NCBI GenBank assembly: GCA_947074145.1
Contig: CAMTOJ010000009.1
Location: 1-64,000, forward strand
Origin: an uncultured Bacteroidales bacterium
Lineage (GTDB): Bacteria > Bacteroidota > Bacteroidia > Bacteroidales > JAUNSR01
DNA: 64,000 nt
Direction of reading: 5' to 3'
A model generated the notes under the pieces. It was given only the letters and a program-made list of their open reading frames with translations, was not told where the DNA came from and did no database searches. Positions 1 through 64,000 of this stretch are shown here, one piece after another. The number at the start of each line of letters is the position of its first letter. The stretch's first letter is position 1. Both the position numbers and the translations under genes were made by a program.

Positions 1-59
1 CCATGTTTTACTAAATCAAGATTTGCCTGACAAACCTTTTTCTTTAAATCCTCAAGCAT
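1..59 (-). CDS. araD: L-ribulose-5-phosphate 4-epimerase, N-terminal fragment cut by window edge
   Basis: The minus strand opens with ATG at 59-57 and reads MLEDLKKKVCQANLDLVKHG before leaving the window. This closely resembles the AraD N-terminus (E. coli begins MLEDLKRQVLEANL). AraD converts L-ribulose 5-phosphate to D-xylulose 5-phosphate in arabinose catabolism. It lies 126 nt downstream of, and on the same strand as, the sugar symporter, which suggests an arabinose or pentose operon. Only about 19 residues are visible, so the call rests on N-terminal similarity and context. Confidence 0.75.
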   Translation of the reverse strand, partial: MLEDLKKKVCQANLDLVKH

Positions 60-137
60 TGTAATTTCTATTATTTCAATCTCTTTATAAAAGAGACATT
101 TAGTCCATTAAAATATTTTGATTTTGATATAATTATT

Positions 138-178
138 ATTGTCTTGTATCCGATTCAGCAATACGGATACAAGACAAT
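138..178. other. Stable intergenic hairpin between symporter and araD
   Basis: A perfect 15-bp stem (138-152 with 164-178) closes an 11-nt loop. It sits immediately after the symporter stop codon and before araD on the minus strand. In the minus direction the downstream flank is AT-rich but has no good U-run, so it may be a partial terminator or an mRNA-stabilising element that lowers araD expression relative to the transporter. In the plus direction it is followed by a run of T's, but no plus-strand gene precedes it in the window. Confidence 0.6.
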
Positions 179-185
179 TATTTTT

Positions 186-1868
186 TTACCAGAAATAGAT
201 ATAGAATCCGGCAGTAATAGCAAGTATTATTATAGAATTGATAACATCCCATTTTGTCCAGCTCTGACGAGTTTCTGCAATCTGTTCAGGTGTTGAAGTT
301 CCGAATACAAGACCTTTGATTTTCTCATCTGTTGGTGCTTCTGTACACATACTTACGATAAAGATCACAATTACACAGAATAGCAACATCCATCCGCAGA
401 AGAACAACCAGTTCATATCGTAAAATAAGCTTTTGAATAAGCTTACTGATGAAGCATCTCCGAAATTTTCATAATATATCTTAGCTCCAAGACGTATTAT
501 ACCAATAATGAATCCCGATACCATACCCCAAAGACCTCCAAGAGCTGAAGCACGCTTCCATGTCACACCGATAAGGAATGCGGCAGCAATACCCGGTGCA
601 AGTACTGATTGTACCTCTTGAAGATATGTATAAAGCACATCTCCCATACTTCTCATGATTGGAATCCAAAGAATACCAAGAATCACGATAACGATAGTAG
701 CAGCCTGTCCGATTTTTACAAGTTTCTTTTCAGGAGTTTCCGGTTTCAATCTTTTATAGAAGTCGATTGTGAAAAGCATCGCTGAAGAGTTGAATAATGA
801 AGCAAGTGATGACATCAACGCAGCAAGGATACCACAAACCACAAGACCTTTAACACCCGCAGGAAGAAGTTTCGCTACAAGAGTAGGGAAGGCTGCATCT
901 GTATTTGCTACACCATTACTCATCATAGGAAGGAAACTTCCTGTTTTCTGATGAAGTGCATAAGCAATCATACCAGGAATAAGGAATAAGAATACAGGCA
1001 GAAGTTTAAGATAAGCGCCGAAGATTGTACCGCGACGAGCTTCTTTTTCATCTTTTCCTGAAAGTACACGTTGTACAATAAACTGGTCTGTACACCAATA
1101 CCAGAAACCGATAATTGATGATCCGATCAATGCCCCTAACCAAGGGAAGTTAGCATCACCATTATTTCTGATAAGGTTTGTCATCTTATCACCATAATCA
1201 TTCACGCTTGTTGCTCCACAGATTCTCATCATTTCGTCCCAACCGCCAAGCTCTTTAAAGCCTAACACTAGGATAATAAGTGATCCTAAAAGCAGGATAG
1301 GAGTCTGAAGTACAGATGTATAAAGCACTGACTTCATACCTCCGAATATTGTGTATAATGCAGTAATCATTACTAAACCGATAGCTGCAATCCAAAAGAA
1401 ATCAATTCCCCAAAGCTCTTCGATACCGAATACCTGTTGGAATACAAGTCCACCTGCGTATACAGTTACTGCAACTTTTGTCATTACATAGCTGACCAAA
1501 GAGATAATTGATAATAAAGTTCTTGATTGTGTGTTGTATCTTCTTTCCAAAAATTCTGGCATTGTCAAAACCATACTTCTTGTATAAAACGGGACAAATA
1601 CCCATCCCAAAATAAGAATCATCCAACCTTGGATTTCCCAATGTGCCATCGCCATACCGCTTGATGCTCCGGCGCCGGCTAATCCAATTAAGTGTTCTGA
1701 TCCGATATTAGATGCAAAAATTGAGGCTCCGATTGCGATCCATGTAGCATCGCGTCCTCCTAAAAAGTAATCCTCAGAATTGTTAGATTTCTGACTAACA
1801 ACCCACCAAATAATTCCGATTAAAGCCATAAAAAAGACTCCAATCACAATCCAATCTAAAGTTCCCAT
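186..1868 (-). CDS. Sodium/solute symporter (SSS family), probable Na+/sugar transporter
   Basis: A 560-residue polytopic inner-membrane protein with about 13-14 hydrophobic segments. It begins with a TM helix (residues 4-26) followed by the SSS-typical GGRDATWIAIGASIFASN segment, then GSEHLIGLAGAGA. These are hallmarks of the SGLT branch, which couples Na+ entry to sugar uptake. The next gene downstream on the same strand is araD, so L-arabinose or a related pentose is a reasonable substrate guess, though the sequence alone does not show specificity. The length is normal for the family, with no frameshift. A long 5' region (1869-2067) carries a candidate promoter. Confidence 0.88.
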   Translation of the reverse strand: MGTLDWIVIGVFFMALIGIIWWVVSQKSNNSEDYFLGGRDATWIAIGASIFASNIGSEHLIGLAGAGASSGMAMAHWEIQGWMILILGWVFVPFYTRSMVLTMPEFLERRYNTQSRTLLSIISLVSYVMTKVAVTVYAGGLVFQQVFGIEELWGIDFFWIAAIGLVMITALYTIFGGMKSVLYTSVLQTPILLLGSLIILVLGFKELGGWDEMMRICGATSVNDYGDKMTNLIRNNGDANFPWLGALIGSSIIGFWYWCTDQFIVQRVLSGKDEKEARRGTIFGAYLKLLPVFLFLIPGMIAYALHQKTGSFLPMMSNGVANTDAAFPTLVAKLLPAGVKGLVVCGILAALMSSLASLFNSSAMLFTIDFYKRLKPETPEKKLVKIGQAATIVIVILGILWIPIMRSMGDVLYTYLQEVQSVLAPGIAAAFLIGVTWKRASALGGLWGMVSGFIIGIIRLGAKIYYENFGDASSVSLFKSLFYDMNWLFFCGWMLLFCVIVIFIVSMCTEAPTDEKIKGLVFGTSTPEQIAETRQSWTKWDVINSIIILAITAGFYIYFW

Positions 1869-2059
1869 GTTTTTCCGTTATTGTGTTATAATATGTGTAA
1901 GATAATTTCCGATGGCAATAGAAAATAAATAAAAAATTTATTTTTTCTTTTAGAAATCAACGTGTTTTAATTGTTTTATAAAAAGTAATTTTAGCACTTA
2001 TTATTCTCTGTTATAACTATTCAGCTTAAAGTACTTGCATGCTAATAAATAACCGATGC

Positions 2060-2067
2060 CAAAGATA
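2060..2067 (-). promoter_or_regulatory. Candidate -7 box for symporter, inside a 345-nt intergenic stretch
   Basis: On the minus strand this reads TATCTTTG, matching the Bacteroidetes -7 consensus TAnnTTTG. It would give a leader of roughly 185 nt before the symporter ATG. I found no good -33 TTTG at the expected 19-21 nt spacing. Apart from this box and the terminator at 2154-2187, the stretch 1869-2213 is AT-rich and shows nothing I can name. Confidence 0.35.
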
Positions 2068-2153
2068 AAAAAAACTCTAACAATTAATCTGTTTATATCA
2101 TAATTTTTAGATTTTAATTTATACGCGTTAATGTTATCTCCTTTTTCAAACAT

Positions 2154-2187
2154 ATAAAAAAAGCTATTATCATTAATCGATAATAGC
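2154..2187 (-). terminator. Rho-independent terminator after TPR/barrel operon
   Basis: A 9-bp perfect stem (2163-2171 with 2179-2187) and 7-nt loop is followed on the minus strand by a run of T's (2154-2162). It lies about 27 nt past the stop codon of the barrel gene. Confidence 0.8.
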
Positions 2188-2213
2188 CTTTTGTATATTA
2201 TTCTAAATTATAA

Positions 2214-4067
2214 TCAGAATTTAAAATTGACTCCCGCGACAAAATTCATTCCCATTGTCGGCATTCCGTACCACATATCATCTTTATAGTTTAGCAGATT
2301 ATTAAGATGAGCGAAAACACCGAAAGAGTTGGTAAATGAGTATGCTCCTTTTAGATTTAGCATATTGATATTACTCATAGATTCTCTATTTGAATATCTA
2401 ATGATATTTGCCGGCATATATAAAGGATATTGTGGCATTGTATTAATCTGAGTACTGACTAAGCCATCATGACGACTCTTAAAATCATACTCCAGATTGA
2501 TCAATAATCTTTCAATAGGACGTACTCCAAGATTAAAATTAATCTCACATTTAGGCATATATGAAGCAATATTATCATCTTTCAACGAGTATCCATTACC
2601 CTGAACAGAAAGTGCGGCATCAATAAGTTTGCCATAAGTATATTTCACTTTTCCTCCTACAGAATATTTGAAAGCATTATTTGTATATGCAGATAGTAGA
2701 TTTAACTCATAATTCTTAATATCTTCCGATAGTTCTCCGTAATAAAGACCTCTAAGATCCGACATATAAAAACGTTGGTTACACGTATAATCGATACCCC
2801 CAAAGATATCAAACTGCAAACCTGATAAAGGGGAGGTTCTCATTCCAACCTTAAAGTCAAAAGGTGTATAACTGTTTTTAGTTTGTTCACCAAGGAAATA
2901 GCGATTATTTCGAAGCTCCTCGTCATAAGAATATTGTTTCATACCACCCGTAATAGATGAATACACACCGAATAACTCAGATATTTTCCAGTTAAAATCA
3001 ACATAAGGCGCTACCGAGAAATGTGGAGCAAGACCTGTTGCAACATCCACTACAAGCCCACCTTTAAAGGAGATATTATCTTTATCAACATAATCGAAAT
3101 ATGCCTTGAATGATGATAATCCGCAATTTTTCAACTCCTTTGATACTCTGTCGAAATGTGGGAAATTAAGATATTTATCACCTCCATAAAAAAGATACTT
3201 CAAATCTACGTCTCCCGTAATGCGCCAATTATCACCCATCAGTCGAGACAATTTACCACCAAAATGAGCTGTATTCTCATTAAAATCGGGGCGTTTGAAT
3301 CCCATTCTCATAAAAGAAGCAAAAGCCTGATATTGCCAAAACTCCGTATTTCTTGATTCTACCTTAAAATCAGCTCCATATCTATCTACTCTTTGTCCGT
3401 ATCTACGAGTCTTTTCAGAATTATCATAGTTGATGCTACCCACCGGTAAGCCGTCAAAATCTAAAGCCTCTTCATTATGAGGAACGAACCCGTAATAAGA
3501 GAATGGATCCCAACCAAATTTAATATTTGTAGAAACGGCTATCTTCTCTGCTTTATGATTATAAAACAGATTGACAAGACTATTGGTATTTCTCATTCTG
3601 CTTTTTTCGGAACTATGATTTGATTTCACATTTCCGCTAAAGGAGTTTAGATTCAGTATAATACCAAGTTTATTTTCATCAGTATCAACAAACTTATAAC
3701 CATTCTCAAAAAGTATATTATTATATACTCCGTATCCAAGATTCAAATAGCCACGCTCTTTACTGAACATATAATTAGTACCGATATCACCTGATGTCAA
3801 ATTATTGATTTTAGATTCGGTGTTAATATTTAATCCCGGATCTGAATACACGATAGATGTTTTATTTGCTCTGGGAGCTTCAACCTCCGGCATTCTTACA
3901 ATTTTGTCCGCATCTTTAACAACGGGAGAATACTCTTTTTCAATCACCATCTCTCTCATAAGAGTAGAATCACTTTCCTGAGCTGTTGCCCCAAAAGTGA
4001 ACCCTGCAAGAGTCATTAACGAAATGAAAGCACTTCCTCTACTGTTTTTTCTTTCTATATAATTCAT
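2214..4067 (-). CDS. Outer-membrane beta-barrel protein of unknown function (TonB-receptor-like barrel)
   Basis: A 617-residue exported protein with an N-terminal signal peptide ending near ATAQ (about residue 30). The rest is dominated by alternating aromatic and polar strands, as in an outer-membrane barrel. The C-terminus (VAGVNFKF) ends in Phe, as expected for a BAM-dependent barrel. There is a short N-terminal periplasmic stretch but no recognisable TonB plug domain, so it is not a typical TonB-dependent receptor. It starts 4 nt after the stop of the large TPR gene, so the two are almost certainly co-transcribed and probably act together at the outer membrane. The function is unknown; a porin-like or assembly role is inference. 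Confidence 0.72.
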   Translation of the reverse strand: MNYIERKNSRGSAFISLMTLAGFTFGATAQESDSTLMREMVIEKEYSPVVKDADKIVRMPEVEAPRANKTSIVYSDPGLNINTESKINNLTSGDIGTNYMFSKERGYLNLGYGVYNNILFENGYKFVDTDENKLGIILNLNSFSGNVKSNHSSEKSRMRNTNSLVNLFYNHKAEKIAVSTNIKFGWDPFSYYGFVPHNEEALDFDGLPVGSINYDNSEKTRRYGQRVDRYGADFKVESRNTEFWQYQAFASFMRMGFKRPDFNENTAHFGGKLSRLMGDNWRITGDVDLKYLFYGGDKYLNFPHFDRVSKELKNCGLSSFKAYFDYVDKDNISFKGGLVVDVATGLAPHFSVAPYVDFNWKISELFGVYSSITGGMKQYSYDEELRNNRYFLGEQTKNSYTPFDFKVGMRTSPLSGLQFDIFGGIDYTCNQRFYMSDLRGLYYGELSEDIKNYELNLLSAYTNNAFKYSVGGKVKYTYGKLIDAALSVQGNGYSLKDDNIASYMPKCEINFNLGVRPIERLLINLEYDFKSRHDGLVSTQINTMPQYPLYMPANIIRYSNRESMSNINMLNLKGAYSFTNSFGVFAHLNNLLNYKDDMWYGMPTMGMNFVAGVNFKF

Positions 4068-4071
4068 AATG

Positions 4072-7000
4072 CTATTCTCCTCCTAACAATTTAAAGCGTT
4101 CCTCAATAAGATCACGAATCTCATCTTCTCCGTTATAGTTGTTCTTCAGGTTTTGCAAATACTGCTTAGCCTGAAAACTATCATCTTTAGAGATATAGAT
4201 ATCAGCAAGAAGAATAAATCCTCTTGCAAGCCAATATTGCTGTGGAGTAGCAGAGTCAATCAATGCAAACACCGATTCTTCAGCTTTATCTATATTTCCT
4301 GCCTTATAATTAAGATCTGCCACAAGGTATCCCGATTCAGCACCCTGTGCAGATCGCATATCTTTTGCCAATTCTTCAAGATCTTTAAGCGCATATTCAT
4401 TTTGATTCAAAGAGATAAGAGCTTTTGCTCTGCTGTAAAGAGCCTCTCTTGTAAGTTCCGGCGATAAATTGGTTGTATTAAGTAGATCATTTGCAGCAAG
4501 CACAATATCATCATATCTGTCAAGAGCGACATTACATCTAAGTATACCAAGACGTGCAGCCTCTTTATTTTCTCGTTTTTCCGCTTTAAATGACAAATCT
4601 TTATAATATTTTAAAGCTTCCTCCATATTCTTATTTACGAAACATATTTCACCACTTCTGACAAGGGCTTCTTCAACATGTTTGCTGTCCGGATACTGAA
4701 GAATATTGGAGTATGCTTCAAGAGAACTTTCAAGATTTCCCTCTTTATAATAGATTCTTGCCAGTTCACAATATGCATCAAGCTTGAATGCTCCGTTTTC
4801 AAAGCTCTGAATATAATTGATCAAAGCATCGCGACTATTAACATCATCACCTTTCAACAACACTTTTTCGGTAGCGAAATATGTAAGAGAATCTTGCTCA
4901 CCCTCTCCGAAAATCACTTTACCGCCAAGATTATTTACATAATCTGCATAAGCTTTTACATCGTTAACCTCAAGATAAACAGATTTCAAATCTTCTGCCG
5001 CAATTTTAGCCTCTTCACTTCCGGAATATTTTTCTATAATATTCTTATAGGCTTCGATTGCCTGCGTATGTTCATTATCATTGAAGTGTGCCAAAGCAAG
5101 TCGCAACCCTGCCTGACGTGCAAGCGGACTGTTTGGGTATTTTGTAGTCACATTTCTGAATGCTCGTTTAGCATTAGTCTTATCTTCAATTTGGAAATAT
5201 GTTTTTCCCTCCTCAAACAATGCATCATCAGCATATTCCGATTCAGGATATTTTTCGACAAGCTTCTGCATTATATCGATCTTCTCACTATATTTCTTTT
5301 GGAGACCGGCCATAAATCCACGTTGAAAATATGCATAATCGGCAGCCGGACTATTTGTTACGGAAGCCTGTAAATAACAGTTCTGAGCACTCTTAAATTC
5401 TCTTTTGTAGAAATAAGAATCACCCATCCTGATAAGAGCATCAGTATATGTATTCTTTCCTTTTTCTGAAGGTATAGCAATATATCTCTCAAACCACTCA
5501 AGAGCCTCTGTAAAACGATGCTGTTTATAACAACAATAAGCTGTATTGTAACGAGCAAGGGCAAAAACTTCTGTTCTTGTGTTTGGTGTCAACTGTTGAT
5601 ATTGTCTGAAATCACTTTCTGCCTGTTGATAAAAACCTTTTCTGTATAGACATTCACCTCTCCAGAAAAAAGCAAGAGCACGACTTTCAGGATCATAATT
5701 GCCCAACAAGAGAGCCTGTGAGAAATAGTTTTCAGCCTCAAGCATATTTGAGTTTGCAAAACTTTGTGTTCCAAGTTGAAACAATACCCTTTGTTTTGCA
5801 GCCATTATCTTATCGCCCGGTTTCGAGATTTTATTTATTGAAACAAGTGCTGCCTCATAGTTTCTTGTTGTCATATAAGACTCAACCAGACAGTCGTTTA
5901 CTTTATCGGCATAACCGGAGGTTGGAAACTGATTTAAGAAATTTTCAAAAACAGTAACCGATTCATTAAAAGCGGAAAAAGATGATGAATGAACCATCAA
6001 TCCATAATTATATAAGGCTTCCTCTTTTAGCTTTTTATTAAAATCACTTTGCGAAGCTGCCTCAAAAAACATTTTCGCACTTCTATTGTCTTTTATACGC
6101 AGACTCGCATGTCCCATATATAGATATGCCTGCTGTTTAAGCTCATTGTCATCATTGACACAGTAGCTCAGAAAATTGATAGTTTCATTAAAACTGCCAC
6201 ATTCAAATGCTGAAATTCCGGCCAGAACGGCTGACTCCGGCATAGGCGATTCAACAAGATTCATATAATCTTTTAAATATCCGTATGCCTGCTGATAATT
6301 ACTATTATTGAAGTTAATGATACCCAATATCCTCAACATTTCAGCTCGTTGTTCATTTGTCGGATTTTCACCCAATAATTTTAATGCTTCGGTTGACGCC
6401 TCTTCAAAATCATTTTTAATAAATAAGATCTGAGCAATATAATAGGATGAAGTCTTGCTATAATCTCCGTTTTTAGGCAACTGTCTGAAACCCTTCAGAG
6501 CTTCATCATAGTTACCTTCACAATAATTTATATATGAATTATAGTATAAAGCATCATACTTACCAACACTTCCGGTTGCCTCAAGAGCACTAAAAACCGG
6601 TTTTGCCTCAGCTATATCTCCCGTTTTAAGAAAACTGATACCCATTCTCAATAGCATTTTCGGCTGATCTTCAAGTGAAATACGATCCATATCCAATTCA
6701 TCAAAAGAATCGAGCGCCTCGCTATAAAGTGAGTTATAGAAATAATAGCTACCGATATAATATTTTACAGCATCAATATATCTTGATCCGGGATATTTCG
6801 CTATAAAAGAGTTAAGAAGATCAAGAACCTCCTTTTTATTTCTCTCAAAGGTCATGACTGCAATCATGTAGTCTGCCTCTTCAAGCATATCAGTAAAGAA
6901 ACCTGTCTGATTTAAATCCGCAGGTTTAAAGTGAATATTATTTATTGTAGTTTCAGGGGCACCTATACTTTGCTTGAACATCTTCAATTTATCAATGCCG

Positions 7001-7143
7001 GCCTCATAACTCTTTATCTCATACATACTTTTTCCTTCACGAAAAAGTCCTTCACGATAATTCAGATTATCAGAAGCATTGGCTTGATTTGGAATCAACA
7101 TTCCACCAAGAACGATGCATAAAGGAAGAATTTTTTTTCTCAT
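4072..7143 (-). CDS. Large exported tetratricopeptide-repeat protein
   Basis: 1023 residues with a signal peptide (MRKKILPLCIVLGGMLIPNQANA). The remainder is helical TPR repeats almost end to end, with recurring A/Y/G/F positions such as the segments at roughly residues 600-760 (YPESEYADDALFEEGKTYF, YPNSPLARQAGLRLALAHF). TPR arrays are protein-interaction scaffolds, and this one is predicted to be periplasmic. It is the first gene of a two-gene unit with the barrel protein (4-nt gap), which suggests it organises or assembles an envelope complex with that barrel. No catalytic domain is visible. The specific role is unknown. Confidence 0.85.
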   Translation of the reverse strand: MRKKILPLCIVLGGMLIPNQANASDNLNYREGLFREGKSMYEIKSYEAGIDKLKMFKQSIGAPETTINNIHFKPADLNQTGFFTDMLEEADYMIAVMTFERNKKEVLDLLNSFIAKYPGSRYIDAVKYYIGSYYFYNSLYSEALDSFDELDMDRISLEDQPKMLLRMGISFLKTGDIAEAKPVFSALEATGSVGKYDALYYNSYINYCEGNYDEALKGFRQLPKNGDYSKTSSYYIAQILFIKNDFEEASTEALKLLGENPTNEQRAEMLRILGIINFNNSNYQQAYGYLKDYMNLVESPMPESAVLAGISAFECGSFNETINFLSYCVNDDNELKQQAYLYMGHASLRIKDNRSAKMFFEAASQSDFNKKLKEEALYNYGLMVHSSSFSAFNESVTVFENFLNQFPTSGYADKVNDCLVESYMTTRNYEAALVSINKISKPGDKIMAAKQRVLFQLGTQSFANSNMLEAENYFSQALLLGNYDPESRALAFFWRGECLYRKGFYQQAESDFRQYQQLTPNTRTEVFALARYNTAYCCYKQHRFTEALEWFERYIAIPSEKGKNTYTDALIRMGDSYFYKREFKSAQNCYLQASVTNSPAADYAYFQRGFMAGLQKKYSEKIDIMQKLVEKYPESEYADDALFEEGKTYFQIEDKTNAKRAFRNVTTKYPNSPLARQAGLRLALAHFNDNEHTQAIEAYKNIIEKYSGSEEAKIAAEDLKSVYLEVNDVKAYADYVNNLGGKVIFGEGEQDSLTYFATEKVLLKGDDVNSRDALINYIQSFENGAFKLDAYCELARIYYKEGNLESSLEAYSNILQYPDSKHVEEALVRSGEICFVNKNMEEALKYYKDLSFKAEKRENKEAARLGILRCNVALDRYDDIVLAANDLLNTTNLSPELTREALYSRAKALISLNQNEYALKDLEELAKDMRSAQGAESGYLVADLNYKAGNIDKAEESVFALIDSATPQQYWLARGFILLADIYISKDDSFQAKQYLQNLKNNYNGEDEIRDLIEERFKLLGGE

Positions 7144-7181
7144 CTAATTTATTAACCTAAACATTATCAATACTATTTTCA

Positions 7182-7189
7182 CAAAGATA
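7182..7189 (-). promoter_or_regulatory. Candidate -7 box for TPR/barrel operon
   Basis: The minus strand reads TATCTTTG, a full match to TAnnTTTG, about 40 nt upstream of the TPR start codon. A -33 TTTG at ideal spacing is not evident. Confidence 0.45.
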
Positions 7190-7306
7190 TACAACTAGTT
7201 GCAATCTTTGGATTATTTTAAATACACTTATCCATAAATTCAGTTAAAGTATATATAAATAGATTGTTTTGATAAATAAAAGGTAAATTTCTATCACTTT
7301 AAAATT

Positions 7307-7609
7307 TCAAATCAGACAGCTATTAGGGTCATTATGCTCATCAGACTCCACTACATTATAACCCTTATGACGTTTTAGCCATAAATCGGCATAGGAGCAG
7401 GTTGGCTTTATTTTGAGCCCGTTTTTGCGAGCATAATCACATGCTGCTTTTACAAGCTGAGCTGCTATACCTTTACCTCTTAATTGATCGGGAACAAATG
7501 TTGAACGTATATCGAAGATATCTCCCGTAATAGTATAGTTGACCCTGCAAGTAAATCCCTCAGTGGTGTATGTAAAAACTTGTTTACCTTTATCCTGAAT
7601 TATATCCAT
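7307..7609 (-). CDS. Small GNAT-like N-acetyltransferase (YjdJ type)
   Basis: A protein of about 100 residues with the compact acetyltransferase core: an acetyl-CoA-binding segment LRGKGIAAQLVKAACDYAR (Q/R-x-x-G-x-G/A type) followed by KIKPTCSYADLWLKRH. This matches the small single-domain 'N-acetyltransferase, YjdJ-like' proteins, whose substrates are mostly unknown. I chose the ATG at 7609 because the core begins there (MDIIQDKG). The frame stays open to an upstream ATG at 7651, which would add 14 basic residues unrelated to the family and approach the inverted repeat. Transcribed divergently from the M16 peptidase. Confidence 0.8.
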   Translation of the reverse strand: MDIIQDKGKQVFTYTTEGFTCRVNYTITGDIFDIRSTFVPDQLRGKGIAAQLVKAACDYARKNGLKIKPTCSYADLWLKRHKGYNVVESDEHNDPNSCLI

Positions 7610-7663
7610 AATATTGTTTTTTATGTATCGGGGAGCAGATTTCAGATTCATAGAGAGATTCTC

Positions 7664-7751
7664 GCTGCTCCTTGCTATGTATCAACTGATAACTAGCAAG
7701 TTATCAGTTGAATCCTTGCTAGTTATCAGTTGATACATAGCAAGGAGCAGC
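7664..7751. repeat. 88-bp perfect inverted repeat with nested palindromes
   Basis: Positions 7664-7700 and 7715-7751 are exact 37-bp reverse complements around a 14-nt centre (7701-7714). Smaller dyads are nested inside. CAACTGATAA (7683-7692) pairs with TTATCAGTTG (7701-7710), and TTGCTA/TAGCAA (7672-7677/7694-7699) pairs within the left arm; the right arm has the same TTGCTA/TAGCAA. The element can therefore form one long hairpin or alternative shorter ones. There is no T-run, no transposase and no obvious target duplication. It lies between the divergent acetyltransferase and M16 peptidase genes; the rest of 7652-7952 is AT-rich with one candidate promoter. Confidence 0.9.
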
Positions 7752-7904
7752 AAAAAGACTTTTAGGTTTTACAAAAACATATCAATTATTGATATTTATA
7801 CTTGTAACGCCTGAAAATCATGAAATTTACATCTCCGAAAGACGTTAATAATTTTAATTTATAACCATATCACCCGTTTATCGGTTCAACTCTTTGAATT
7901 TTAT

Positions 7905-7912
7905 TATTTTTG
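7905..7912 (+). promoter_or_regulatory. Candidate -7 box for M16 peptidase
   Basis: TATTTTTG followed by C matches TAnnTTTG, about 40 nt before the peptidase ATG. The -33 element is weak. Confidence 0.4.
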
Positions 7913-7952
7913 CGGTCGTATTAACAGATATCATACAAGTTAAGCTATCCTT

Positions 7953-9176
7953 ATGACAAATCTTTTTCAACATACATTTCCCGACGGATTAAGAGTAATT
8001 CATCTTCCTGTCAAATCAAAAGTCGCTTATTGCGGATTTCTTATCAATGTAGGTAGTCGTGACGAAGCAGATTCGGAGCAGGGAATGGCTCATTTCGTTG
8101 AACATATGATTTTCAAAGGTACAACCAAAAGAAAGTCGTGGCACATACTCAACAGAATGGAAACTGTTGGGGGAGAACTAAATGCAAGCACATCAAAAGA
8201 GGAAACTTTTGTTTATTCCGTATTTCTAAAAGAGGATTTTTCTCGCGCCGGCGAACTTCTTTGTGATCTTGTGTGTAATTCGGTTTTCCCAATCTCTGAA
8301 CTTGAAAAGGAGAGAGATGTAATATTCGATGAGATAAACTCTTATCGCGATAATCCGCCTGAACTTATTTATGATGATTTTGAAAATATAATTTTCGAAA
8401 ACAACCAGCTAGGTCATAATATACTGGGAGAAGAGAAAATACTTGAAACATTCGATACCCAAAAGACTCTTGACTTTTATAAACGATGGTATCAACCTTC
8501 AAATATGATCTTCTTTTCAATGGGGGATTTCGACTTCAAGACTGTGCTGAAGCTAATCGATAAACATTATAAACCAATGCAGGTAAAACCTGTAACACAT
8601 AATAGAATATCGCCTCACCCTGTTGGGACTTGTGATATACGTCAGGATAGAAATACTTATCAGGGACATGTCATAATTGGTAATAAGGCTTTCTCGATGA
8701 ATGACGAAAGACGTACAGCTCTTGCTGTTATGAATAATATTTTGGGCGGACCGGGAATGAATAGTCGTCTTAACATTGCTCTTCGTGAAAAGAAAGGTTA
8801 TGTCTATAATGTGGAATCTAATTTTTCCGCTTATACTGACTCTGGAATATTTTCAATCTATTTCGGTACTGATAAAGAAAATATCGATAAGTGCCTGACA
8901 ATCGTAAACAAAGAGATTAGCAAACTGAGAGATTCTTCTCTAACCTCCTCGCAACTAAATGCCGCTAAAAAACAGCTTATAGGTCAGATTGGTATTTCTT
9001 CTGAAAATAAAGAGAGTATGATAATGGGGGCTGCTAAAATTATGCTTCATAAAAATGAATATGAAACTATTGAGCAGACTATAAGAAGAATTGAAGCTGT
9101 TTCTACTTCTCAAATTCTTGATGTTGCCAATATGGTACTTGACAAAAATGAGCTGAGCACTCTTATTTATTTTTAG
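7953..9176 (+). CDS. M16 family (pitrilysin-like) zinc metallopeptidase, single-unit form
   Basis: 407 residues without a signal peptide, so probably cytoplasmic. It has the inverted zinc motif HxxEH (HFVEH, His47 to His51) with Glu127 76 residues later as the third zinc ligand, the family spacing. The C-terminal half holds the inactive M16 partner fold, including the R/Y-type region around GGPGMNSRLN. This size fits the PqqL/mitochondrial processing peptidase-like bacterial proteins (YmxG type), which cleave peptides in a closed chamber, usually as dimers. A separate mnmA-like gene starts 78 nt downstream on the same strand. Confidence 0.9.
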   Translation: MTNLFQHTFPDGLRVIHLPVKSKVAYCGFLINVGSRDEADSEQGMAHFVEHMIFKGTTKRKSWHILNRMETVGGELNASTSKEETFVYSVFLKEDFSRAGELLCDLVCNSVFPISELEKERDVIFDEINSYRDNPPELIYDDFENIIFENNQLGHNILGEEKILETFDTQKTLDFYKRWYQPSNMIFFSMGDFDFKTVLKLIDKHYKPMQVKPVTHNRISPHPVGTCDIRQDRNTYQGHVIIGNKAFSMNDERRTALAVMNNILGGPGMNSRLNIALREKKGYVYNVESNFSAYTDSGIFSIYFGTDKENIDKCLTIVNKEISKLRDSSLTSSQLNAAKKQLIGQIGISSENKESMIMGAAKIMLHKNEYETIEQTIRRIEAVSTSQILDVANMVLDKNELSTLIYF

Positions 9177-9253
9177 ATTCTTCCAACTTATATATTTTTT
9201 CAATTAAGTTATAGACTATTTCACATTATAATTATAAAATCTATCAGATTAAA

Positions 9254-10291
9254 ATGTCAGACAGAAAAAAGGTTGTTTTGGGAATGAGCGGCGGTACTGA
9301 TAGTTCGGTAACGGCAATGCTTCTTCTTGAAAAGGGATATGAGGTGATTGGTGTCACATTTGTATTTTGTGATGGTGCGGAGCATCATCTTGATGATGCA
9401 AAGTCACTTGCCTCCCGTCTTGGAATAAAACATATTGTTTACGAGGCAAAGGATCTTTTTAAAACTAAAATTACCGATTATTTCATATCGGAATATATGG
9501 CGGGAAGAACTCCAGTTCCTTGTATCCTATGCAACAATTATCTGAAATGGCCTTTACTTATCGATATCGCGGATAAAGAGGGTGCATATTATGTTTCTAC
9601 CGGACATTACATTAAAAATCAAGAGGTCGACGGAAAATGGTTTATATCAGCCGGAAAAGATCCTGATAAAGATCAATCATTTTTTATGTGGGGCCTTCCT
9701 GTTTCTATAATGAAAAGAATGCTTTTGCCTCTTGGAGATATGACAAAGCAGGAGGTTAGAGAGTATGCTGCAGAAAAAGGTTTTCATAGGGTATCATCAA
9801 AGAAAGATAGTCTCGGAGTTTGTTTTTGTCCTGGCGACTATAGAGATTATCTTCGTTCACAACCTCAGTGTAAAGATATCAAACCGGGGATTTTCGTGGA
9901 TATTAATGGTAAATTTATTTCTCATAATGATGGTATACCTTACTATACTGTGGGACAAAGAAGAGGACTTGGCGTTAATTTTCAAAAGGCTCATTTTGTG
10001 AAGGATATATTCCCTGAAGAGAATAAGATAGTTCTTGCTACAAATGAACATATGTATAAGACTGAAATAACGCTAAAAGATGTTGTTTTTAACTTTCCCG
10101 AAGTAACTTCTGAAATTTTAAATTGCAGAATTAGATACAGAAAACAAAATACTCCATGCAGAGTGAAACTGACAACCGATAACAGCGCCAAAGTAACACT
10201 ACTCGAACCTCTTAACGCTATTGCACCGGGACAAGCAGCAGCTTTTTATATGGGAGAGATGATAGTAGGAGGTGGTATAATAGTGAAATGA
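9254..10291 (+). CDS. mnmA: tRNA-specific 2-thiouridylase (MnmA family)
   Basis: 345 residues. It has the PP-loop ATP-pyrophosphatase motif MSGGTDSS (11-18), the catalytic segment PCILCN (Cys90, Cys93) and a second cysteine segment GVCFCPG (Cys190, Cys192), followed by the C-terminal barrel with the MnmA YTVGQRRGLG motif. MnmA installs sulfur at C2 of wobble uridine 34 in tRNA for Lys, Glu and Gln. Cys93 and Cys190 align with the classical Cys pair, while Cys90 sits where E. coli has Asp. Bacteroidetes often have more than one MnmA paralogue, so this may not be the only copy. Confidence 0.88.
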   Translation: MSDRKKVVLGMSGGTDSSVTAMLLLEKGYEVIGVTFVFCDGAEHHLDDAKSLASRLGIKHIVYEAKDLFKTKITDYFISEYMAGRTPVPCILCNNYLKWPLLIDIADKEGAYYVSTGHYIKNQEVDGKWFISAGKDPDKDQSFFMWGLPVSIMKRMLLPLGDMTKQEVREYAAEKGFHRVSSKKDSLGVCFCPGDYRDYLRSQPQCKDIKPGIFVDINGKFISHNDGIPYYTVGQRRGLGVNFQKAHFVKDIFPEENKIVLATNEHMYKTEITLKDVVFNFPEVTSEILNCRIRYRKQNTPCRVKLTTDNSAKVTLLEPLNAIAPGQAAAFYMGEMIVGGGIIVK

Positions 10292-10402
10292 GCAAAATAA
10301 TATGCTTGTGCGTTAAACAAGTGTTAAATTTACATTTTAAAATTATTTAATTAAAAAATTAACTAATATAGCAACCGATTATTAACATCAAAAATTCATA
10401 AT

Positions 10403-11488
10403 ATGATAATCGGAACACCGAAAGAAATTAAGAACAACGAAAACCGTGTTGGTCTTACCCCGGGAGGGGCAAAAGAGCTCGTAAAAAGAGGGCATGTAGT
10501 TTACATCGAAAAAGGAGCCGGAGTAAATAGTGGCTTTGAAGATTCGGAATATGTGGAAGCCGGAGCAAAAATTCTCGGTTCTGCTGAAGAAGTTTACATC
10601 AAATCGGAAATGATTGTAAAGGTTAAAGAACCAATCGAATCAGAATATGACTTGATTCATGAGGGTCAGATCGTTTTCACTTATTTCCATTTTGCATCTA
10701 ATCATGCTCTTACTAAAGCAATGATAAGAAGTCGCGCAACTTGTATCGCTTATGAAACTGTAGAGTTGGCAGATCGCACTCTTCCTTTGTTGATTCCAAT
10801 GTCAGAAGTAGCAGGTAGAATGGCAGTACAAGAAGGTGCTCATTATCTTCAGAAATCAAAAGGCGGAAAAGGTATCCTTATGTCAGGAGTACCGGGTGTG
10901 GCACCTGCAAAAGTACTTGTTTTAGGAGCAGGTATTGTGGGATTGAATGCTGCTACTGTTGCAGCAGGATTTGGTGCTGATGTAACTATTATGGATATCT
11001 CTCTTCCAAGACTAAGATATCTAAGCGAAATTCTTCCTAAAAACGTTACTACAATTTACTCTTCTGAATATAATATCAGAAAAGCTCTTCCTGAAACAGA
11101 CGTTGTAATTGGAGCAGTACTTAAGCCGGGCGCTAAAGCTCCTCATTTAATTACAAAAGAGATGGTTCCTTTATTGAAAAAGGGTAGCGTAATGGTAGAT
11201 GTAGCGATAGACCAGGGTGGATGCTTTGAGACTTCTAAACCAACATCTCACGATGAACCGATTTATAGCGTTGACGGTGTGACTCATTATTGTGTTGCCA
11301 ATATTCCCGGAGCAGTTGCTTTCACTTCAACTCTTGCTCTTACTAATGCAACATTGCCTTACGTTTTGGCACTTGCAGGTAAAGGTTGGGAAAAGGCTTG
11401 CAAAGATGATACTGCTCTTGCTAACGGTTTAAATATCATCGACGGAAAAATAGTTTATAAAGCAGTAGAAGAGGCGTACGAAGGATAA
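10403..11488 (+). CDS. ald: Alanine dehydrogenase
   Basis: 361 residues, typical length. It begins MIIGTPKEIKNNENRVGLTP, the conserved substrate-domain start, and has the KVKEP and YFHFA substrate-binding segments. A Rossmann NAD+ motif GAGIVG (175-180) follows, with Asp at the end of the second strand (VTIMD). The enzyme reversibly converts L-alanine, NAD+ and water to pyruvate, ammonia and NADH. It has its own terminator about 110 nt downstream and stands as a single gene. The pyridine nucleotide transhydrogenase alpha subunit is related, but the length and C-terminus fit Ald. Confidence 0.95.
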   Translation: MIIGTPKEIKNNENRVGLTPGGAKELVKRGHVVYIEKGAGVNSGFEDSEYVEAGAKILGSAEEVYIKSEMIVKVKEPIESEYDLIHEGQIVFTYFHFASNHALTKAMIRSRATCIAYETVELADRTLPLLIPMSEVAGRMAVQEGAHYLQKSKGGKGILMSGVPGVAPAKVLVLGAGIVGLNAATVAAGFGADVTIMDISLPRLRYLSEILPKNVTTIYSSEYNIRKALPETDVVIGAVLKPGAKAPHLITKEMVPLLKKGSVMVDVAIDQGGCFETSKPTSHDEPIYSVDGVTHYCVANIPGAVAFTSTLALTNATLPYVLALAGKGWEKACKDDTALANGLNIIDGKIVYKAVEEAYEG

Positions 11489-11597
11489 TTAATTACGGAG
11501 AAAACAAAAAAACGGTGAACATATAATTTACATTAAATAAAATGCAAACAAAAATTCGATTATAGGATATCTGATTATTATGAATTTACACGATATT

Positions 11598-11646
11598 AAA
11601 AGATCATTACATTGGCTTTATTGCTATTTGTAATGATCTTTTTTGT
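11598..11646 (+). terminator. Terminator of ald
   Basis: A perfect 14-bp stem (11598-11611 with 11629-11642) and 17-nt loop ends in a run of T's. Confidence 0.85.
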
Positions 11647-11685
11647 TGCGTTTTATTTATATATAAACAATGTTATTAACTTAAT

Positions 11686-11707
11686 TATATCAAAGTTATT
11701 TGATATA
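11686..11707. promoter_or_regulatory. 22-bp palindrome overlapping promoter of the small outer-membrane protein
   Basis: TATATCAAA-GTTA-TTTGATATA has perfect 9-bp arms around 4 nt. It overlaps the candidate -33 TTTG (11699-11702), so it could be a repressor operator. Confidence 0.5.
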
Positions 11708-11729
11708 ATATAAAGTAGAGTTAATTTTA
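11699..11729 (+). promoter_or_regulatory. Candidate promoter of the small outer-membrane protein
   Basis: TTTG (11699-11702), 19 nt, then TAATTTTA (11722-11729). This matches the Bacteroidetes -33/-7 layout with one mismatch in the -7 box. The start codon is about 20 nt further on. Confidence 0.5.
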
Positions 11730-11750
11730 CAACTCATTAATCAATATTTT

Positions 11751-12359
11751 ATGCTTAGAAAGCTTGTTATCACGATTTTTATCCTAAATATTTTCACATT
11801 TTTATCTGCGAAGGAACGATTTAAAGTCGAACATCATTTTTACACATCATCAAGAGTTCCTTTTAAATTATCTTCATCTTCAGGTTCCAAAACATATAAA
11901 GTCTCAATAAATGATATTCCGATAACAGAACTGGAGATTACTAAAAGGAAGAAAAATTATAAATCTCCCGGAGTTCAGATAGGGTATCTTTTTATGCCAA
12001 AAAGGTGGATAGCAATCGGGCCATCAATTTCATGGTATAAAAAGCATGGAGAAAACAATTATGCTGTTTTTAGTTTTCTCGATAATAAATATAAAGATCA
12101 AAATCTAAGCTTAAAAATGGATTTCAGATTTTATTGGCTTAATCGTAAATATTTTGATCTATATTCCACGTTTTCAATAGGAGCAAATTATTGTGTAAGT
12201 AAAAAAACATACAGAAATAAAACTACTAGTAATGAAGAGGTTAGTACAGCCATCAATTATTCAGTTTTAGGTATGAGTATTGGAAACAGAGTTTATGGTA
12301 TGTTTGAATTAAATGGCTTCTTATCCGGAGCAATATTTGGCTTGGGTGTAAAATTCTAA
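11751..12359 (+). CDS. Small predicted outer-membrane beta-barrel protein, unknown function
   Basis: 202 residues. There is a signal peptide of about 20 residues (MLRKLVITIFILNIFTFLSA). The body then consists of amphipathic strands rich in Tyr, Phe and Gly, ending AIFGLGVKF with a terminal Phe, as in 8-10 strand outer-membrane barrels. I do not recognise a family. It is a single gene with a candidate promoter and overlapping palindrome (11686-11707) and converges on the CotH-family gene with only 28 nt between them. Confidence 0.68.
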   Translation: MLRKLVITIFILNIFTFLSAKERFKVEHHFYTSSRVPFKLSSSSGSKTYKVSINDIPITELEITKRKKNYKSPGVQIGYLFMPKRWIAIGPSISWYKKHGENNYAVFSFLDNKYKDQNLSLKMDFRFYWLNRKYFDLYSTFSIGANYCVSKKTYRNKTTSNEEVSTAINYSVLGMSIGNRVYGMFELNGFLSGAIFGLGVKF

Positions 12360-12387
12360 TATTGTGTAAGAGTATAATATTTATATT

Positions 12388-15096
12388 TTAATTTTTGATC
12401 TTCTTAACAGTTACTCCGAAATCTGATATGCATTTAATTATATAAATATTTGACTTTATTCCTCTGAAATTCAGATCGTATGAGAATTGAATATCTTTAT
12501 CTTCTATATATCTGCTATCAACAAGTGTTCCGTCAATTGTATAAAGAAAAACAGAGAGAGATGTCGGGTGGCTGTTTGTATAATAAATTACTATCTTATC
12601 TGACATTATTTCCGAATCAATAATTCCTCCTTCATATTCATTCTCATTATTCTCCGGCTTTTTAAGCTCTTCATCAGGATTCTGAGGTTTTTCATCTGGT
12701 GTTTGAGGCTCCTCCTCTTTATCTGTCTCAACTAATCCCGAATCGAAAATATTATCATCTTTATCGGGATGCAAAACTCCTTTTTGAAAATATATTGATG
12801 ATATTTCCAAAGCAGAGATTGTTTCATCTAAAGAGAGTGTGTAAGAAGGTTCATTATAAATTGAGTATGTTTTTACTTCATTTTCATAGATCTCCTTTAT
12901 TCGCCATCCTGCAAAATCGAAATCGTCAGACTCTAAAGCGTCTAATCTTATTTCGTTTCCCAAAATACAGACACCATCGAAAGATCTTTCTTTTAGTAGG
13001 TAATCGTTGAGTTTAATCTTATCTCTATTTCCGTTTGGTAAATTACTTGTTATTTTAAGCGGAATAGTTGGATTAAGATTATATTCATCTGAAATAAACT
13101 TTACAACTTCGGGAGCTCGGTTGGCTACCCAATTTGAGATAAAGTCAAGAGAAGATATCCATGAATTATGACTACGAAGGTTCCATCTTTCTGTATGATA
13201 AGGAGCTTCATCAATAATATTGGTTATTAAAGAGTCAAGAGTATTTTCTAAAATATCAGGATGAAGAAAATCACCCATTGCAGTAAACGCTCTATCTATA
13301 AATTGATTTCTGAATCTTTTATTTCTCATCAACTTTCTAAAAAGGAGAGTGCTAAAAGGTAGGTTTTGAGAAAAATCAAAAGTATGCGTTCCCATTGCGT
13401 AAGTAAGGGTATTGTGAGTATGGCTGATATTGTTTAGTCCTAATCCGAAATCGGTATCCATTAATATCCAACGCCATTTTCCTGACTCAGTTTTAGGTTT
13501 CCATAGTTTACAATTGTTTGCGGGCCAATCTCTATTGGCTGAAAATATTTGAATAAACATATAATTGATATACTCTTCTATATCGATCTGTTTTGCTACC
13601 TCTTCATAGTATTCATCAAAATTAAGACTATGATTTGAAGCATAATCGATCATTTTCTCATAATCGTTAATATCGCCACAAACTACAACAGGTTCGGAAA
13701 CTTCAAGACTTATCAAATCTATCTCCTCCTCCTCGTAACCGTGATTTGAGAGAACAAAATCTTCGTTCGACCTTTCTCTGATATTCTGAATACCGAAATA
13801 TTGTCCGTTTATAAAAATAATGGCAGGCTGATATGCCTGATAATCTATATTTGCCTTTCCTGCAATCATTGTCTGTATGTAAGGATCCCTTATTCTTGCT
13901 ATATTAAAATCATTACCACAGTTTCTTAACATAAACGATTTGATCTCCATATCCGGTTTTTCGTCAAACAGATCATATTTAAAACGTTTGGTCCCAAATC
14001 TTTTGTTGGCGTATAGGATAAGTGATTTCTGGACATTATCACGAGAACAACCTCCTGATATCCTCATTTCGGAAACCTGATTGATTACCGATTTTTCTGC
14101 TCCGGAGAACTCAAACATTTCAATATTAACAGGTCGTCGCCATGGCTGATTATAATTTTGAGGTTCAGTTATACAGTTTCCGGGAATACCGTTTTTGCCT
14201 TCAATATAAATACCAATTGTATCATCAAAAAGATACTCGGGATTTAGGCTCAAACTTATTATTGGCAAATGAGTAGGTCTGTAATTTAAGAAGAATGTTC
14301 TTGTAATAACGCTACTTTGAAGAAGAGAATCTGAGATGGCTTTAAATTTATATGTTCCGGTGGCAGAAATAGTAAGATTGCCGTCAAAGGAAAGTGTATC
14401 AGAATGAATAGATGGCTCAGAACCGTCTGAAGTATATAAAATAAGTGCATTATCAGTAGCTGATGTTACATTTATGGTTATTTCATTGTCAAAGAAATTT
14501 CCGGTAATATCAATCTCAGGAGTTGAAGTTCTCAAATCTGAAAATATAGAATTGTCGTTAGTATTACATGGTGTCGATTCAATTAACTTAACAATATTCT
14601 CACTGCCATCCGGAACTCGCGCAAATGAAGTATTGAAAATATCTTTCCCGTATTTGAATTTATCAATAAGAACATCTTCTTCATTATACATAAACAATGT
14701 AGCACCATTAATATCAAGTCGGAAATTGGCGTGAATACCTATATCTTCTTTGTCAAAATATATAAGTTTATATTCCCCGGGATTTATTATATATGACTGT
14801 TTTAATGTCCATTTTCTAATTATTGAATTTTCATCAGAGAATGAATAACCGCAAAGATCAATCTCTTCATCTCCGGAATTGTATATCTCAATCCAACTGT
14901 CGGGGAAATCAAACTTGTCATCCATTATAACCGATACATTGGATGGCATTATTTCATTTATATGTAAATTAGAATAGCAAAATGAAGAGTTTAGGAGAAA
15001 TAGGATAAAGAGTAACAACCGAAATACAGAGTGTATAAATATTTTTCTATATTCACTAAAATATAAGAGAGTACATAAAAAAAACTTAGTTGTCAT
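12388..15096 (-). CDS. Secreted lamin-tail/CotH-kinase-family protein with T9SS-like tail (paralogue 1)
   Basis: 902 residues, exported: hydrophobic signal near residues 24-42. Domains in order: lamin-tail domain (about 45-150, starting INEIMPSNVSVIMDD); a chitobiase-C/FN3-like beta domain (about 190-270, YTSDGSEPS); a CotH kinase-like domain (about 275-660) with INGQYFGIQNIRERSNEDF and the putative metal-binding segment WRWILMDTDFG (Asp547, Asp549); a Pro/Glu-rich linker near 790-815; and a C-terminal beta sandwich (LYTIDGTLVDSR...YIIKC) resembling a T9SS type A sorting domain. CotH of spore formers is an atypical protein kinase; what the Bacteroidetes versions phosphorylate, if anything, is unknown. 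A close paralogue lies at 25532-28117. Confidence 0.86.
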   Translation of the reverse strand: MTTKFFLCTLLYFSEYRKIFIHSVFRLLLFILFLLNSSFCYSNLHINEIMPSNVSVIMDDKFDFPDSWIEIYNSGDEEIDLCGYSFSDENSIIRKWTLKQSYIINPGEYKLIYFDKEDIGIHANFRLDINGATLFMYNEEDVLIDKFKYGKDIFNTSFARVPDGSENIVKLIESTPCNTNDNSIFSDLRTSTPEIDITGNFFDNEITINVTSATDNALILYTSDGSEPSIHSDTLSFDGNLTISATGTYKFKAISDSLLQSSVITRTFFLNYRPTHLPIISLSLNPEYLFDDTIGIYIEGKNGIPGNCITEPQNYNQPWRRPVNIEMFEFSGAEKSVINQVSEMRISGGCSRDNVQKSLILYANKRFGTKRFKYDLFDEKPDMEIKSFMLRNCGNDFNIARIRDPYIQTMIAGKANIDYQAYQPAIIFINGQYFGIQNIRERSNEDFVLSNHGYEEEEIDLISLEVSEPVVVCGDINDYEKMIDYASNHSLNFDEYYEEVAKQIDIEEYINYMFIQIFSANRDWPANNCKLWKPKTESGKWRWILMDTDFGLGLNNISHTHNTLTYAMGTHTFDFSQNLPFSTLLFRKLMRNKRFRNQFIDRAFTAMGDFLHPDILENTLDSLITNIIDEAPYHTERWNLRSHNSWISSLDFISNWVANRAPEVVKFISDEYNLNPTIPLKITSNLPNGNRDKIKLNDYLLKERSFDGVCILGNEIRLDALESDDFDFAGWRIKEIYENEVKTYSIYNEPSYTLSLDETISALEISSIYFQKGVLHPDKDDNIFDSGLVETDKEEEPQTPDEKPQNPDEELKKPENNENEYEGGIIDSEIMSDKIVIYYTNSHPTSLSVFLYTIDGTLVDSRYIEDKDIQFSYDLNFRGIKSNIYIIKCISDFGVTVKKIKN

Positions 15097-15216
15097 AATT
15101 CAATATTAATTACACAAAAACCTGAAATATCTATAATTGATGATATGCAAAATTATAATATATAATCTTATCTATCATTAATCTACATGATTAAAAATTA
15201 ACTTATTAAAGTCAAT

Positions 15217-15247
15217 GTTGTATATTATTTCATTGAATATATATTTG
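15217..15247 (+). promoter_or_regulatory. Promoter candidate for the hybrid regulator
   Basis: GTTG (15217-15220), 19 nt, then TATATTTG (15240-15247), a full match to the -7 consensus. Transcription would start near 15254, about 50 nt before the ATG at 15304. Confidence 0.55.
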
Positions 15248-15303
15248 GATAACAAATAAACATTTTTTTGACAACGGTTCATTACATTCCTATTTTGAAA
15301 CAC

Positions 15304-18300
15304 ATGATTAGCCAATATAGAATAATAAAAATAGTTTGTTTTCTTTTCATTTCTTTATCCTTGTTTTCCGTGTCAAACGATGACATTGATGTGGCAGAAT
15401 TGCCATTTCTCGATAAACTTCATACAAAAGAGGTTGTTACGATGTATCAGGATAATAAAGGATATATTTGGATTGGAACAACCGACGGACTTGCAAGATA
15501 TGACGGTTATGAAGTTTTAAATATCAGATCAGATTATAAAAATCCGGGATTATTGTATTCAAATCATATTAAAAATATCACGGAAACATCAGAGTATTTA
15601 TGTATTGGAACTACTAAGGGCCTTAATATGATTCGTAAAGATGATTTTTCTGTATACGGGTCACCTTTTCCTGAATTGGTTGGTCAGGAGATTAAATCTA
15701 TATTTTATGATAATGAGGCGAATCTATGGGTGTCCGTTTCTGATAAGATTTTTAAATGTAGTCCGGAGAAAAGAGAAATTGAGAAGATTTTAACAGACAA
15801 TAATACTACACCTACAGCAGTTTCTATAAATCAATTTTCAGATAGAAGTATTTGGGTTTGCGGATGGGGAGACGGATTGTATAAATATTGCATTGAAACA
15901 AATAAACTAATCTCTTTTCCTAAAATCGGAAAAGAGAATAATTCGTTTAGAATATTTGAAGACAATAAAGGAAATTATTGGATTTGTACATGGGGCGACG
16001 GACTTTTCAGGTTCTTTCCTGAGCGAGATATGAAGTATGAGTTTCAGAGATTTAAGGGCCAAAATGAATTATCCGAATATGATATCTTCTTTGGAATAGA
16101 ACAGGATAATAGATCGGGTAGATTATGGTTGTTAGGATATAACAGTCTGAGGGTGGTTGAGCCTATAGATGAGAATAATGTTGAAATTAAAAAGATCAGT
16201 TCTCTTGAGAATATTAATAAAATGTATTCGATGATAATGAAAGATTATCTTGGGAATTTATGGTTAGGGGCTTATGATGCAGGAATTAATATTTTGTTTA
16301 GAGATGAGAATATAAATTATCATGATTTTGAAGAGTTAAGAAAAAAATCAGGTTCAGATCTTAATATCAATTGTTTGAATATTGATGACGATGATATTAT
16401 TTGGTTTAATCAGGAGCGTTTGGGATTAAGATTTTATAGTGAAAAAGATGGAAAAGTATTCTTGTCAGGCAAGTCAGTGATAAAGAATTTAGAGGTCGAT
16501 AAGATCATAAAAGCAGATGATAGGAATTCGATGTGGGTGTATTCGAGTTTTATTCCTGTCATTTTTAAAGGTAAAAGAGAAGGTGAAATTTTGGAGATTA
16601 CCGATACTTTGGATTTGAGAAATTATAATCACAATCAAGTTATCGATGATATGGTTTTAGATGAATTGAATAATCTGTGGATTTTATCTGATAAAAAAAT
16701 ATTCGTTAAACCGTTTACTAAAAAAGATATTATACAGCTAACTCATGATATTGATGTTTCATCCATTAATGTTCATAACGAGGAGATTATAATAACATCG
16801 AAAAATAGCTTGATGTTTTTATCATATAAAGATTCTCTTAAAATATTTAAGTTGGATATACCTGAAATAAAATTATATAATGATGAGTTTTTGAATAAAA
16901 TAAGTGGAAATCAAAACGGGATTATATATTGTAGCTCTTCATTGGGGAATATTTTCAGAATAGATGTTACGAATAAAATGGTTGAGAATTTAACATCCGT
17001 ACTTAATGTCTCAGGGAGTAAGATTCTTCAGCTACATAACAATGATAGTTTATTGGTTGTCTTATTTAAGGAGAAAGTTCTGGTAAAATCAGAAGAGAAT
17101 AATAATTATAAGATTTATAAATGTGGAGATATCTCTTTACCTATATCATTTTTCAAAGAGAAAACTTTTATGGTAAAAGGAGATGAGATTTTTGCAGCCG
17201 GTCACAAAGGGATGATAAGGATTGGAATACCGGATATATTCAATGATGTGACACTCTTTAAATCTCCTCGTATAAGCGATATAAAGATTGATGGGAAATC
17301 GGTGTTTTTTACTGTTGATGCCGAAGGAAATAAATATAATGAAGGTTCTGTAGAGATAAATAACAACAATGATAATATAGAGATATATTTTTCGGACTTC
17401 TCTTTTAATAATATGCCTAATTCTTATCTGAGATATAAACTTGACGGTGTTGATAAAGAGTGGAGGGAATGTAGAGAAAATCAGAATAGCGCATTTTATA
17501 ATGATCCCGGTAAAGGGAAATATCTTTTTAGGGTAAGAAGTATAGATATTACAGATCCTGATATCTATTATGAAGAGAGTGTAATGATTATAAGAAATCC
17601 GGCATGGTTTGAGAGTAATCTGGCTTTTATTATTTATGTAATATTTGTTTTGGCTTTTATTGGTCTGTTTGTTCGTTTTATGATTTTAAGAGATAGACAA
17701 AAAATATATCTAAAAATTCAGGAAGAGCTTACTAAGACAAAAATCGAATATTTTACCAATGTTTCTCATGAGTTGTTAACTCCACTTGCTATTATGTCGA
17801 GTGTTAGTGATAATCTATCGGCAGAGGAATATCCTGATAAAGGTTTACTTGTTACTCTTAGGGAAAATATAACCAGACTCAACAATTTGATTCAGCAAGT
17901 ACTTGATTTTAGAAAATCGGACAAAGGGATATTAATGCTTAAGGTATCGTATGTTGACATTTCAGATATTTTGGAAAAGCTGGTTGTTAATAATTTTGTT
18001 TCTCAGGCTAAAGAAAAAAATATCTCTTTCGAAATTGATTTAGAGAAGCATATCTTAGGTTATCTGGATAAAGAGAAACTGGAAATGATAATCTTTAATC
18101 TAATGTCGAATGCCTTGAAATATAGTTTTGAGTATGGGAAAATATATATTTCTCTCTCTTCAATAATATATAATGATAGTAAATCGATAGAGATAAAGAT
18201 AAAAGATCAGGGAAAAGGGATCGGAAAAGAAAATATTGAGAGAATTTTTACTCGTTTTTATGTAAATGAAAAGGGGACTTCTGCATATTCAAATGGAATA

Positions 18301-19260
18301 GGACTTTCTATAACAAAGGAGATGATCGAACTGCATAAAGGTTCTATATATGTAAATAGTGTAAAAGGAGAAGGGTCAGAATTTATTGTCACAATACCAA
18401 TTGAAAGAGATTGTTATTATGAAATATGTGATGTTAATGAAGAGGGAACTTTGAGTAATATCGGATCTGCCTCTGAAGTTCAAAAACCTACAATATTGAT
18501 TATTGACGATAATATAACCTTGTTGGATCTTATAGCTAAATCATTGTCGAAAGATTATAATACCTTATGTTGTCAAAGAGGTGAAGATTCGTTCTCTTTA
18601 ATAAGTTCTCAGAATGTGGATATTATTCTTTGTGATATAATGATGCCTGAGATTGACGGGATTGAACTTTGTAAAAAGCTGAAGTCTGACATAGAGTCGA
18701 ATCATATTCCGGTCATTATGATTACGGCTCAAAAAAATGAAGAAGCACAGCTTGAGAGCTATAGGGCAGGTGCAGATGGATTTATAACAAAACCTTTCGA
18801 TATTGAAGTTTTAAAAGCTCGTATTGAAAATCTGATGAACTCCTTTAGATTGAGAAATGAACGGTTTAAGATGATCACAGAACCTGATATAAAAGAGTTG
18901 GAATATAAAGTTACGGAACATAGTTTTATCAATAAATTAATTGAATGTATAGAACTTCACCTAACCGATTCAGATTTCGATCTTGGTTATATAGCTTCGG
19001 AATTAAATGTGTCGAAGTCAACAATGAATAGAAAGATTAAGGCTATTACCGGGATGACTCCAATGGACTTTGTAAGAAATATAAGATTGAAATTTGCATG
19101 TAAACTTCTTAAATCAGGAGATAAGAATATTTCAGAAATAGCGTATTCCGTGGGTTTTAGCAATCCAAAATATTTTTCTACATGCTTTAAAGAGGAGTTC
19201 GGTTTGACACCTTCCGAATTTATTAAACCTGTAGAAACAGGTATTAATCATAATCTTTAA
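15304..19260 (+). CDS. Hybrid two-component system sensor/regulator (HTCS) with AraC output domain
   Basis: About 1318 residues from this ATG, which directly begins a signal peptide (MISQYRIIKIVCFLFISLSL). The frame also opens at a TTG at 15268, giving an unlikely 12-residue extension. Domains: periplasmic two-bladed propeller sensor repeats (DNKGYIWIGTTDGL, DNKGNYWICTWGDGL), a Y_Y_Y domain, one TM helix, a histidine kinase with phospho-acceptor in NVSHELLTP (His834 counted from the TTG) and ATP-binding boxes (NLMSNALKYS, DQGKGIG, GIGLSITKEM), a receiver with CDIMMPEIDG (Asp1123), and an AraC-type helix-turn-helix at the C-terminus. HTCS proteins sense glycan breakdown products in the periplasm and activate nearby degradation genes; the GH78 gene 155 nt downstream is the obvious target. 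Confidence 0.95.
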   Translation: MISQYRIIKIVCFLFISLSLFSVSNDDIDVAELPFLDKLHTKEVVTMYQDNKGYIWIGTTDGLARYDGYEVLNIRSDYKNPGLLYSNHIKNITETSEYLCIGTTKGLNMIRKDDFSVYGSPFPELVGQEIKSIFYDNEANLWVSVSDKIFKCSPEKREIEKILTDNNTTPTAVSINQFSDRSIWVCGWGDGLYKYCIETNKLISFPKIGKENNSFRIFEDNKGNYWICTWGDGLFRFFPERDMKYEFQRFKGQNELSEYDIFFGIEQDNRSGRLWLLGYNSLRVVEPIDENNVEIKKISSLENINKMYSMIMKDYLGNLWLGAYDAGINILFRDENINYHDFEELRKKSGSDLNINCLNIDDDDIIWFNQERLGLRFYSEKDGKVFLSGKSVIKNLEVDKIIKADDRNSMWVYSSFIPVIFKGKREGEILEITDTLDLRNYNHNQVIDDMVLDELNNLWILSDKKIFVKPFTKKDIIQLTHDIDVSSINVHNEEIIITSKNSLMFLSYKDSLKIFKLDIPEIKLYNDEFLNKISGNQNGIIYCSSSLGNIFRIDVTNKMVENLTSVLNVSGSKILQLHNNDSLLVVLFKEKVLVKSEENNNYKIYKCGDISLPISFFKEKTFMVKGDEIFAAGHKGMIRIGIPDIFNDVTLFKSPRISDIKIDGKSVFFTVDAEGNKYNEGSVEINNNNDNIEIYFSDFSFNNMPNSYLRYKLDGVDKEWRECRENQNSAFYNDPGKGKYLFRVRSIDITDPDIYYEESVMIIRNPAWFESNLAFIIYVIFVLAFIGLFVRFMILRDRQKIYLKIQEELTKTKIEYFTNVSHELLTPLAIMSSVSDNLSAEEYPDKGLLVTLRENITRLNNLIQQVLDFRKSDKGILMLKVSYVDISDILEKLVVNNFVSQAKEKNISFEIDLEKHILGYLDKEKLEMIIFNLMSNALKYSFEYGKIYISLSSIIYNDSKSIEIKIKDQGKGIGKENIERIFTRFYVNEKGTSAYSNGIGLSITKEMIELHKGSIYVNSVKGEGSEFIVTIPIERDCYYEICDVNEEGTLSNIGSASEVQKPTILIIDDNITLLDLIAKSLSKDYNTLCCQRGEDSFSLISSQNVDIILCDIMMPEIDGIELCKKLKSDIESNHIPVIMITAQKNEEAQLESYRAGADGFITKPFDIEVLKARIENLMNSFRLRNERFKMITEPDIKELEYKVTEHSFINKLIECIELHLTDSDFDLGYIASELNVSKSTMNRKIKAITGMTPMDFVRNIRLKFACKLLKSGDKNISEIAYSVGFSNPKYFSTCFKEEFGLTPSEFIKPVETGINHNL

Positions 19261-19353
19261 TAATTTATATTCTAGCATATTACAAATTACCACAAATTAA
19301 ACTGATTTAATCTAAGACAATTTTTCAAACCATATTGAGAATAATTCGAACCT

Positions 19354-19400
19354 CATTAATTAATGAATAATGTAGTTTAGTGCATCAATTATTTATTCAT
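19354..19400. promoter_or_regulatory. Possible HTCS operator region upstream of rhamnosidase
   Basis: A 12-bp palindrome CATTAATTAATG (19354-19365) overlaps an inverted repeat ATGAATAA/TTATTCAT (19363-19370 and 19393-19400), ending 16 nt before the rhamnosidase ATG. AT-rich palindromes arise easily by chance here, so this is only a candidate. Confidence 0.25.
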
Positions 19401-19415
19401 ATTAAAGAGTAGTAT

Positions 19416-22400
19416 ATGTTAAAGCGAAAAGCACTTTGTTATTTTAGCCAGTATCTTCCATTGGGATTGATTTTATTAATTCTAATGTTTGTTTTCCCTA
19501 TGTCAGGATCGGAACTTAGCGTTTCTCGATTAAGAGTGGAAGGGGTTAAGAATCCTATCGGTATTGATATCACAAATCCTAAATTCAGTTGGCTCTCTGT
19601 TAATCCCGATTATGGAGTTATGCAGAAGAGGTATGCAATTGTGGTAAAGGAGGGAAGTGAAGATGGTGTGGAAGTTTGGAATACCGGAAAGAAAATATCT
19701 TCCTCAAGTATTGATATAAAATATGAAGGTCGGCAACTAAAACCTTCTACAAGATATTTCTGGAATGTTACAGTTTGGGATAATAAGGGGAATAAGACTA
19801 TTTCATCAGAAAAGAGTTATTTCGAAACTGGTCTTTTAAATGAGGGTTGGGACGGAGCCAAATGGATAAAAAATAACATTAGCGAATTTAATGAGGCTTC
19901 CATTATGCCTCAACGAAAAGAGGGAATTCCTGTATTTAGAAAAGAGATTAAATTAATAGAGAACGTAAAATCGGCTAAGTTGTATTGCAGTGCACTTGGT
20001 GTATTTGATATTTTTATCAATGGAGAAAGAGCCGGAAATATTCAGCATGATGGAAATATAGTATATGATGAACTTAAACCGGGATGGACAGAGTACTCAA
20101 AGGAGGTTTTCTATAATACAATAGATGTTACTCATCTTCTAAAAAAGGGAGATAATGGACTTGGCGCTCAGGTAGGTACCGGTTGGTGGGCTGGTGCTAT
20201 AAATAAAGGAATTTATGGGAAAACGACTATCGGGTTTATGGCCAAACTTATTGTTGAATATTCATCAGGTAAAAAGGAGGTATTTGTGACAGATACTGAT
20301 TGGAAATCATCAACATGCGGACCTGTGATTATCGGTGATATCTATAATGGAGAAACTTATGATGCCAGACGTGGATATGATTGGAGTCAGGCGGGTTATG
20401 ATGATTCGAAGTGGAATAAGACTGAAGTAAATCAAGAGTTTAATGGTAAAATAAGTGCTTACCAGGGACCGGTTGTTCGAATTAGAGAGTTTCTTGAAAG
20501 GAAGGTTTTATGGTCAACGATTTATTCCGGCATACAGAATTCTGGTAGTAGTTATGGAACGATAAATAAGGCGGATTCTTATGAAGGTTTCAAAAAAGTA
20601 AATCTTAAAAAGGGAGAAAATCTTGTTCTTGACTTTGGTCAAAATATGGTAGGCTGGGTAAGATTCAAAGCAAGAGGGGAAAGTGGCGTTAAGATGAATT
20701 TTAAGTTTGGTGAAATGCTTAATGATAGTGGAGAAAAAGAGCGTGGAGATGATGGTCCGGCTGGAAGCGTATATACTTACAATCTAAGAACAGCAAAGGC
20801 GAAACTTAATTATATATTTCGTGGAGATTCGGATGGTGAAACATTTGCTCCATCTACAACATTTTTCGGTTTTAGATATTGTGAAATAACGGCTGATGAA
20901 GATATAGAACTTATGACTATTACGGGAGAGGTTATAGGTTCTGAAATTGAGGAGGGATCCTCTTTTGAAACGAGTCATAAAGATATTAATCAACTATACA
21001 GCAATGTGATGTGGGGACAGAGAGGCAACTTTTTAAGCATTCCGACTGATTGTCCGCAACGTGATGAAAGACATGGCTGGTCGGGAGATACTCAGATATT
21101 TGCCAGAGCAGCTTGTTATAATAGTGAGACCAAAGCATTTTATCAAAAATGGATGGTTGATATGAGAAATTCTCAGCGTGAGGATGGAGCTTATGCCGAT
21201 ATGTCGCCTTTCTGTTGGTGGGGACATGGTAATTCTGCATGGGGAGATGCAGGGATTATTGTTCCATGGACAGTGTATCAGATGTATAATGATAAAACTA
21301 TCCTTGAAGATAATTATGTATCAATGACAAAGTATATGGATTTTCTTGCGGCTCAGATTTTCGACGGGTATAGTTATAATGGAGCGGGAGTAAGTTTCGG
21401 CGACTGGCTTGCATATGAAGAGACAGATAAAAGATATGTTAGTGTTGCTTATTATGCTTACGTTGCCAGGTTAATGCATAAAATATCGGAAGCTCTTAGT
21501 GAAAATAAAAATGATTCGTATGCTATAAAAGGTGAGGGTTATAAGAATCTGTTCAATAATATAAAAAAAGAGTTTGTATCAAGATATATTGATGAGAGCG
21601 GAGCTCTTAAAGTATCAACTCAGACTGCTTATCTACTTGCTTTAAAGTTTGATTTATTCGACAACCCGACATATAGAAAAAATGCCATAGAGAGATTGAA
21701 TAAAATGTTGACAGACAACGGAAATAAACTTAGTACCGGGTTTGTCGGAACAGGGATTTTGAACCAGACATTAAGCGAATGTGGTCTTAATGATATGGCA
21801 TATAATCTTATTCTTCAACGCAATAATCCTTCTTGGCTTTATAGCATTGATCAGGGAGCTACAACAATTTGGGAAAGATGGGATTCTTACACTAAAGAGA
21901 AGGGATTTAATGATCATCCCTGGATAATGAACTCTTTTAATCATTATGCTTACGGGGCTGTATCGGAGTGGATGTATCGTTTCATCGGAGGAATAGAATC
22001 GGATGAAGATAATCCGGGATTCAGTCATTTTATATTAAAACCGGTGCCTGATACAAGGGAATTTATTCCTCATGGACAAGAGAGAGTTACATCATGTAGG
22101 GCTCTCTATAATTCTCAGTACGGAGAGATCTTGAGTGAATGGATAATGAAGGATGACAGGCGTATTTCTTATTTGATAAAAGTGCCGATGAATACGGAAG
22201 CTACTGTTTATCTTCCTTTGGTAAATAATGAAGATTATATTGAAAAATCATATTTGAAGGGTATCCCGAAAGGATGTGTAAAATTTATAAGAAAGGAGAA
22301 TGGATATGCAATTTATAAGGTTAAATCAGGATCTTATAGTTTTAATATAAAAGCCGGCGATAGTTCTGCTGATATTTATTCAAATAACACAAATCTCTAA
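19416..22400 (+). CDS. Alpha-L-rhamnosidase, glycoside hydrolase family 78
   Basis: 994 residues with an N-terminal hydrophobic export signal (about 16-32). It follows the Bacteroidetes GH78 plan: N-terminal beta domain (VEGVKNPIGIDITNPKFSW), beta sandwiches, an alpha/alpha-barrel catalytic domain and a C-terminal beta domain. The catalytic block DCPQRDERHGWSGD contains Asp545 and Glu551, aligning with the general-acid region of characterised GH78 enzymes, and TTIWERWD carries Glu820, the likely base. The enzyme removes terminal alpha-linked L-rhamnose from plant or microbial glycans, probably at the envelope or in the periplasm. It sits alone behind the HTCS gene with no SusC/SusD and no other glycosidase in view. 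Confidence 0.94.
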   Translation: MLKRKALCYFSQYLPLGLILLILMFVFPMSGSELSVSRLRVEGVKNPIGIDITNPKFSWLSVNPDYGVMQKRYAIVVKEGSEDGVEVWNTGKKISSSSIDIKYEGRQLKPSTRYFWNVTVWDNKGNKTISSEKSYFETGLLNEGWDGAKWIKNNISEFNEASIMPQRKEGIPVFRKEIKLIENVKSAKLYCSALGVFDIFINGERAGNIQHDGNIVYDELKPGWTEYSKEVFYNTIDVTHLLKKGDNGLGAQVGTGWWAGAINKGIYGKTTIGFMAKLIVEYSSGKKEVFVTDTDWKSSTCGPVIIGDIYNGETYDARRGYDWSQAGYDDSKWNKTEVNQEFNGKISAYQGPVVRIREFLERKVLWSTIYSGIQNSGSSYGTINKADSYEGFKKVNLKKGENLVLDFGQNMVGWVRFKARGESGVKMNFKFGEMLNDSGEKERGDDGPAGSVYTYNLRTAKAKLNYIFRGDSDGETFAPSTTFFGFRYCEITADEDIELMTITGEVIGSEIEEGSSFETSHKDINQLYSNVMWGQRGNFLSIPTDCPQRDERHGWSGDTQIFARAACYNSETKAFYQKWMVDMRNSQREDGAYADMSPFCWWGHGNSAWGDAGIIVPWTVYQMYNDKTILEDNYVSMTKYMDFLAAQIFDGYSYNGAGVSFGDWLAYEETDKRYVSVAYYAYVARLMHKISEALSENKNDSYAIKGEGYKNLFNNIKKEFVSRYIDESGALKVSTQTAYLLALKFDLFDNPTYRKNAIERLNKMLTDNGNKLSTGFVGTGILNQTLSECGLNDMAYNLILQRNNPSWLYSIDQGATTIWERWDSYTKEKGFNDHPWIMNSFNHYAYGAVSEWMYRFIGGIESDEDNPGFSHFILKPVPDTREFIPHGQERVTSCRALYNSQYGEILSEWIMKDDRRISYLIKVPMNTEATVYLPLVNNEDYIEKSYLKGIPKGCVKFIRKENGYAIYKVKSGSYSFNIKAGDSSADIYSNNTNL

Positions 22401-22530
22401 GGCTCAAGGATAATTCTACAAATAAAATTTCTTAAAAACAACATTGATGAAAATATTAATATTCAGATTCTTATCGACTATGGAGAGAAGTAATAATATG
22501 AGATTCTAATTTTCAAAATGATATAATTCA

Positions 22531-22580
22531 AAAAAAGAGATCTTCGTTTTCATTATAAAGAAAACGAAGATCTCTTTTTT
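22531..22580. terminator. Bidirectional terminator between GH78 and M6 protease genes
   Basis: A perfect 20-bp stem (22531-22550 with 22561-22580) and 10-nt loop, with A's on one side and T's on the other, serves both convergent genes. Confidence 0.9.
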
Positions 22581-22601
22581 TATTAATTACAGTATAGATA
22601 A

Positions 22602-25418
22602 TTATATAATCACTTTTATCACTTTATCATTTACTTTAATAAAGTATATTCCACTGTTTAATTTGATCTTATTCTCACCCGGATTTATAACTCCTTTTTT
22701 GATAAGCGAACCGGAGGTATTATAAATAGAGAAAGGAAGATTGTTATTAGTCATATTCATTATCGATCCCGTAGATGACACATAATAGATATTATCGTCA
22801 TTTGTATCTTCAAGAGAGTTTGAAATATTGTTTTCTAAAGTCTTTATTATCATTTCTTCAGACATCTTCGATAATTCTTCACCTTTTTGAGCAGTCACAA
22901 AGAATCGATATCTTGTGTTAGGATCACCCATATTGAAGGTAAAGGTAGTTTCATTACCAATGTTATAACTTTCATATTTATCTACAGCGACTGAAACAAT
23001 CTCTTTATGATTTATAATAATATCATCAATAGCTACATTTCCTATTGAAGGACGTATATATTCTATTTTTGCCGCAAAATATTCAGGATCGATATCCTCC
23101 TTTATGAATGTTTTTCCGTCTGAACAATTGAGTGTAGGAATAGAATCTGTTACTGACCAATATCTTCCGTTATACATCGAAATCAAAAGACAATTGTCTG
23201 GTTGCAAACTTGTACTTCTATACCAGAAACTAATATTATTTATTGGCCACTCTTTTATTGCTGATGATATATATAAGCCGGACGAAGTTGCTCTCATTGC
23301 CGGTGGTGCTATCCCGCAGTTGGCAGCAGTCGAAACTGTTGAAGTACAATTAGATTCCCAACCCTCAGGTAGAGGATTAAACTTAGTTGTAAAGTCATAT
23401 GAAGAAACTAATTCTTCTCCATATGTATCCTTATATACAGTCACGTTATAAGATTCAGCTTCTTCAACAGGAAGCCATGATAATGTAAATGAATTCTCGG
23501 ATATTATACTCGGTTCATTAACTTCCGGAATTATACCGGCAAAACCTTCTTCTGTTGTTCTAACAGTTACTATTTGAGAATCAACACTTTTCTTATAACT
23601 TTTTACTGATCTTACGGCAAAATGATATTGAGTATTTGCTTTTAAGTCGGTAACAGTGAATGAAGAAGTATTACCAACGTTCAAAGCTTTATATCCTCGT
23701 TGAAATACACCTAATGCAAGATCTCTATATACATCTATCTCATAGCTATCAGCGTCATCTACTTTCAACCAATTTATAGTGAATGACGATGAACTGAATT
23801 TATTCGCCTTTTCAAGGCTGGGAGCTTCGGGAGCTTCAAAGTTTTCTTCATAAAGGAACGATACAACCCTTCCTGCATGTTTAATTTCTCTTATAACTTT
23901 TTCTTGGCGGCTATTATCCCATGACAACATACCAGGCTTCGTATCATCAGAGAACATTGTGACATTTGATGTTCCGGGAAATACATCACCGGCAAGAGTT
24001 GAATTATTTCTTATGTTATCAGCCTCTTCAATATCAACTCTTTGATGTTGCGGATCATTATTTGGTGAATTTGACCACCATACATTTGAATCATAATCTA
24101 TATGCCAGATCAACATACCTGAAGCCGGTAGATATTTGTCAAAACCTAATAACTGACGATTTTCAAGAAGAAAATATTCATTAGATTTTGCGGTCTTTAT
24201 TCTATAAGCTTTCCCTTCTGATAAATTATTTAGAATCACAGTTGAATCAGTAGGATTCAGATTTGTAGGATTTAACCATCCTACTTGAGCTCTTGAAAAT
24301 GAGCACCAATACGGAGGAGTTCTTCCGCTATTATTATAATTTCCGCCAGCCATGATGTCCCAATTTCCCGGTGTAAAAGAACCGTTACCGGCTGTGTCAT
24401 AATAATCAGCAAGACCAAGTACATGACTGAACTCATGACAAAACGTACCGATACCAACCATATTTGTACCGCTTCCACCTCTAAGTTCATTAGAACAAGC
24501 AAATCGATCTAAAATCTTTCCATTATAGGAAGCCCAAAGACCGGCTCCGGAGCGAACATACCATGCAAAAGGCCAAACCGATTCATCTGGTCCTCCCTCT
24601 GCTTTTCCATGTCCTGCATAGAAAACGAATATATTATCTATATATCCGTCATTCGTATTATCATATTGAGAGAAATCTACATTCTCATATTCTGACAAAT
24701 AATCACATGCTTCAACAGCCATTTCACAAGCTCTTTGATTTGTTGCTCCGTAATATGCTCTGTTGTTTTTCATTAATATTGGACCGTAAACATCAAACTC
24801 AGGTTGGTATTTACCATAAGAACATTCCATAAAATAATCTCTTGCACTTCCTGTTCCTCCGTTCTGAGAATATCCTTCTTCATTTAACATACGGTTGAAT
24901 GCTTCTTGTGGAGATGCTGTTGAAAATCGAACATCCTGATATTCGACAAGGACTACAAGGACTTTTTTTTCTCCTTTAGAAGATGATCGAGTTATCTCTT
25001 CATTGGCAGCTATTTGCGCCATTGATTGATAATCCGGGATCATTTTTCTTCTTGCATTTTTGCGTGATTCTGAAGAAGAAGTATTAAAATTCTCTTTTTG
25101 TTGCTCTAAATCAATTGTTTTTAAAAACGATGTTGTTGTTTCATCTCTTTCATCAATCTGTGTAGCACGAATACCAGACGAAACAGGTTGGTTAGAATCA
25201 TCAAGAGTAGCATAACATAAATATTTAGCGGAATCTGCTACCAATAGATATCCATCTAAAGTTGTTCTGTAACTAAAAAACTCATCACCTATAAGGTAAA
25301 TAGTTACTTCTTTTCCATCAGGTTGAAAAAATGGAACCGGCGTGCCAAGTGATGGTGCACCGATAATCATCTTAAATATCAATAAGAATGTAGTTAAAAA
25401 CGATAATTTTTTTTTCAT
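22602..25418 (-). CDS. Secreted M6-family metalloprotease with FN3 domains and T9SS-like tail
   Basis: 938 residues: signal peptide (1 to about 20), pro-region to about 140, then an M6 (immune inhibitor A-like) catalytic domain with the zinc motif HEFSHVLGLAD (His328, Glu329, His332, Asp338). Two fibronectin type III domains follow (about 535-630 and 640-870, the latter apparently interrupted by a jelly-roll-like insert), then a C-terminal sorting domain (FSIYNTSGSLIKKG...GIYFIKV) typical of T9SS substrates. M6 enzymes degrade extracellular proteins; Porphyromonas and Prevotella have similar cargo. The gene lies between the HTCS/GH78 pair and a CotH-family gene, but the terminator at 22531 separates it from GH78. 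Confidence 0.92.
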   Translation of the reverse strand: MKKKLSFLTTFLLIFKMIIGAPSLGTPVPFFQPDGKEVTIYLIGDEFFSYRTTLDGYLLVADSAKYLCYATLDDSNQPVSSGIRATQIDERDETTTSFLKTIDLEQQKENFNTSSSESRKNARRKMIPDYQSMAQIAANEEITRSSSKGEKKVLVVLVEYQDVRFSTASPQEAFNRMLNEEGYSQNGGTGSARDYFMECSYGKYQPEFDVYGPILMKNNRAYYGATNQRACEMAVEACDYLSEYENVDFSQYDNTNDGYIDNIFVFYAGHGKAEGGPDESVWPFAWYVRSGAGLWASYNGKILDRFACSNELRGGSGTNMVGIGTFCHEFSHVLGLADYYDTAGNGSFTPGNWDIMAGGNYNNSGRTPPYWCSFSRAQVGWLNPTNLNPTDSTVILNNLSEGKAYRIKTAKSNEYFLLENRQLLGFDKYLPASGMLIWHIDYDSNVWWSNSPNNDPQHQRVDIEEADNIRNNSTLAGDVFPGTSNVTMFSDDTKPGMLSWDNSRQEKVIREIKHAGRVVSFLYEENFEAPEAPSLEKANKFSSSSFTINWLKVDDADSYEIDVYRDLALGVFQRGYKALNVGNTSSFTVTDLKANTQYHFAVRSVKSYKKSVDSQIVTVRTTEEGFAGIIPEVNEPSIISENSFTLSWLPVEEAESYNVTVYKDTYGEELVSSYDFTTKFNPLPEGWESNCTSTVSTAANCGIAPPAMRATSSGLYISSAIKEWPINNISFWYRSTSLQPDNCLLISMYNGRYWSVTDSIPTLNCSDGKTFIKEDIDPEYFAAKIEYIRPSIGNVAIDDIIINHKEIVSVAVDKYESYNIGNETTFTFNMGDPNTRYRFFVTAQKGEELSKMSEEMIIKTLENNISNSLEDTNDDNIYYVSSTGSIMNMTNNNLPFSIYNTSGSLIKKGVINPGENKIKLNSGIYFIKVNDKVIKVII

Positions 25419-25430
25419 TTGGGTGTTTAA

Positions 25431-25466
25431 AATGTGTTGTTGAATATGTTGTTTAATGTGTTGTTA
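25431..25466. repeat. Three tandem 12-bp repeats just upstream of the M6 protease
   Basis: AATGTGTTGTTG, AATATGTTGTTT and AATGTGTTGTTA lie end to end, differing at one to three positions, 13 nt from the start codon on the minus strand. They would lie in the mRNA leader as three ACAACAyAT-like units. Confidence 0.7.
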
Positions 25467-25531
25467 TTTATTAATGCGCAATTTTATTATATAAATTTAA
25501 ACTACCAAGTCATATTTATAATAAAAATAAA

Positions 25532-28117
25532 TTATTTCATAATCTTAAATGTATATGAACCGGAATCCGTCTTACACTTTAAAATATAAACTTTTGCGAG
25601 ATTATCGGGATAATCAAAAAGAATTGAGAAAGATGTTTCTTTTTCTGGATAATTTACATTGTCAACAAGCATACCATCCATAGTATAAAGTGATATGTTC
25701 ATTGATGTAGCCGTTGAATTATTATAATTTATCCTCACTCCATCAGAAAGACTCATTATATTAAAATTATTCTCATCATCTGTCTTATTTAGTGAAAGAA
25801 GAGCATTCTCTTTATAATGAGCTATTAGATTTAGACTCTTTATTGAATTCGAAGTTGTAGTTAAATATGACGGAGATGTATTTTTGTTTGTTAATGTACT
25901 ATTATTGGTTACTCTTGTAATTTCCCAATAATCAAAATCGTATCCAAATACATCAAGAGCTTCAAAGAGTAATTTCTCTCCTGAGATCATGTTTCCGTCA
26001 AAATCATATTGAGAAAGCAGGTACTCGTTCAATTTTATATTATTTGAATTCCCATTAGGTAGATTGGTGCTAACTTTAACAGGTATAGTTGCGTCAAGAT
26101 TATATCTGTTTCTTAGGAAATTTATCATTCGAGGCGATCGTCTTATTGGCCAGCTCTTCATATTAGAAACCTCTGCTTTCCAACTATCAACGTTGCGTAA
26201 TCCCCATCTATTTGAATGGTATGGACTCTCATTATAGATTGTATTCACCAGAGAATCTGCTGTTCGATTAATATTATCTTCTTGCAAAAAGTCACCTAAA
26301 GCTGTCATTGTGCGGTTAATGAATTTATTTCTAAATCCCTCATTTTCCATCATATTTGAAAATAAGACAGTACTCCATTCCGGGTTCATCCAATAATCAC
26401 TCGACAGTTGTCCCATTGCATATAGAAGAGTATTATGAGTAGAACTTTCACCGTACAAACCAAATCCGAAATCGGTATCCATTAGTATCCATCTCCATTT
26501 GCCACCATCTTTGCGAGGTCGCCAAAGTTTGCAGTTGTTACCTGGCCAGTCTCTGTTGCCCGCAAATATCTCTATAAACATATAATTGATATATTCTTCA
26601 ATATCTATTTGATCTGCGAGAACTTTATAATTTTCATCTTGTGAAATATCGTTTCGTCGTGCAAAATCTATCATCTGATTATAAGCGACATTATTACCAA
26701 CGGAAACATAAGCATCGCTGGCTTCAAGACTTATAAGATCTATTTCATCCTCCTCAAGTCCGTAATTAGAAAGGACATAATCTTCATTCGTTCTTTCTCT
26801 TAAATTTTGTATGCCATAATAAGCACCATTGATATATAAAATAGCCGGTTGATATGCCTGATAATCTATATTCGCATTACCTGCAATCAATGATTGAATA
26901 TATGCATCTCTTAGTCGCGCAGAATAGTAATCATTACCTGTATTTCTCAACATAAATGATTTTATTTCCATTCCCGGTTTTTCTCGGAAGAAATCATAAT
27001 CAAATCTTTTTGTTCCAAACCTTTTATTTCCATAAACAATAAGTGATTTCTGGTCATTATTTCTTGAGCATCCTCCTGCAATTCGCATTTCTGCAGTCTG
27101 GTTAATAATAGGTGCATCGACATGAGAACTTTCAAATATCTCAATATTTATTGGTCTTCTCCATGGTTGGTTATAATTTCTGGGATCACTCTCACAATTG
27201 GCAATCCTTCCATTTGTTCCTTTAACATAAATACCAATTTTATTATCGGTCATATTTTTAGGATTGGTACTAATACTCACAATTGGAATATCAATTTGTC
27301 TTAAACCGATAAAGAAAGTTCTTGTTAAAGTCGGACTATCAAGAAATCCTTCTGCTGAAGATTTAAACTTGAATGTTCTTACTGAATTTACAAGTAATTC
27401 TCCACCTTCAGGAACTACTGAAGATAATCTCGACGGCTCTGTTCCATTGGAGCTATAATATATCTTAGCACCCGGAGTAGGGCAAGACACTTTGATTCTT
27501 ATTAATCCGCTGTAGAAATTCCCATCAAAAGAAATTTCAGGAGATGCACATCTTTCGGTTGCTGTTTCTGTATTATTATTTGTATTTCCTGGCGTGGCTT
27601 CCGTAAGAGTAAATATTTCAGAGCCACCATCTGGTACTCTACCAAAAGAGGTATTGAAAATATCTTTTTTATATTTGAATTTATTGACAAGAACTCCGGA
27701 AGGATCATACATCGATAATGTGGCTCCTCCTATATCTAAACGAAAACTTGCATGCAAGCCATATCCTTCTTTATCAAAATATAGTAATTTATATCCTTTA
27801 GCAGGAATCACAACATGCTCTTTCAAAACCCATTTCTTTATCGTCTTCGAATCATCGGAAAAAGAATAATCATATATATCAACATCTTCATCTCCTGCAT
27901 TATATAACTCTACCCAACTATCAGGATATTCATAAATATCATCCATCAATATTGTTATATTGGATGGCATGATCTCATTTATATATATTTGACTTTTAAT
28001 ATTAAAACTGAAAAGGAAGAATAAAAACAAAAGGCTTAAATATTTATGACTAATATCTCTTTTAATACATATCGATATTATTCGTTTTAAATCTGTGTTT
28101 TTTATGTTGTGTTTCAT
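25532..28117 (-). CDS. Secreted lamin-tail/CotH-kinase-family protein with T9SS-like tail (paralogue 2)
   Basis: 861 residues with the same architecture as the protein at 12388-15096: signal region (about 25-42), lamin-tail domain (INEIMPSNITILMDD), chitobiase-C-like domain (YYSSNGTEPS), CotH domain (INGAYYGIQNLRERTNEDY, WRWILMDTDFG) and a T9SS-like tail (LYTMDGMLVDN...VYILKC). It lacks the Pro/Glu-rich linker of paralogue 1. By eye the two are very similar through the lamin-tail and CotH parts, indicating a duplication followed by separation by about 10 kb. It is transcribed in the same direction as the M6 gene, which begins 113 nt downstream. Confidence 0.86.
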   Translation of the reverse strand: MKHNIKNTDLKRIISICIKRDISHKYLSLLFLFFLFSFNIKSQIYINEIMPSNITILMDDIYEYPDSWVELYNAGDEDVDIYDYSFSDDSKTIKKWVLKEHVVIPAKGYKLLYFDKEGYGLHASFRLDIGGATLSMYDPSGVLVNKFKYKKDIFNTSFGRVPDGGSEIFTLTEATPGNTNNNTETATERCASPEISFDGNFYSGLIRIKVSCPTPGAKIYYSSNGTEPSRLSSVVPEGGELLVNSVRTFKFKSSAEGFLDSPTLTRTFFIGLRQIDIPIVSISTNPKNMTDNKIGIYVKGTNGRIANCESDPRNYNQPWRRPINIEIFESSHVDAPIINQTAEMRIAGGCSRNNDQKSLIVYGNKRFGTKRFDYDFFREKPGMEIKSFMLRNTGNDYYSARLRDAYIQSLIAGNANIDYQAYQPAILYINGAYYGIQNLRERTNEDYVLSNYGLEEDEIDLISLEASDAYVSVGNNVAYNQMIDFARRNDISQDENYKVLADQIDIEEYINYMFIEIFAGNRDWPGNNCKLWRPRKDGGKWRWILMDTDFGFGLYGESSTHNTLLYAMGQLSSDYWMNPEWSTVLFSNMMENEGFRNKFINRTMTALGDFLQEDNINRTADSLVNTIYNESPYHSNRWGLRNVDSWKAEVSNMKSWPIRRSPRMINFLRNRYNLDATIPVKVSTNLPNGNSNNIKLNEYLLSQYDFDGNMISGEKLLFEALDVFGYDFDYWEITRVTNNSTLTNKNTSPSYLTTTSNSIKSLNLIAHYKENALLSLNKTDDENNFNIMSLSDGVRINYNNSTATSMNISLYTMDGMLVDNVNYPEKETSFSILFDYPDNLAKVYILKCKTDSGSYTFKIMK

Positions 28118-28188
28118 GCCAATTAAGATTATATGATGAATCTATATAATTATGATATTCTATTTAAGTTATGAAATTTGTCTTTCAA

Positions 28189-28245
28189 ATACTTTTAAAT
28201 TTAAACTATGATATTAAACTTATTAATACTTTTAAATTCAAACTA
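28189..28245. repeat. 21-bp direct repeat upstream of CotH paralogue 2
   Basis: Two near-identical copies of ATACTTTTAAATTTAAACTA (28189-28208 and 28226-28245, one mismatch) are 37 bp apart, 70-130 nt before the CotH start. The rest of 28118-28350 is AT-rich with nothing else recognisable. Confidence 0.6.
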
Positions 28246-28350
28246 TTATTTTAATGTGTTTACAGTATTTCACAAAGTTAACGTCAATTCATCAATTCTA
28301 ATAAACGGCCATATATAATATTTAAATAATTATCCTAATTTAATATAAAC

Positions 28351-28388
28351 AAAAAAGTTCCGCCATCTTTAAAAGATAGCGGAACTTT
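28351..28388 (-). terminator. Terminator of the dcw operon
   Basis: A 10-bp stem (28354-28363 with 28379-28388) extended by an inner 5-bp helix is followed on the minus strand by six T's. It lies about 85 nt past the yqeY stop. Confidence 0.88.
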
Positions 28389-28472
28389 AATATTTAAATA
28401 ACATATATAGTCATTAGGAACTAATTTGAGATATAATGTTCCTATTTACGCAATTCTCATGAAGCGAAGAAT

Positions 28473-28928
28473 TTACATAGCCGAAAGAAGTGATTTAACT
28501 TTTTCTGAAATCAATTTTCCCTCAGCTTTTCCTGCAAGACTTTTTGATGCAACTCCCATTACTTTTCCCATATCTTTAGGACCGGTTGCTCCAGTCTGTT
28601 CGATAATAGCTTTTACGGCGGAAGTAAGCTCTTCATCTGTCATTTGTTGAGGAAGATATTTTTCCATTACGGCAACCTGTGCGAACTCCTCATCTGCAAG
28701 ATCTTGTCTATTCTGTTGAACATAAATCTCTGCTGCATCTTTCCCTTTTTTCACAAGTTTTGTTATGATTTTAAGAGCCTCATCATCGCTAAGTTCTCCT
28801 GAACCGGCTTTTGCTGTTTTAGCTTCAATAAATTCTTTTTTTACGTTTCTAAGTGTATCACGTGCCACTACATCCTTTGCAAGCATCGCTTTCTTGATAT
28901 CTTCACTTATTTGATCGAATAAACTCAT
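28473..28928 (-). CDS. GatB/YqeY domain protein
   Basis: 151 residues covering the whole YqeY-like family: N-terminal helical part (MSLFDQISEDIKKAM) and the GatB-tail-like C-terminus (GATGPKDMGKVMGVASKSLAGKAEG). The GatB tail domain binds tRNA in the Glu-tRNA(Gln) amidotransferase, but the free-standing YqeY proteins have no proven function. It is the last gene of the dcw operon, 35 nt after ftsZ, a placement common in Bacteroidetes. Confidence 0.93.
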   Translation of the reverse strand: MSLFDQISEDIKKAMLAKDVVARDTLRNVKKEFIEAKTAKAGSGELSDDEALKIITKLVKKGKDAAEIYVQQNRQDLADEEFAQVAVMEKYLPQQMTDEELTSAVKAIIEQTGATGPKDMGKVMGVASKSLAGKAEGKLISEKVKSLLSAM

Positions 28929-28963
28929 AATTTAAATTATATAGTTTGGTTTATTATAAATGT

Positions 28964-30331
28964 TTAAAATTGAATTGTTGAACTTTTCATTGCCGGAGCC
29001 TGAGCGACAGGTTTTTCTTCTACTTGTGGTGGCTTCTGCTGTGATTGTACATTTCTTACGAAATTCTTATCTCTATTATATGCCGGACTCTGCTCAATCT
29101 TCTCAATCAACGGATCATTATCAAGATCCTCTTTTGAGAATATATAATAAGAAGCTCGTGCTGTACTTGCTTTTATCTCTTCTATTACTTCCGAGCCATA
29201 AACAGTCTCAATCTTCGATGTTATATCAGTTTTATTCTCTTCCTGTTTTACATCTGTAGTTTTCTTAGTCGCATTGTTTGAACTGACGCTTGGTTTTGCC
29301 TCTAACTTTCTTGTATCAGAAAGGAAAGACATTCCGAAACCTGTAGCAAGAAGAGTAATTTTCACCTGTGATCCGATAGTATTATCAACCGCCGTACCCC
29401 ATATCACTTCAATCTTATTATCAAATTTTCTCATGAAATCAGTGATCTCTTTCATCTCTTCCATATTTACAGGCGATTCCTCACTCACATAAATATTGAA
29501 AAGCACCTTTTGAGCACCGAAAACCTCAGTATTATTAAGAAGAGGTGAGTTTAAAGCATCGTCGAATGCTTTTGTTACTCTCTTTTCACCCTCTCCAAAT
29601 CCGCTACTCATTATAGCAATTCCTCCATCCTTAAGGATAGTATGAACATCATTAAAGTCAAGATTGATTACACCCTCAACAGTAATAATCTCTGCAATAC
29701 TTTTGGCAGCAACAGCAAGTGTATCATTTGCCTTGGCAAAAGCATTAAATATAGTAAGATCCGGATATATTGCACAAAGACGTTCATTATTAATAACAAG
29801 CAAAGCATCAACATTCTTGCTCATCTCATCAACTCCGTCAAGAGCCTGGGCAATCTTCTTTTCTCCTTCAAACACGAAAGGAATTGTGACGATACCCACA
29901 GTAAGGATATTCATACTTTTAGCCTCTTTTGCAATAATAGGAGCTGCACCGGTACCTGTTCCTCCACCCATTCCGGCTGTAATAAACACCATTTTGGTAC
30001 CATCGTTAAACATTCCCTTAATCTCATTGATGCTTTCCTCTGCCGCAGCCTTTGCTACAAGAGGTTTATTCCCTGCACCAAGACCATTGGTAGTTTGTAT
30101 ACCTAACTGAATTTTACAAGGAATCTCTGATCTCTTCAATGCTTGATTATCTGTATTGCAAAGCGCAAAAGTAACATCATGAATCCCTATGTTATACATA
30201 TGATTCACGGCATTTCCTCCGCCACCTCCGACACCGACAACTTTTATTATGGATTCATTAGATGATTCGTAACCAAATACTAACAAATTGTTGTCTCCAT
30301 TGTCAAATATATTGTCATTAAAGTTCTCCAT
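28964..30331 (-). CDS. ftsZ: Cell division protein FtsZ
   Basis: 455 residues. The tubulin-like GTPase core carries GVGGGGGNAVNHM near the N-terminus, the signature GMGGGTGTGAAP, and the T7-loop NLDFNDV that completes the active site of the neighbouring subunit. It polymerises at mid-cell into the Z ring. The C-terminal third (from about residue 330) is a long variable linker rich in Lys, Glu, Gln and Pro, ending in PAMKSSTIQF, presumably the FtsA-binding tail. It starts 3 nt after ftsA. Confidence 0.98.
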   Translation of the reverse strand: MENFNDNIFDNGDNNLLVFGYESSNESIIKVVGVGGGGGNAVNHMYNIGIHDVTFALCNTDNQALKRSEIPCKIQLGIQTTNGLGAGNKPLVAKAAAEESINEIKGMFNDGTKMVFITAGMGGGTGTGAAPIIAKEAKSMNILTVGIVTIPFVFEGEKKIAQALDGVDEMSKNVDALLVINNERLCAIYPDLTIFNAFAKANDTLAVAAKSIAEIITVEGVINLDFNDVHTILKDGGIAIMSSGFGEGEKRVTKAFDDALNSPLLNNTEVFGAQKVLFNIYVSEESPVNMEEMKEITDFMRKFDNKIEVIWGTAVDNTIGSQVKITLLATGFGMSFLSDTRKLEAKPSVSSNNATKKTTDVKQEENKTDITSKIETVYGSEVIEEIKASTARASYYIFSKEDLDNDPLIEKIEQSPAYNRDKNFVRNVQSQQKPPQVEEKPVAQAPAMKSSTIQF

Positions 30332-30334
30332 AAC

Positions 30335-31705
30335 TTAATCGCTTAATTTTTCGTCATTACTTGTTTCCTTAAAAATATCGATAAAAATTTTACCGAATTT
30401 TTTTATACCGGAATCTTGTTTAACCGGCTTCGACGCTTCTTTTTCCTCCTCTTTTTTATTTATAGGTTCAGAAACAGTTTCTTGTTTTGTTTCTTCTTCT
30501 ACAATTTCAACCGGTTCTTCCTCTTTTTTCTCTTCTACTTTTGGCTCCTCCTTTTTACAATTCAAAGTACCTCTTTGTAAAAGTCCCAACAAGACGGAAT
30601 AATTGGGATCACGACCAATCTCTGCATAATTCTGAGATTGTATAGTTTTCTGAAATGCACCGATTCTTACGTCCATTTCAAGTTTTTTCTTCAAAAGTAC
30701 AGCAAGATTTTTCAACCTTGCCCCGCCACCGGTTATAATAACACCCGCTCCGAGTTGTTGTTTATCGTAACCCGATAATCTTATCTGATTATTTATATTT
30801 TCGACTATCTCCTCAGCTCTTGCCAAAACCACTTTATGCAAAGTTTTTGTATAAATTTTAGTTCCTTCAAGACCCGGATTAGATTTATTTTGTATTGTCT
30901 GTGTATCAGACTCCATTATATCAGGAGAAGCATCGCCGAAGATAGTTTTCACTTTTTCAGCCTCCTCTTCAAGTATCTGCAAAGAGGATATATCTTTTGT
31001 TATAGTATTTCCGCCAATAGGAATAACTGATAAATATCTTAATAATCCATCCTTATAAAGCGATACGGTTGTTGTTCCTGCACCGAAATCTATCAATACA
31101 GATCCGAGATTTCTCTCTGCATCTGTCATTACACTCGATGCGGCAAGAGGAGATATAATAATACCGGCCAATGAGATATCAAGTTTTTCAAATACTCTGG
31201 AGATATTTCTTTTCAATGAGGAACGGCCAACTATTATCTTATGAGTAACCTCAATCTCCGAACCGTAAACACCAATAGGCTGAATCACTTTCTTTCCATC
31301 AATAAGATATTCTGATGGCAATACATCAAGAACATCTTTATTTCCGAAAGAATTATTCATGCTTATTTCTTTAAGAGATTCTATTATCTGCGACGTGATA
31401 GGGGTCTCTTCATTCAATTGATGATTCACATTATGATCAAGTGAATGAATAGATTGTCCTCCGATTCCGATATATAACTTATCGATTTTGCTTTTTGTAC
31501 GAGTTTCCAATCTTGAGATAACATTTTTTATCTTCAATGCCGCATCCTCTACATTCTCAATGCATCCTCTTTTTATACATGCATCGGCTGGCTCTCTATC
31601 TACAGCATGAACCGATAATATATTATCTTCTGATTTAGTTCCAATTATACCAACTATCTTGGAAGAACCTAAATCTATAGCCGCTATATAATTTGATATC
31701 TCCAT
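30335..31705 (-). CDS. ftsA: Cell division protein FtsA
   Basis: 456 residues of the actin/HSP70 ATPase fold: AAIDLGSSKIVGIIG (phosphate 1), LIDFGAGTTTVSLY (phosphate 2) and GVIITGGGARLKNL (adenosine). FtsA tethers FtsZ to the inner membrane. After the core comes a charged Glu/Lys linker (about 375-435), then GIKKFGKIFIDIFKE, an amphipathic helix suited to membrane binding. The gene lies between ftsQ (16 nt) and ftsZ (3 nt). Confidence 0.97.
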   Translation of the reverse strand: MEISNYIAAIDLGSSKIVGIIGTKSEDNILSVHAVDREPADACIKRGCIENVEDAALKIKNVISRLETRTKSKIDKLYIGIGGQSIHSLDHNVNHQLNEETPITSQIIESLKEISMNNSFGNKDVLDVLPSEYLIDGKKVIQPIGVYGSEIEVTHKIIVGRSSLKRNISRVFEKLDISLAGIIISPLAASSVMTDAERNLGSVLIDFGAGTTTVSLYKDGLLRYLSVIPIGGNTITKDISSLQILEEEAEKVKTIFGDASPDIMESDTQTIQNKSNPGLEGTKIYTKTLHKVVLARAEEIVENINNQIRLSGYDKQQLGAGVIITGGGARLKNLAVLLKKKLEMDVRIGAFQKTIQSQNYAEIGRDPNYSVLLGLLQRGTLNCKKEEPKVEEKKEEEPVEIVEEETKQETVSEPINKKEEEKEASKPVKQDSGIKKFGKIFIDIFKETSNDEKLSD

Positions 31706-31721
31706 TTCTATATTATTTTTT

Positions 31722-32450
31722 TTATTTTACTCCTATGACCTGATTTTCATACTTTAAATTTATAGTCTTATATAAATTCCAACCCTTTTTATTAAGACCT
31801 TTTTTGTAAAAAGTAAATAGATTATCAAGTTTTTCTTCATAATTATCAAAAGTACCCAATACTATATGATGATCTCCGACGCGAGGTATAAGCTCTACCT
31901 CTCCATCGGATGCAATATATATTTGCTCTATCTGCAGATTCCAAAAAGAATCCTTATTTATAAATTTAGCAAACTCAAATAAGCCGTTATTTATTATATC
32001 CTTATCAACATAACCGGATACAATCGGCAGATGTGCTGTAAAATTAGATGAAACAGGCATCATTTCACAATTATCATCAATATAATAATCGCCATTGATT
32101 CCCATGACCCTTAAGATAGGCTTTCTTTGATAAATATCAATATTCAAACTTCCCGTAGGTGTTTTATAACATACTGCATTTTTAATTATTCTGTTTTTTT
32201 CCAGTTCTTTCTTAATTTCAAGTGTATTGATTTCATAAAACACCTTACCCACAGGATACACCTTGGTCTTTTTAAGTGAACTTTCGATATCATCTATTTT
32301 CAAGAAAGATGAAACAACTGAATCCTTAATAGTAATCACAATATCATTGCAAAGCTCCATATCTTTTTTTCCGTCAAAAAGGAAAAAAGATATGATCATA
32401 TACAAAGGAAGTAAGATCGACAATAATATTTTAAGTACTTTTTTTGACAT
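31722..32450 (-). CDS. ftsQ: Cell division protein FtsQ
   Basis: 242 residues: short cytoplasmic start, one TM helix (about 7-25), then a POTRA-like and beta domain in the periplasm (KVYPVGKVFYEINTLEIKKELEKN; LNIDIYQRKPILRVMG). It links early and late divisome proteins. The sequence is divergent, as usual for FtsQ, and the assignment leans on gene order. Its ATG overlaps the murC stop by one base (TAATG), indicating translational coupling. Confidence 0.9.
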   Translation of the reverse strand: MSKKVLKILLSILLPLYMIISFFLFDGKKDMELCNDIVITIKDSVVSSFLKIDDIESSLKKTKVYPVGKVFYEINTLEIKKELEKNRIIKNAVCYKTPTGSLNIDIYQRKPILRVMGINGDYYIDDNCEMMPVSSNFTAHLPIVSGYVDKDIINNGLFEFAKFINKDSFWNLQIEQIYIASDGEVELIPRVGDHHIVLGTFDNYEEKLDNLFTFYKKGLNKKGWNLYKTINLKYENQVIGVK

Positions 32451-33811
32451 TATTCAATTATCTCTTTTATCGGAGCAATCATTTTTTCGATATCTCCGGC
32501 TCCTATTGTCATAAGAACCTCGAAATCTTTATTTTTTATTATTTCCAGCAATTCTGTTTTTTTACACAATGTTTTATCCTTGCAAGTCAATCGATCAAAG
32601 ATAAGCTCAGACGTCACACCCTCCATTGGTAATTCTCTTGCAGGATAGATATCCAAAAGTATAACTTCATCGGCAAGCGACAATGATTCTGCAAACTCTT
32701 TATAAAAATCATTAGTCCTGCTATAAAGATGGGGCTGAAAAATTGCAGTTACCTTTTTATCGTGATATAACTCTTTTACAGAACTTATACTTGCTCTTAT
32801 CTCGTCAGGATGATGAGCATAATCATCAAGGAAAACAAGATCATCACGTTTTATATAAAAATCAAATCTTCTTTTTACACCTTTAAAACTATTGATCGAT
32901 CTTTTTATATCCTCTGCCGGAATACCACAAAGATGAGCCATTGCAATCGCGGCAACACTATTTTCAACATTTATTTTCAAAGGCACTCCCGGCTCTATAT
33001 CTTTTATCTCGATATCCGGTCCTACAAAATCATATATTATAGTTCCGTTACCGATACGTATATTCTTTGCATGAAAATCGCCTTCACTCTCCGAATAAGT
33101 GTACAAACTTACTCCATCTTTAAGACGAGGAACAGCTTTTATTCCAGCTTTCATAATTAAAGCGCCACCTTCGTTAATCAAAGAGGTAAAATGAGAAAAA
33201 CTCTCAAGATATGCCTCTTCTGTTCCATATATATCCAAATGATCAGGATCGGTAGCTGTTATAATAGCCATATATGGAGACAATTGATGAAACGATCTGT
33301 CATATTCATCTGCCTCTATCACTGAATATTCACTATCTTCCGACAATAGCAGATTGGTATGATAATTCTTAGAAATACCTCCAAGAAAAGCATTACATCC
33401 AAATTCCGAATTATTAAACAGATGAGCCACCATTGTTGATGTGGTAGTCTTTCCATGAGTACCGGCAACACATAATCCTTTCGATTTTTTGGTTATAATA
33501 CCAAGCAGTTGCGACCTTTTAAGAATCTCAAAACCATGATCTCTAAACCAACTCAATTCACCATGATCCTGAGGAACGGCAGGCGTAAGTACGACAATAG
33601 TAGATTCCGGATCTTTATATATATCTTTTACTGCCTCTATATTATCTTCAAAATGAAGATCGGCACCCTCGGATATAAGCTGTGTTGTCAATTCGGTTGG
33701 TGTTCTGTCGTAACCTCCCACCTTATAACCCATTGACAAAAAATATCTTACAAGAGAACTCATTCCTATTCCTCCGGCTCCGATAAAATATAGAGATTTG
33801 AAATCTTTCAT
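32450..33811 (-). CDS. murC: UDP-N-acetylmuramate--L-alanine ligase
   Basis: 453 residues: N-terminal Rossmann domain (FIGAGGIGMSSLVRY), P-loop GTHGKTTT (117-124), central ATPase domain with EADEYDRSF, and C-terminal domain with DDYAHHPDEIRAS. It adds L-Ala to UDP-MurNAc, the first peptide step. It is coupled to murG upstream (8 nt) and ftsQ downstream (1-nt overlap). Confidence 0.98.
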   Translation of the reverse strand: MKDFKSLYFIGAGGIGMSSLVRYFLSMGYKVGGYDRTPTELTTQLISEGADLHFEDNIEAVKDIYKDPESTIVVLTPAVPQDHGELSWFRDHGFEILKRSQLLGIITKKSKGLCVAGTHGKTTTSTMVAHLFNNSEFGCNAFLGGISKNYHTNLLLSEDSEYSVIEADEYDRSFHQLSPYMAIITATDPDHLDIYGTEEAYLESFSHFTSLINEGGALIMKAGIKAVPRLKDGVSLYTYSESEGDFHAKNIRIGNGTIIYDFVGPDIEIKDIEPGVPLKINVENSVAAIAMAHLCGIPAEDIKRSINSFKGVKRRFDFYIKRDDLVFLDDYAHHPDEIRASISSVKELYHDKKVTAIFQPHLYSRTNDFYKEFAESLSLADEVILLDIYPARELPMEGVTSELIFDRLTCKDKTLCKKTELLEIIKNKDFEVLMTIGAGDIEKMIAPIKEIIE

Positions 33812-33819
33812 AATTTTAA

Positions 33820-34911
33820 TTATTTACAATTAGCAGTTTTAAGCACGATTTCAGCTATTTTATCAGCTGCATCGTAATAAGCCATTTTCTTCACATTCTC
33901 ACTTAACTCATTAAGTTTCTTATCATTCTTCAATGTCTCAATTGCAACATCAACCAACTCTTTCTCTGCGTCAATATCCTTTACAAATATAGCCGCATCA
34001 TTTTCAGATAAGGCAAGAGCATTTTTTGTTTGATGATCTTCTGCTACATTAGGTGAAGGGACCAAAATAGATGGTTTACCCAAGACACATAATTCCGAAA
34101 TAGAACTTGCTCCGGCTCTTGAAATAACAAGATCCGCTGCTTTATAAGCAAGATCCATTCTTGTTATAAACGGACTTCTAAACAACTGTCCCGCTATTAT
34201 CTTCTCGGAAGAAGCATAACCCTTACCTGTTTGCCAGATAACTTGTATATCCTCTCTTTCAAATTTATCCAATCCGTTTTCTATACTTTTATTTATGGTT
34301 AAAGCACCAAGACTTCCACCAATAACAAGTATAGTCTTCTTATCTGAAGCAAGACTAAAATATTTTTGAGCCTCAACCAAATCAGCATTATTAGCTTGTA
34401 AATCCTGACGTATCGGATTTCCTGTTTCTACTATTCTGTCGGCAGGGAAGAAACGCTCCATGTTTTTATATGCAACACATATTTTTGAAGCATTCTTTGC
34501 AAGAAGTTTATTTGTTACGCCTGCATATGAATTTTGCTCCTGAATTACGGTTGGTATCTTTTGAAAATTTGCAACCCGAAGGGTAGGACCGCTGGCATAT
34601 CCTCCAACACCCACAACAATATCCGGATTAAAATCTTTAATGGTTTTATTCGCCTTTATTATCGATTTTAAAAGATCGAAAAGAACGGTGATATTCTTAA
34701 ATAAGTTCTTTCTGTTAAATCCTCTGACAGGTAAACCTATAATAGGATAACCGGCAGCCGGAACTTTTTCCATCTCCATTCTGCCTTCTGCTCCAACAAA
34801 TAAAATTTCAGAGTCCGGTTTTATCTTTTTTATAGCGTTAGCAATAGAAATAGCCGGAAATATATGCCCTCCGGTACCTCCACCACTTATTATTACTTTA
34901 AATTTTTTCAT
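33820..34911 (-). CDS. murG: UDP-GlcNAc:lipid I N-acetylglucosaminyltransferase
   Basis: 363 residues of GT28 type with the N-terminal GGGTGGHIFPAI loop, GVGGYASGP, and the donor-site region SRAGASSISEL. It makes lipid II from lipid I on the inner face of the membrane. It is separated from ftsW by 100 nt, the widest gap inside the operon; that gap has a small 6-bp hairpin (34941-34955) but no clear promoter. Confidence 0.98.
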   Translation of the reverse strand: MKKFKVIISGGGTGGHIFPAISIANAIKKIKPDSEILFVGAEGRMEMEKVPAAGYPIIGLPVRGFNRKNLFKNITVLFDLLKSIIKANKTIKDFNPDIVVGVGGYASGPTLRVANFQKIPTVIQEQNSYAGVTNKLLAKNASKICVAYKNMERFFPADRIVETGNPIRQDLQANNADLVEAQKYFSLASDKKTILVIGGSLGALTINKSIENGLDKFEREDIQVIWQTGKGYASSEKIIAGQLFRSPFITRMDLAYKAADLVISRAGASSISELCVLGKPSILVPSPNVAEDHQTKNALALSENDAAIFVKDIDAEKELVDVAIETLKNDKKLNELSENVKKMAYYDAADKIAEIVLKTANCK

Positions 34912-35011
34912 AAGACTTATTTATCAAAATATACAATATCAGGTTTATTAAACCTCGAAAAAGATGCTATATATAGAGAACGCAAATAAACTATTTTTTA
35001 AACAAAAAACA

Positions 35012-36349
35012 TTAATATTTTTTGAATTCATTTTCCTCTTCTTCAACTCCGGTCTCATCATCCTCATAATTGGAATAATCCTCTTCATCCATATCTAAAT
35101 CCATATCGAGAGAGTCATTATCATAGTTATCCAACAATTCATCTTCTCCCTCAAGATCAAGGTCCGATTCTTCCTCTTCCATTTCACCCTCATATATCAT
35201 CTGTTCTTGAAGTAACTTTTGTTCGTTTTCCATTACACAACGAGATATACTCTGAATAATACCGAAATATGCACTTGTCATCAAAATAGATGATCCGCCT
35301 CGACTCAGCAAAGGCAACGGCTGACCTGTGACAGGTATTAAATCAACACCAACAGCCATATTTGTCAAAGCCTGAAACGTGACAAGCATTGCAAGTCCCA
35401 AAAGGAAAAAAGCCTGAAAGATATTCTCGCACCGCAAGAATATCATGGCGGCTCGAATCAGTAGAAACAGATATAAAAATATCATTAAGAATCCGGCAAC
35501 TAATCCACCCTCTTCAAGAATTATTGAATATATAAAATCGGAAAAAGCAAGCGGTAGAAAATCTCTTATCTGACTCTGACCGGGACCCTTTCCAACTATT
35601 CCTCCATTTGCGATGGCCATATGACCATATTGTACCTGTAAATTCTTATCATTTAACGGCTGATCTACTTTGGGTATATCATCGGAACTCCTTACTATTC
35701 GTTGCTTCCAGGTATCCATACGGGCTACCATCATAGAATCGGGTAGTACAAGAAGCGATCCAACAAATAATCCCAATAATAAAGAACAAACTGCAACAAG
35801 TTTTGCAAGTCTCATAAGCTGGACCCGGCCTATAAACATTAAGAAAAATATTACAGCGGCCAATAATGCTGCAGTTGAAAAATTTTCGGTAAATATCAAT
35901 CCGCATATTGCCGCAGTACAATAAATAATCCTTTTATAAGCACTCAGCGTTACTCCTTCTGATGTCTGACCTTTTGCCAGAATACTGCTCACCACCGATA
36001 CAAGAGCAAATTTAGCAAGCTCTGATGGCTGAAAACCAAATATATATCGTGATGCATCATTAACTTTTGCCGTAAAAAGCACTGCGACCAACAATATTAT
36101 CGATGCCGGGAAAGCAAATCCGCCTATTACTCTGAAAATATGCGGACGAATATTTAGCAATACAAGCACAGTGATACATCCGAAGATCAGATGTGTCACA
36201 TGTGACATAGCCGGTGTGTAATGTTCAGCCGAGCGAAAAGCAAGAAAACTTGTCGCACTAAACGATTCCACTATCGATATAATAAGCAGTAAAAGATAGA
36301 TACCCCATATATAAGGATCACCTTTGAATAGGCTTTTTATAGCGTCCAT
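35012..36349 (-). CDS. ftsW: Peptidoglycan polymerase FtsW with long acidic C-terminal tail
   Basis: 445 residues. A SEDS-family core with about 10 TM helices contains FGFQPSELAKFALV, the Gly-rich loop around NGGIVGKGPGQSQIR, and PVTGQPLPLLSRGGSS. FtsW polymerises lipid II glycan chains with its partner FtsI, encoded in the same operon. After the last TM helix there is a cytoplasmic tail of roughly 59 residues (387-445) in which 31 are Asp or Glu, ending FKKY. The tail is not part of the SEDS fold and its role is unknown. Confidence 0.97.
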   Translation of the reverse strand: MDAIKSLFKGDPYIWGIYLLLLIISIVESFSATSFLAFRSAEHYTPAMSHVTHLIFGCITVLVLLNIRPHIFRVIGGFAFPASIILLVAVLFTAKVNDASRYIFGFQPSELAKFALVSVVSSILAKGQTSEGVTLSAYKRIIYCTAAICGLIFTENFSTAALLAAVIFFLMFIGRVQLMRLAKLVAVCSLLLGLFVGSLLVLPDSMMVARMDTWKQRIVRSSDDIPKVDQPLNDKNLQVQYGHMAIANGGIVGKGPGQSQIRDFLPLAFSDFIYSIILEEGGLVAGFLMIFLYLFLLIRAAMIFLRCENIFQAFFLLGLAMLVTFQALTNMAVGVDLIPVTGQPLPLLSRGGSSILMTSAYFGIIQSISRCVMENEQKLLQEQMIYEGEMEEEESDLDLEGEDELLDNYDNDSLDMDLDMDEEDYSNYEDDETGVEEEENEFKKY

Positions 36350-36359
36350 TATTTATTTA

Positions 36360-37691
36360 TTATATTTTTTGCACACACTCTTTAAACTGTGTACCTCTAT
36401 CCTCATAACTTTTAAACAAATCAAAACTTGCACAACATGGTGACAACAAGACGGTATCTCCATCTTTTGCCATTTCTGAAGCTATCTTAACTGCTTCATC
36501 CATCGATTTAGCTTCCGCCCATGGTTTTTCAAGATGAGAGAAAAACTTAATCAACTTACTGTTGTCAACTCCCAAGAAGATAAGCGATTTACATTTATCT
36601 TTTACAAGCTGTTCAATCTCTGTATAATCATTCCCTTTATCTTTTCCACCAATTATCAACACTGTAGGTTGTGTCATGCACTGAAGCGCATACCAACAAG
36701 AGTTAACATTCGTAGCCTTTGAATCATTGATATATTGTACACCTTTCACACTTTTCACACTCTCCATTCTATGCTCTACACCCTGAAAATCGGCAAGAGC
36801 CTCTTTTATCTCCTCCTTCTTTATATTAAGAATATCAGCAGATAGAGATGCGGCCATTGAGTTAAGCATATTATGTTTTCCCTCAAGAGAAATATGATCA
36901 ACTTCAAATTCATGATCAGATGTCTTTACAACAAGATGATTGTGATCAAGAAATGCATTAAGATTATCACCTTGCTCGGCAAAAGGAAATCTTTTTGACT
37001 TTATTGGCAATTTCTGAATCTCTTTTCTTATGATAGGGTCATCATTCCAGAATATGAAAGCATCCGATTCTGTTTGATTTCTTGTAATCCGAAATTTAGA
37101 ATCTATATAATTCTGTATCTCATAATCATATCTGTCAAGATGATCAGGTGTAATATTCAACAGAACGGCAACATTTGCCTTGAACTGATACATATTATCA
37201 AGTTGGAAGCTACTCAACTCAACTACATAATAATCGAAATTCTCTGTTGCTACCTGAAGAGCAAGACTTTTACCTACGTTTCCGGCAAGACCAACGTTAA
37301 GTCCGGCCTTTTTAAGGATATGATAAGTCAATAGAGTAGTGGTGGTTTTTCCATTACTTCCGGTGATACAAATCATTTTAGCCTTAGTAAATCTCCCTGC
37401 AAATTCTATTTCCGATATATAAGGAATCCCTTTCTTTATGATCTCTATCATAACCGGTACCGTTTCGGGAATACCGGGGCTCTTTATTATTTCATTTGCA
37501 TTTAGAATCTTATCGAAGGTATGCACTCCCTCTTCCCACTCAATATCATATTTATCAAGCAGTGCTTTATATTTTTCCGGTATCGGAGATTTGTCTGACA
37601 GGAATACGTCATACCCCTTCACTTTAGCAAGAACTGCAGCTCCGGCTCCGCTTTCTCCTCCTCCAAGTATTACTATTCTTTTCTGATCCAT
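36360..37691 (-). CDS. murD: UDP-N-acetylmuramoylalanine--D-glutamate ligase
   Basis: 443 residues with the N-terminal nucleotide-binding domain (ILGGGESGAGAAVLA), P-loop CITGSNGKTTTT (about 108-119), and the C-terminal GVEHRMESV and NDSKATN motifs. It adds D-Glu to UDP-MurNAc-L-Ala. Ten nt separate it from ftsW. Confidence 0.98.
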   Translation of the reverse strand: MDQKRIVILGGGESGAGAAVLAKVKGYDVFLSDKSPIPEKYKALLDKYDIEWEEGVHTFDKILNANEIIKSPGIPETVPVMIEIIKKGIPYISEIEFAGRFTKAKMICITGSNGKTTTTLLTYHILKKAGLNVGLAGNVGKSLALQVATENFDYYVVELSSFQLDNMYQFKANVAVLLNITPDHLDRYDYEIQNYIDSKFRITRNQTESDAFIFWNDDPIIRKEIQKLPIKSKRFPFAEQGDNLNAFLDHNHLVVKTSDHEFEVDHISLEGKHNMLNSMAASLSADILNIKKEEIKEALADFQGVEHRMESVKSVKGVQYINDSKATNVNSCWYALQCMTQPTVLIIGGKDKGNDYTEIEQLVKDKCKSLIFLGVDNSKLIKFFSHLEKPWAEAKSMDEAVKIASEMAKDGDTVLLSPCCASFDLFKSYEDRGTQFKECVQKI

Positions 37692-37716
37692 AATTTCTTA
37701 TTTTTTATTTGCACGT

Positions 37717-38979
37717 TTAACGGATCTTCAACGTAACAATAGATATTACACATAACATAATACATATGATCCAGAATCTTACTACAATTTTTGATTCAGG
37801 AATTGCATATGATGGTTTCTGAAATTTGGCAACTATGCCCGAACTTGCAGCTTTCTGAAAATGGTGATGCAAAGGTGCCATTCTGAATATTCTTTGACCT
37901 TCTCCATATTTTTTCTTGGTGAATTTGAAATACATAGTCTGCAAAATCACCGACAAGCTCTCTATAAAAAATACTCCGCATATTATAGGCAAAAGCAACT
38001 CTTTATGTATTGCTACTGCAAATACACCAATAATACCACCAATAGTCAAACTTCCCGTATCTCCCATAAAGACTTGTGCCGGGAAAGCATTATACCATAA
38101 AAATCCTATTGTGGCACCTATAAAGGCACTTGCAAAAACCACGAGCTCTTCTGAGCCGGGAATATACATTATATTCAGATAGGAGGCATAATCGATATGC
38201 GATGACACATATGCAAGTATTCCCAATGTTGTTCCTATTATTGCAGAACAACCGGTGGCAAGTCCGTCAAGTCCATCGGTAAGATTGGCTCCGTTGGATA
38301 CTGCCGTCACAATAAATATTGTGATAAGAATAAATATTATCCAGCCGATAGTCTGAGCATTATCACCCATAAAACCTACCAAATCAGCATAATCGAAATT
38401 ATTATTCTTTACAAAAGGTATCGTTGTTTGTGTCGATTTGATATTTAGAGGTGAATAATCTACAACCTCCGTATCATTTACTGTGATTGTCTGAATATTC
38501 TCTCTGATCACAACATTTGGACTTTTGAAAAGAACAAATCCCACAATCAGTCCTAAACCGACCTGGCCGATAATCTTAAACTTTCCGTGAAGTCCCTCTT
38601 TATCCTTCTTAAAAACCTTTATGTAGTCATCAAGGAAGCCGATGGTACCCAAAAACAGAGTTGTGACTATCATCAGAATCATATATATATTACCCAACTT
38701 ACTAACCAATAAACATGGTATAAGAATGGCAAGTATAATTATTACACCTCCCATAGTAGGGGTTCCTTTTTTAGACATCTGTCCCTCAAGTCCAAGATCT
38801 CTAACAATCTCACCAATCTGTTTTCGTTGAAGAAATTCTATGATTTTCTTTCCCGTCACGGTTGAGAATATCAATGCTATTATAAATGCAATTCCAGAAC
38901 GAAATGTCACATAAGTAAAAAGTCGCGTCCCGGGAAAATCAAATGTTTTATCCAGATAATCAAATAGATAATACAACAT
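37717..38979 (-). CDS. mraY: Phospho-N-acetylmuramoyl-pentapeptide-transferase
   Basis: 420 residues of a ten-TM membrane enzyme. Conserved blocks include [23 protein letters not shown] (Mg-binding Asp pair), [12 protein letters not shown] and the HHHF loop ([10 protein letters not shown]). It transfers phospho-MurNAc-pentapeptide to undecaprenyl phosphate, forming lipid I. It is about 60 residues longer than the E. coli enzyme owing to an insertion of mainly polar residues between about 185 and 230, a feature of Bacteroidetes MraY. Confidence 0.98.
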
Positions 38980-38999
38980 ATTATTATCGTCTTAATATA

Positions 39000-40454
39000 T
39001 TATTTCAAACCAAAAATCTCTCTTACAACCTCTCTGTCATCAAAATGATGCTTAACACCTTTTACATCCTGATAATCTTCATGACCTTTTCCGGCTATCA
39101 AGATAATGTCTCCCTCTTTTGCAAGCATAAAAGCATTCTTTATTGCCTGATATCTGTCGGGGATCATTATTGTCTTCATATTATCGTCCGAATCAAGACC
39201 GGCAGCCATATCATTGATAATATCCTGAGGCTCTTCAAAACGTGGATTATCAGATGTAAGAATCACTTTGTCGCTATATTTTGCCGATTCTTTAGCCATT
39301 AAAGGGCGTTTACCTTTATCACGATTACCTCCGGCTCCAACAACAGTGATGATACTTCCATTATCTTTAATAATATCTTTTATTGTTGTAAGAACATTTA
39401 CAAGAGCATCCGGAGTATGAGCATAATCAACAATTGCAGTAATTCCGTTTTTAGATCTGATTGTTTCAAAACGACCATCTACAGGCGTAAGTTCGCTTAT
39501 GATAAGAAGTGCCGTATCGGGCTCTACTCCAAGTTCAACTGCCGAACCGTAAACGGCAAGCAGATTATAAGCATTGAAGCGTCCTACAAAATTAGTCAAC
39601 ACCTCTTTTCCATTAATATCAAGAAGCATTCCCTCTATATGTTCCTCTACAATTGCACCTTTATAGTCGGCTATTGTTTGCATAGAATAGGTTTTCTTTC
39701 TTGCCGCACAATTTTGCAACATCACATTCCCATTCTTATCATCAATATTGGTCAATGCAAAAGCATCTTTTCCCAATGAATCGAAGAAACCTTTTTTTGC
39801 TTTTAGATAAGCATCAAAAGTTTTATGATAATCAAGATGATCTCTTGTTATGTTAGTAAAAATACCTCCTGCAAATTTCAATCCACCGATACGCTTTTGA
39901 TCTACAGCATGCGAACTAACCTCCATAAAAGCATATTCACATCCTGCATCAACCATATCTTTCAATAACATATTAAGTGTTACGGGATCAGGGGTTGTCT
40001 GACTTGCCGCAACCGGCTTGTCAACTATATAATTACAAACTGTCGAAAGCAAACCGCTTTTATGTCCAAGTCTGTTAAACATTTTATATAAAAGAGTAGC
40101 TGTCGTAGTTTTTCCGTTTGTTCCGGTTACACCTACAAGAGTTAACTGTTCCGACGGATGACCATAAAACGCTGACACTATCTCTGATATTGCTTCGTTA
40201 GGATCTTCAACTTTTACATAAGTTACCGAGTCGGAGATTGTTTCAGGCATATTCTGACACACTATCACCTTTGCTCCCTGCTCAATGGCGGATGCTATAA
40301 ATTTATGTCCATCAACTACCGTGCCGTTTATTGCGACAAAAAGGTCTCCGGATTTGATCTTTCTCGAATCCATTTCGACTCCAGCAACTTCCATATTGCT
40401 GTCGCCGATAATTTCTGTTATTGATAATCTTTCAATAAGTTTTTCTAATTTCAT
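39000..40454 (-). CDS. murE: UDP-MurNAc-tripeptide synthetase (meso-diaminopimelate-adding)
   Basis: 484 residues: substrate domain (VEMDSRKIKSGDLFVA), P-loop GVTGTNGKTTTATLL (about 108-122), central domain, and C-terminal DNPR (402-405), the signature of meso-diaminopimelate rather than lysine addition. It therefore predicts DAP-type peptidoglycan, consistent with dapB in this window. Confidence 0.97.
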   Translation of the reverse strand: MKLEKLIERLSITEIIGDSNMEVAGVEMDSRKIKSGDLFVAINGTVVDGHKFIASAIEQGAKVIVCQNMPETISDSVTYVKVEDPNEAISEIVSAFYGHPSEQLTLVGVTGTNGKTTTATLLYKMFNRLGHKSGLLSTVCNYIVDKPVAASQTTPDPVTLNMLLKDMVDAGCEYAFMEVSSHAVDQKRIGGLKFAGGIFTNITRDHLDYHKTFDAYLKAKKGFFDSLGKDAFALTNIDDKNGNVMLQNCAARKKTYSMQTIADYKGAIVEEHIEGMLLDINGKEVLTNFVGRFNAYNLLAVYGSAVELGVEPDTALLIISELTPVDGRFETIRSKNGITAIVDYAHTPDALVNVLTTIKDIIKDNGSIITVVGAGGNRDKGKRPLMAKESAKYSDKVILTSDNPRFEEPQDIINDMAAGLDSDDNMKTIMIPDRYQAIKNAFMLAKEGDIILIAGKGHEDYQDVKGVKHHFDDREVVREIFGLK

Positions 40455-40479
40455 TACTTATGTTTTTAAGATTCATTTA

Positions 40480-42606
40480 TTATTTCAAATTCAAAACAAT
40501 AGTCTCTCCTTTTGATATGCGTCGTCCGGAGGGTTTAGATTGCTGATAAACTTTACCGCGACCATTAATTTGCACCTTCATTCCTCTGTTTTCAAGAATA
40601 TATACGGCATCTTTGGCTCCCATTCCCACTACAGAAGGAATAAGACTTTCATCTCCCGACATTTCTGTCAACATTATCTTATTGTTTGAAACTGTGGCTT
40701 TTGCCCAATCCCATTCTTTATCTTTATCATCATCATCCAAAGGAAGATTCAGCTTGTCAAACAATTTTGTAAGCTCTTTATAACTTCCGGATTTTGCTAA
40801 CGGCAAGAATTGATTTAAAGTATCATTCTTTTCATATTCCACCGCCACACTTCTGCCCTGAGCATAAACTCGTTCAGCCACATTTTTAAACACCATACCC
40901 GACATTCCTCCACCTGAAGGATATCCGTTTCTCGGAGCCCTTATCACAACAATACATGAGTACATTGGTTTATCAGCCGGGAAGTAACCGCAAAAGGATA
41001 CCTGATGTCTTTTTCCTCCGTTTTTATAACCCATCGCTCCTTGTGAAAGCTGTGCTGTTCCGGTTTTCCCTGCAAGAAGAAGCTTATCCGATTTTATCAT
41101 CTTTGCTGTCCCTTGTTCAACTACGTCCAACAACATTTGACGTATATTACCCAATGTAGCCGGAGTACAAATTGAAGAATTGATAGTTTCGGTCTTAAAC
41201 TTTTGTATCACCTCTCCATCTTTGCTTATATTTTTCACAAGCACAGGCTTAATAAGTTTTCCGTCATTTGCCAATGCATTGTAAAAATTCAAAGTATATA
41301 TCGGAGGAATCTGAGTTTCATAGCCGAATGACATCCATGGAAGAGTTGTCTTCGACCAATATTGTACAGAATCCTTAGGATGTCTGATCTTTGCACGACC
41401 CGTTCCGGGAATACCTATATCGAGAGGCTTATTAATCTTGGTTTCATAAATCGCCTCAACAAAAGCTGACGGATTTTTTTCAAAACCTTTTAATATCGCT
41501 TTTGCCACCCCAATATTAGAAGAGTACCATATCGACTGCGCCGCTGTTATCTTCCCATATCCTCCGTGGCTCATATTATGATCGGTCATTTTTGCACCTC
41601 TGTACATATAATAGCCCGGTCCCGTATCAATTGTATCATTCGGTTTCACTATTCCTTTGTCAAGAGCAATCATCATCGAAAGTGTCTTAAATGTAGAACC
41701 CGGTTCCGATTCATCTGAAACTGCAAAGTTTTTTGTTTCCGCATATTGTCCCACATTAATCCTGCCAAGGTTTGACATTGCCTTAATCTCTCCTGTTTCA
41801 ACTTCCATAAGAATTACCGTTCCGGATTCAGCATCAATCTCCGTCAATTTATCAAGAAGAGCATTGTGAACAATGTCTTGCATATCAATATCAATCGTAG
41901 TTGTGATATCCATACCGTTTATCGGCTCCTTTTCAGGTGTAATATGATAGCGACCTGCAACTTTTTGCCATGTTCCGACTCCCGGTTCCCCTTTAAGCAA
42001 AGAATCAAGAGACAGCTCCAGTCCGTTTTTACCACCTTTACTCATATCACCGTAAACATCTCCGATAGTTCTTGATGCAAGCTGTCCGAAAGGTTTCTTT
42101 CTTTGAGCCATCTCTTCAATCACCATACCGCTACGGTGAGATCGTTGTTTCAGAAAAGGGAAGGTGTACAATTCTTTCATATCGGTATATGAAATTTTCT
42201 TCCCGATCAATCTATAATGTCGACTTCCGCTATTATATCCTCTCATGATATGAGCGGAGTATTCCGATGGTGATTTATCTTTAAATTTTTCAGACAATCG
42301 TCTGCTAAGTTCCGGCAAATGGTTTTTTAATGTGTCAAATTTCAGACCATCGGCCTTAAAATCCATATATACATAATACTGAGGAATACTACTTGCCATC
42401 AAACGTCCGTCGCATGCATATATATTCCCCCTCTGGGGATCAATTCTTTTATCTTCAATTTTTAATCTGGAGATCTTTTTCATCCATCCCTCTTTTTCAA
42501 CCACAGCCGACTCAAAAGCCTTCCAGAAAATTGCAACGCCTACAGCTGCGGCAAAAAGAAAAACAAAAAAGAATCTGATCTTTATACCTCTTCTTGTTAT
42601 CGCCAT
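40480..42606 (-). CDS. ftsI: Divisome transpeptidase PBP3 with PASTA domain
   Basis: 708 residues. A short cytoplasmic start and TM helix (about 10-28) lead to the PBP dimerisation domain with RGNIYACDGRLMA, then the transpeptidase domain with SxxK (Ser304, Lys307 in PGSTFKT), SxN (Ser362-Asn364) and KTG (514-516). A single PASTA domain (about 650-708, IPSVVGMGAKDAVYIL) ends the protein. It crosslinks septal peptidoglycan with FtsW. It sits between ftsL and murE, which supports FtsI over a sporulation PBP (SpoVD), which also has PASTA. Confidence 0.95.
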   Translation of the reverse strand: MAITRRGIKIRFFFVFLFAAAVGVAIFWKAFESAVVEKEGWMKKISRLKIEDKRIDPQRGNIYACDGRLMASSIPQYYVYMDFKADGLKFDTLKNHLPELSRRLSEKFKDKSPSEYSAHIMRGYNSGSRHYRLIGKKISYTDMKELYTFPFLKQRSHRSGMVIEEMAQRKKPFGQLASRTIGDVYGDMSKGGKNGLELSLDSLLKGEPGVGTWQKVAGRYHITPEKEPINGMDITTTIDIDMQDIVHNALLDKLTEIDAESGTVILMEVETGEIKAMSNLGRINVGQYAETKNFAVSDESEPGSTFKTLSMMIALDKGIVKPNDTIDTGPGYYMYRGAKMTDHNMSHGGYGKITAAQSIWYSSNIGVAKAILKGFEKNPSAFVEAIYETKINKPLDIGIPGTGRAKIRHPKDSVQYWSKTTLPWMSFGYETQIPPIYTLNFYNALANDGKLIKPVLVKNISKDGEVIQKFKTETINSSICTPATLGNIRQMLLDVVEQGTAKMIKSDKLLLAGKTGTAQLSQGAMGYKNGGKRHQVSFCGYFPADKPMYSCIVVIRAPRNGYPSGGGMSGMVFKNVAERVYAQGRSVAVEYEKNDTLNQFLPLAKSGSYKELTKLFDKLNLPLDDDDKDKEWDWAKATVSNNKIMLTEMSGDESLIPSVVGMGAKDAVYILENRGMKVQINGRGKVYQQSKPSGRRISKGETIVLNLK

Positions 42607-42609
42607 CTG

Positions 42610-42978
42610 TTATTCGTTTAAATTATAAGCAGGCTTATCAGCCTCAGTTATATCAATACCATGTCTTTTGATAAGCTGCTTAACTTGAGAAGGCCTGCTC
42701 ACCCCGATCAATTCGGATGAACGAGTTAGTGACTCAAAACGTGTATCTTTCAACTCTTTTTTAAGCTTCTCTATCTCAGCCACCTGTTTTTGACAAGTGT
42801 ATCGATTACTCGTACTAATCAAAACAAGCAATAAAACAACACCTATCGTCTTGATATTCTCAAGAAAGAAATCTTTAGATAGGAATCCGAACTCCGATAT
42901 TGTTTTTAGCTCATTTACGCCATTCTCAAACACGGAATTTAAAATCGTTGTTTTGTCTTTTGTTTCTTTTGTATCCAC
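42610..42978 (-). CDS. ftsL: FtsL-like cell division protein
   Basis: 122 residues: an N-terminal cytoplasmic part of about 45 residues, one TM helix (about 46-59, IGVVLLLVLISTSNRY), then a short coiled coil (QKQVAEIEKLKKELKDTRFESLTRSSELIG), the FtsL layout. FtsL sequences diverge widely, so position between rsmH and ftsI is the main evidence. In the divisome it would pair with FtsQ and a DivIC/FtsB-like partner not seen here. Confidence 0.88.
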   Translation of the reverse strand: MDTKETKDKTTILNSVFENGVNELKTISEFGFLSKDFFLENIKTIGVVLLLVLISTSNRYTCQKQVAEIEKLKKELKDTRFESLTRSSELIGVSRPSQVKQLIKRHGIDITEADKPAYNLNE

Positions 42979-43003
42979 CTCTTTGCAATTTGATTAATAA
43001 AAT

Positions 43004-43915
43004 TTACAATTTCTCAGCAATTCTGAGTTTAGCACTTCTTGATCTCGGATTACGCTCCACTTCCTCATCGGAAGCAACAATAACCCTGTTGTTCACAAGA
43101 CGGAAAGGAGTGTTGACCTTTCCAAAAAAGTCTTTGTCGAGTTTTCCCTCGAAGTTTCCTGTTTTCATAAAGTTCTTCACAAGTCTGTCTTCGAGCGAAT
43201 GATAGGTTAACACCACAAGTCTCCCTCCGGGATTTAATTCTTTAAGTGCACTTGTCAGCATCTGTTTTAATGCTCCCATTTCTTCGTTTACCTCTATGCG
43301 CAAAGCCTGAAAAATCTGCGCAAGCTCTTTTTTCTCCTGTTTCTTGTTGACAAATCGTCCGATTACCTCAAGAAAATCGTCAACTGTTTCAAACTTCTTT
43401 TGTGACCTCCTGTTAACAATTGCAGAAGCTATTCTTCTCGAGTTCTTCATCTCTCCATAGAGATAAAAAATATCAGCAAGAGCTTCTTCGTCATAAGTGT
43501 TTAGAATTTCGGCAGCCGTTTTTCCTCCCGTACGGTTCATTCTCATATCGAGTTTACCGTTGAAACGGAATGAAAATCCTCGCTCTTCATCATCAAAATG
43601 GTGAAAAGATACGCCAAGATCGGCAAGTATCCCATCAACACCATCTACCTGATGATACATCATAAAATTTGATAAAAATTTAAAATTACTCCTTACAAAA
43701 ACAAATCTGTCATCATCTACGATATTTGCTTGTGCGTCTTCATCTTGGTCGAATGAGTACAAAACTCCTTCGTCGCCTAATCTTGCCAATATAGCTTTGC
43801 TATGGCCACCTCCGCCAAAAGTCACATCTACGTAAGTCCCGTTTTCCGCGATATTCAACCCTTCCATACATTCCTCAAGGAGAGCGGGAATATGATATAC
43901 AGTTTCTTCTTGCAT
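43004..43915 (-). CDS. rsmH: 16S rRNA (cytosine1402-N4)-methyltransferase
   Basis: 303 residues of the RsmH/MraW family: HIPALLEECMEGL, the SAM-binding TFGGGGHSKAIL, the insert with GILADLGVSFHHFDD and RGFSFRFNGKLDMRM, and LTYHSLEDRLVK near the end. It methylates C1402 in the ribosomal P site. It is the first gene of the dcw operon here; the usual preceding gene mraZ is absent. Confidence 0.98.
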   Translation of the reverse strand: MQEETVYHIPALLEECMEGLNIAENGTYVDVTFGGGGHSKAILARLGDEGVLYSFDQDEDAQANIVDDDRFVFVRSNFKFLSNFMMYHQVDGVDGILADLGVSFHHFDDEERGFSFRFNGKLDMRMNRTGGKTAAEILNTYDEEALADIFYLYGEMKNSRRIASAIVNRRSQKKFETVDDFLEVIGRFVNKKQEKKELAQIFQALRIEVNEEMGALKQMLTSALKELNPGGRLVVLTYHSLEDRLVKNFMKTGNFEGKLDKDFFGKVNTPFRLVNNRVIVASDEEVERNPRSRSAKLRIAEKL

Positions 43916-44010
43916 ATTTTCTTTTAAACTCGTTGATAATTAACTGTAAAGTTAAAGATTATAATACGCACTAATAAGTTTTTATTTTAAAAGTTATCAA
44001 CAAAATATTA

Positions 44011-44242
44011 TATAAAGTCAATATTTATCGCTCTTTAAGGGCATTTTGAGCAATAATCGCTTTAAATATTTCCATTTTAACAATTAAATATTCTCTCAAA
44101 CCTGATTCATGCATTTTATTATTCTTTTTCATCACCGAAATATCCACAAATCTTCATCTACAATATAGAAATTTATTGTATAAAAATGTGAACTAAATCA
44201 CATATTTTTCACATTTATTCATTTATAAAGTCAATAATTATC
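44011..44242. repeat. 19-bp direct repeat in the rsmH / Ig-like intergenic region
   Basis: TATAAAGTCAATATTTATC at 44011-44029 recurs with one mismatch at 44224-44242, 213 bp apart. The stretch 43916-44566 (651 nt) otherwise holds the palindrome array at 44319-44404 and no open frame of mraZ size. Confidence 0.55.
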
Positions 44243-44318
44243 AGTATATAACTTTTAATCATATTCCTGTTTTTATTCTTTATTCCAACCAAATTAAATT
44301 TTTTCAATGATGTTTTAT

Positions 44319-44404
44319 ATCCTATACGCAAATAGAATATATCCTAAAGGCGTATAGGATTAAACCTAAAAGCGTGTAGGATGTATCCTAAAAGCTGTTA
44401 GGAT
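44319..44404. promoter_or_regulatory. Array of four 22-bp-phased palindromes
   Basis: Four copies of ATCCTA-N8-TAGGAT begin at 44319, 44341, 44363 and 44385, an exact 22-bp period with 2-nt linkers. Copies 2 and 4 have perfect outer arms; copy 3 begins AACCTA and copy 1 ends TAGAAT. The N8 centres share an A/G-rich core (aaggcgta, aaagcgtg, aaagctgt). The phasing places every site on the same DNA face, as expected for cooperative binding of a dimeric regulator. It lies 163-178 nt before the Ig-like lipoprotein start and about 400 nt before the dcw operon. Confidence 0.75.
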
Positions 44405-44581
44405 AGAAAAGGTTATTTGGAAAATTTAAATCTTGAATGAATAATAATGTTAAATAATAAGCTTTAAACTATAGAGGTCTTAATATCTGACGAAGAAAAC
44501 AGAGTGTAATGGGCATAAAGCTAATTATTCCCGCGAAATTCATATCTTTACTTCTGTTTTTGTATAATGACAGAAAATAAT

Positions 44582-46582
44582 ATGAAAAAAATATTCAATT
44601 CATTTTTTTTACTCTCAATCGCCTCACTTATATCAATATTCATATTGCATTCTTGTGCAAATATTGCTCGTCCCGGTGGCGGACCTTTCGATGAAGAACC
44701 TCCTATATTCTTAAATTCCAAACCTTATCCGAATCAGGTAAATGTCTATCCGAAGAAAATAGAACTTCATTTTGACGAAAATATAAAGTTGGATAATCCT
44801 TTCACAAAGGTGATTGTATCTCCTCCTCAAAAAACTGCTCCGATTATTAAGTCGAATGCAAAAACAGTTACAATTGAGCTTAAGGACTCTTTAAAAGCAA
44901 ATACTACATATACAATTGATTTTACAGATGCTGTACGCGACAATAATGAAGGGAATATATTAAACAATTTTTCTATCGCTTTTTCAACGGGTAATGTGAT
45001 TGATTCTCTTAAAATATCCGGCACATTACTTAGCGCGGAAAATCTTGAGCCTCAATCAGGTATAATAGTTGGAATTCATTCGGATCTCTCTGATTCGGCT
45101 TTTGTTTCTAAGCCTTTTGAGAGAATAGGTAAGTCGGACGAACAGGGTCGTTTCAACATTTACAATATTACACCGGGAACGTATAAGGTTTATGCATTAA
45201 AGGATATAAACAGCAACTATATGTTTGACTTGCCGGGAGAAGATATCGCGTTTCTTGACTCTTTGATTGTGCCAAATGTTGAAATAATGATGCACAATGA
45301 TACAGTATTTTCACTCAATAAATCATCGAGAAGTGCCAAAAAACTTGCGGATAATATGAACGTCGGTTTGTCAACAGACTCTGTAAGAAGAATCCCCGTA
45401 CCACACTATTATCCAGATAATCTTGTATTGAGAACCTTTAATGAGAATAAGAAAACTTTGTATCTTGAAAAAAGCGAACGAGAATCTCCTGAGAAATTGA
45501 ATATTTATTTCAGCGCACCTCAAGATTCAACAGTTATTCTAACTCCAATTAATTTTGACGATACAGATTGGGCTGTTATTGAAAATTCTAAAAAGAATGA
45601 TACATTGCATGTCTGGGTTAAAGATTCTATGATCTTTAAAATTGATACTTTAAAGATTGCGGTGACTCATCAATACACCGATACTCTAAAGCAGTTGTCA
45701 ATTAAAACCGATACAATAAATTTTGTACAACGTAACAAAGCTCAGGCTGAGAAAAAGAGTGAAAAATCAAAATCAAAGAAAAATAAAGATGAAGAGATCT
45801 CTGCCGATAGCGTAAAGATTGAATTTATATCTTTTAAGGATAATATTTCGTCATCAATGGATATTGGCGTAAGACCTAAATTAACTCTTCCTGTGCCTAT
45901 AGCAGATATAGATAAAGAGATGTTTCATGTAATGCAAAAGGTGGATACTCTTTTTGTTGATCAGGAATTCGAGATCAGACCCTCGAAAGATAATGAGAGG
46001 GAGTTTGAAATAAGAACTAAACTTAGCCCGGGAGAAAGCTATAGAATAACTATCGATTCGGCTGCTGTAAATAATATATACGGTTTACATAATAATCTAT
46101 ATAATAAAAGTTTTACAGTAAAAAAAGTTGAAGATTATTCAAGTCTTGTTTTCGATATTACAGGTGTAGAAGGTGATGCTTTTGTAGAAGTTCTTAACAG
46201 TTCGGATAAACCTGTAGCTAAAGCTACGGTAAAAGATGGTCAGGCTAAATTTCCACATCTTAAACCGGGAACATATTATGCTAGAATTGTGTTAGATAAA
46301 AACAACAACGGTGTCTATGATACAGGCGATTATGCTCTTGGTATTCAACCCGATGAAGTATATTATTACAATATGCCGATTGAGTTGAAAGAGTTTTGGC
46401 GAGTGAAACAGGATTGGAATATCAATAGTTTACCTTTGACGAAACAAAAACCGTTGGAGATAACTAAAAACAAACCTAAGGAAGTAAAATCTAAAAACCG
46501 AAACGAGCAATATCAAAATAAAAAATCGTCAGGTAACAGTTACGGCGGGGGTACTATCTCGGGTGGTACCATAAAAAGATAA
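44582..46582 (+). CDS. Ig-like (SbsA/Big_5) domain lipoprotein
   Basis: About 666 residues. I start at ATG 44582 (MKKIFNSFF) because it directly begins the lipoprotein signal; an in-frame ATG at 44567 would add MTENN. The lipobox is ILHSC, followed by ANIARPGGGPFDEEPP, the standard start of these Bacteroidetes lipoproteins. An SbsA-type Ig domain follows (about residues 40-135, FDENIKLDNPFTKVIVSPP), then beta-rich repeats and a Gly/Ser/Lys/Asn-rich end. Function unknown; envelope-located. A DUF3108 gene follows after 13 nt, so the two form an operon. Confidence 0.86.
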   Translation: MKKIFNSFFLLSIASLISIFILHSCANIARPGGGPFDEEPPIFLNSKPYPNQVNVYPKKIELHFDENIKLDNPFTKVIVSPPQKTAPIIKSNAKTVTIELKDSLKANTTYTIDFTDAVRDNNEGNILNNFSIAFSTGNVIDSLKISGTLLSAENLEPQSGIIVGIHSDLSDSAFVSKPFERIGKSDEQGRFNIYNITPGTYKVYALKDINSNYMFDLPGEDIAFLDSLIVPNVEIMMHNDTVFSLNKSSRSAKKLADNMNVGLSTDSVRRIPVPHYYPDNLVLRTFNENKKTLYLEKSERESPEKLNIYFSAPQDSTVILTPINFDDTDWAVIENSKKNDTLHVWVKDSMIFKIDTLKIAVTHQYTDTLKQLSIKTDTINFVQRNKAQAEKKSEKSKSKKNKDEEISADSVKIEFISFKDNISSSMDIGVRPKLTLPVPIADIDKEMFHVMQKVDTLFVDQEFEIRPSKDNEREFEIRTKLSPGESYRITIDSAAVNNIYGLHNNLYNKSFTVKKVEDYSSLVFDITGVEGDAFVEVLNSSDKPVAKATVKDGQAKFPHLKPGTYYARIVLDKNNNGVYDTGDYALGIQPDEVYYYNMPIELKEFWRVKQDWNINSLPLTKQKPLEITKNKPKEVKSKNRNEQYQNKKSSGNSYGGGTISGGTIKR

Positions 46583-46595
46583 ATTCTTTTGAATC

Positions 46596-47384
46596 ATGAG
46601 GAAAGCAGCGATATCAATCATATTGATTCTTTTTGTTTGTCGGGCATTTTGTTCGTCAGAAGTCAGACAAATCGATTATCTTCCATTTGAAAATGGAGAG
46701 AAAATTCAGTATGATGTATATTATCACTGGGGGATAATCTGGAAAAAAGCGGCAAGGGGTATTCTTGATATAAAATATTCTGAATATGATGGAAAAGTGG
46801 GATTTAAATCTACTCTTGCCTGTCAGACACTTACATTCGCCGACAAAATCCTCAGAGTAAGAGATACTCTTAATTCTTATACGACATTGAATATAACCCC
46901 TCTTTATTATGATAAGATTGCTAACGAGGGAAATTATCAGGCAAAAGATATATTGAAATATATTTATCCCGAGTCCGGAGATTCGGTTGGAGGAGATATC
47001 ACATTAATCAGAAAAAAGCGTGCTCCTTGGAACGGCGTTGTTTGGAGTGAGGGAAAACCGTATGATATGCTTTCTGTATTTTATTATCTGAGAACTCTTG
47101 AATACAGGTCGCTTGATCTGGATCAGGTAATAGATATTCCGATCTTTACGGGACGAAAAGTTATTATTATGAAGGTAAAATATATCGGCCGGACAATTGT
47201 AGAGCTTAAAAACAAGAAGTCGTATGAGGCGTTTAGATTGAATTTAAACTTTGTCAATGATGTTAATCTGAAAGATGAAGATCCGCCAATTGATGTATGG
47301 CTTAGCACTGATAAGAAAAGAGTTCCGCTAAAGGTTGAAGGAAAACTTCCCGTGGGTTCTCTTCAGGCAGAAATTGCTAATTAA
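46596..47384 (+). CDS. DUF3108 domain exported protein
   Basis: 262 residues with a signal peptide (MRKAAISIILILFVCRAFCSS) and a full DUF3108 beta domain starting LPFENGEKIQYDVYYHWGIIWKKAARG. Proteins of this family are periplasmic or outer-membrane-associated and uncharacterised. It is co-transcribed with the Ig-like lipoprotein and ends at a shared terminator with cysS. Confidence 0.9.
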   Translation: MRKAAISIILILFVCRAFCSSEVRQIDYLPFENGEKIQYDVYYHWGIIWKKAARGILDIKYSEYDGKVGFKSTLACQTLTFADKILRVRDTLNSYTTLNITPLYYDKIANEGNYQAKDILKYIYPESGDSVGGDITLIRKKRAPWNGVVWSEGKPYDMLSVFYYLRTLEYRSLDLDQVIDIPIFTGRKVIIMKVKYIGRTIVELKNKKSYEAFRLNLNFVNDVNLKDEDPPIDVWLSTDKKRVPLKVEGKLPVGSLQAEIAN

Positions 47385-47400
47385 AGTTTACTATATCATA

Positions 47401-47443
47401 AAAAAAATGCTTTGACAATCGATATTTGTCAAAGCATTTTTTT
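47401..47443. terminator. Bidirectional terminator between DUF3108 and cysS
   Basis: A perfect 18-bp stem (47401-47418 with 47426-47443) and 7-nt loop, with A-run and T-run ends, suits both converging genes. Confidence 0.9.
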
Positions 47444-47509
47444 ATGTTTTTATCTAAAAAACTGATGTTTAAGTTCAATCTTTTCTTTTGAAGAATTTAT
47501 AGATTGAAA

Positions 47510-48985
47510 CTATTTACTCAATTTCCATTCAACACCGTCTTTAGTATCTTTCACCTCAAAACCAAGTCCTGAAAGAGTGTTTCTTATAAAGTCGGCAGTT
47601 GTCCAGTCTTTATTCTGTTTAGCAGTATTGCGAAGTTCGAGCATAGCATCAACCACTTTGCCGTAAACGTCGTCGTTTCCTCCCGCTTCTTGTTCTTCGT
47701 TGCTTAATCCAAGTATGTCGAACATGAACATTGCCATGGTCGATTTCAGATTCTCAAGATCTTCTTTTGTAATAGTTTCAGTTCCTGCAATCAACTTATT
47801 GATCATGGTGGTATATTCAAACAGATTTGAAATAACCATAGGAGAGTTAAGATCATCGTTAAGAGCATCATACATTTTCAGTTTGACAGCTTGAGGATCT
47901 ATTGTAGATTTATCGGAAACCTGAATCTTATCTATACTATTGTATCCCTCCAGAAGACGATTTAGACCTTTTTCAGCAGCTTTAAGAGCTTCATTACTGA
48001 AATCGACAGTACTTCTGTAGTGAGCCATAAGAATGAAGAAACGGATGGTCATAGGAGAATATGCTTGCTCAAGAGAAGGATGATCGCCGGTAAAAAACTG
48101 ATCAAGAGTAATGAAGTTTCCTAACGATTTACCCATCTTTTGCCCATTGATTGTGATCATATTATTGTGCATCCAATATTGTACACATTCGTGACCTTGG
48201 GCAGCTACAGATTGAGCAATTTCACATTCGTGGTGAGGGAAAAGAAGGTCCATTCCTCCGCCATGAATATCAAAATTTTCTCCAAGATATTTTTGACCCA
48301 TTGCCGAACATTCAAGATGCCAGCCCGGAAATCCGTCACTCCAAGGAGAAGGCCATCTCATGATATGCTCAGGAGAAGCTTTCTTCCATAGAGCAAAATC
48401 AAATGAGTTTTTCTTTTCCTGTTGTCCGTCGAGTTCGCGAGTTGTTTGAAGTAATTCTTCAATATTACGGCCAGAAAGTTTTCCGTATTTATGATCTTTA
48501 TTATATTTCTCAACATCAAAATACACAGAGCCGTTGCTTTCATATGCATATCCGGCATCAAATATTTTTTTGATATATTCTATCTGTTCAATTATATGAC
48601 CTGAAGCATGAGGTTCGATGCTGGGAGGAAGAACATTTAGTTTCTCCATCGCTTTATGATAACGATTAAGATAATATTGAACCACTTCCATTGGTTCAAG
48701 CTGCTCAAGTCGTGCTTTCTTAGCAATTTTGTCTTCTCCTTCATCAGCATCATGCTCAAGATGACCAACATCGGTAATATTTCTTACATAACGAACTTTA
48801 TAACCTATGTGCTGAAGATATCTGAAAAGAAGGTCAAATGTTATTGCCGGACGTGCATGACCTAAATGTCCGTCGCCATATACAGTAGGGCCGCATACAT
48901 ACATGCCTACATGACCGGCGTGATGCGGAACAAATTCCTCTTTTTTTCTGTTTAACGTATTATATATAACAAGTTTCTGAGTCAT
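47510..48985 (-). CDS. cysS: Cysteinyl-tRNA synthetase
   Basis: 491 residues from this start. Class I synthetase motifs: [16 protein letters not shown] (zinc Cys and HIGH-like HLGH), further zinc ligands in WHLECSAM and [10 protein letters not shown], and KMGKSLGN (KMSKS-like). I chose ATG 48985 ([18 protein letters not shown]) because it matches the family N-terminus. The frame is open to ATG 49051, but a -7 promoter box lies inside that extension. Confidence 0.97.
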
Positions 48986-49011
48986 AATATAAACTTTTTG
49001 ATTTTGGGAAT

Positions 49012-49019
49012 CAAAGATA
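49012..49019 (-). promoter_or_regulatory. Candidate -7 box for cysS
   Basis: The minus strand reads TATCTTTG, a full match to TAnnTTTG, 27 nt upstream of the chosen ATG. It supports the shorter start; the -33 is not clear. Confidence 0.45.
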
Positions 49020-49108
49020 TATAAAAACTCGTTATTAGAATATTTTATCAATGTACGATTATATCAATTTAATTAATCGATTACATTTACATTAATAAAG
49101 AATGTATT

Positions 49109-50023
49109 ATGAAAAAGTATAATATACCATCTTCTATATTGAAAAGCCTATTCGGTTGTTTTCTTTTATTATTTGTATTTTGCTTAAATGTCAAAGCAGA
49201 TGAAACTGTTAAATTTTCACTTCCTGTAATTCCAGATAGTATTACTTCGCTACAAAGCAGAGCAGATTATTTCGTTCTTAGTTATTGGAATGAGTTTTAT
49301 TATGAAGATAATATCGTTGATTCGGAGCAAATCTATGTCGATTTTATAACTATTCTTGAAAAATGTAATGCTGATATCGTCCCAATAGCTTTTGATGCAT
49401 TAGTGAGCAATATTAAGGATGATTTTAATGCTATTGATTTTATTATCGATGTTTCGGAGAAATATCTGCTTGATAAAAGTTCGCCCTATAAAAATCATGA
49501 GAAATTGGCTATTCTTTTCAATATTCTTTTGAAAGAGGAAGCACTTAATAATAATCAGAAAGAGAATGTGTTTGAGATAGTTACCAAAGCTGAGAGAAAC
49601 AAACCGGGAAGTAAGGCTCCTGATTTCTCAATGGTTACATCTAAAGGGGAGAATAAGAGTTTTTATGATATCCGGTCGGAATATACTTTGCTTTTTCTTT
49701 TTGATCCATTGTGTCAATCTTGTCTTGTGATGGGAGAGGAGCTGATATTGTCGCCATGCATTAATAATGCTGTCGAGAGAAAAGGTTTGTCAGTCGTATA
49801 TGTGACACCTTATACCGATCCAGACAATAAACTGGCTGAGAGTTTTCCCGGAATACCTGATAATTGGACACTTAGCTGCAACTCTAATGAACAGATAATT
49901 AGAGAAAAACTTTATTTCTGGGATTATATCCCGAGCATATATCTTCTTGACAAAGATAAGAATGTGATTATGAAGGATGTATTACCGGAGTATATTGAAG
50001 AGTTTTTTGAAATTGCACAATAG
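49109..50023 (+). CDS. Exported thioredoxin-like protein with DUF5106-type N-terminal part
   Basis: 304 residues: signal peptide (about 1-30, ending NVKA), a helical N-terminal domain (about 35-165) like the DUF5106 region of Bacteroidetes thiol proteins, then a thioredoxin fold (GSKAPDFSMVTSKGE) with the redox motif CQSC in FDPLCQSCLVMGEE and a cis-Pro candidate in YIPSIYLLD. It is predicted to be a periplasmic thiol-disulfide oxidoreductase. It converges on lolD with 4 nt between stop codons. Confidence 0.85.
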   Translation: MKKYNIPSSILKSLFGCFLLLFVFCLNVKADETVKFSLPVIPDSITSLQSRADYFVLSYWNEFYYEDNIVDSEQIYVDFITILEKCNADIVPIAFDALVSNIKDDFNAIDFIIDVSEKYLLDKSSPYKNHEKLAILFNILLKEEALNNNQKENVFEIVTKAERNKPGSKAPDFSMVTSKGENKSFYDIRSEYTLLFLFDPLCQSCLVMGEELILSPCINNAVERKGLSVVYVTPYTDPDNKLAESFPGIPDNWTLSCNSNEQIIREKLYFWDYIPSIYLLDKDKNVIMKDVLPEYIEEFFEIAQ

Positions 50024-50027
50024 ATAA

Positions 50028-50678
50028 TCAGATAATTATGCCATCCTTGATATGGATAATTCTATCAGACATCACCGTAAGAGAGTTGTCGTGTGTAACA
50101 ATAACAAATGTTTGATTGAACTCACGACGCAGTTCAAGAAAAAGACGATGAAGTTCCTCTTTGTGCATAGAGTCAAGGCTGCCCGAAGGTTCATCGGCAA
50201 ATATCACTGCGGGTTCATTCATTAAAGCACGAGCTACGGCAACGCGTTGTTTTTCACCTCCGGAAAGTTCTCCCGGTTTATGTGATATTCTCTCACTTAA
50301 ATTAAGATAATCAAGTAGTTCCTTGGCCCTTTTTTTAGCTTCATTACTTTTCCCTCCAGCAATTAGTGATGGGATCATAACATTCTCAAGAGCTGTAAAT
50401 TCAGGAAGAAGTTGGTGAAATTGGAATACAAATCCGATATTTTTATTTCTGAAGGCAGCAAGACGGGAATCGGAAAGTTTGCTCAAATCAGTGTCATTTA
50501 TCAAAACTGAGCCGGTATCAGGTTTATCAAGAGTACCCAATATCTGAAGTAGAGTAGTTTTTCCGGCACCACTTGGTCCGACAATAGATACGATTTCTCC
50601 TTTTTTGATATCAAGATCAATACCTTTTAGAACCTGTAAAGAACCATAGTTCTTTGTTATCCCTTTTGCTTTTATCAT
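50028..50678 (-). CDS. lolD: ABC transporter ATP-binding protein, LolD type
   Basis: 216 residues with Walker [11 protein letters not shown]-loop [16 protein letters not shown], signature [15 protein letters not shown], Walker [13 protein letters not shown] and switch His in VIVTHD. The sequence fits LolD, which powers release of lipoproteins from the inner membrane with LolC/E. No permease gene is adjacent, so a MacB-like partner elsewhere cannot be excluded. It follows tcdA by 20 nt. Confidence 0.88.
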
Positions 50679-50698
50679 TTGTATATTGTATTACACTC

Positions 50699-51418
50699 TT
50701 ATTTTCCGGTTAATTTTCTTATTACATATGATGCAAGATAGCATCCGAAAAGTGGTGGCAAGTATGATATAGTACCAACCGTAGACTTCTTGTTTCTTTC
50801 ATTGGTTGATTCGAATACAGCATCTTTATCAGGAATTTCCGATGTAAAGACTACGGGCAGACCCTTCTTAATGCCCATTTTTGCAAGTCTTTTTCTTACA
50901 GATCTGGCAAGTGTACATTCATATGTCTTTGAGATATCGGCATATTGAATTTTGGTAGGATCGATTCTGGCTCCCGCGCCCATAGAAGAGATTATCTTTT
51001 TCTTTCTTTTAAGAGCTCCTGCTATCAGATTTACCTTCGGAGATAGTGTATCTATGGCATCTATGATAAAATCATATTCTGCCGCATCAAGAAGTTGATC
51101 AATTAAATCGTCAAGTAGATATTTATATTCTGAATTTAATTGCAAATCAGGGTTAATATCAAGGAGTCTTTGGGAAAGGATATCAATTTTTGGCTTTCCG
51201 ATTGTGCTGTGAAGAGCAACTAATTGACGATTCAAATTTGAGAGGTTGACAACATCTCCGTCTACTATTGTCATTTTTCCAACTCCTGCTCGGCAAAGCA
51301 TCTCTGCTGCATAAGCTCCTACGCCTCCGATACCGACAACAAGTACATGCGAATTTTTTAATATTTCAAGTTTTTCTTCTCCCAATAACAATTGAGTTCT
51401 TTCCAACCAATCTGCCAT
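50699..51418 (-). CDS. tcdA: tRNA threonylcarbamoyladenosine dehydratase
   Basis: 239 residues of the E1-like ThiF/MoeB superfamily: nucleotide-binding VVGIGGVGAYAAEMLCRAGVG, DGDVVNLSNLNRQ, and IDAIDTLSPKVNL. The C-terminal part (KSTVGTISYLPPLFGCYLASYVI) fits TcdA, which cyclises the t6A base at position 37 of tRNA to ct6A. First gene of a two-gene unit with lolD. Confidence 0.92.
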   Translation of the reverse strand: MADWLERTQLLLGEEKLEILKNSHVLVVGIGGVGAYAAEMLCRAGVGKMTIVDGDVVNLSNLNRQLVALHSTIGKPKIDILSQRLLDINPDLQLNSEYKYLLDDLIDQLLDAAEYDFIIDAIDTLSPKVNLIAGALKRKKKIISSMGAGARIDPTKIQYADISKTYECTLARSVRKRLAKMGIKKGLPVVFTSEIPDKDAVFESTNERNKKSTVGTISYLPPLFGCYLASYVIRKLTGK

Positions 51419-51540
51419 AATATTCCTTTTATCTTTCTTCTATACAAAAATAAGTATCATAATCTTTCATTCCGATTAATTGATTGCAAAAATATCATTA
51501 GTTAACTGAATAAGGTCCATTGATTTAATTAATCTAAATA

Positions 51541-51576
51541 AAAAACACCATAATCCTATTACCGGATGATGGTGTT
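51541..51576 (-). terminator. Terminator downstream of the 51750-52712 lipoprotein
   Basis: An 8-bp stem (51544-51551 with 51569-51576) plus an inner 4-bp helix is followed on the minus strand by a T-run. The 51577-51749 segment between it and the lipoprotein stop has no recognisable feature, and 51419-51540 shows no clear promoter for tcdA. Confidence 0.72.
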
Positions 51577-51749
51577 GTATATATTTTTTAAAGAAGAAAC
51601 ATTAATTATTATGATTGTCAAGCTGAATATCGCCTGAATTACAGCTTCAATATAACTCCCAACAATTGTATATCGATTATAGTATAATCAATGTTTTACA
51701 TCTCTATTGTTCCGGAATAATGGCTTAGTCAATCTTTTTGGATACTTAT

Positions 51750-52712
51750 TTATTTATCCTGCATCTTCTGAATAAATTCATTGCGACCCTCGATAATTGT
51801 TTTAATATCAATCAAAAATTTATATTCAAATGCCAAAACATTATCAAGAAAAATATCATATTTTCTGCGTTGATTAAGAGGAACTTTATATCTCATCTCC
51901 TGAAGATCTTTATAGAATAAATACCATGTATTAATGTTATCAGATATCAATATTCTATGTGATTCATTTGATAAAGAACAAGTAATCTCAGTAGCTAAAT
52001 TGAATAACATATCAAAATCAAGATCTTCAATTTGTCTTGATATATCATTTCCCGAAACTGATATCACTGAAACTAAGTCGGTAATCTGCAATAATGAACG
52101 TTTATAGAGTTGTGCGTAATAAAGACTACATTCATAGTCTCGCAAAGGATGTTTCTTGTCTTCAAAAATGATTTCATTTATTATCTCATCAAAATTGAGA
52201 AATAAATTATCCCATAATGGATAAAAAGCATTTATATCATTTTGAACACCTTTTAATTCTGCTTCTCGGAGTAACAGACGACGATATTTCTTTGTTAAGT
52301 ATTGATAAACAATAAGTTTAAAGTCTGCACAAATGATCATATCTTTCAGATTCATCTCCTTATTATCGACAAGACTGAAATAATAGTTTGCACAAAGAGT
52401 GTCGCGATTATAAATACTCAAGACATTGTTTATATTGTATTGAAGTGGTTCTTCAGAACCATCTACCCAATATCTTTTCAAAATCGTATATACTGCGGAA
52501 TCCGGCCATGCGGAAAGACGACATTTGTAATATTCTACAGTATCAATAACGTCTAATATGGTTTGTCGGGCAATGCTATCTTTTTCAACAAGAGAAGTAA
52601 GATATAAATCCGATTTATGATCATTAAATTCACTATAGCCATTATCCTCCCTTTTCTTCGACATACATCCGAAAAAAAGAAAAATAAATAAGCATAATAG
52701 TAAATTTTTCAT
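51750..52712 (-). CDS. Lipoprotein of unknown function
   Basis: 320 residues: a short hydrophobic signal with lipobox-like FFGC (Cys16), then CMSKKREDNG. The rest is helical, polar and Tyr/Asp-rich, with no motif I recognise. It stands alone between upp and tcdA on the minus strand. Exported to the periplasm or outer membrane; role unknown. Confidence 0.75.
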   Translation of the reverse strand: MKNLLLCLFIFLFFGCMSKKREDNGYSEFNDHKSDLYLTSLVEKDSIARQTILDVIDTVEYYKCRLSAWPDSAVYTILKRYWVDGSEEPLQYNINNVLSIYNRDTLCANYYFSLVDNKEMNLKDMIICADFKLIVYQYLTKKYRRLLLREAELKGVQNDINAFYPLWDNLFLNFDEIINEIIFEDKKHPLRDYECSLYYAQLYKRSLLQITDLVSVISVSGNDISRQIEDLDFDMLFNLATEITCSLSNESHRILISDNINTWYLFYKDLQEMRYKVPLNQRRKYDIFLDNVLAFEYKFLIDIKTIIEGRNEFIQKMQDK

Positions 52713-52831
52713 AAGAATAATATTTTATTTTTTAATGACATAACCATAACGAATCTATAAATATTAACTGTAAACTATTATTTTACATCTTCGTTTATGA
52801 AGGGTATCTTATATCCTTTTTTTCCCCCTTT

Positions 52832-53488
52832 TTATCCCTCTTTTTCTCCGTAGCAAAGATCACCGGCATCGCCAAGACCCGGGACAATATAAGCATGATC
52901 ATTCAATTCTTCATCTATTGCCGCCACCCAGATTGTTGTCTTATCTTTAGGAAATACTTTCGAAATATATTCGATAGCTGCACGACTTGAAATAATAGAT
53001 ACTACATGTATATGAGAAGGTTCTCCTTTAGTCAATAAAGCTTTATAAGATAACTCCATCGAACCTCCTGTTGCAAGCATCGGATCAACAATCAATAGAA
53101 CTTTATCTTGTATGATTGGAGAAGCTATATACTCAACATGTATATCAAAGTTATTCTCATCTATATATTTTCGGTAAGCTGATACAAAAGCGTTTTCTGC
53201 ACGATCGAAATACTCAAGAAAACCCTGATGAAATGCTAATCCAGCTCTTAGAATTGTACTAATAACGATATTACTCTGAGGGAGAGCCGTTTTACTTACC
53301 CCTAATGGGGTTTGTACTTCATGAGGTTTATAATTTAAATCTTTACTTAATTCATAGGCTATGATTTCACCTATTCTTTCTACATTCTTCCTGAATCGAA
53401 GAGAATCTTTTTGAATTTTTACATCTCTCAGTTCCGCAACGAAACTGTTCATAATAGAGTTTTCTTTTGAAAAATCAACTATTTTCAT
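52832..53488 (-). CDS. upp: Uracil phosphoribosyltransferase
   Basis: 218 residues with the PRPP-binding loop VDPMLATGGSM (134-144) and the uracil-binding C-terminus YIVPGLGDAGDLCYG. It salvages uracil to UMP using PRPP. Single gene. Confidence 0.96.
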   Translation of the reverse strand: MKIVDFSKENSIMNSFVAELRDVKIQKDSLRFRKNVERIGEIIAYELSKDLNYKPHEVQTPLGVSKTALPQSNIVISTILRAGLAFHQGFLEYFDRAENAFVSAYRKYIDENNFDIHVEYIASPIIQDKVLLIVDPMLATGGSMELSYKALLTKGEPSHIHVVSIISSRAAIEYISKVFPKDKTTIWVAAIDEELNDHAYIVPGLGDAGDLCYGEKEG

Positions 53489-53589
53489 ACTCTGACAATA
53501 AATTAACGACCTGATGAAAGGAGTTTTAGATACAAGAGAATACTTGCAAAATAAAATTCCACAGCTAAGGTTTTGTAAATTAGAACAAG

Positions 53590-53597
53590 CAAAGTTA
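53590..53597 (-). promoter_or_regulatory. Candidate -7 box for upp
   Basis: The minus strand reads TAACTTTG, matching TAnnTTTG, about 100 nt before the upp start. The -33 is unclear. Confidence 0.35.
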
Positions 53598-53969
53598 CTT
53601 ATTAAAATCTTACGCCTTTTTAAAGTAAATATTTATTAACAATATCTATATAATGATAAGTTATTTTCTGCTTAACATTAATTACTAAAATATAATGTCA
53701 AATTTATATAATTTAAACCACACTAAAAAGAATAGACGATATTATTTATATCAATTTTAAACATTTGAATGGTATTAAATATGTAATTTAATCATTGAAG
53801 AGATATTTAGAACTGAATTAAACCGTCTTCTATACTATTGAAATATGGTTAAAATAGACTTTTATAAATTGATAATTTATTAAACAACACAACAAAAAGC
53901 TTAATTATAAATACTATAAATTGAATGATTTCATTTGAATTAATAGAAAAAATAAGTTTATATATTAAA

Positions 53970-54000
53970 CAAAAGCCGGAAATATAGTTTCCGGCTTTTG
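53970..54000 (-). terminator. Terminator of the PH-domain gene
   Basis: A perfect 13-bp stem (53970-53982 with 53988-54000) and 5-nt loop with a T-rich minus-strand exit, about 110 nt after the stop at 54110. Confidence 0.8.
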
Positions 54001-54109
54001 TGATTATTTCTAATTAAATATTTAATTTTTTTGAATGGTGTATATTGTAAAATATACATTGAGAATATTTATTATTAGAATAAAGGCTTTTAGAACTCAT
54101 ACAAAACTT

Positions 54110-54514
54110 TTATTCTGACACTCTTATATTATGATTGAATTTGCGTAAATCCTTGATGAAATCTTTCTTATTAAGAGGGGATATTGCAACACTTTTCTCA
54201 GGTGTAACAATTAAAATTCGATCTGCCGATAATGCATACGAAATGGCAATACTATTGATAATTTTAATCTCTTTAATCTGTTTAATATCTACTTTCTGTC
54301 GGGGAAAAAGTCCTGATCTTATCATAATCTCTCCATTTGAAGTTATGATATAATCTGTTTTAAGTAGTGATTCTAATAGAAAAACAGAAATTATTAAACA
54401 ACATACCGCAAGACCCACAGCTCTTGTCCAGAAACCATATAATGTCATGATCAAAAAGAACCATAATAACATTTGATATGATCGATCTATTTTAGATTTA
54501 AATGTTCTGTACAT
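54110..54514 (-). CDS. Small membrane protein with bacterial PH-like domain
   Basis: 134 residues: two adjacent hydrophobic helices (about 13-30 and 32-47) followed by a small beta-rich domain (DYIITSNGEIMIRSGLFPRQKVDIKQIKEI...) that matches the bacterial PH (bPH_2/YdbT-like) pattern, including an internal SIAISYALSADRILI strand set. Such proteins are anchored in the inner membrane with the PH domain in the cytoplasm; function unknown. It diverges from nadB. Confidence 0.75.
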   Translation of the reverse strand: MYRTFKSKIDRSYQMLLWFFLIMTLYGFWTRAVGLAVCCLIISVFLLESLLKTDYIITSNGEIMIRSGLFPRQKVDIKQIKEIKIINSIAISYALSADRILIVTPEKSVAISPLNKKDFIKDLRKFNHNIRVSE

Positions 54515-54681
54515 AATGTTTTCCTTCCTATTAATAATTATTTGTGATAAAATAATTATTTATTTCCTTATAATGACTGTAAGATGAACCCTTTTTTGCA
54601 AATTTGCATAAAATATTTATCAAAGATGAATTTAAGGTTATAAGTTTTAATATTTTACTTATTATTCTAAATTACTATTTA

Positions 54682-54696
54682 TCGAATTCTATTCGA
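54682..54696. promoter_or_regulatory. Small dyad just upstream of nadB
   Basis: TCGAAT-TCT-ATTCGA has perfect 6-bp arms around a 3-nt centre and ends 22 nt before the nadB ATG, a position suited to an operator. Nothing else supports it. Confidence 0.3.
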
Positions 54697-54718
54697 ATTA
54701 TTTTATCATAAATAGAAT

Positions 54719-56308
54719 ATGGTACGCAAATTTGACTTTTTGGTTATTGGGTCCGGTATAGCCGGAATGAGTTATGCTTTAAAGGTTGCTGATAAAGGAA
54801 GTGTTGCAATTGTATGTAAAAATGCATTGGAAGAGGCGAATACTTTTTTTGCACAAGGCGGAGTTTCTTCTGTAACAAATCTTGTAGTTGATAGCTTTGA
54901 TAAGCATATTAAAGATACAATGATAGCAGGTGATTATCTTAGTGATTTATCTGCTGTTGAAAAGGTAGTAAGAGAGGCACCCGAGCAAATTAACCAATTG
55001 GTAAATTGGGGTGTAGATTTTGACAAAGATGAAAAGGGTAATTTCGACCTTCATCGTGAGGGTGGTCATTCAGAATTCAGAATTCTTCATCATAAAGATA
55101 ATACAGGAGCCGAAATTCAAGAGAGTCTGATTCGAGCAATAAAGAATCACCCATCTATTACTGTATTTGAAGATTTCTTTGCAATCGAGATATTGACACA
55201 ACATCATCTGGGTGTTAAAATAACTCGTCAGACTCAGCATATTGCTTGTTATGGAGCATATATATTAAATCAAAAAAGTGGAGAAATTGACACTTTCTTA
55301 TCAAAAGTAACTTTAATGGCTTCGGGTGGGATAGGTGCAATCTATACTACAACTACTAACCCGATGGTTGCAACCGGCGACGGTATTGCAATGGTATATC
55401 GCGCTAAAGGAACTGTGAAAGATATGGAATTTATACAGTTTCATCCTACTGCTTTCTATAATCCCGGTGACAGACCTGCATTTCTTATAACTGAGGCAAT
55501 GCGTGGTTATGGAGGTATATTAAGAACTCTTGACGGAAAAGAGTTTATGCATAAATATGATAAGCGTCTTTCTCTTGCTCCTCGTGATATTGTTGCCAGA
55601 GCTATCGATAATGAGATGAAAACTCGTGGTGAAGATCATGTTTTTCTTGATGTTACTCATAAGGATCCGGAAGAAACAAAAAAACACTTCCCCAATATTT
55701 ATGCTAAGTGTATAAGTTTGGGAATAGATATAACAAAAGAGTATATTCCTGTTGCTCCTGCCGCACACTATCTTTGTGGTGGTATTTTAGTTGACCTTGA
55801 TTCTCGTTCATCTATCGACCGACTTTATGCTGTAGGTGAATGTGCTTGTACTGGTCTTCATGGAGGTAACAGACTTGCTTCAAATTCACTTATAGAAGCA
55901 GTAGTTTATGCTGATGCAGCAGCCAAACATTCTTTGAGCATTATAGATAGTCTTGATTATAATGATTTTATCCCTAATTGGAATGATGAAGGGACTTCTT
56001 ATAATGAAGAGATGGTTCTTATAAATCAAAGTATTAAAGAGGTTGGACAAATAATGAGTTCATATGTCGGTATTGTTCGCTCAGACATTCGTCTAAAACG
56101 AGCATGGAATCGCCTGGATATTATTTATGAAGAAACAGAGAGTTTATTTCAAAGATCAAAAGTATCAAGAGAGATTTGCGAACTTCGAAATATGGTGAAT
56201 ACGGGATATCTTATAATGCGTCAGGCTATTGAAAGAAAAGAGAGCCGTGGGTTACATTATTCTATAGATTATCCACCAGTGATAAAAAATGAATTTCAAG
56301 AAGCTTAA
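54719..56308 (+). CDS. nadB: L-aspartate oxidase
   Basis: 529 residues of the fumarate-reductase/succinate-dehydrogenase flavoprotein family. FAD-binding GSGIAGMSYALK is at the N-terminus; substrate motifs include HREGGHSEFRILHH and GLHGGNRLASNSLIEA. It oxidises L-aspartate to iminoaspartate, the first step of de novo NAD synthesis, with NadA condensing the product. The genes nadA and nadC are not in the window. It ends at its own terminator. Confidence 0.96.
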   Translation: MVRKFDFLVIGSGIAGMSYALKVADKGSVAIVCKNALEEANTFFAQGGVSSVTNLVVDSFDKHIKDTMIAGDYLSDLSAVEKVVREAPEQINQLVNWGVDFDKDEKGNFDLHREGGHSEFRILHHKDNTGAEIQESLIRAIKNHPSITVFEDFFAIEILTQHHLGVKITRQTQHIACYGAYILNQKSGEIDTFLSKVTLMASGGIGAIYTTTTNPMVATGDGIAMVYRAKGTVKDMEFIQFHPTAFYNPGDRPAFLITEAMRGYGGILRTLDGKEFMHKYDKRLSLAPRDIVARAIDNEMKTRGEDHVFLDVTHKDPEETKKHFPNIYAKCISLGIDITKEYIPVAPAAHYLCGGILVDLDSRSSIDRLYAVGECACTGLHGGNRLASNSLIEAVVYADAAAKHSLSIIDSLDYNDFIPNWNDEGTSYNEEMVLINQSIKEVGQIMSSYVGIVRSDIRLKRAWNRLDIIYEETESLFQRSKVSREICELRNMVNTGYLIMRQAIERKESRGLHYSIDYPPVIKNEFQEA

Positions 56309-56347
56309 TTAATTTATAACCGAATATTATTAAGTTGAATTAAACTT

Positions 56348-56396
56348 TAAAAAGAAGGTGTGTCAAGAACAATAATTGATACACCTTCTTTTTTAT
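56348..56396 (+). terminator. Terminator of nadB
   Basis: A 12-bp stem (56350-56361 with 56381-56392), extended by a further 3 bp plus a wobble pair inside, is followed by T's. The 56397-56660 segment is AT-rich and shows nothing I can name. Confidence 0.87.
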
Positions 56397-56671
56397 ATAA
56401 TTGAGTCATAATTTTTAATACTTATTCAATATCTACTTTTATTGAATTGAATTTTATCAGAAATATTATTCAATTGATAATTGTATGATTGATTGAAAAT
56501 AATAATGAGGTAGTATAAATAATAAAGAGTGGGACTAAAGAAATAATGCAAACGTTTAGATATCATAATATTGAGATGTACTATTTATTAACTACGAGAT
56601 TGTTTAAAGCAGTAAGAATAGAACAAGAAATAAGGATTAAGTAATAATTTCAGAAAACAGATATATACAAA

Positions 56672-56701
56672 ATAAAAAAGGTTCGCTAAATAGCGAACCT
56701 T
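56672..56701 (-). terminator. Terminator of pckA
   Basis: A 10-bp GC-containing stem (56678-56687 with 56692-56701), 4-nt loop, then a minus-strand T-run; 27 nt after the pckA stop. Confidence 0.9.
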
Positions 56702-56727
56702 CTTTTATATATATTGTAATTATATGA

Positions 56728-58332
56728 TTACAATTTTGGACCTGCAGCAACAAGAGCTTTACCAGCGTCGTTTCCTGTAAACTTAGTGAAGTTTTTGATG
56801 AAACGTCCAGCAAGATCTTTAGCTTTTTCTTCCCATTGAGAAGCATCAGCATAAGTATCGCGAGGGTCAAGGATCTCAGTGTGTACTCCTGGAAGTTCTG
56901 TTGGAACAACGAAGTCAAACATTGGGATAACTTTAGTTGGAGCTTTGTCGATAGCACCAGAAAGGATTCCGTCGATGATACCACGAGTATCTTTGATAGA
57001 AATACGTTTTCCTGTACCATTCCATCCTGTGTTAACAAGATATGCAGTAGATCCGTTAGCATTCATTTTCTTAACTAGTTCTTCAGCATATTTAGTTGGG
57101 TGAAGAGAAAGGAACGCAGCACCGAAACATGCAGAGAAAGTTGGAGTTGGTTCAGTGATACCACGCTCTGTTCCAGCAAGTTTAGCTGTGAAACCAGAAA
57201 GGAAGTAGTACTGAGCCTGCTCAGGAGAAAGGATAGATACTGGAGGAAGTACACCAAATGCATCAGCAGAAAGGAAAATAACTTTCTTAGCAGGACCTGC
57301 TTTAGAAACTGGTTTAACGATGTTTTTGATGTGATAGATTGGGTAAGAAACACGAGTGTTTTCTGTTTTTGATCCATCAGCGAAATCAATTTTACCGTCA
57401 GCAGCTACTGTTACGTTCTCAAGAAGAGCGTCACGTTTGATAGCAGCCCAGATATCTGGTTCGTTTTCTGAACATAGGTTGATAGTTTTAGCGTAGCATC
57501 CACCTTCGTAGTTGAATACACCTTCGTCATCCCAACCGTGCTCATCGTCACCGATTAGCTGACGTTTTGGGTCTGTAGAAAGAGTTGTTTTTCCTGTTCC
57601 AGAAAGACCGAAGAAGATAGCTGTATCACCAGCTTCACCAACGTTAGCAGAACAGTGCATAGAAGCCATTCCACGTAGAGGAAGAAGATAGTTCATGTAA
57701 GAGAACATACCTTTTTTCATTTCACCACCGTACCAAGTGTTAAGGATGATCTGAACTTTTTCAGTTAGGTTGAAAACAACTGCAGTTTCAGAGTTCAATC
57801 CTAGTTCTTTGTAGTTAGCAGGAGCTTTAGCTCTAGATGCATTCATTACAACGAAATCAGGCTCACCGAAAGAAGCAAGTTCTTCAGCAGTAGGACGGAT
57901 AAACATGTTTGTAACGAAATGTGCCTGCCAAGCCACTTCCATGATGAAACGGATTTTAAGACGAGTATTTTCGTTAGCTCCACAGAAAGCATCAACTACG
58001 AAAAGACGTTTGTTAGAAAGTTCTTTTGTAGCGATATCTTTAAGGATAGACCAAGTTTCTGTAGAAAGAGGTTTGTTATCATTTTTGTATTCTTCTGAAG
58101 TCCACCAGATTGAATCTTTAGTAGTTTCGTCTTTAACGAAGAATTTATCTTTAGGAGAACGACCTGTGTAGATACCTGTCATTACGTTAACAGCACCCAT
58201 TTCAGTTTCTTGTCCTTTTTCAAAACCTTCTAGTTCAGGTTTTGTTTCTTCAGCGAATAATACGTCATAAGAAGGGTTGTGTAAGATTTCAACCGCTCCA
58301 TTGATACCGTACTTTGATAAATCTAAAGCCAT
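56728..58332 (-). CDS. pckA: Phosphoenolpyruvate carboxykinase (ATP)
   Basis: 534 residues. It has the ATP-type P-loop GLSGTGKTT (242-250), the kinase-2 segment [20 protein letters not shown] near the N-terminus and [12 protein letters not shown] near the C-terminus. It interconverts oxaloacetate and PEP; in Bacteroidales it commonly runs toward oxaloacetate with CO2 fixation, feeding the succinate pathway. Codon use is biased toward a restricted set, consistent with high expression (inference). It is a single gene with a long leader (58333-58520). Confidence 0.97.
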
Positions 58333-58379
58333 AGTAATTTAATAATTGAAATTGTTATAAAAATATAATTGAATTCTCA

Positions 58380-58408
58380 TAAAAAGCTTATTTCAAATTT
58401 GCTGAATA
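58380..58408 (-). promoter_or_regulatory. Hairpin in the pckA leader
   Basis: AGCTTATT (58385-58392) pairs with AATAAGCT (58404-58411) around an 11-nt loop, about 55 nt before the pckA ATG. It lies in the predicted 5' untranslated region. Confidence 0.35.
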
Positions 58409-58519
58409 AGCTACTCAAGCAAGTGATGGAGTTTTAACCTTAAATCTAATAATACAACATAATACACACATTGTATTTCTTCATTTTATTTGATAATACA
58501 ATCCCTTTTTGAGTCGATA

Positions 58520-58527
58520 CAAAAATA
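58520..58527 (-). promoter_or_regulatory. Candidate -7 box for pckA
   Basis: The minus strand reads TATTTTTG, matching TAnnTTTG. A loosely matching -33 (TGGTTTAC) begins at about 58550. It predicts a leader of roughly 180 nt. The remainder of 58528-58740 is AT-rich with nothing else seen. Confidence 0.45.
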
Positions 58528-58741
58528 GAATAAATTATTAATGTAAACCATTAATTAAAGAAAAATTTCCACAATTAAAAAGAAGTATATTTTCACATAT
58601 CAAACTACTTAAAAACGAATCAAAAAAGAATGCAATACATTAGATATCAACAATATACACTTCACGACCAAAAGACTCCAAAATAAGTCAAATATCATAG
58701 AGTTAACTTTATTAAGAAATTTTATGATATACAATCAGCAA

Positions 58742-58786
58742 AAATAAAAAAACGCTTAAAGAATCAATATATTCTCTAAGCGTTTT
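58742..58786 (-). terminator. Terminator of the Cys/Lys-rich peptide gene
   Basis: A 10-bp outer stem (58749-58758 with 58777-58786) with a short inner helix, followed on the minus strand by T's. Confidence 0.8.
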
Positions 58787-58827
58787 AAGTTCTTATTTAT
58801 TACTTTAAAAAGAATCAGTACCAAAGA

Positions 58828-59037
58828 TTATTTTTTAGAACATTCTTTTTTGTCTTTAGTACATTCCTGCTTTTTAGAGCAAGATTCAGCTTTTTCTTTT
58901 TTCTCTTTAGTGCACTCCTGTTTCTTTTCTTTGCAGCACTCTTTTTTTGGTTTTTCTTTTGTTTCTGTCTGTGCAGATACCATAGTTGTTGCTCCACAAG
59001 CAACGATTAAAGCGAAGGAAAGAAGTAATTTTTTCAT
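58828..59037 (-). CDS. Small exported Cys/Lys-rich repeat peptide
   Basis: 69 residues. A clear signal peptide (MKKLLLSFALIVACGATTMV, cleaved after SAQ at about 23) leaves a 46-residue mature peptide with 18 Lys and 6 Cys, and almost no hydrophobic residues. It contains two near-identical units, QECTKEKKE and QECTKDKKE, and an adjacent CC pair. It has its own promoter candidate (59116-59145) and terminator, so it looks like a real independent gene. I know no characterised family; metal binding or a disulfide-linked periplasmic role are guesses. Confidence 0.75.
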   Translation of the reverse strand: MKKLLLSFALIVACGATTMVSAQTETKEKPKKECCKEKKQECTKEKKEKAESCSKKQECTKDKKECSKK

Positions 59038-59115
59038 ATTCCTGTAATTTTAAATTATTTATTAATATTCCGATTATCTTATTGTAATACAATGTTTTTA
59101 AGCACTCTTGTTTCC

Positions 59116-59145
59116 CAAATATATGAAATATATCATAAACTCAAT
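59116..59145 (-). promoter_or_regulatory. Candidate promoter of the Cys/Lys-rich peptide
   Basis: On the minus strand ATTG (59145-59142), 18 nt, then TATATTTG (59123-59116): a full -7 match with a 3/4 -33. Leader of about 70 nt. Confidence 0.45.
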
Positions 59146-59208
59146 ATTCACTATATTTTTTTAATATCTTTCAATACATTTTATATTTATAACACAAAAA
59201 GGGGTCAC

Positions 59209-59892
59209 TTATATAGAAGAATCTTTCAAAATCAACAATGATTCAGGTCCCATATTAAAGAGCAGATCAACAATACTTAAATTAGGTCTGAATCCCCATT
59301 TTTGACTAAATAATTGATAATATTCAATATCAATAAATTCCTTATCAGAAAGTTTATGATCCCTTTTTGGATGAATACTATATCTATAATCAGCAACTTT
59401 TTTATCATCAATAAGGATATCATTATTTAACAATAATCCCGTTTCCATATCACGCGATGGTTCGATATAATCTTCGGTCAAAATGATATTATCTTTTATA
59501 CCTATAAGATCAGAGATCATAACCATCAATTCATAATTGAAATCAAACAAGAACTCATATTTCTTATTAAAAAAAGGAGCAAAATCATCCTCGTAAAATT
59601 CAAAAAAAGGAGAACTATTATAAGTACTTCTTATTGCATACCAATGTTGATGTCGCCAGTTCGCATGATCTGAAACTCTTATATCTCTAATATTACGTTT
59701 CATTCCACCCGAGCTCTCAATAGGTATTGACAATGATTGTCTGTCATTTGCAGAACCTATAAAACAACGATTTCTGTAGGTCTGCTTTATATAGTTTTCC
59801 TTCGTTTCAAGAAATACCTGCTTATATTTATAAAGTTTCGAATAATATTCGATAGGAGCAAGGTAAGCTGTTGATAGAATTATTGAATCCAT
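59209..59892 (-). CDS. WbqC-like family protein
   Basis: 227 residues, no signal peptide, beginning ILSTAYLAPIEYYSKLYKYKQVFLETKENYIKQTYRNRCFI, the WbqC pattern. The family occurs near sugar and envelope gene sets and is biochemically uncharacterised; an enzymatic role in glycan modification has been suggested from context. It follows lepB on the same strand but a terminator lies between them. Confidence 0.85.
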   Translation of the reverse strand: MDSIILSTAYLAPIEYYSKLYKYKQVFLETKENYIKQTYRNRCFIGSANDRQSLSIPIESSGGMKRNIRDIRVSDHANWRHQHWYAIRSTYNSSPFFEFYEDDFAPFFNKKYEFLFDFNYELMVMISDLIGIKDNIILTEDYIEPSRDMETGLLLNNDILIDDKKVADYRYSIHPKRDHKLSDKEFIDIEYYQLFSQKWGFRPNLSIVDLLFNMGPESLLILKDSSI

Positions 59893-59980
59893 AATTGAAT
59901 ATACATTATATAAGATAGAAGAATATGAAGAAGGTTTAATTGATAGTTATTTTTTTAATCTATTTTTCAATATCATTTTA

Positions 59981-60031
59981 AAACAAAAATGCCATAGTTT
60001 TAATCTTCATAATAATAAGATCAAAACTATG
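59981..60031 (-). terminator. Terminator of lepB
   Basis: A 9-bp stem (59993-60001 with 60023-60031) continued by a 5-bp helix after one mismatch, with a minus-strand T-rich exit. Confidence 0.75.
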
Positions 60032-60066
60032 ACAAAAATTATTCTTTACCAATCGAAAGAAATGAT

Positions 60067-61551
60067 TTATAGATTAGTTACACATCTGAATAATCTATTT
60101 ATTCTTATTCCTCCTTTAAACATAGGTTTATCCTTTTCAAGAGAGAGCCAAACAAACACAGGCGATCCTACTACATGATCTTCCGGAACAAATCCCCAAG
60201 ATCTTGAATCAGCACTACGATCTCTGTTGTCTCCCATCATCCAATAATAATCCATCATAAAAGTATAAGAAGTCGTTTCTTTACCATTTATAAAATAACG
60301 TCCATCTTTAACCTCCATCTTATTATCTTCATAGTTAACAATACATCTCTTATAAAGAGCATAATTATCGGGAGTCAACTCAATTGTCGCACCCTTTTTC
60401 GGAATCCAAATAGGTCCATAATTAGCACGTGTCCAATTCTCATCATAACCTAAAGGATAAGTTGCACCACCCATAAATCCTGGTTCTGGAACTATTTTTG
60501 TGACAATGCTCATCTTTTCGGCTTTTTCCAAAGCTTCTTGAGTCAATGGCATCTTATATATAGGGTTGAATCGGCCATTAGCTTTAGGTGTAAATCCAAG
60601 AAATTCCAAGAGCATTTTTCCTTCTCCAGGTCTGTCTTCCGAACTCATATTCCCACTCTCATCAACCACTCCGCGATCATCTTTATTTACGCCAAGCGCT
60701 TCCCAGTTTTGCTCGCCAAAACGTGTTCCGTTTGTTTCTACAAAATAAGCAAGCTGCATATTTTTAGGATTAGCAATCTTTTCGCTATTTATAAAAACCT
60801 GATTTTCTATGATTTGCAAAGTATCTCCTGGTAACCCGATACAACGTTTTACATAATTCTCACGTCTGTCCACAGGACGATAAATAACCTCCCCAAATAT
60901 TCCGGGATTACGTAGTATTGTTTTTTCACCACCATTATAATAACACAATGTATAATAATCAGGATTTTGAATCTTGGTACAAACAGTATCTCCGGCAGGG
61001 AAATTAAAAACCACAATATCATTTCTCTCAATATCTTTGAAACCCTTCAATCTTTTATATCCCCATTGAGGCCAATCAATATACGATTTAGTATTCACAA
61101 TCGGCAAAGTATGTTGAGCTAAAGGGAAAGACAATGGAGTATTCGGAATTCTCGGACCGTAAGTCATTTTACTCACAAAAAGATAATCTCCGACCAATAA
61201 TGACTTTTCAAGAGAAGATGTAGGTATCTGATAATTCTGAAAAAAGAAAGTATTTATAAAATAAACTGCTACCAATGCAAACACAATGGCATCAACCCAT
61301 TCCATTACTTTTTTTACACTCTTATTTTTTGATTTCTTCCAAAATGTCCAAGGAATAAACTTGGTATAATAAATATCCACGATGAAAGGAAGAATTATAA
61401 AAAGAAAAGGGTTTCCGACCCAAATAACCCATGCAATACAAAGTATACACCAAAGCACACAGCGTATTATCTGTCCTTTTGTTGGTCGTCTTTGAAAACC
61501 TCTGGTTATAACCTCCTCTTCCTTTTGGGAATTATTAATTTCTGATGACAT
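60067..61551 (-). CDS. lepB: Signal peptidase I, large Bacteroidetes form
   Basis: 494 residues. Hydrophobic segments near 28-62 and 88-103 precede the catalytic domain. The nucleophile is Ser113 in IPTSSLEKSLLVGD, the general base Lys235 in YVKRCIGLPGD, and MMGDNRDRSADSRSWGFV is box E. It removes signal peptides on the periplasmic face of the inner membrane. The protein is much longer than E. coli-type minimal enzymes because of insertions between the conserved boxes. It follows dapB by 67 nt. Confidence 0.96.
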   Translation of the reverse strand: MSSEINNSQKEEEVITRGFQRRPTKGQIIRCVLWCILCIAWVIWVGNPFLFIILPFIVDIYYTKFIPWTFWKKSKNKSVKKVMEWVDAIVFALVAVYFINTFFFQNYQIPTSSLEKSLLVGDYLFVSKMTYGPRIPNTPLSFPLAQHTLPIVNTKSYIDWPQWGYKRLKGFKDIERNDIVVFNFPAGDTVCTKIQNPDYYTLCYYNGGEKTILRNPGIFGEVIYRPVDRRENYVKRCIGLPGDTLQIIENQVFINSEKIANPKNMQLAYFVETNGTRFGEQNWEALGVNKDDRGVVDESGNMSSEDRPGEGKMLLEFLGFTPKANGRFNPIYKMPLTQEALEKAEKMSIVTKIVPEPGFMGGATYPLGYDENWTRANYGPIWIPKKGATIELTPDNYALYKRCIVNYEDNKMEVKDGRYFINGKETTSYTFMMDYYWMMGDNRDRSADSRSWGFVPEDHVVGSPVFVWLSLEKDKPMFKGGIRINRLFRCVTNL

Positions 61552-61618
61552 ATCTATTGATTTATCGTTTTTATTAAAACCTAATTTATATCTTTTATCT
61601 ATAAAAATATGACGATAA

Positions 61619-62335
61619 TTACAATTTCATCATATCGTCCATAGTGTAAAAACCCTTTTTATCATGAAGAAACTCAGCAGCAACAACAGCTCCCAAGGCA
61701 AAACCTTCTCTGCTTTTTGCATCATGTGTCATTGATATAGTATCAACTCCTGACTCATATATTATGGTATGAATACCCGGTACTTCATCACGACGGAAAG
61801 CAGTAATTCCAACTTCATCTAACGATGGAGTCTGTGTTTCATTCCATTTTGTCTTTGAATCAAGATTTTCAATAAGTCCTTCAGCAAGAGAGATTGCTGT
61901 TCCACTCGGAGAATCAAGTTTATGAATATGATGAGTTTCCTCCATTCTTACATCATACTGAGGAAACTTATTCATAATTCTTGCAAGATATTTATTCAAA
62001 GCAAAGAATATATTTACACCAATACTATAATTAGATGCATAAAAAAATGTTTGAGCTCCATCTTTACAAGCCTCTTTGATCTCATCCATTTTAGACAACC
62101 AACCTGTGGTTCCTGCAACTACAGGAATATGTGCGGCAAAACACTTAGCATAATTATCCATTGCCGATGTTGGCATAGAAAACTCTATCGCGACATCTGA
62201 ATTCTTAAATTCACTTGATTCAAAATCCTCCTGATTATCTTTATCAATTTTTACAACAACTTCATGACCTCTTTCAAGAGCTATTTTTTCGATGATATGG
62301 CCCATTTTGCCATATCCTATTAGAGCTATTTTCAT
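61619..62335 (-). CDS. dapB: 4-hydroxy-tetrahydrodipicolinate reductase
   Basis: 238 residues: Rossmann motif IGYGKMGHIIE, and the substrate motif EETHHIHKLDSPSGTA with the catalytic His pair and Lys. It reduces hydroxy-tetrahydrodipicolinate in lysine and diaminopimelate synthesis, so it supplies the precursor that MurE (39000-40454) is predicted to use. First gene of a probable dapB-lepB unit. Confidence 0.96.
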   Translation of the reverse strand: MKIALIGYGKMGHIIEKIALERGHEVVVKIDKDNQEDFESSEFKNSDVAIEFSMPTSAMDNYAKCFAAHIPVVAGTTGWLSKMDEIKEACKDGAQTFFYASNYSIGVNIFFALNKYLARIMNKFPQYDVRMEETHHIHKLDSPSGTAISLAEGLIENLDSKTKWNETQTPSLDEVGITAFRRDEVPGIHTIIYESGVDTISMTHDAKSREGFALGAVVAAEFLHDKKGFYTMDDMMKL

Positions 62336-62544
62336 TGTTTATAATTTCGTTTATTAAGTATCTCCGTATTAACTATAAGAACTTCTTTGTTTATATATAT
62401 TAAATTTTACCTAAAATTAAACTGAAAAATCGTTATTTATTGAATAATATTCATGAATTAAATCAACAATTTTCCATGTTTAGTAGTTCATATCAAGACA
62501 AATATACGCAATTTGAATAAATATGGTTCTCAAATAGTGTAGTT

Positions 62545-63822
62545 ATGGAACAAATACTCCAATATGCATGGAAATACAGATTATTTAATCAATCTGATTT
62601 ACGTACAACAGACGGTCATAATTTTGAAATTTTAGACGTCGGAATACATAATTCCGATGGGGGACCCGACTTCTTTAATGCCAAGATAAAATATAATGAT
62701 ACTGTTTGGGCAGGAAATGTAGAAATACATAATAACTCTTCCGATTGGTATCTTCATTCTCACCATAAAGACAAAAAATATGATTCTGTTATATTAAATG
62801 TTGTAACAAACCACGATAGTGAAATCTACAGAACCAACGGCGACAAAATAACTCAGTTTATCATTGACGTTCCTTCGAAAATCATCAATGATTATAAGTT
62901 TCTATCAAATGAAAGCAAATCTCTCATTCCTTGTTCCATGCGCCTTTGTGAAATACCATCTATATATGTTGAAGATTGGAAAACCTCTCTCGTTAGTGAA
63001 AGACTAAATAATAAAGCTGATCATTTCAGAAATCTTGTTGATCATTTCACTGGTGATTGGAATGCGGCATTCTATGTTTTATTTTCCAGAAGTTTCGGAA
63101 CCGGAATTAATAGTGACAGTTTTGAAAGACTAACAAGAGCAACTCCTCTTAATTTTCTAAAACGTCATATAGATTCAATACTTCAAACTGAAGCTATTTT
63201 GTTAGGACAAGCAGGTTTACTTGATGACGATTTACAATTGGCATATTATAAGATTCTCAAAAGAGAATATTCTATTTTAAAAAGTAAGTTTTCTTTAAAA
63301 CCTATTGAACGTTCAAGCTGGCAATTTTTCAGACTTCGACCGACAGCATTTCCTCATCTTCGTATCGCTATGCTTTCGGCTGTTCTTCATAAAAACACAG
63401 ATATTTTCTCTTTGATAACAGAATTAAAGAAAGAAGATATGTTTGAAAATATTAATAAGCTATTCAAAATAACGCCAAATCCCTATTGGGAAAATCACTA
63501 TAATTTCAATGAAAACGAAACGACACATTCAGTTTCGCTCGGAAGGCAAACAATAAATTCTATTATTATCAATAGTATAATACCGGCTCTTTATGCATAT
63601 GGTGAACATTATAATATGGTAAGATATAAAGATCTTGCATTTCTATTATTAGAAAAGATTCCATATGAAAATAATTTATATGTAAGGAATTTCAAAAACT
63701 CAGGAATTGAGATTACAAATGCATATGATTCACAAGCCTTAATTCAATTATTCAAAGAATATTGCCAAAAGAAGAAGTGTATGTATTGCAGATTTGGAGC
63801 TAAACTTATTGGGAAATGTTGA
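62545..63822 (+). CDS. DUF2851 family protein
   Basis: 425 residues beginning with the family start (QILQYAWKYRLFNQSDLRTTDGHNFEILDVGIHNSDGGPDFFNAKI) followed by WAGNVEIHNNSSDWYLHSHHKD. The motif of Asp/Glu residues in the first 90 residues (DGGPDF, GNVEIH) resembles a PD-(D/E)xK nuclease core, but that is only my reading. It ends with a Cys-containing tail (CQKKKCMYCRFG). Uncharacterised, widespread in Bacteroidetes. Divergent from dapB across 209 nt. Confidence 0.9.
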   Translation: MEQILQYAWKYRLFNQSDLRTTDGHNFEILDVGIHNSDGGPDFFNAKIKYNDTVWAGNVEIHNNSSDWYLHSHHKDKKYDSVILNVVTNHDSEIYRTNGDKITQFIIDVPSKIINDYKFLSNESKSLIPCSMRLCEIPSIYVEDWKTSLVSERLNNKADHFRNLVDHFTGDWNAAFYVLFSRSFGTGINSDSFERLTRATPLNFLKRHIDSILQTEAILLGQAGLLDDDLQLAYYKILKREYSILKSKFSLKPIERSSWQFFRLRPTAFPHLRIAMLSAVLHKNTDIFSLITELKKEDMFENINKLFKITPNPYWENHYNFNENETTHSVSLGRQTINSIIINSIIPALYAYGEHYNMVRYKDLAFLLLEKIPYENNLYVRNFKNSGIEITNAYDSQALIQLFKEYCQKKKCMYCRFGAKLIGKC

Positions 63823-63858
63823 TTTTCTATTAAAGAAAAGGGAATAGATATAAAAAAC

Positions 63859-63890
63859 AAAGTGACGAGTCCTCACGGATTCGTCACCTT
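63859..63890 (+). terminator. Terminator of the DUF2851 gene
   Basis: An 11-bp stem including one G-U pair (63862-63872 with 63877-63887), 4-nt loop, and a modest T-rich tail, 40 nt after the stop. The remaining sequence to 64000 shows no feature. Confidence 0.65.
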
Positions 63891-64000
63891 TAACAATGTT
63901 TTCGTGAACTAATTACTTTTTTTACCTTATTACTATCTACATAAACTAATTTACTGAAAAATCATAGTTTATTGTTAATGATTTAATGTGTTATCTGTTT

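Follow-up and report, generated by a model that had tools for sequence, protein, structure and literature searches.

The window analysed here is a stretch of 64,000 nucleotides from an uncultured Bacteroidales bacterium, whose genome assembly comprises 3.71 Mb in 106 contigs and is 95% complete. At 7664-7751 lies an 88-bp inverted repeat whose two arms (7664-7700 and 7715-7751, 37 bp each) match perfectly around a 14-nt centre, just as the initial annotation had described; the arms extend to 42 bp if two mismatches are tolerated. The repeat adjoins an ORF on the minus strand (7307-7651) for a GNAT acetyltransferase (Pfam PF14542), and its downstream neighbour on the plus strand (7953-9176) encodes an M16 peptidase (PF00675/PF05193), which served as the anchor for the matching site in relatives. 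The true start of the acetyltransferase is probably the internal Met of MDIIQ: in G003, the relative nearest to this bacterium (83% identity in the M16 protein), the homologue aligns from this residue (MDIIQ/MEIIQ), which would place the listed start ~14 codons too early.

A rough estimate puts the chance of a perfect 37-bp inverted repeat with a fixed 14-nt loop in 64 kb at ~6e-17. Folded as RNA, 7664-7751 reaches -70.1 kcal/mol (z -15.7), a value attained by 0 of 200 shuffles, and the DNA fold likewise stands apart from shuffles (z -14.9). The nested short hairpin that had been proposed as an alternative fold is present in the letters at 7683-7710 as CAACTGATAAC-TAGCAA-GTTATCAGTTG. An intrinsic terminator (a GC stem and then a T-run) was considered and rejected because a search of the element turned up no terminator-like T-run, in agreement with the initial annotation.

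Together with an alignment of copies, the sequence divides this core (7664-7751, unstranded) into four 22-bp units with 6-bp half-sites on the plan n-HHHHHH-nnnGCnnn-HHHHHH-n. Unit 1 (7664-7685) reads G-CTGCTC-CTTGCTAT-GTATCA-A with its GC step at 7674-7675, unit 2 (7686-7707) reads C-TGATAA-CTAGCAAG-TTATCA-G with the step at 7696-7697, unit 3 (7708-7729), whose first half-site is degenerate, reads T-TGAATC-CTTGCTAG-TTATCA-G with the step at 7718-7719, and unit 4 (7730-7751) reads T-TGATAC-ATAGCAAG-GAGCAG-C with the step at 7740-7741. Both flanks of the core follow the same A-rich outward consensus aAAAAnnnCTTTnGGnAAAATnAAA, inverted with respect to each other, out to ~25 bp, with symmetric flanks aAAAAnnnCTTTnGG on either side. 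At the window copy the right flank (7752-7777, AAAAAGACTTTTAGGTTTTACAAAAA) matches this consensus, and the left flank position (7638-7663) is degenerate and overlaps the acetyltransferase ORF start as listed.

The core belongs to a family, here called A, whose half-sites are TTATCA/TGATAA internally and CTGCTC/GAGCAG at the ends. Each family A core holds three TTATCA-nn-TGATAA dyads at 22-bp spacing, the middle one often decayed on one side, and the 30 exact TTATCARYTGATAA dyads listed in the own genome all lie inside family A copies (reversed-pattern control, 0). BLAST found family A at 17 places in the own genome including the window copy, 16 of them full and one chimeric or decayed, with roughly 76-88% identity between the other places and the window copy; apart from these arrays and matches of 14-19 bp, the core hit nothing else there. 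Every full copy (16/16) is exactly 88 bp long and free of gaps. The places are intergenic with one exception, a ~15 bp overlap with the 3' end of an ORF, and their neighbouring genes are unrelated, different at every place and in all orientations, with no common neighbour type. Gene orientation at the 16 copies (nine co-directional, four divergent, two convergent, one at a contig edge) is in line with the background. The initial annotation had also suggested a regulatory RNA structure ahead of the acetyltransferase; this was not supported, as no other copy has that position and the genes around the 17 places are unrelated and variously oriented.

Perfect arms are peculiar to the window copy, the other 15 full copies having 3-8 arm mismatches each. 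It alone carries mirrored changes at positions 15-16 and their partners that preserve pairing, and this double change suggests copying from arm to arm. The active maintenance once proposed is thus plausible in the form of arm copying for this one copy, and its perfect arms are an outlier that does not necessarily imply youth. A BLAST check had been proposed as the means of recognising a mobile element: the multiple dispersed copies were found, but not the target duplications (2-12 nt, all offsets up to 44 nt, family A copies): the strongest of about 22,000 combinations reached z 3.8, which is not meaningful, and no offset or length stood out. Beside five copies (left flanks of L036, L040, L042 and L044, right flank of L035) a degenerate common stretch around TTTAACGATTTT and AAGTAAGTTGACTC lies 20-170 bp outside the core and is perhaps promoter-like or a second repeat. 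One copy is adjoined by a gene pair (L034, 1000-2587), an HTH and IrrE-like protein with a small partner ORF lacking a Pfam match, which is possibly of the toxin-antitoxin type.

A second 88-bp array of four units lies in the same window at 44318-44405 (unstranded), with units like T-ATCCTA-nnnGCnnn-TAGGAT-A, the same frame and the same kind of flank; it represents family B, with half-sites ATCCTA/TAGGAT. This array is located upstream of a Big_5-domain protein. The family B pattern CCTANNNGCNNNTAGG occurs at 27 sites in 11 places of the own genome (reversed control, 2), 26 of the 27 sites being grouped at 22- or 44-bp steps, and the six copies measured are all 88 bp. When a flank model derived from family A only was run on ten B flanks, the average score was highest precisely where the 88-bp core ends (mean 5.7 against a background mean of -18.2 and a 99th percentile of 1.3, which 8 of the 10 exceeded). 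Family C (TTACAC-CTTGCAAG-GTGTAA) has one copy that was read end to end, and this copy agrees with family A in length and register. The 22-bp period and the four units are found in 16 A copies, 6 B copies and 1 C copy, and GC occupies unit positions 11-12 in 54/64, 19/24 and 4/4 units, respectively. The seventeenth family A place (L047, 2616-2711; G000 contig 31, 27915-28010) is a chimera with family A ends and family C units, which speaks for recombination between the families or for descent of one from another.

The frame was also searched by itself, as TTTY, four GC steps and RAAA at the frame positions with one mismatch. This pattern found 29 sites in the own genome, all of them arrays (14 A, 1 B, 13 C and the chimera; reversed control, 0), and since it was designed when A, B and one C copy were known, 12 of the C copies are new predictions; in 59 other genomes it found 17 sites against 8 in the reversed control. 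Only 1 of the 11 family B places meets it at one mismatch, most of them failing because flanks and GC steps vary. In G003, a species of the same genus, the frame occurs with TA centres and another sequence (family D): all four matches of a TA-centre frame pattern there are 22-bp arrays with units like TTACAACCGTACGGTTGCAATA, three of them previously unseen, and the single match in G001 did not have the appearance of an array. For family C, an additional B copy and the arrays of G003, flank scores were not significant, falling within or close to the random range. A frame scan with a loose flank score was dropped, being uninformative apart from its top rows (5107 pairs, 5080 in the reversed control).

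The family A core had no BLAST match in 59 relatives, four of them from the same genus. The GNAT-M16 gap of G003 is ~200 bp shorter and lacks the element, and the slyD-aroC gap, which holds copy L043, contains no such element in G001, G002 and G004, G003 not being syntenic there; these empty matching sites could instead be losses, and at the divergence of the comparisons the flanks align poorly. The 17 dispersed places, the absence of BLAST matches in the 59 relatives and the empty matching sites fit the non-autonomous mobile palindrome named among the first suggestions. Beyond the relatives, plasmid records gave no match to the element, phage records gave two weak matches of ~36 bases in Staphylococcus phages (E 0.1), and pattern scans gave three matches in a collection of genome contigs, all single sites without an array, and none in a collection of viral contigs.

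A screen of 295 genomes of the order with a covariance model of family A pointed to G207, G278 and G027, which have arrays of unrelated palindromes with the same 22-bp period; a weak match in G005 was rejected as an ordinary hairpin. The G207 family occupies at least 40 places (40 candidates were scored), 29 of ~98-109 bp, three of ~76 bp and eight of 52-56 bp, size classes that differ by 22-bp steps. Its members (L091-L119) lie mostly upstream of genes, with cores more alike than flanks. In a survey of 2.2 Mb from 19 genomes, 22 bp was the commonest period of non-coding tandem arrays (27/57, followed by 21 with five and 14 with four) and the period of 19 of the 23 arrays with palindromic units, in a non-random sample to which the own genome, G207, G278 and G027 had been added after the model matches; without the own genome, G207 and G278, period 22 accounts for 5 of 23 arrays. 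G019 (1258 bp) and G029 (four contigs, 1430 bp) were too small and were excluded from this count. Twelve of the 19 samples had no 22- or 23-bp array (G004, G011, G012, G025, G027, G028, G032, G033, G035, G041, G045 and G059), G006 and G022 had 23-bp arrays only, and G007 had one 22-bp array whose unit is not palindromic. Other tandem arrays were seen as well: G207 has 10-bp arrays (TCTTATGAGT / ATAAGAACTC) as nearby inverted pairs (L168, L169, L171) and, elsewhere, 21-bp GCCGGC-type arrays, and G033 has 41-bp non-coding arrays, one of them palindromic (L214-L217), reminiscent of the 41-nt repeats reported in P. gingivalis.

The G207 family bears on a rival explanation, in which the arrays are fixed sites for host proteins, serving as operators or in chromosome organisation, and gene conversion instead of transposition has spread and homogenised them. 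The fixed phase and the half-sites specific to each family would suit such sites, as would the position of the G207 arrays, which are upstream of genes more than expected (among 28 placed, 15 divergent, 11 co-directional, 1 convergent and 1 inside an ORF; background gaps, 10 divergent, 18 co-directional and 9 convergent). Family A, however, has neither a common kind of neighbour nor an upstream bias, and same-genus genomes lack the element at matching places, so that we regard this explanation as unlikely.

A function as RNA, in the form of several transcribed hairpins that lie in 5' or 3' regions and affect stability, termination or translation, we consider rather improbable. The RNA and DNA folds are very stable, and in the copies paired cells far exceed slid controls. 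The long hairpin and an outer stem with two small hairpins each pair 88.2% of cells, and no clear winner emerged between them. Both-sided changes in the small-hairpin fold somewhat exceed shuffles (4 of 500 reach the score), but covariation in the long hairpin is weak (22 of 500), that of family B units is not significant (stem P 0.10), family A gene orientation is that of the background, and Rfam gave no family at the gathering score, its best E-value matches being miRNA hairpins far below the cut-offs. A role as a folded strand, with a reader of hairpins, is possible. A REP/REPIN-like nature, with single-stranded hairpins recognised and moved in trans by a Y1 (RAYT-type) transposase, is very unlikely in spite of REP-like traits (palindromic, ~100 bp, intergenic, tens of copies, two or more hairpins each) and of the reported precedent of CGTC-type REPs in Bacteroidetes without a dedicated transposase (PMC3733652), because our transposase survey of the own genome, which covered Y1_Tnp (PF01797), gave 0 matches (5 of 14 control genomes were positive; a gene may be missed in a 95% complete assembly), there is no constant GTAG/CGTC tag (GACG stands at its one place in 5/16 copies), and a fixed 88-bp length with a 22-bp phase is foreign to REPs.

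Our best reading, to which we give about an even chance, is that the element is a lineage-specific, non-autonomous, intergenic mobile repeat whose core consists of phased protein-binding dyads on duplex DNA. The element is dispersed, its length and register are fixed, A and B have common flanks, and half-sites are replaced from family to family; that it moves, or that further intergenic places receive copies of it, is well supported. That the core acts as duplex DNA, recognised by protein dimers two helical turns apart, we infer because length and register outlast the sequence from one family to another and also between species; in a folded strand, loops and linkers would be free to change. 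A duplex-DNA platform, which the initial annotation had no means of seeing, is also favoured by an 88-bp frame common to unrelated sequence families. The core would then serve a multimeric DNA-binding protein as a platform; this protein might be the element's own mobilising one, and its dimers would bind the 6-bp half-sites on one face of the helix, two helical turns apart. Such a geometry would fix the 88 bp and forbid insertions and deletions, leaving the half-sites free to follow changes in protein specificity, and the long perfect hairpin would arise mostly as a side effect of the symmetry of the units, made sharper in the window copy by arm-to-arm copying. No mobilising gene was found in the PF01797 survey, and the arrays have no linked DNA-binding protein; both count against this reading, as do the target duplications that were looked for and not found.

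More tentatively, and in our estimate more probably wrong than right, the arrays of the order may form one superfamily, with a rigid 88-bp frame of four dyads at 22-bp spacing, to which short common flanks are added in this genus, 6-bp half-sites replaced wholesale and several families per genome, the footprint of a fast-evolving, undescribed family of multimeric DNA-binding or mobilising proteins. Small intergenic palindromic repeats are common, but for most of them neither maker nor reader is known; a frame that holds to the base pair as the sequence within it changes separates what the shape of a protein demands from the letters that it reads, and 88-bp duplexes of families A, B, C and D offer direct bait for this protein. 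Reading the element as dispersed also explains a long perfect palindrome that had seemed an isolated oddity. We found no description of 22-bp palindrome arrays of this kind in the open-access literature.

Protein-binding sites of ~22 bp, repeated about two helical turns apart, are known from plasmid iterons and TnsB-type arrays, which are confined to one origin or to transposon ends, whereas here dozens of cores are dispersed between genes and have no known linked gene. REP/REPIN elements with RAYT (PMC3733652) are likewise small dispersed palindromes, and their dimers can form either a single long hairpin or a pair of short ones, but the present element has a fixed 22-bp phase, and we rejected membership because no Y1 (RAYT-type) transposase gene was found in the 95% complete own genome and there is no constant tag. 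The nearest described element is the BrickBuilt MITE of Porphyromonas gingivalis, which is intergenic, present in ~19 copies, confined to one species and without an internal gene, has inverted-repeat ends, and is built of short tandem units that can form long stem-loops. BrickBuilt has 1 to about 23 copies of a 23-nt unit, a separate leader and tail of up to ~300 nt, and IS-type TIRs (like GAGACCTTTGCA), from which, as printed, our flanks differ by eye (PMC4596501); the present element comprises 88 bp in exactly four 22-bp units, with short common flanks and several families per frame. Unit length, unit number and ends all differ on this comparison, and membership in BrickBuilt was rejected as well. 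We file the element as a variant of the small intergenic mobile repeats, standing outside both BrickBuilt and REP/REPIN-RAYT.

Follow-up and report, generated by a model that had tools for sequence, protein, structure and literature searches.

Phased dyad arrays dispersed through a Bacteroidales genome are linked to HU-HIG genes and may be the binding sites of their products

The window analysed here, a 64,000-nt stretch from the genome of an uncultured Bacteroidales bacterium, carries an array of four dyads between rsmH (43004-43915, minus strand) and an ORF for an Ig-like lipoprotein (44567-46582, plus strand). The dyads start at 44319, 44341, 44363 and 44385, with an exact spacing of 22 bp, and TRF described the array with a period of 22, 4.1 copies and a score of 87. 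The original prediction had read it as four copies of ATCCTA-N8-TAGGAT. The positions and the spacing were right, but the sequence is exact at 44341 and 44385 alone, the two other dyads having one mismatch each. The features of the array, which belongs to a family that we call A, are the following:

44298..44425, no strand: whole family-A element, symmetric, 128 bp, made of an ATTTT end, four dyads and an AAAAT end (ungapped alignment of 12 copies)
44299..44302, no strand: T-tract on the left side (T at these positions in 10-12 of the 12 copies)
44319..44338, no strand: dyad 1, ATCCTATACGCAAATAGAAT, one mismatch (..TAGAAT)
44341..44360, no strand: dyad 2, ATCCTAAAGGCGTATAGGAT, exact
44363..44382, no strand: dyad 3, AACCTAAAAGCGTGTAGGAT, one mismatch (AACCTA..)
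44385..44404, no strand: dyad 4, ATCCTAAAAGCTGTTAGGAT, exact
44421..44424, no strand: right A-tract, mirroring the left tract (A in 11-12 of 12 copies)

MraZ operators consist of directly repeated TGGGN sites, one every 10 bp. As in these operators, phased sites lie here next to rsmH. They differ, however, in motif and period (TGGGN at about 10 bp versus CCTA-N8-TAGG at 22 bp), and mraZ is absent: the genome, which is 95% complete, gave no PF02381 match, while positive controls were detected. This agrees with the original prediction, according to which mraZ is missing and the array is not an MraZ operator. As neither the TGGGN motif nor the mraZ gene is present, we rejected control of the array by MraZ.

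By searching the whole genome with a two-dyad pattern, we found 12 clusters, each with exactly four in-phase dyads. With at most one mismatch there were 35 in-phase two-dyad matches versus none for a reversed-pattern control (39 versus 8 with at most three mismatches). In all 12 copies a T-tract precedes the first dyad by 16-19 bp and is mirrored by an A-tract past the last one, which defines the element as a symmetric 128 bp. The TTT/AAA ends are kept in 11-12 of the 12 copies at a fixed distance in the ungapped alignment. A sequence model (R1) recovered every copy at E<=1e-20 and added a truncated remnant on contig C27 (E 0.004). With the same model, the best match in 20 relatives was no stronger than E 0.006, and nothing comparable was found in four congeners.

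Within the dyads, CCTA/TAGG is retained at 370 of 384 positions, whereas identity between the cores of different copies is about 50%, with nearly equal values for the same and for different array positions. The cores are also heterotypic, an AARG half nearly always facing a half of another kind (one AARG:AARG unit versus 7.4 expected, P 1e-4), and their polarity is mixed within arrays. Conserved half-sites around diverged cores are the mark of selection on a binding site, which makes each dyad a candidate site. The core physical idea of the original prediction, namely that dyads on one face of the helix would be bound cooperatively by a dimeric protein, is supported as a prediction drawn from sequence.

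All 12 family-A arrays are intergenic, and their neighbour genes have neither identity nor function in common. Six lie between divergent, five between codirectional and one between convergent genes, in agreement with a length-weighted intergenic background of about 42, 49 and 10%, respectively. Control specific to the dcw or lipoprotein operon, which had been proposed for the window array, is not supported, given these dispersed copies without a common neighbour and with background-like orientations. A promoter-specific operator was likewise rejected, as the orientations in this genome come in background proportions.

The window holds an array of a second family (B) as well:

7659..7756, no strand: family-B element, three TTATCA-NN-TGATAA dyads with a 22-bp period and inverted ends CTGCTCCTTGCTA..TAGCAAGGAGCAG

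Its neighbours are a small acetyltransferase-like ORF on one side and an M16 peptidase-like ORF on the other (named by eye). Family B occupies about 17 places in the genome, with three dyads and a distance of exactly 66 bp between its ends. A third family (C, ACACCTTGCAAGGTGT) has 3-4 dyads and 76 two-dyad matches; on contig C7, five of its arrays lie at 4.4, 24.7, 47.6, 66.4 and 87.9 kb, a near-constant spacing of 19-23 kb. The patterns of families A, B and C were all unmatched in a sister species (G003), which has instead a family D (ACRSTGNCAATATTGNCASYGT), mostly with three dyads and with symmetric ends. The period itself is shared: symmetric arrays numbered 24 at lag 22 versus at most 6 at the other lags from 16 to 30 in 1.13 Mb of our genome, and 8 versus at most 2 in the sister. 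In 400 kb of a congener (G004) we found no clear family of 22-bp arrays.

At the seven sites where synteny could be checked, the sister lacks family A each time. One of these sites, gyrA/clpC, is occupied in the sister by an array of family D. The intergenic DNA of the sister is unalignable, so there is no clean empty site, and the ends of families A and D are symmetric and weakly conserved. The 20 arrays of the sister whose flanks were examined lie between predicted genes, two of them reaching the end of an ORF that had been called mechanically; 3 are in divergent, 12 in codirectional and 5 in convergent contexts.

The combined density of arrays is 25.6 per Mb in our genome and 25.5 per Mb in the sister. 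Arrays were also more evenly spaced than chance, by tests chosen after the positions had been seen: on contigs C1-C9 of our genome, the minimum distance between arrays is 12.1 kb (P 1.5e-4; P 4.5e-4 for the CV), and the minimum spacing departed from chance within families (P 1e-4) as well as across families (P 0.027). Same-family neighbours clustered by contig with P 0.025, which is suggestive at most, and we make no claim of macrodomain clustering of family A on that figure. A link to oriC was also set aside, since dnaA lies on contig C15, which has no family-A array, and the contigs cannot be ordered.

The gene adjoining one of the family-A arrays encodes an HU-HIG protein (PF18291). In HU-HIG proteins, an HU/IHF-like DNA-bending domain is fused to a winged helix. 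Three such genes were detected in this genome, each by an array of a different family:

C4:43240-43890: HU-HIG ORF, full family-A array directly upstream, at 74 bp
C5:40947-42038: HU-HIG ORF, family-C array directly upstream, at about 300 bp
C16:60143-60949: HU-HIG ORF, family-B array farther upstream, at 1.1 kb, beyond one intervening gene

The proteins encoded at C5 and C16 share 50% identity and have similar arrays (CTTGCAAG, CTTGCTAG). Identity between the C4 and C16 proteins is 34%, and the array of C4 is a different one. A genome-wide search with an 85-aa probe, which could miss distant relatives, detected no further HU-HIG paralog. Elsewhere the probe found one HU-HIG gene in the sister species (C72:14401) and none in the congener G004 at 1e-6; in the latter, AT-rich repeats with a 21-bp period (AAATTTNNNNNTCGACGGTCA and variants) occur in several locations. 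Scans of viral sequences returned no relatives of HU-HIG. Between the family-C array and the start codon of the C5 gene (about 42030-42200), we also noticed ten-bp direct repeats (CAGTTGNCGA).

Outside this genome, a Parabacteroides distasonis record (L353), labelled plasmid yet carrying chromosomal genes (rpsP and glmM among them), has an HU-HIG gene immediately preceded by a 21-bp array of four dyads (GCCGACGNCGTCGGC), a second copy of which lies at 34,027. Its protein and the three array-linked ones above match PF18291 well above the family cut-off. We then applied the same scan to a new sample of 11 HU-HIG genes from Bacteroides finegoldii, P. massiliensis and P. distasonis. In eight of them, a symmetric array of dyads with a 21- or 22-bp period lies 59-186 bp upstream, the dyad motif differing from gene to gene; the other three had no array at threshold. 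The roughly 270 kb scanned contained only one other such array. The probability of this linkage arising by chance is about 1e-15 or less, and it stays under 1e-14 even if a density of 30 arrays per Mb is assumed. By eye, a promoter-like TAnnTTTG box stands a few tens of bp before several gene-linked arrays, a position that suggests autorepression of the HU-HIG genes.

When three gene-linked arrays (two from P. distasonis, one from B. finegoldii) were used as queries, they matched in 9, 7 and 11-12 records, respectively. The matches were confined to the same species, with almost no annotated gene underneath. Four orphan copies that we read directly are intergenic arrays, located between an OPT transporter gene and recR, between susC and relA-spoT, after secG and upstream of groES. 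Two P. distasonis orphan copies have flanks beyond the array in common with the gene-linked copy, which means that copying of the element does occur. In the P. distasonis record that carries rpsP and glmM (NZ_OY725747.1, L354:2927-3760), a 23-bp-period symmetric array follows right behind a gene of HU type (PF14848) and its DUF4469 partner, hinting that the array rule extends beyond HU-HIG.

Dyad arrays that are dispersed and constrained, a tight linkage to HU-HIG genes with a private motif for each gene, and orphan copies elsewhere are thus what we observed. The window array itself, with four dyads at 22 bp and symmetric ends, fits the pattern of 3-4 dyads at 21-22 bp between symmetric ends, and we regard it as probably an orphan copy of the putative binding-site array of an HU-HIG protein, whose gene-linked copy would serve autoregulation while the orphans would anchor the chromosome. 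Each dyad, as double-stranded DNA, would be occupied by one HU-HIG dimer. With three or four dimers lined up on the same helix face and bendable A/T tracts at both ends, the roughly 130 bp could then fold up into a compact complex. Such a complex would mediate autoregulation at the HU-HIG gene; at the spaced orphan arrays, it would act as an anchor that organizes the chromosome. We infer binding by HU-HIG proteins and autoregulation through the gene-linked array. The role of the orphans as anchors is the least certain step, to which we give slightly less than an even chance. Counting against the proposal, the family-B array is separated from its HU-HIG gene by 1.1 kb and one gene. The non-orthologous sites in the sister and the shared flanks in P. 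distasonis suggest an element that was copied recently more than a fixed architecture.

These last observations would also be expected if the arrays were MITE-like, non-autonomous mobile DNA, in which the dyads bind a transposition protein, target immunity spaces the arrays and a host factor or regulator, HU-HIG, has been captured. Dispersed intergenic copies, their absence from the sister at seven syntenic sites, the truncated remnant on C27, the near-perfect inverted ends of family B and the common flanks of two P. distasonis copies all speak for it. However, conservation is strongest within the dyads and not at the ends, motifs were kept while cores diverged, and the number of dyads is fixed. 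Moreover, the genes to which arrays are tightly linked are those for HU-HIG, arrays of three different families keep apart from one another (P 0.027), and no Y1 transposase was found in the five genomes searched. We judge this explanation improbable. Mobility is nevertheless likely to be the means by which some families spread, and it is compatible with function. REP/RAYT elements were rejected, with PF01797 (Y1 transposase) unmatched in G000-G004, controls positive, and no covariation. So was a phage or plasmid origin, as the patterns of families A and B were unmatched in viral_contigs and that of family B in plasmids.

It is equally unlikely that each family is a regulon, that is, the set of operators through which one HU-HIG regulator controls adjacent genes, here including the dcw and lipoprotein operons. 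Arrays just upstream of HU-HIG genes are what autoregulation would predict, and many orphan arrays do lie upstream of some gene. But the orientation contexts in our genome, convergent sites included, equal the intergenic-length background, the neighbours have no common function and the distances to start codons vary widely.

Arrays acting as transcript hairpins or cruciforms, of which the RNA hairpins were raised in the original prediction, have very little probability in our assessment. RNA folding of the elements is strong (z -7.4 for the plus strand of the window), but this is explained by their overall inverted symmetry. In family A, pairing within dyads, between linkers and dyads and across the whole element never exceeded shuffled controls and was mostly below them, and the same held, at or below controls, for pairing and covariation in family D of the sister. 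Symmetry without covariation in both families points to dyads of double-stranded DNA; the symmetry of the arrays is that of a putative double-stranded binding site and not of an RNA hairpin. Consistent with this, core polarity is mixed within arrays, the cores are heterotypic, and Rfam has no match within the window. The mismatched cores may also stop the DNA from extruding as a hairpin.

A neutral minisatellite with dispersed look-alikes is hardly credible: the arrays are tandem repeats by definition and species-specific in sequence, but all 12 copies have exactly four dyads with symmetric ends, half-sites were conserved while cores diverged, and lag 22 is unique. The motif is indeed missing from the sister at seven syntenic sites and the copies are scattered, as the original prediction had associated with a neutral repeat, but a spacing of exactly 22 bp and a count of four dyads are retained in the scattered copies, which are in this unlike a neutral tandem repeat.

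The proposed HU-HIG arrays can be compared with systems in which one protein uses tens of dispersed palindromic sites to organize the chromosome, namely MatP/matS, Noc/NBS and SlmA/SBS. The likeness lies in the dispersed, spaced palindromic sites; here density and spacing agree, the role of the protein being presumed. Unlike these systems, which use single short palindromes, our genome has tandem phased dyads in several families, and the motif changes between sister species. In the portions of the report that we drew on (PMC4596501), the BrickBuilt elements of Porphyromonas gingivalis resemble our arrays in being a dispersed, exclusively intergenic, species-specific tandem repeat (19 elements, 23 nt). 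BrickBuilt elements are direct repeats in 1 to 22.8 copies with a long distinct leader and tail and IS-like ends, whereas the arrays described here consist of dyads, always 3-4 of them, between short symmetric ends; those portions mention no link to HU-HIG (PMC4596501). In the same species, the gene for the HU protein PG0121 flanks a locus with a 77-bp inverted repeat, for which somewhat preferential binding was reported (PMC3969353). This recalls our arrays in that a gene for an HU-type protein lies near a long inverted repeat, but the protein is an HU and the inverted repeat is single, and the parts of that report seen describe neither a phased array nor dispersed copies (PMC3969353).

Reading the array upstream of an HU-HIG gene and then finding its orphan copies gives, from the DNA alone, a predicted target for most members of the family. 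HU-HIG proteins (PF18291) are widespread in Bacteroidota, and our literature search on them found no paper describing their target sites. Their function thereby becomes directly testable in cultured gut species, e.g. B. finegoldii and P. distasonis. More tentatively, and with a probability we set somewhat lower than that of the anchors themselves, the arrays could belong to a general chromosome-organizing system of Bacteroidales, in which each HU-HIG family has a private tandem-dyad code, shown both in its own promoter and in tens of intergenic anchors set apart from one another, the code differing between sister species at a constant total density of anchors. We know of no MatP/Noc-like system described in Bacteroidota. 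If orphan arrays are chromosome anchors, they would constitute an architecture system for the phylum with an unusually fast turnover of its code.

Finally, a pattern scan across taxa gave matches in Prevotellamassilia, Ignavibacteria and others, which are partly due to the imposed pattern and are not evidence of homology. In Prevotellamassilia timonensis An873, tandem arrays of a 22-bp unit (TAGGTGCGCTCCTA) occupy about 28 loci; they vary in copy number and are possible further relatives. In several rumen genomes (Prevotellaceae/Bacteroidales MAGs), a two-dyad CCTATTTGTNGGTAGGGAAATACCTA site occurs at what seems to be the same promoter region.
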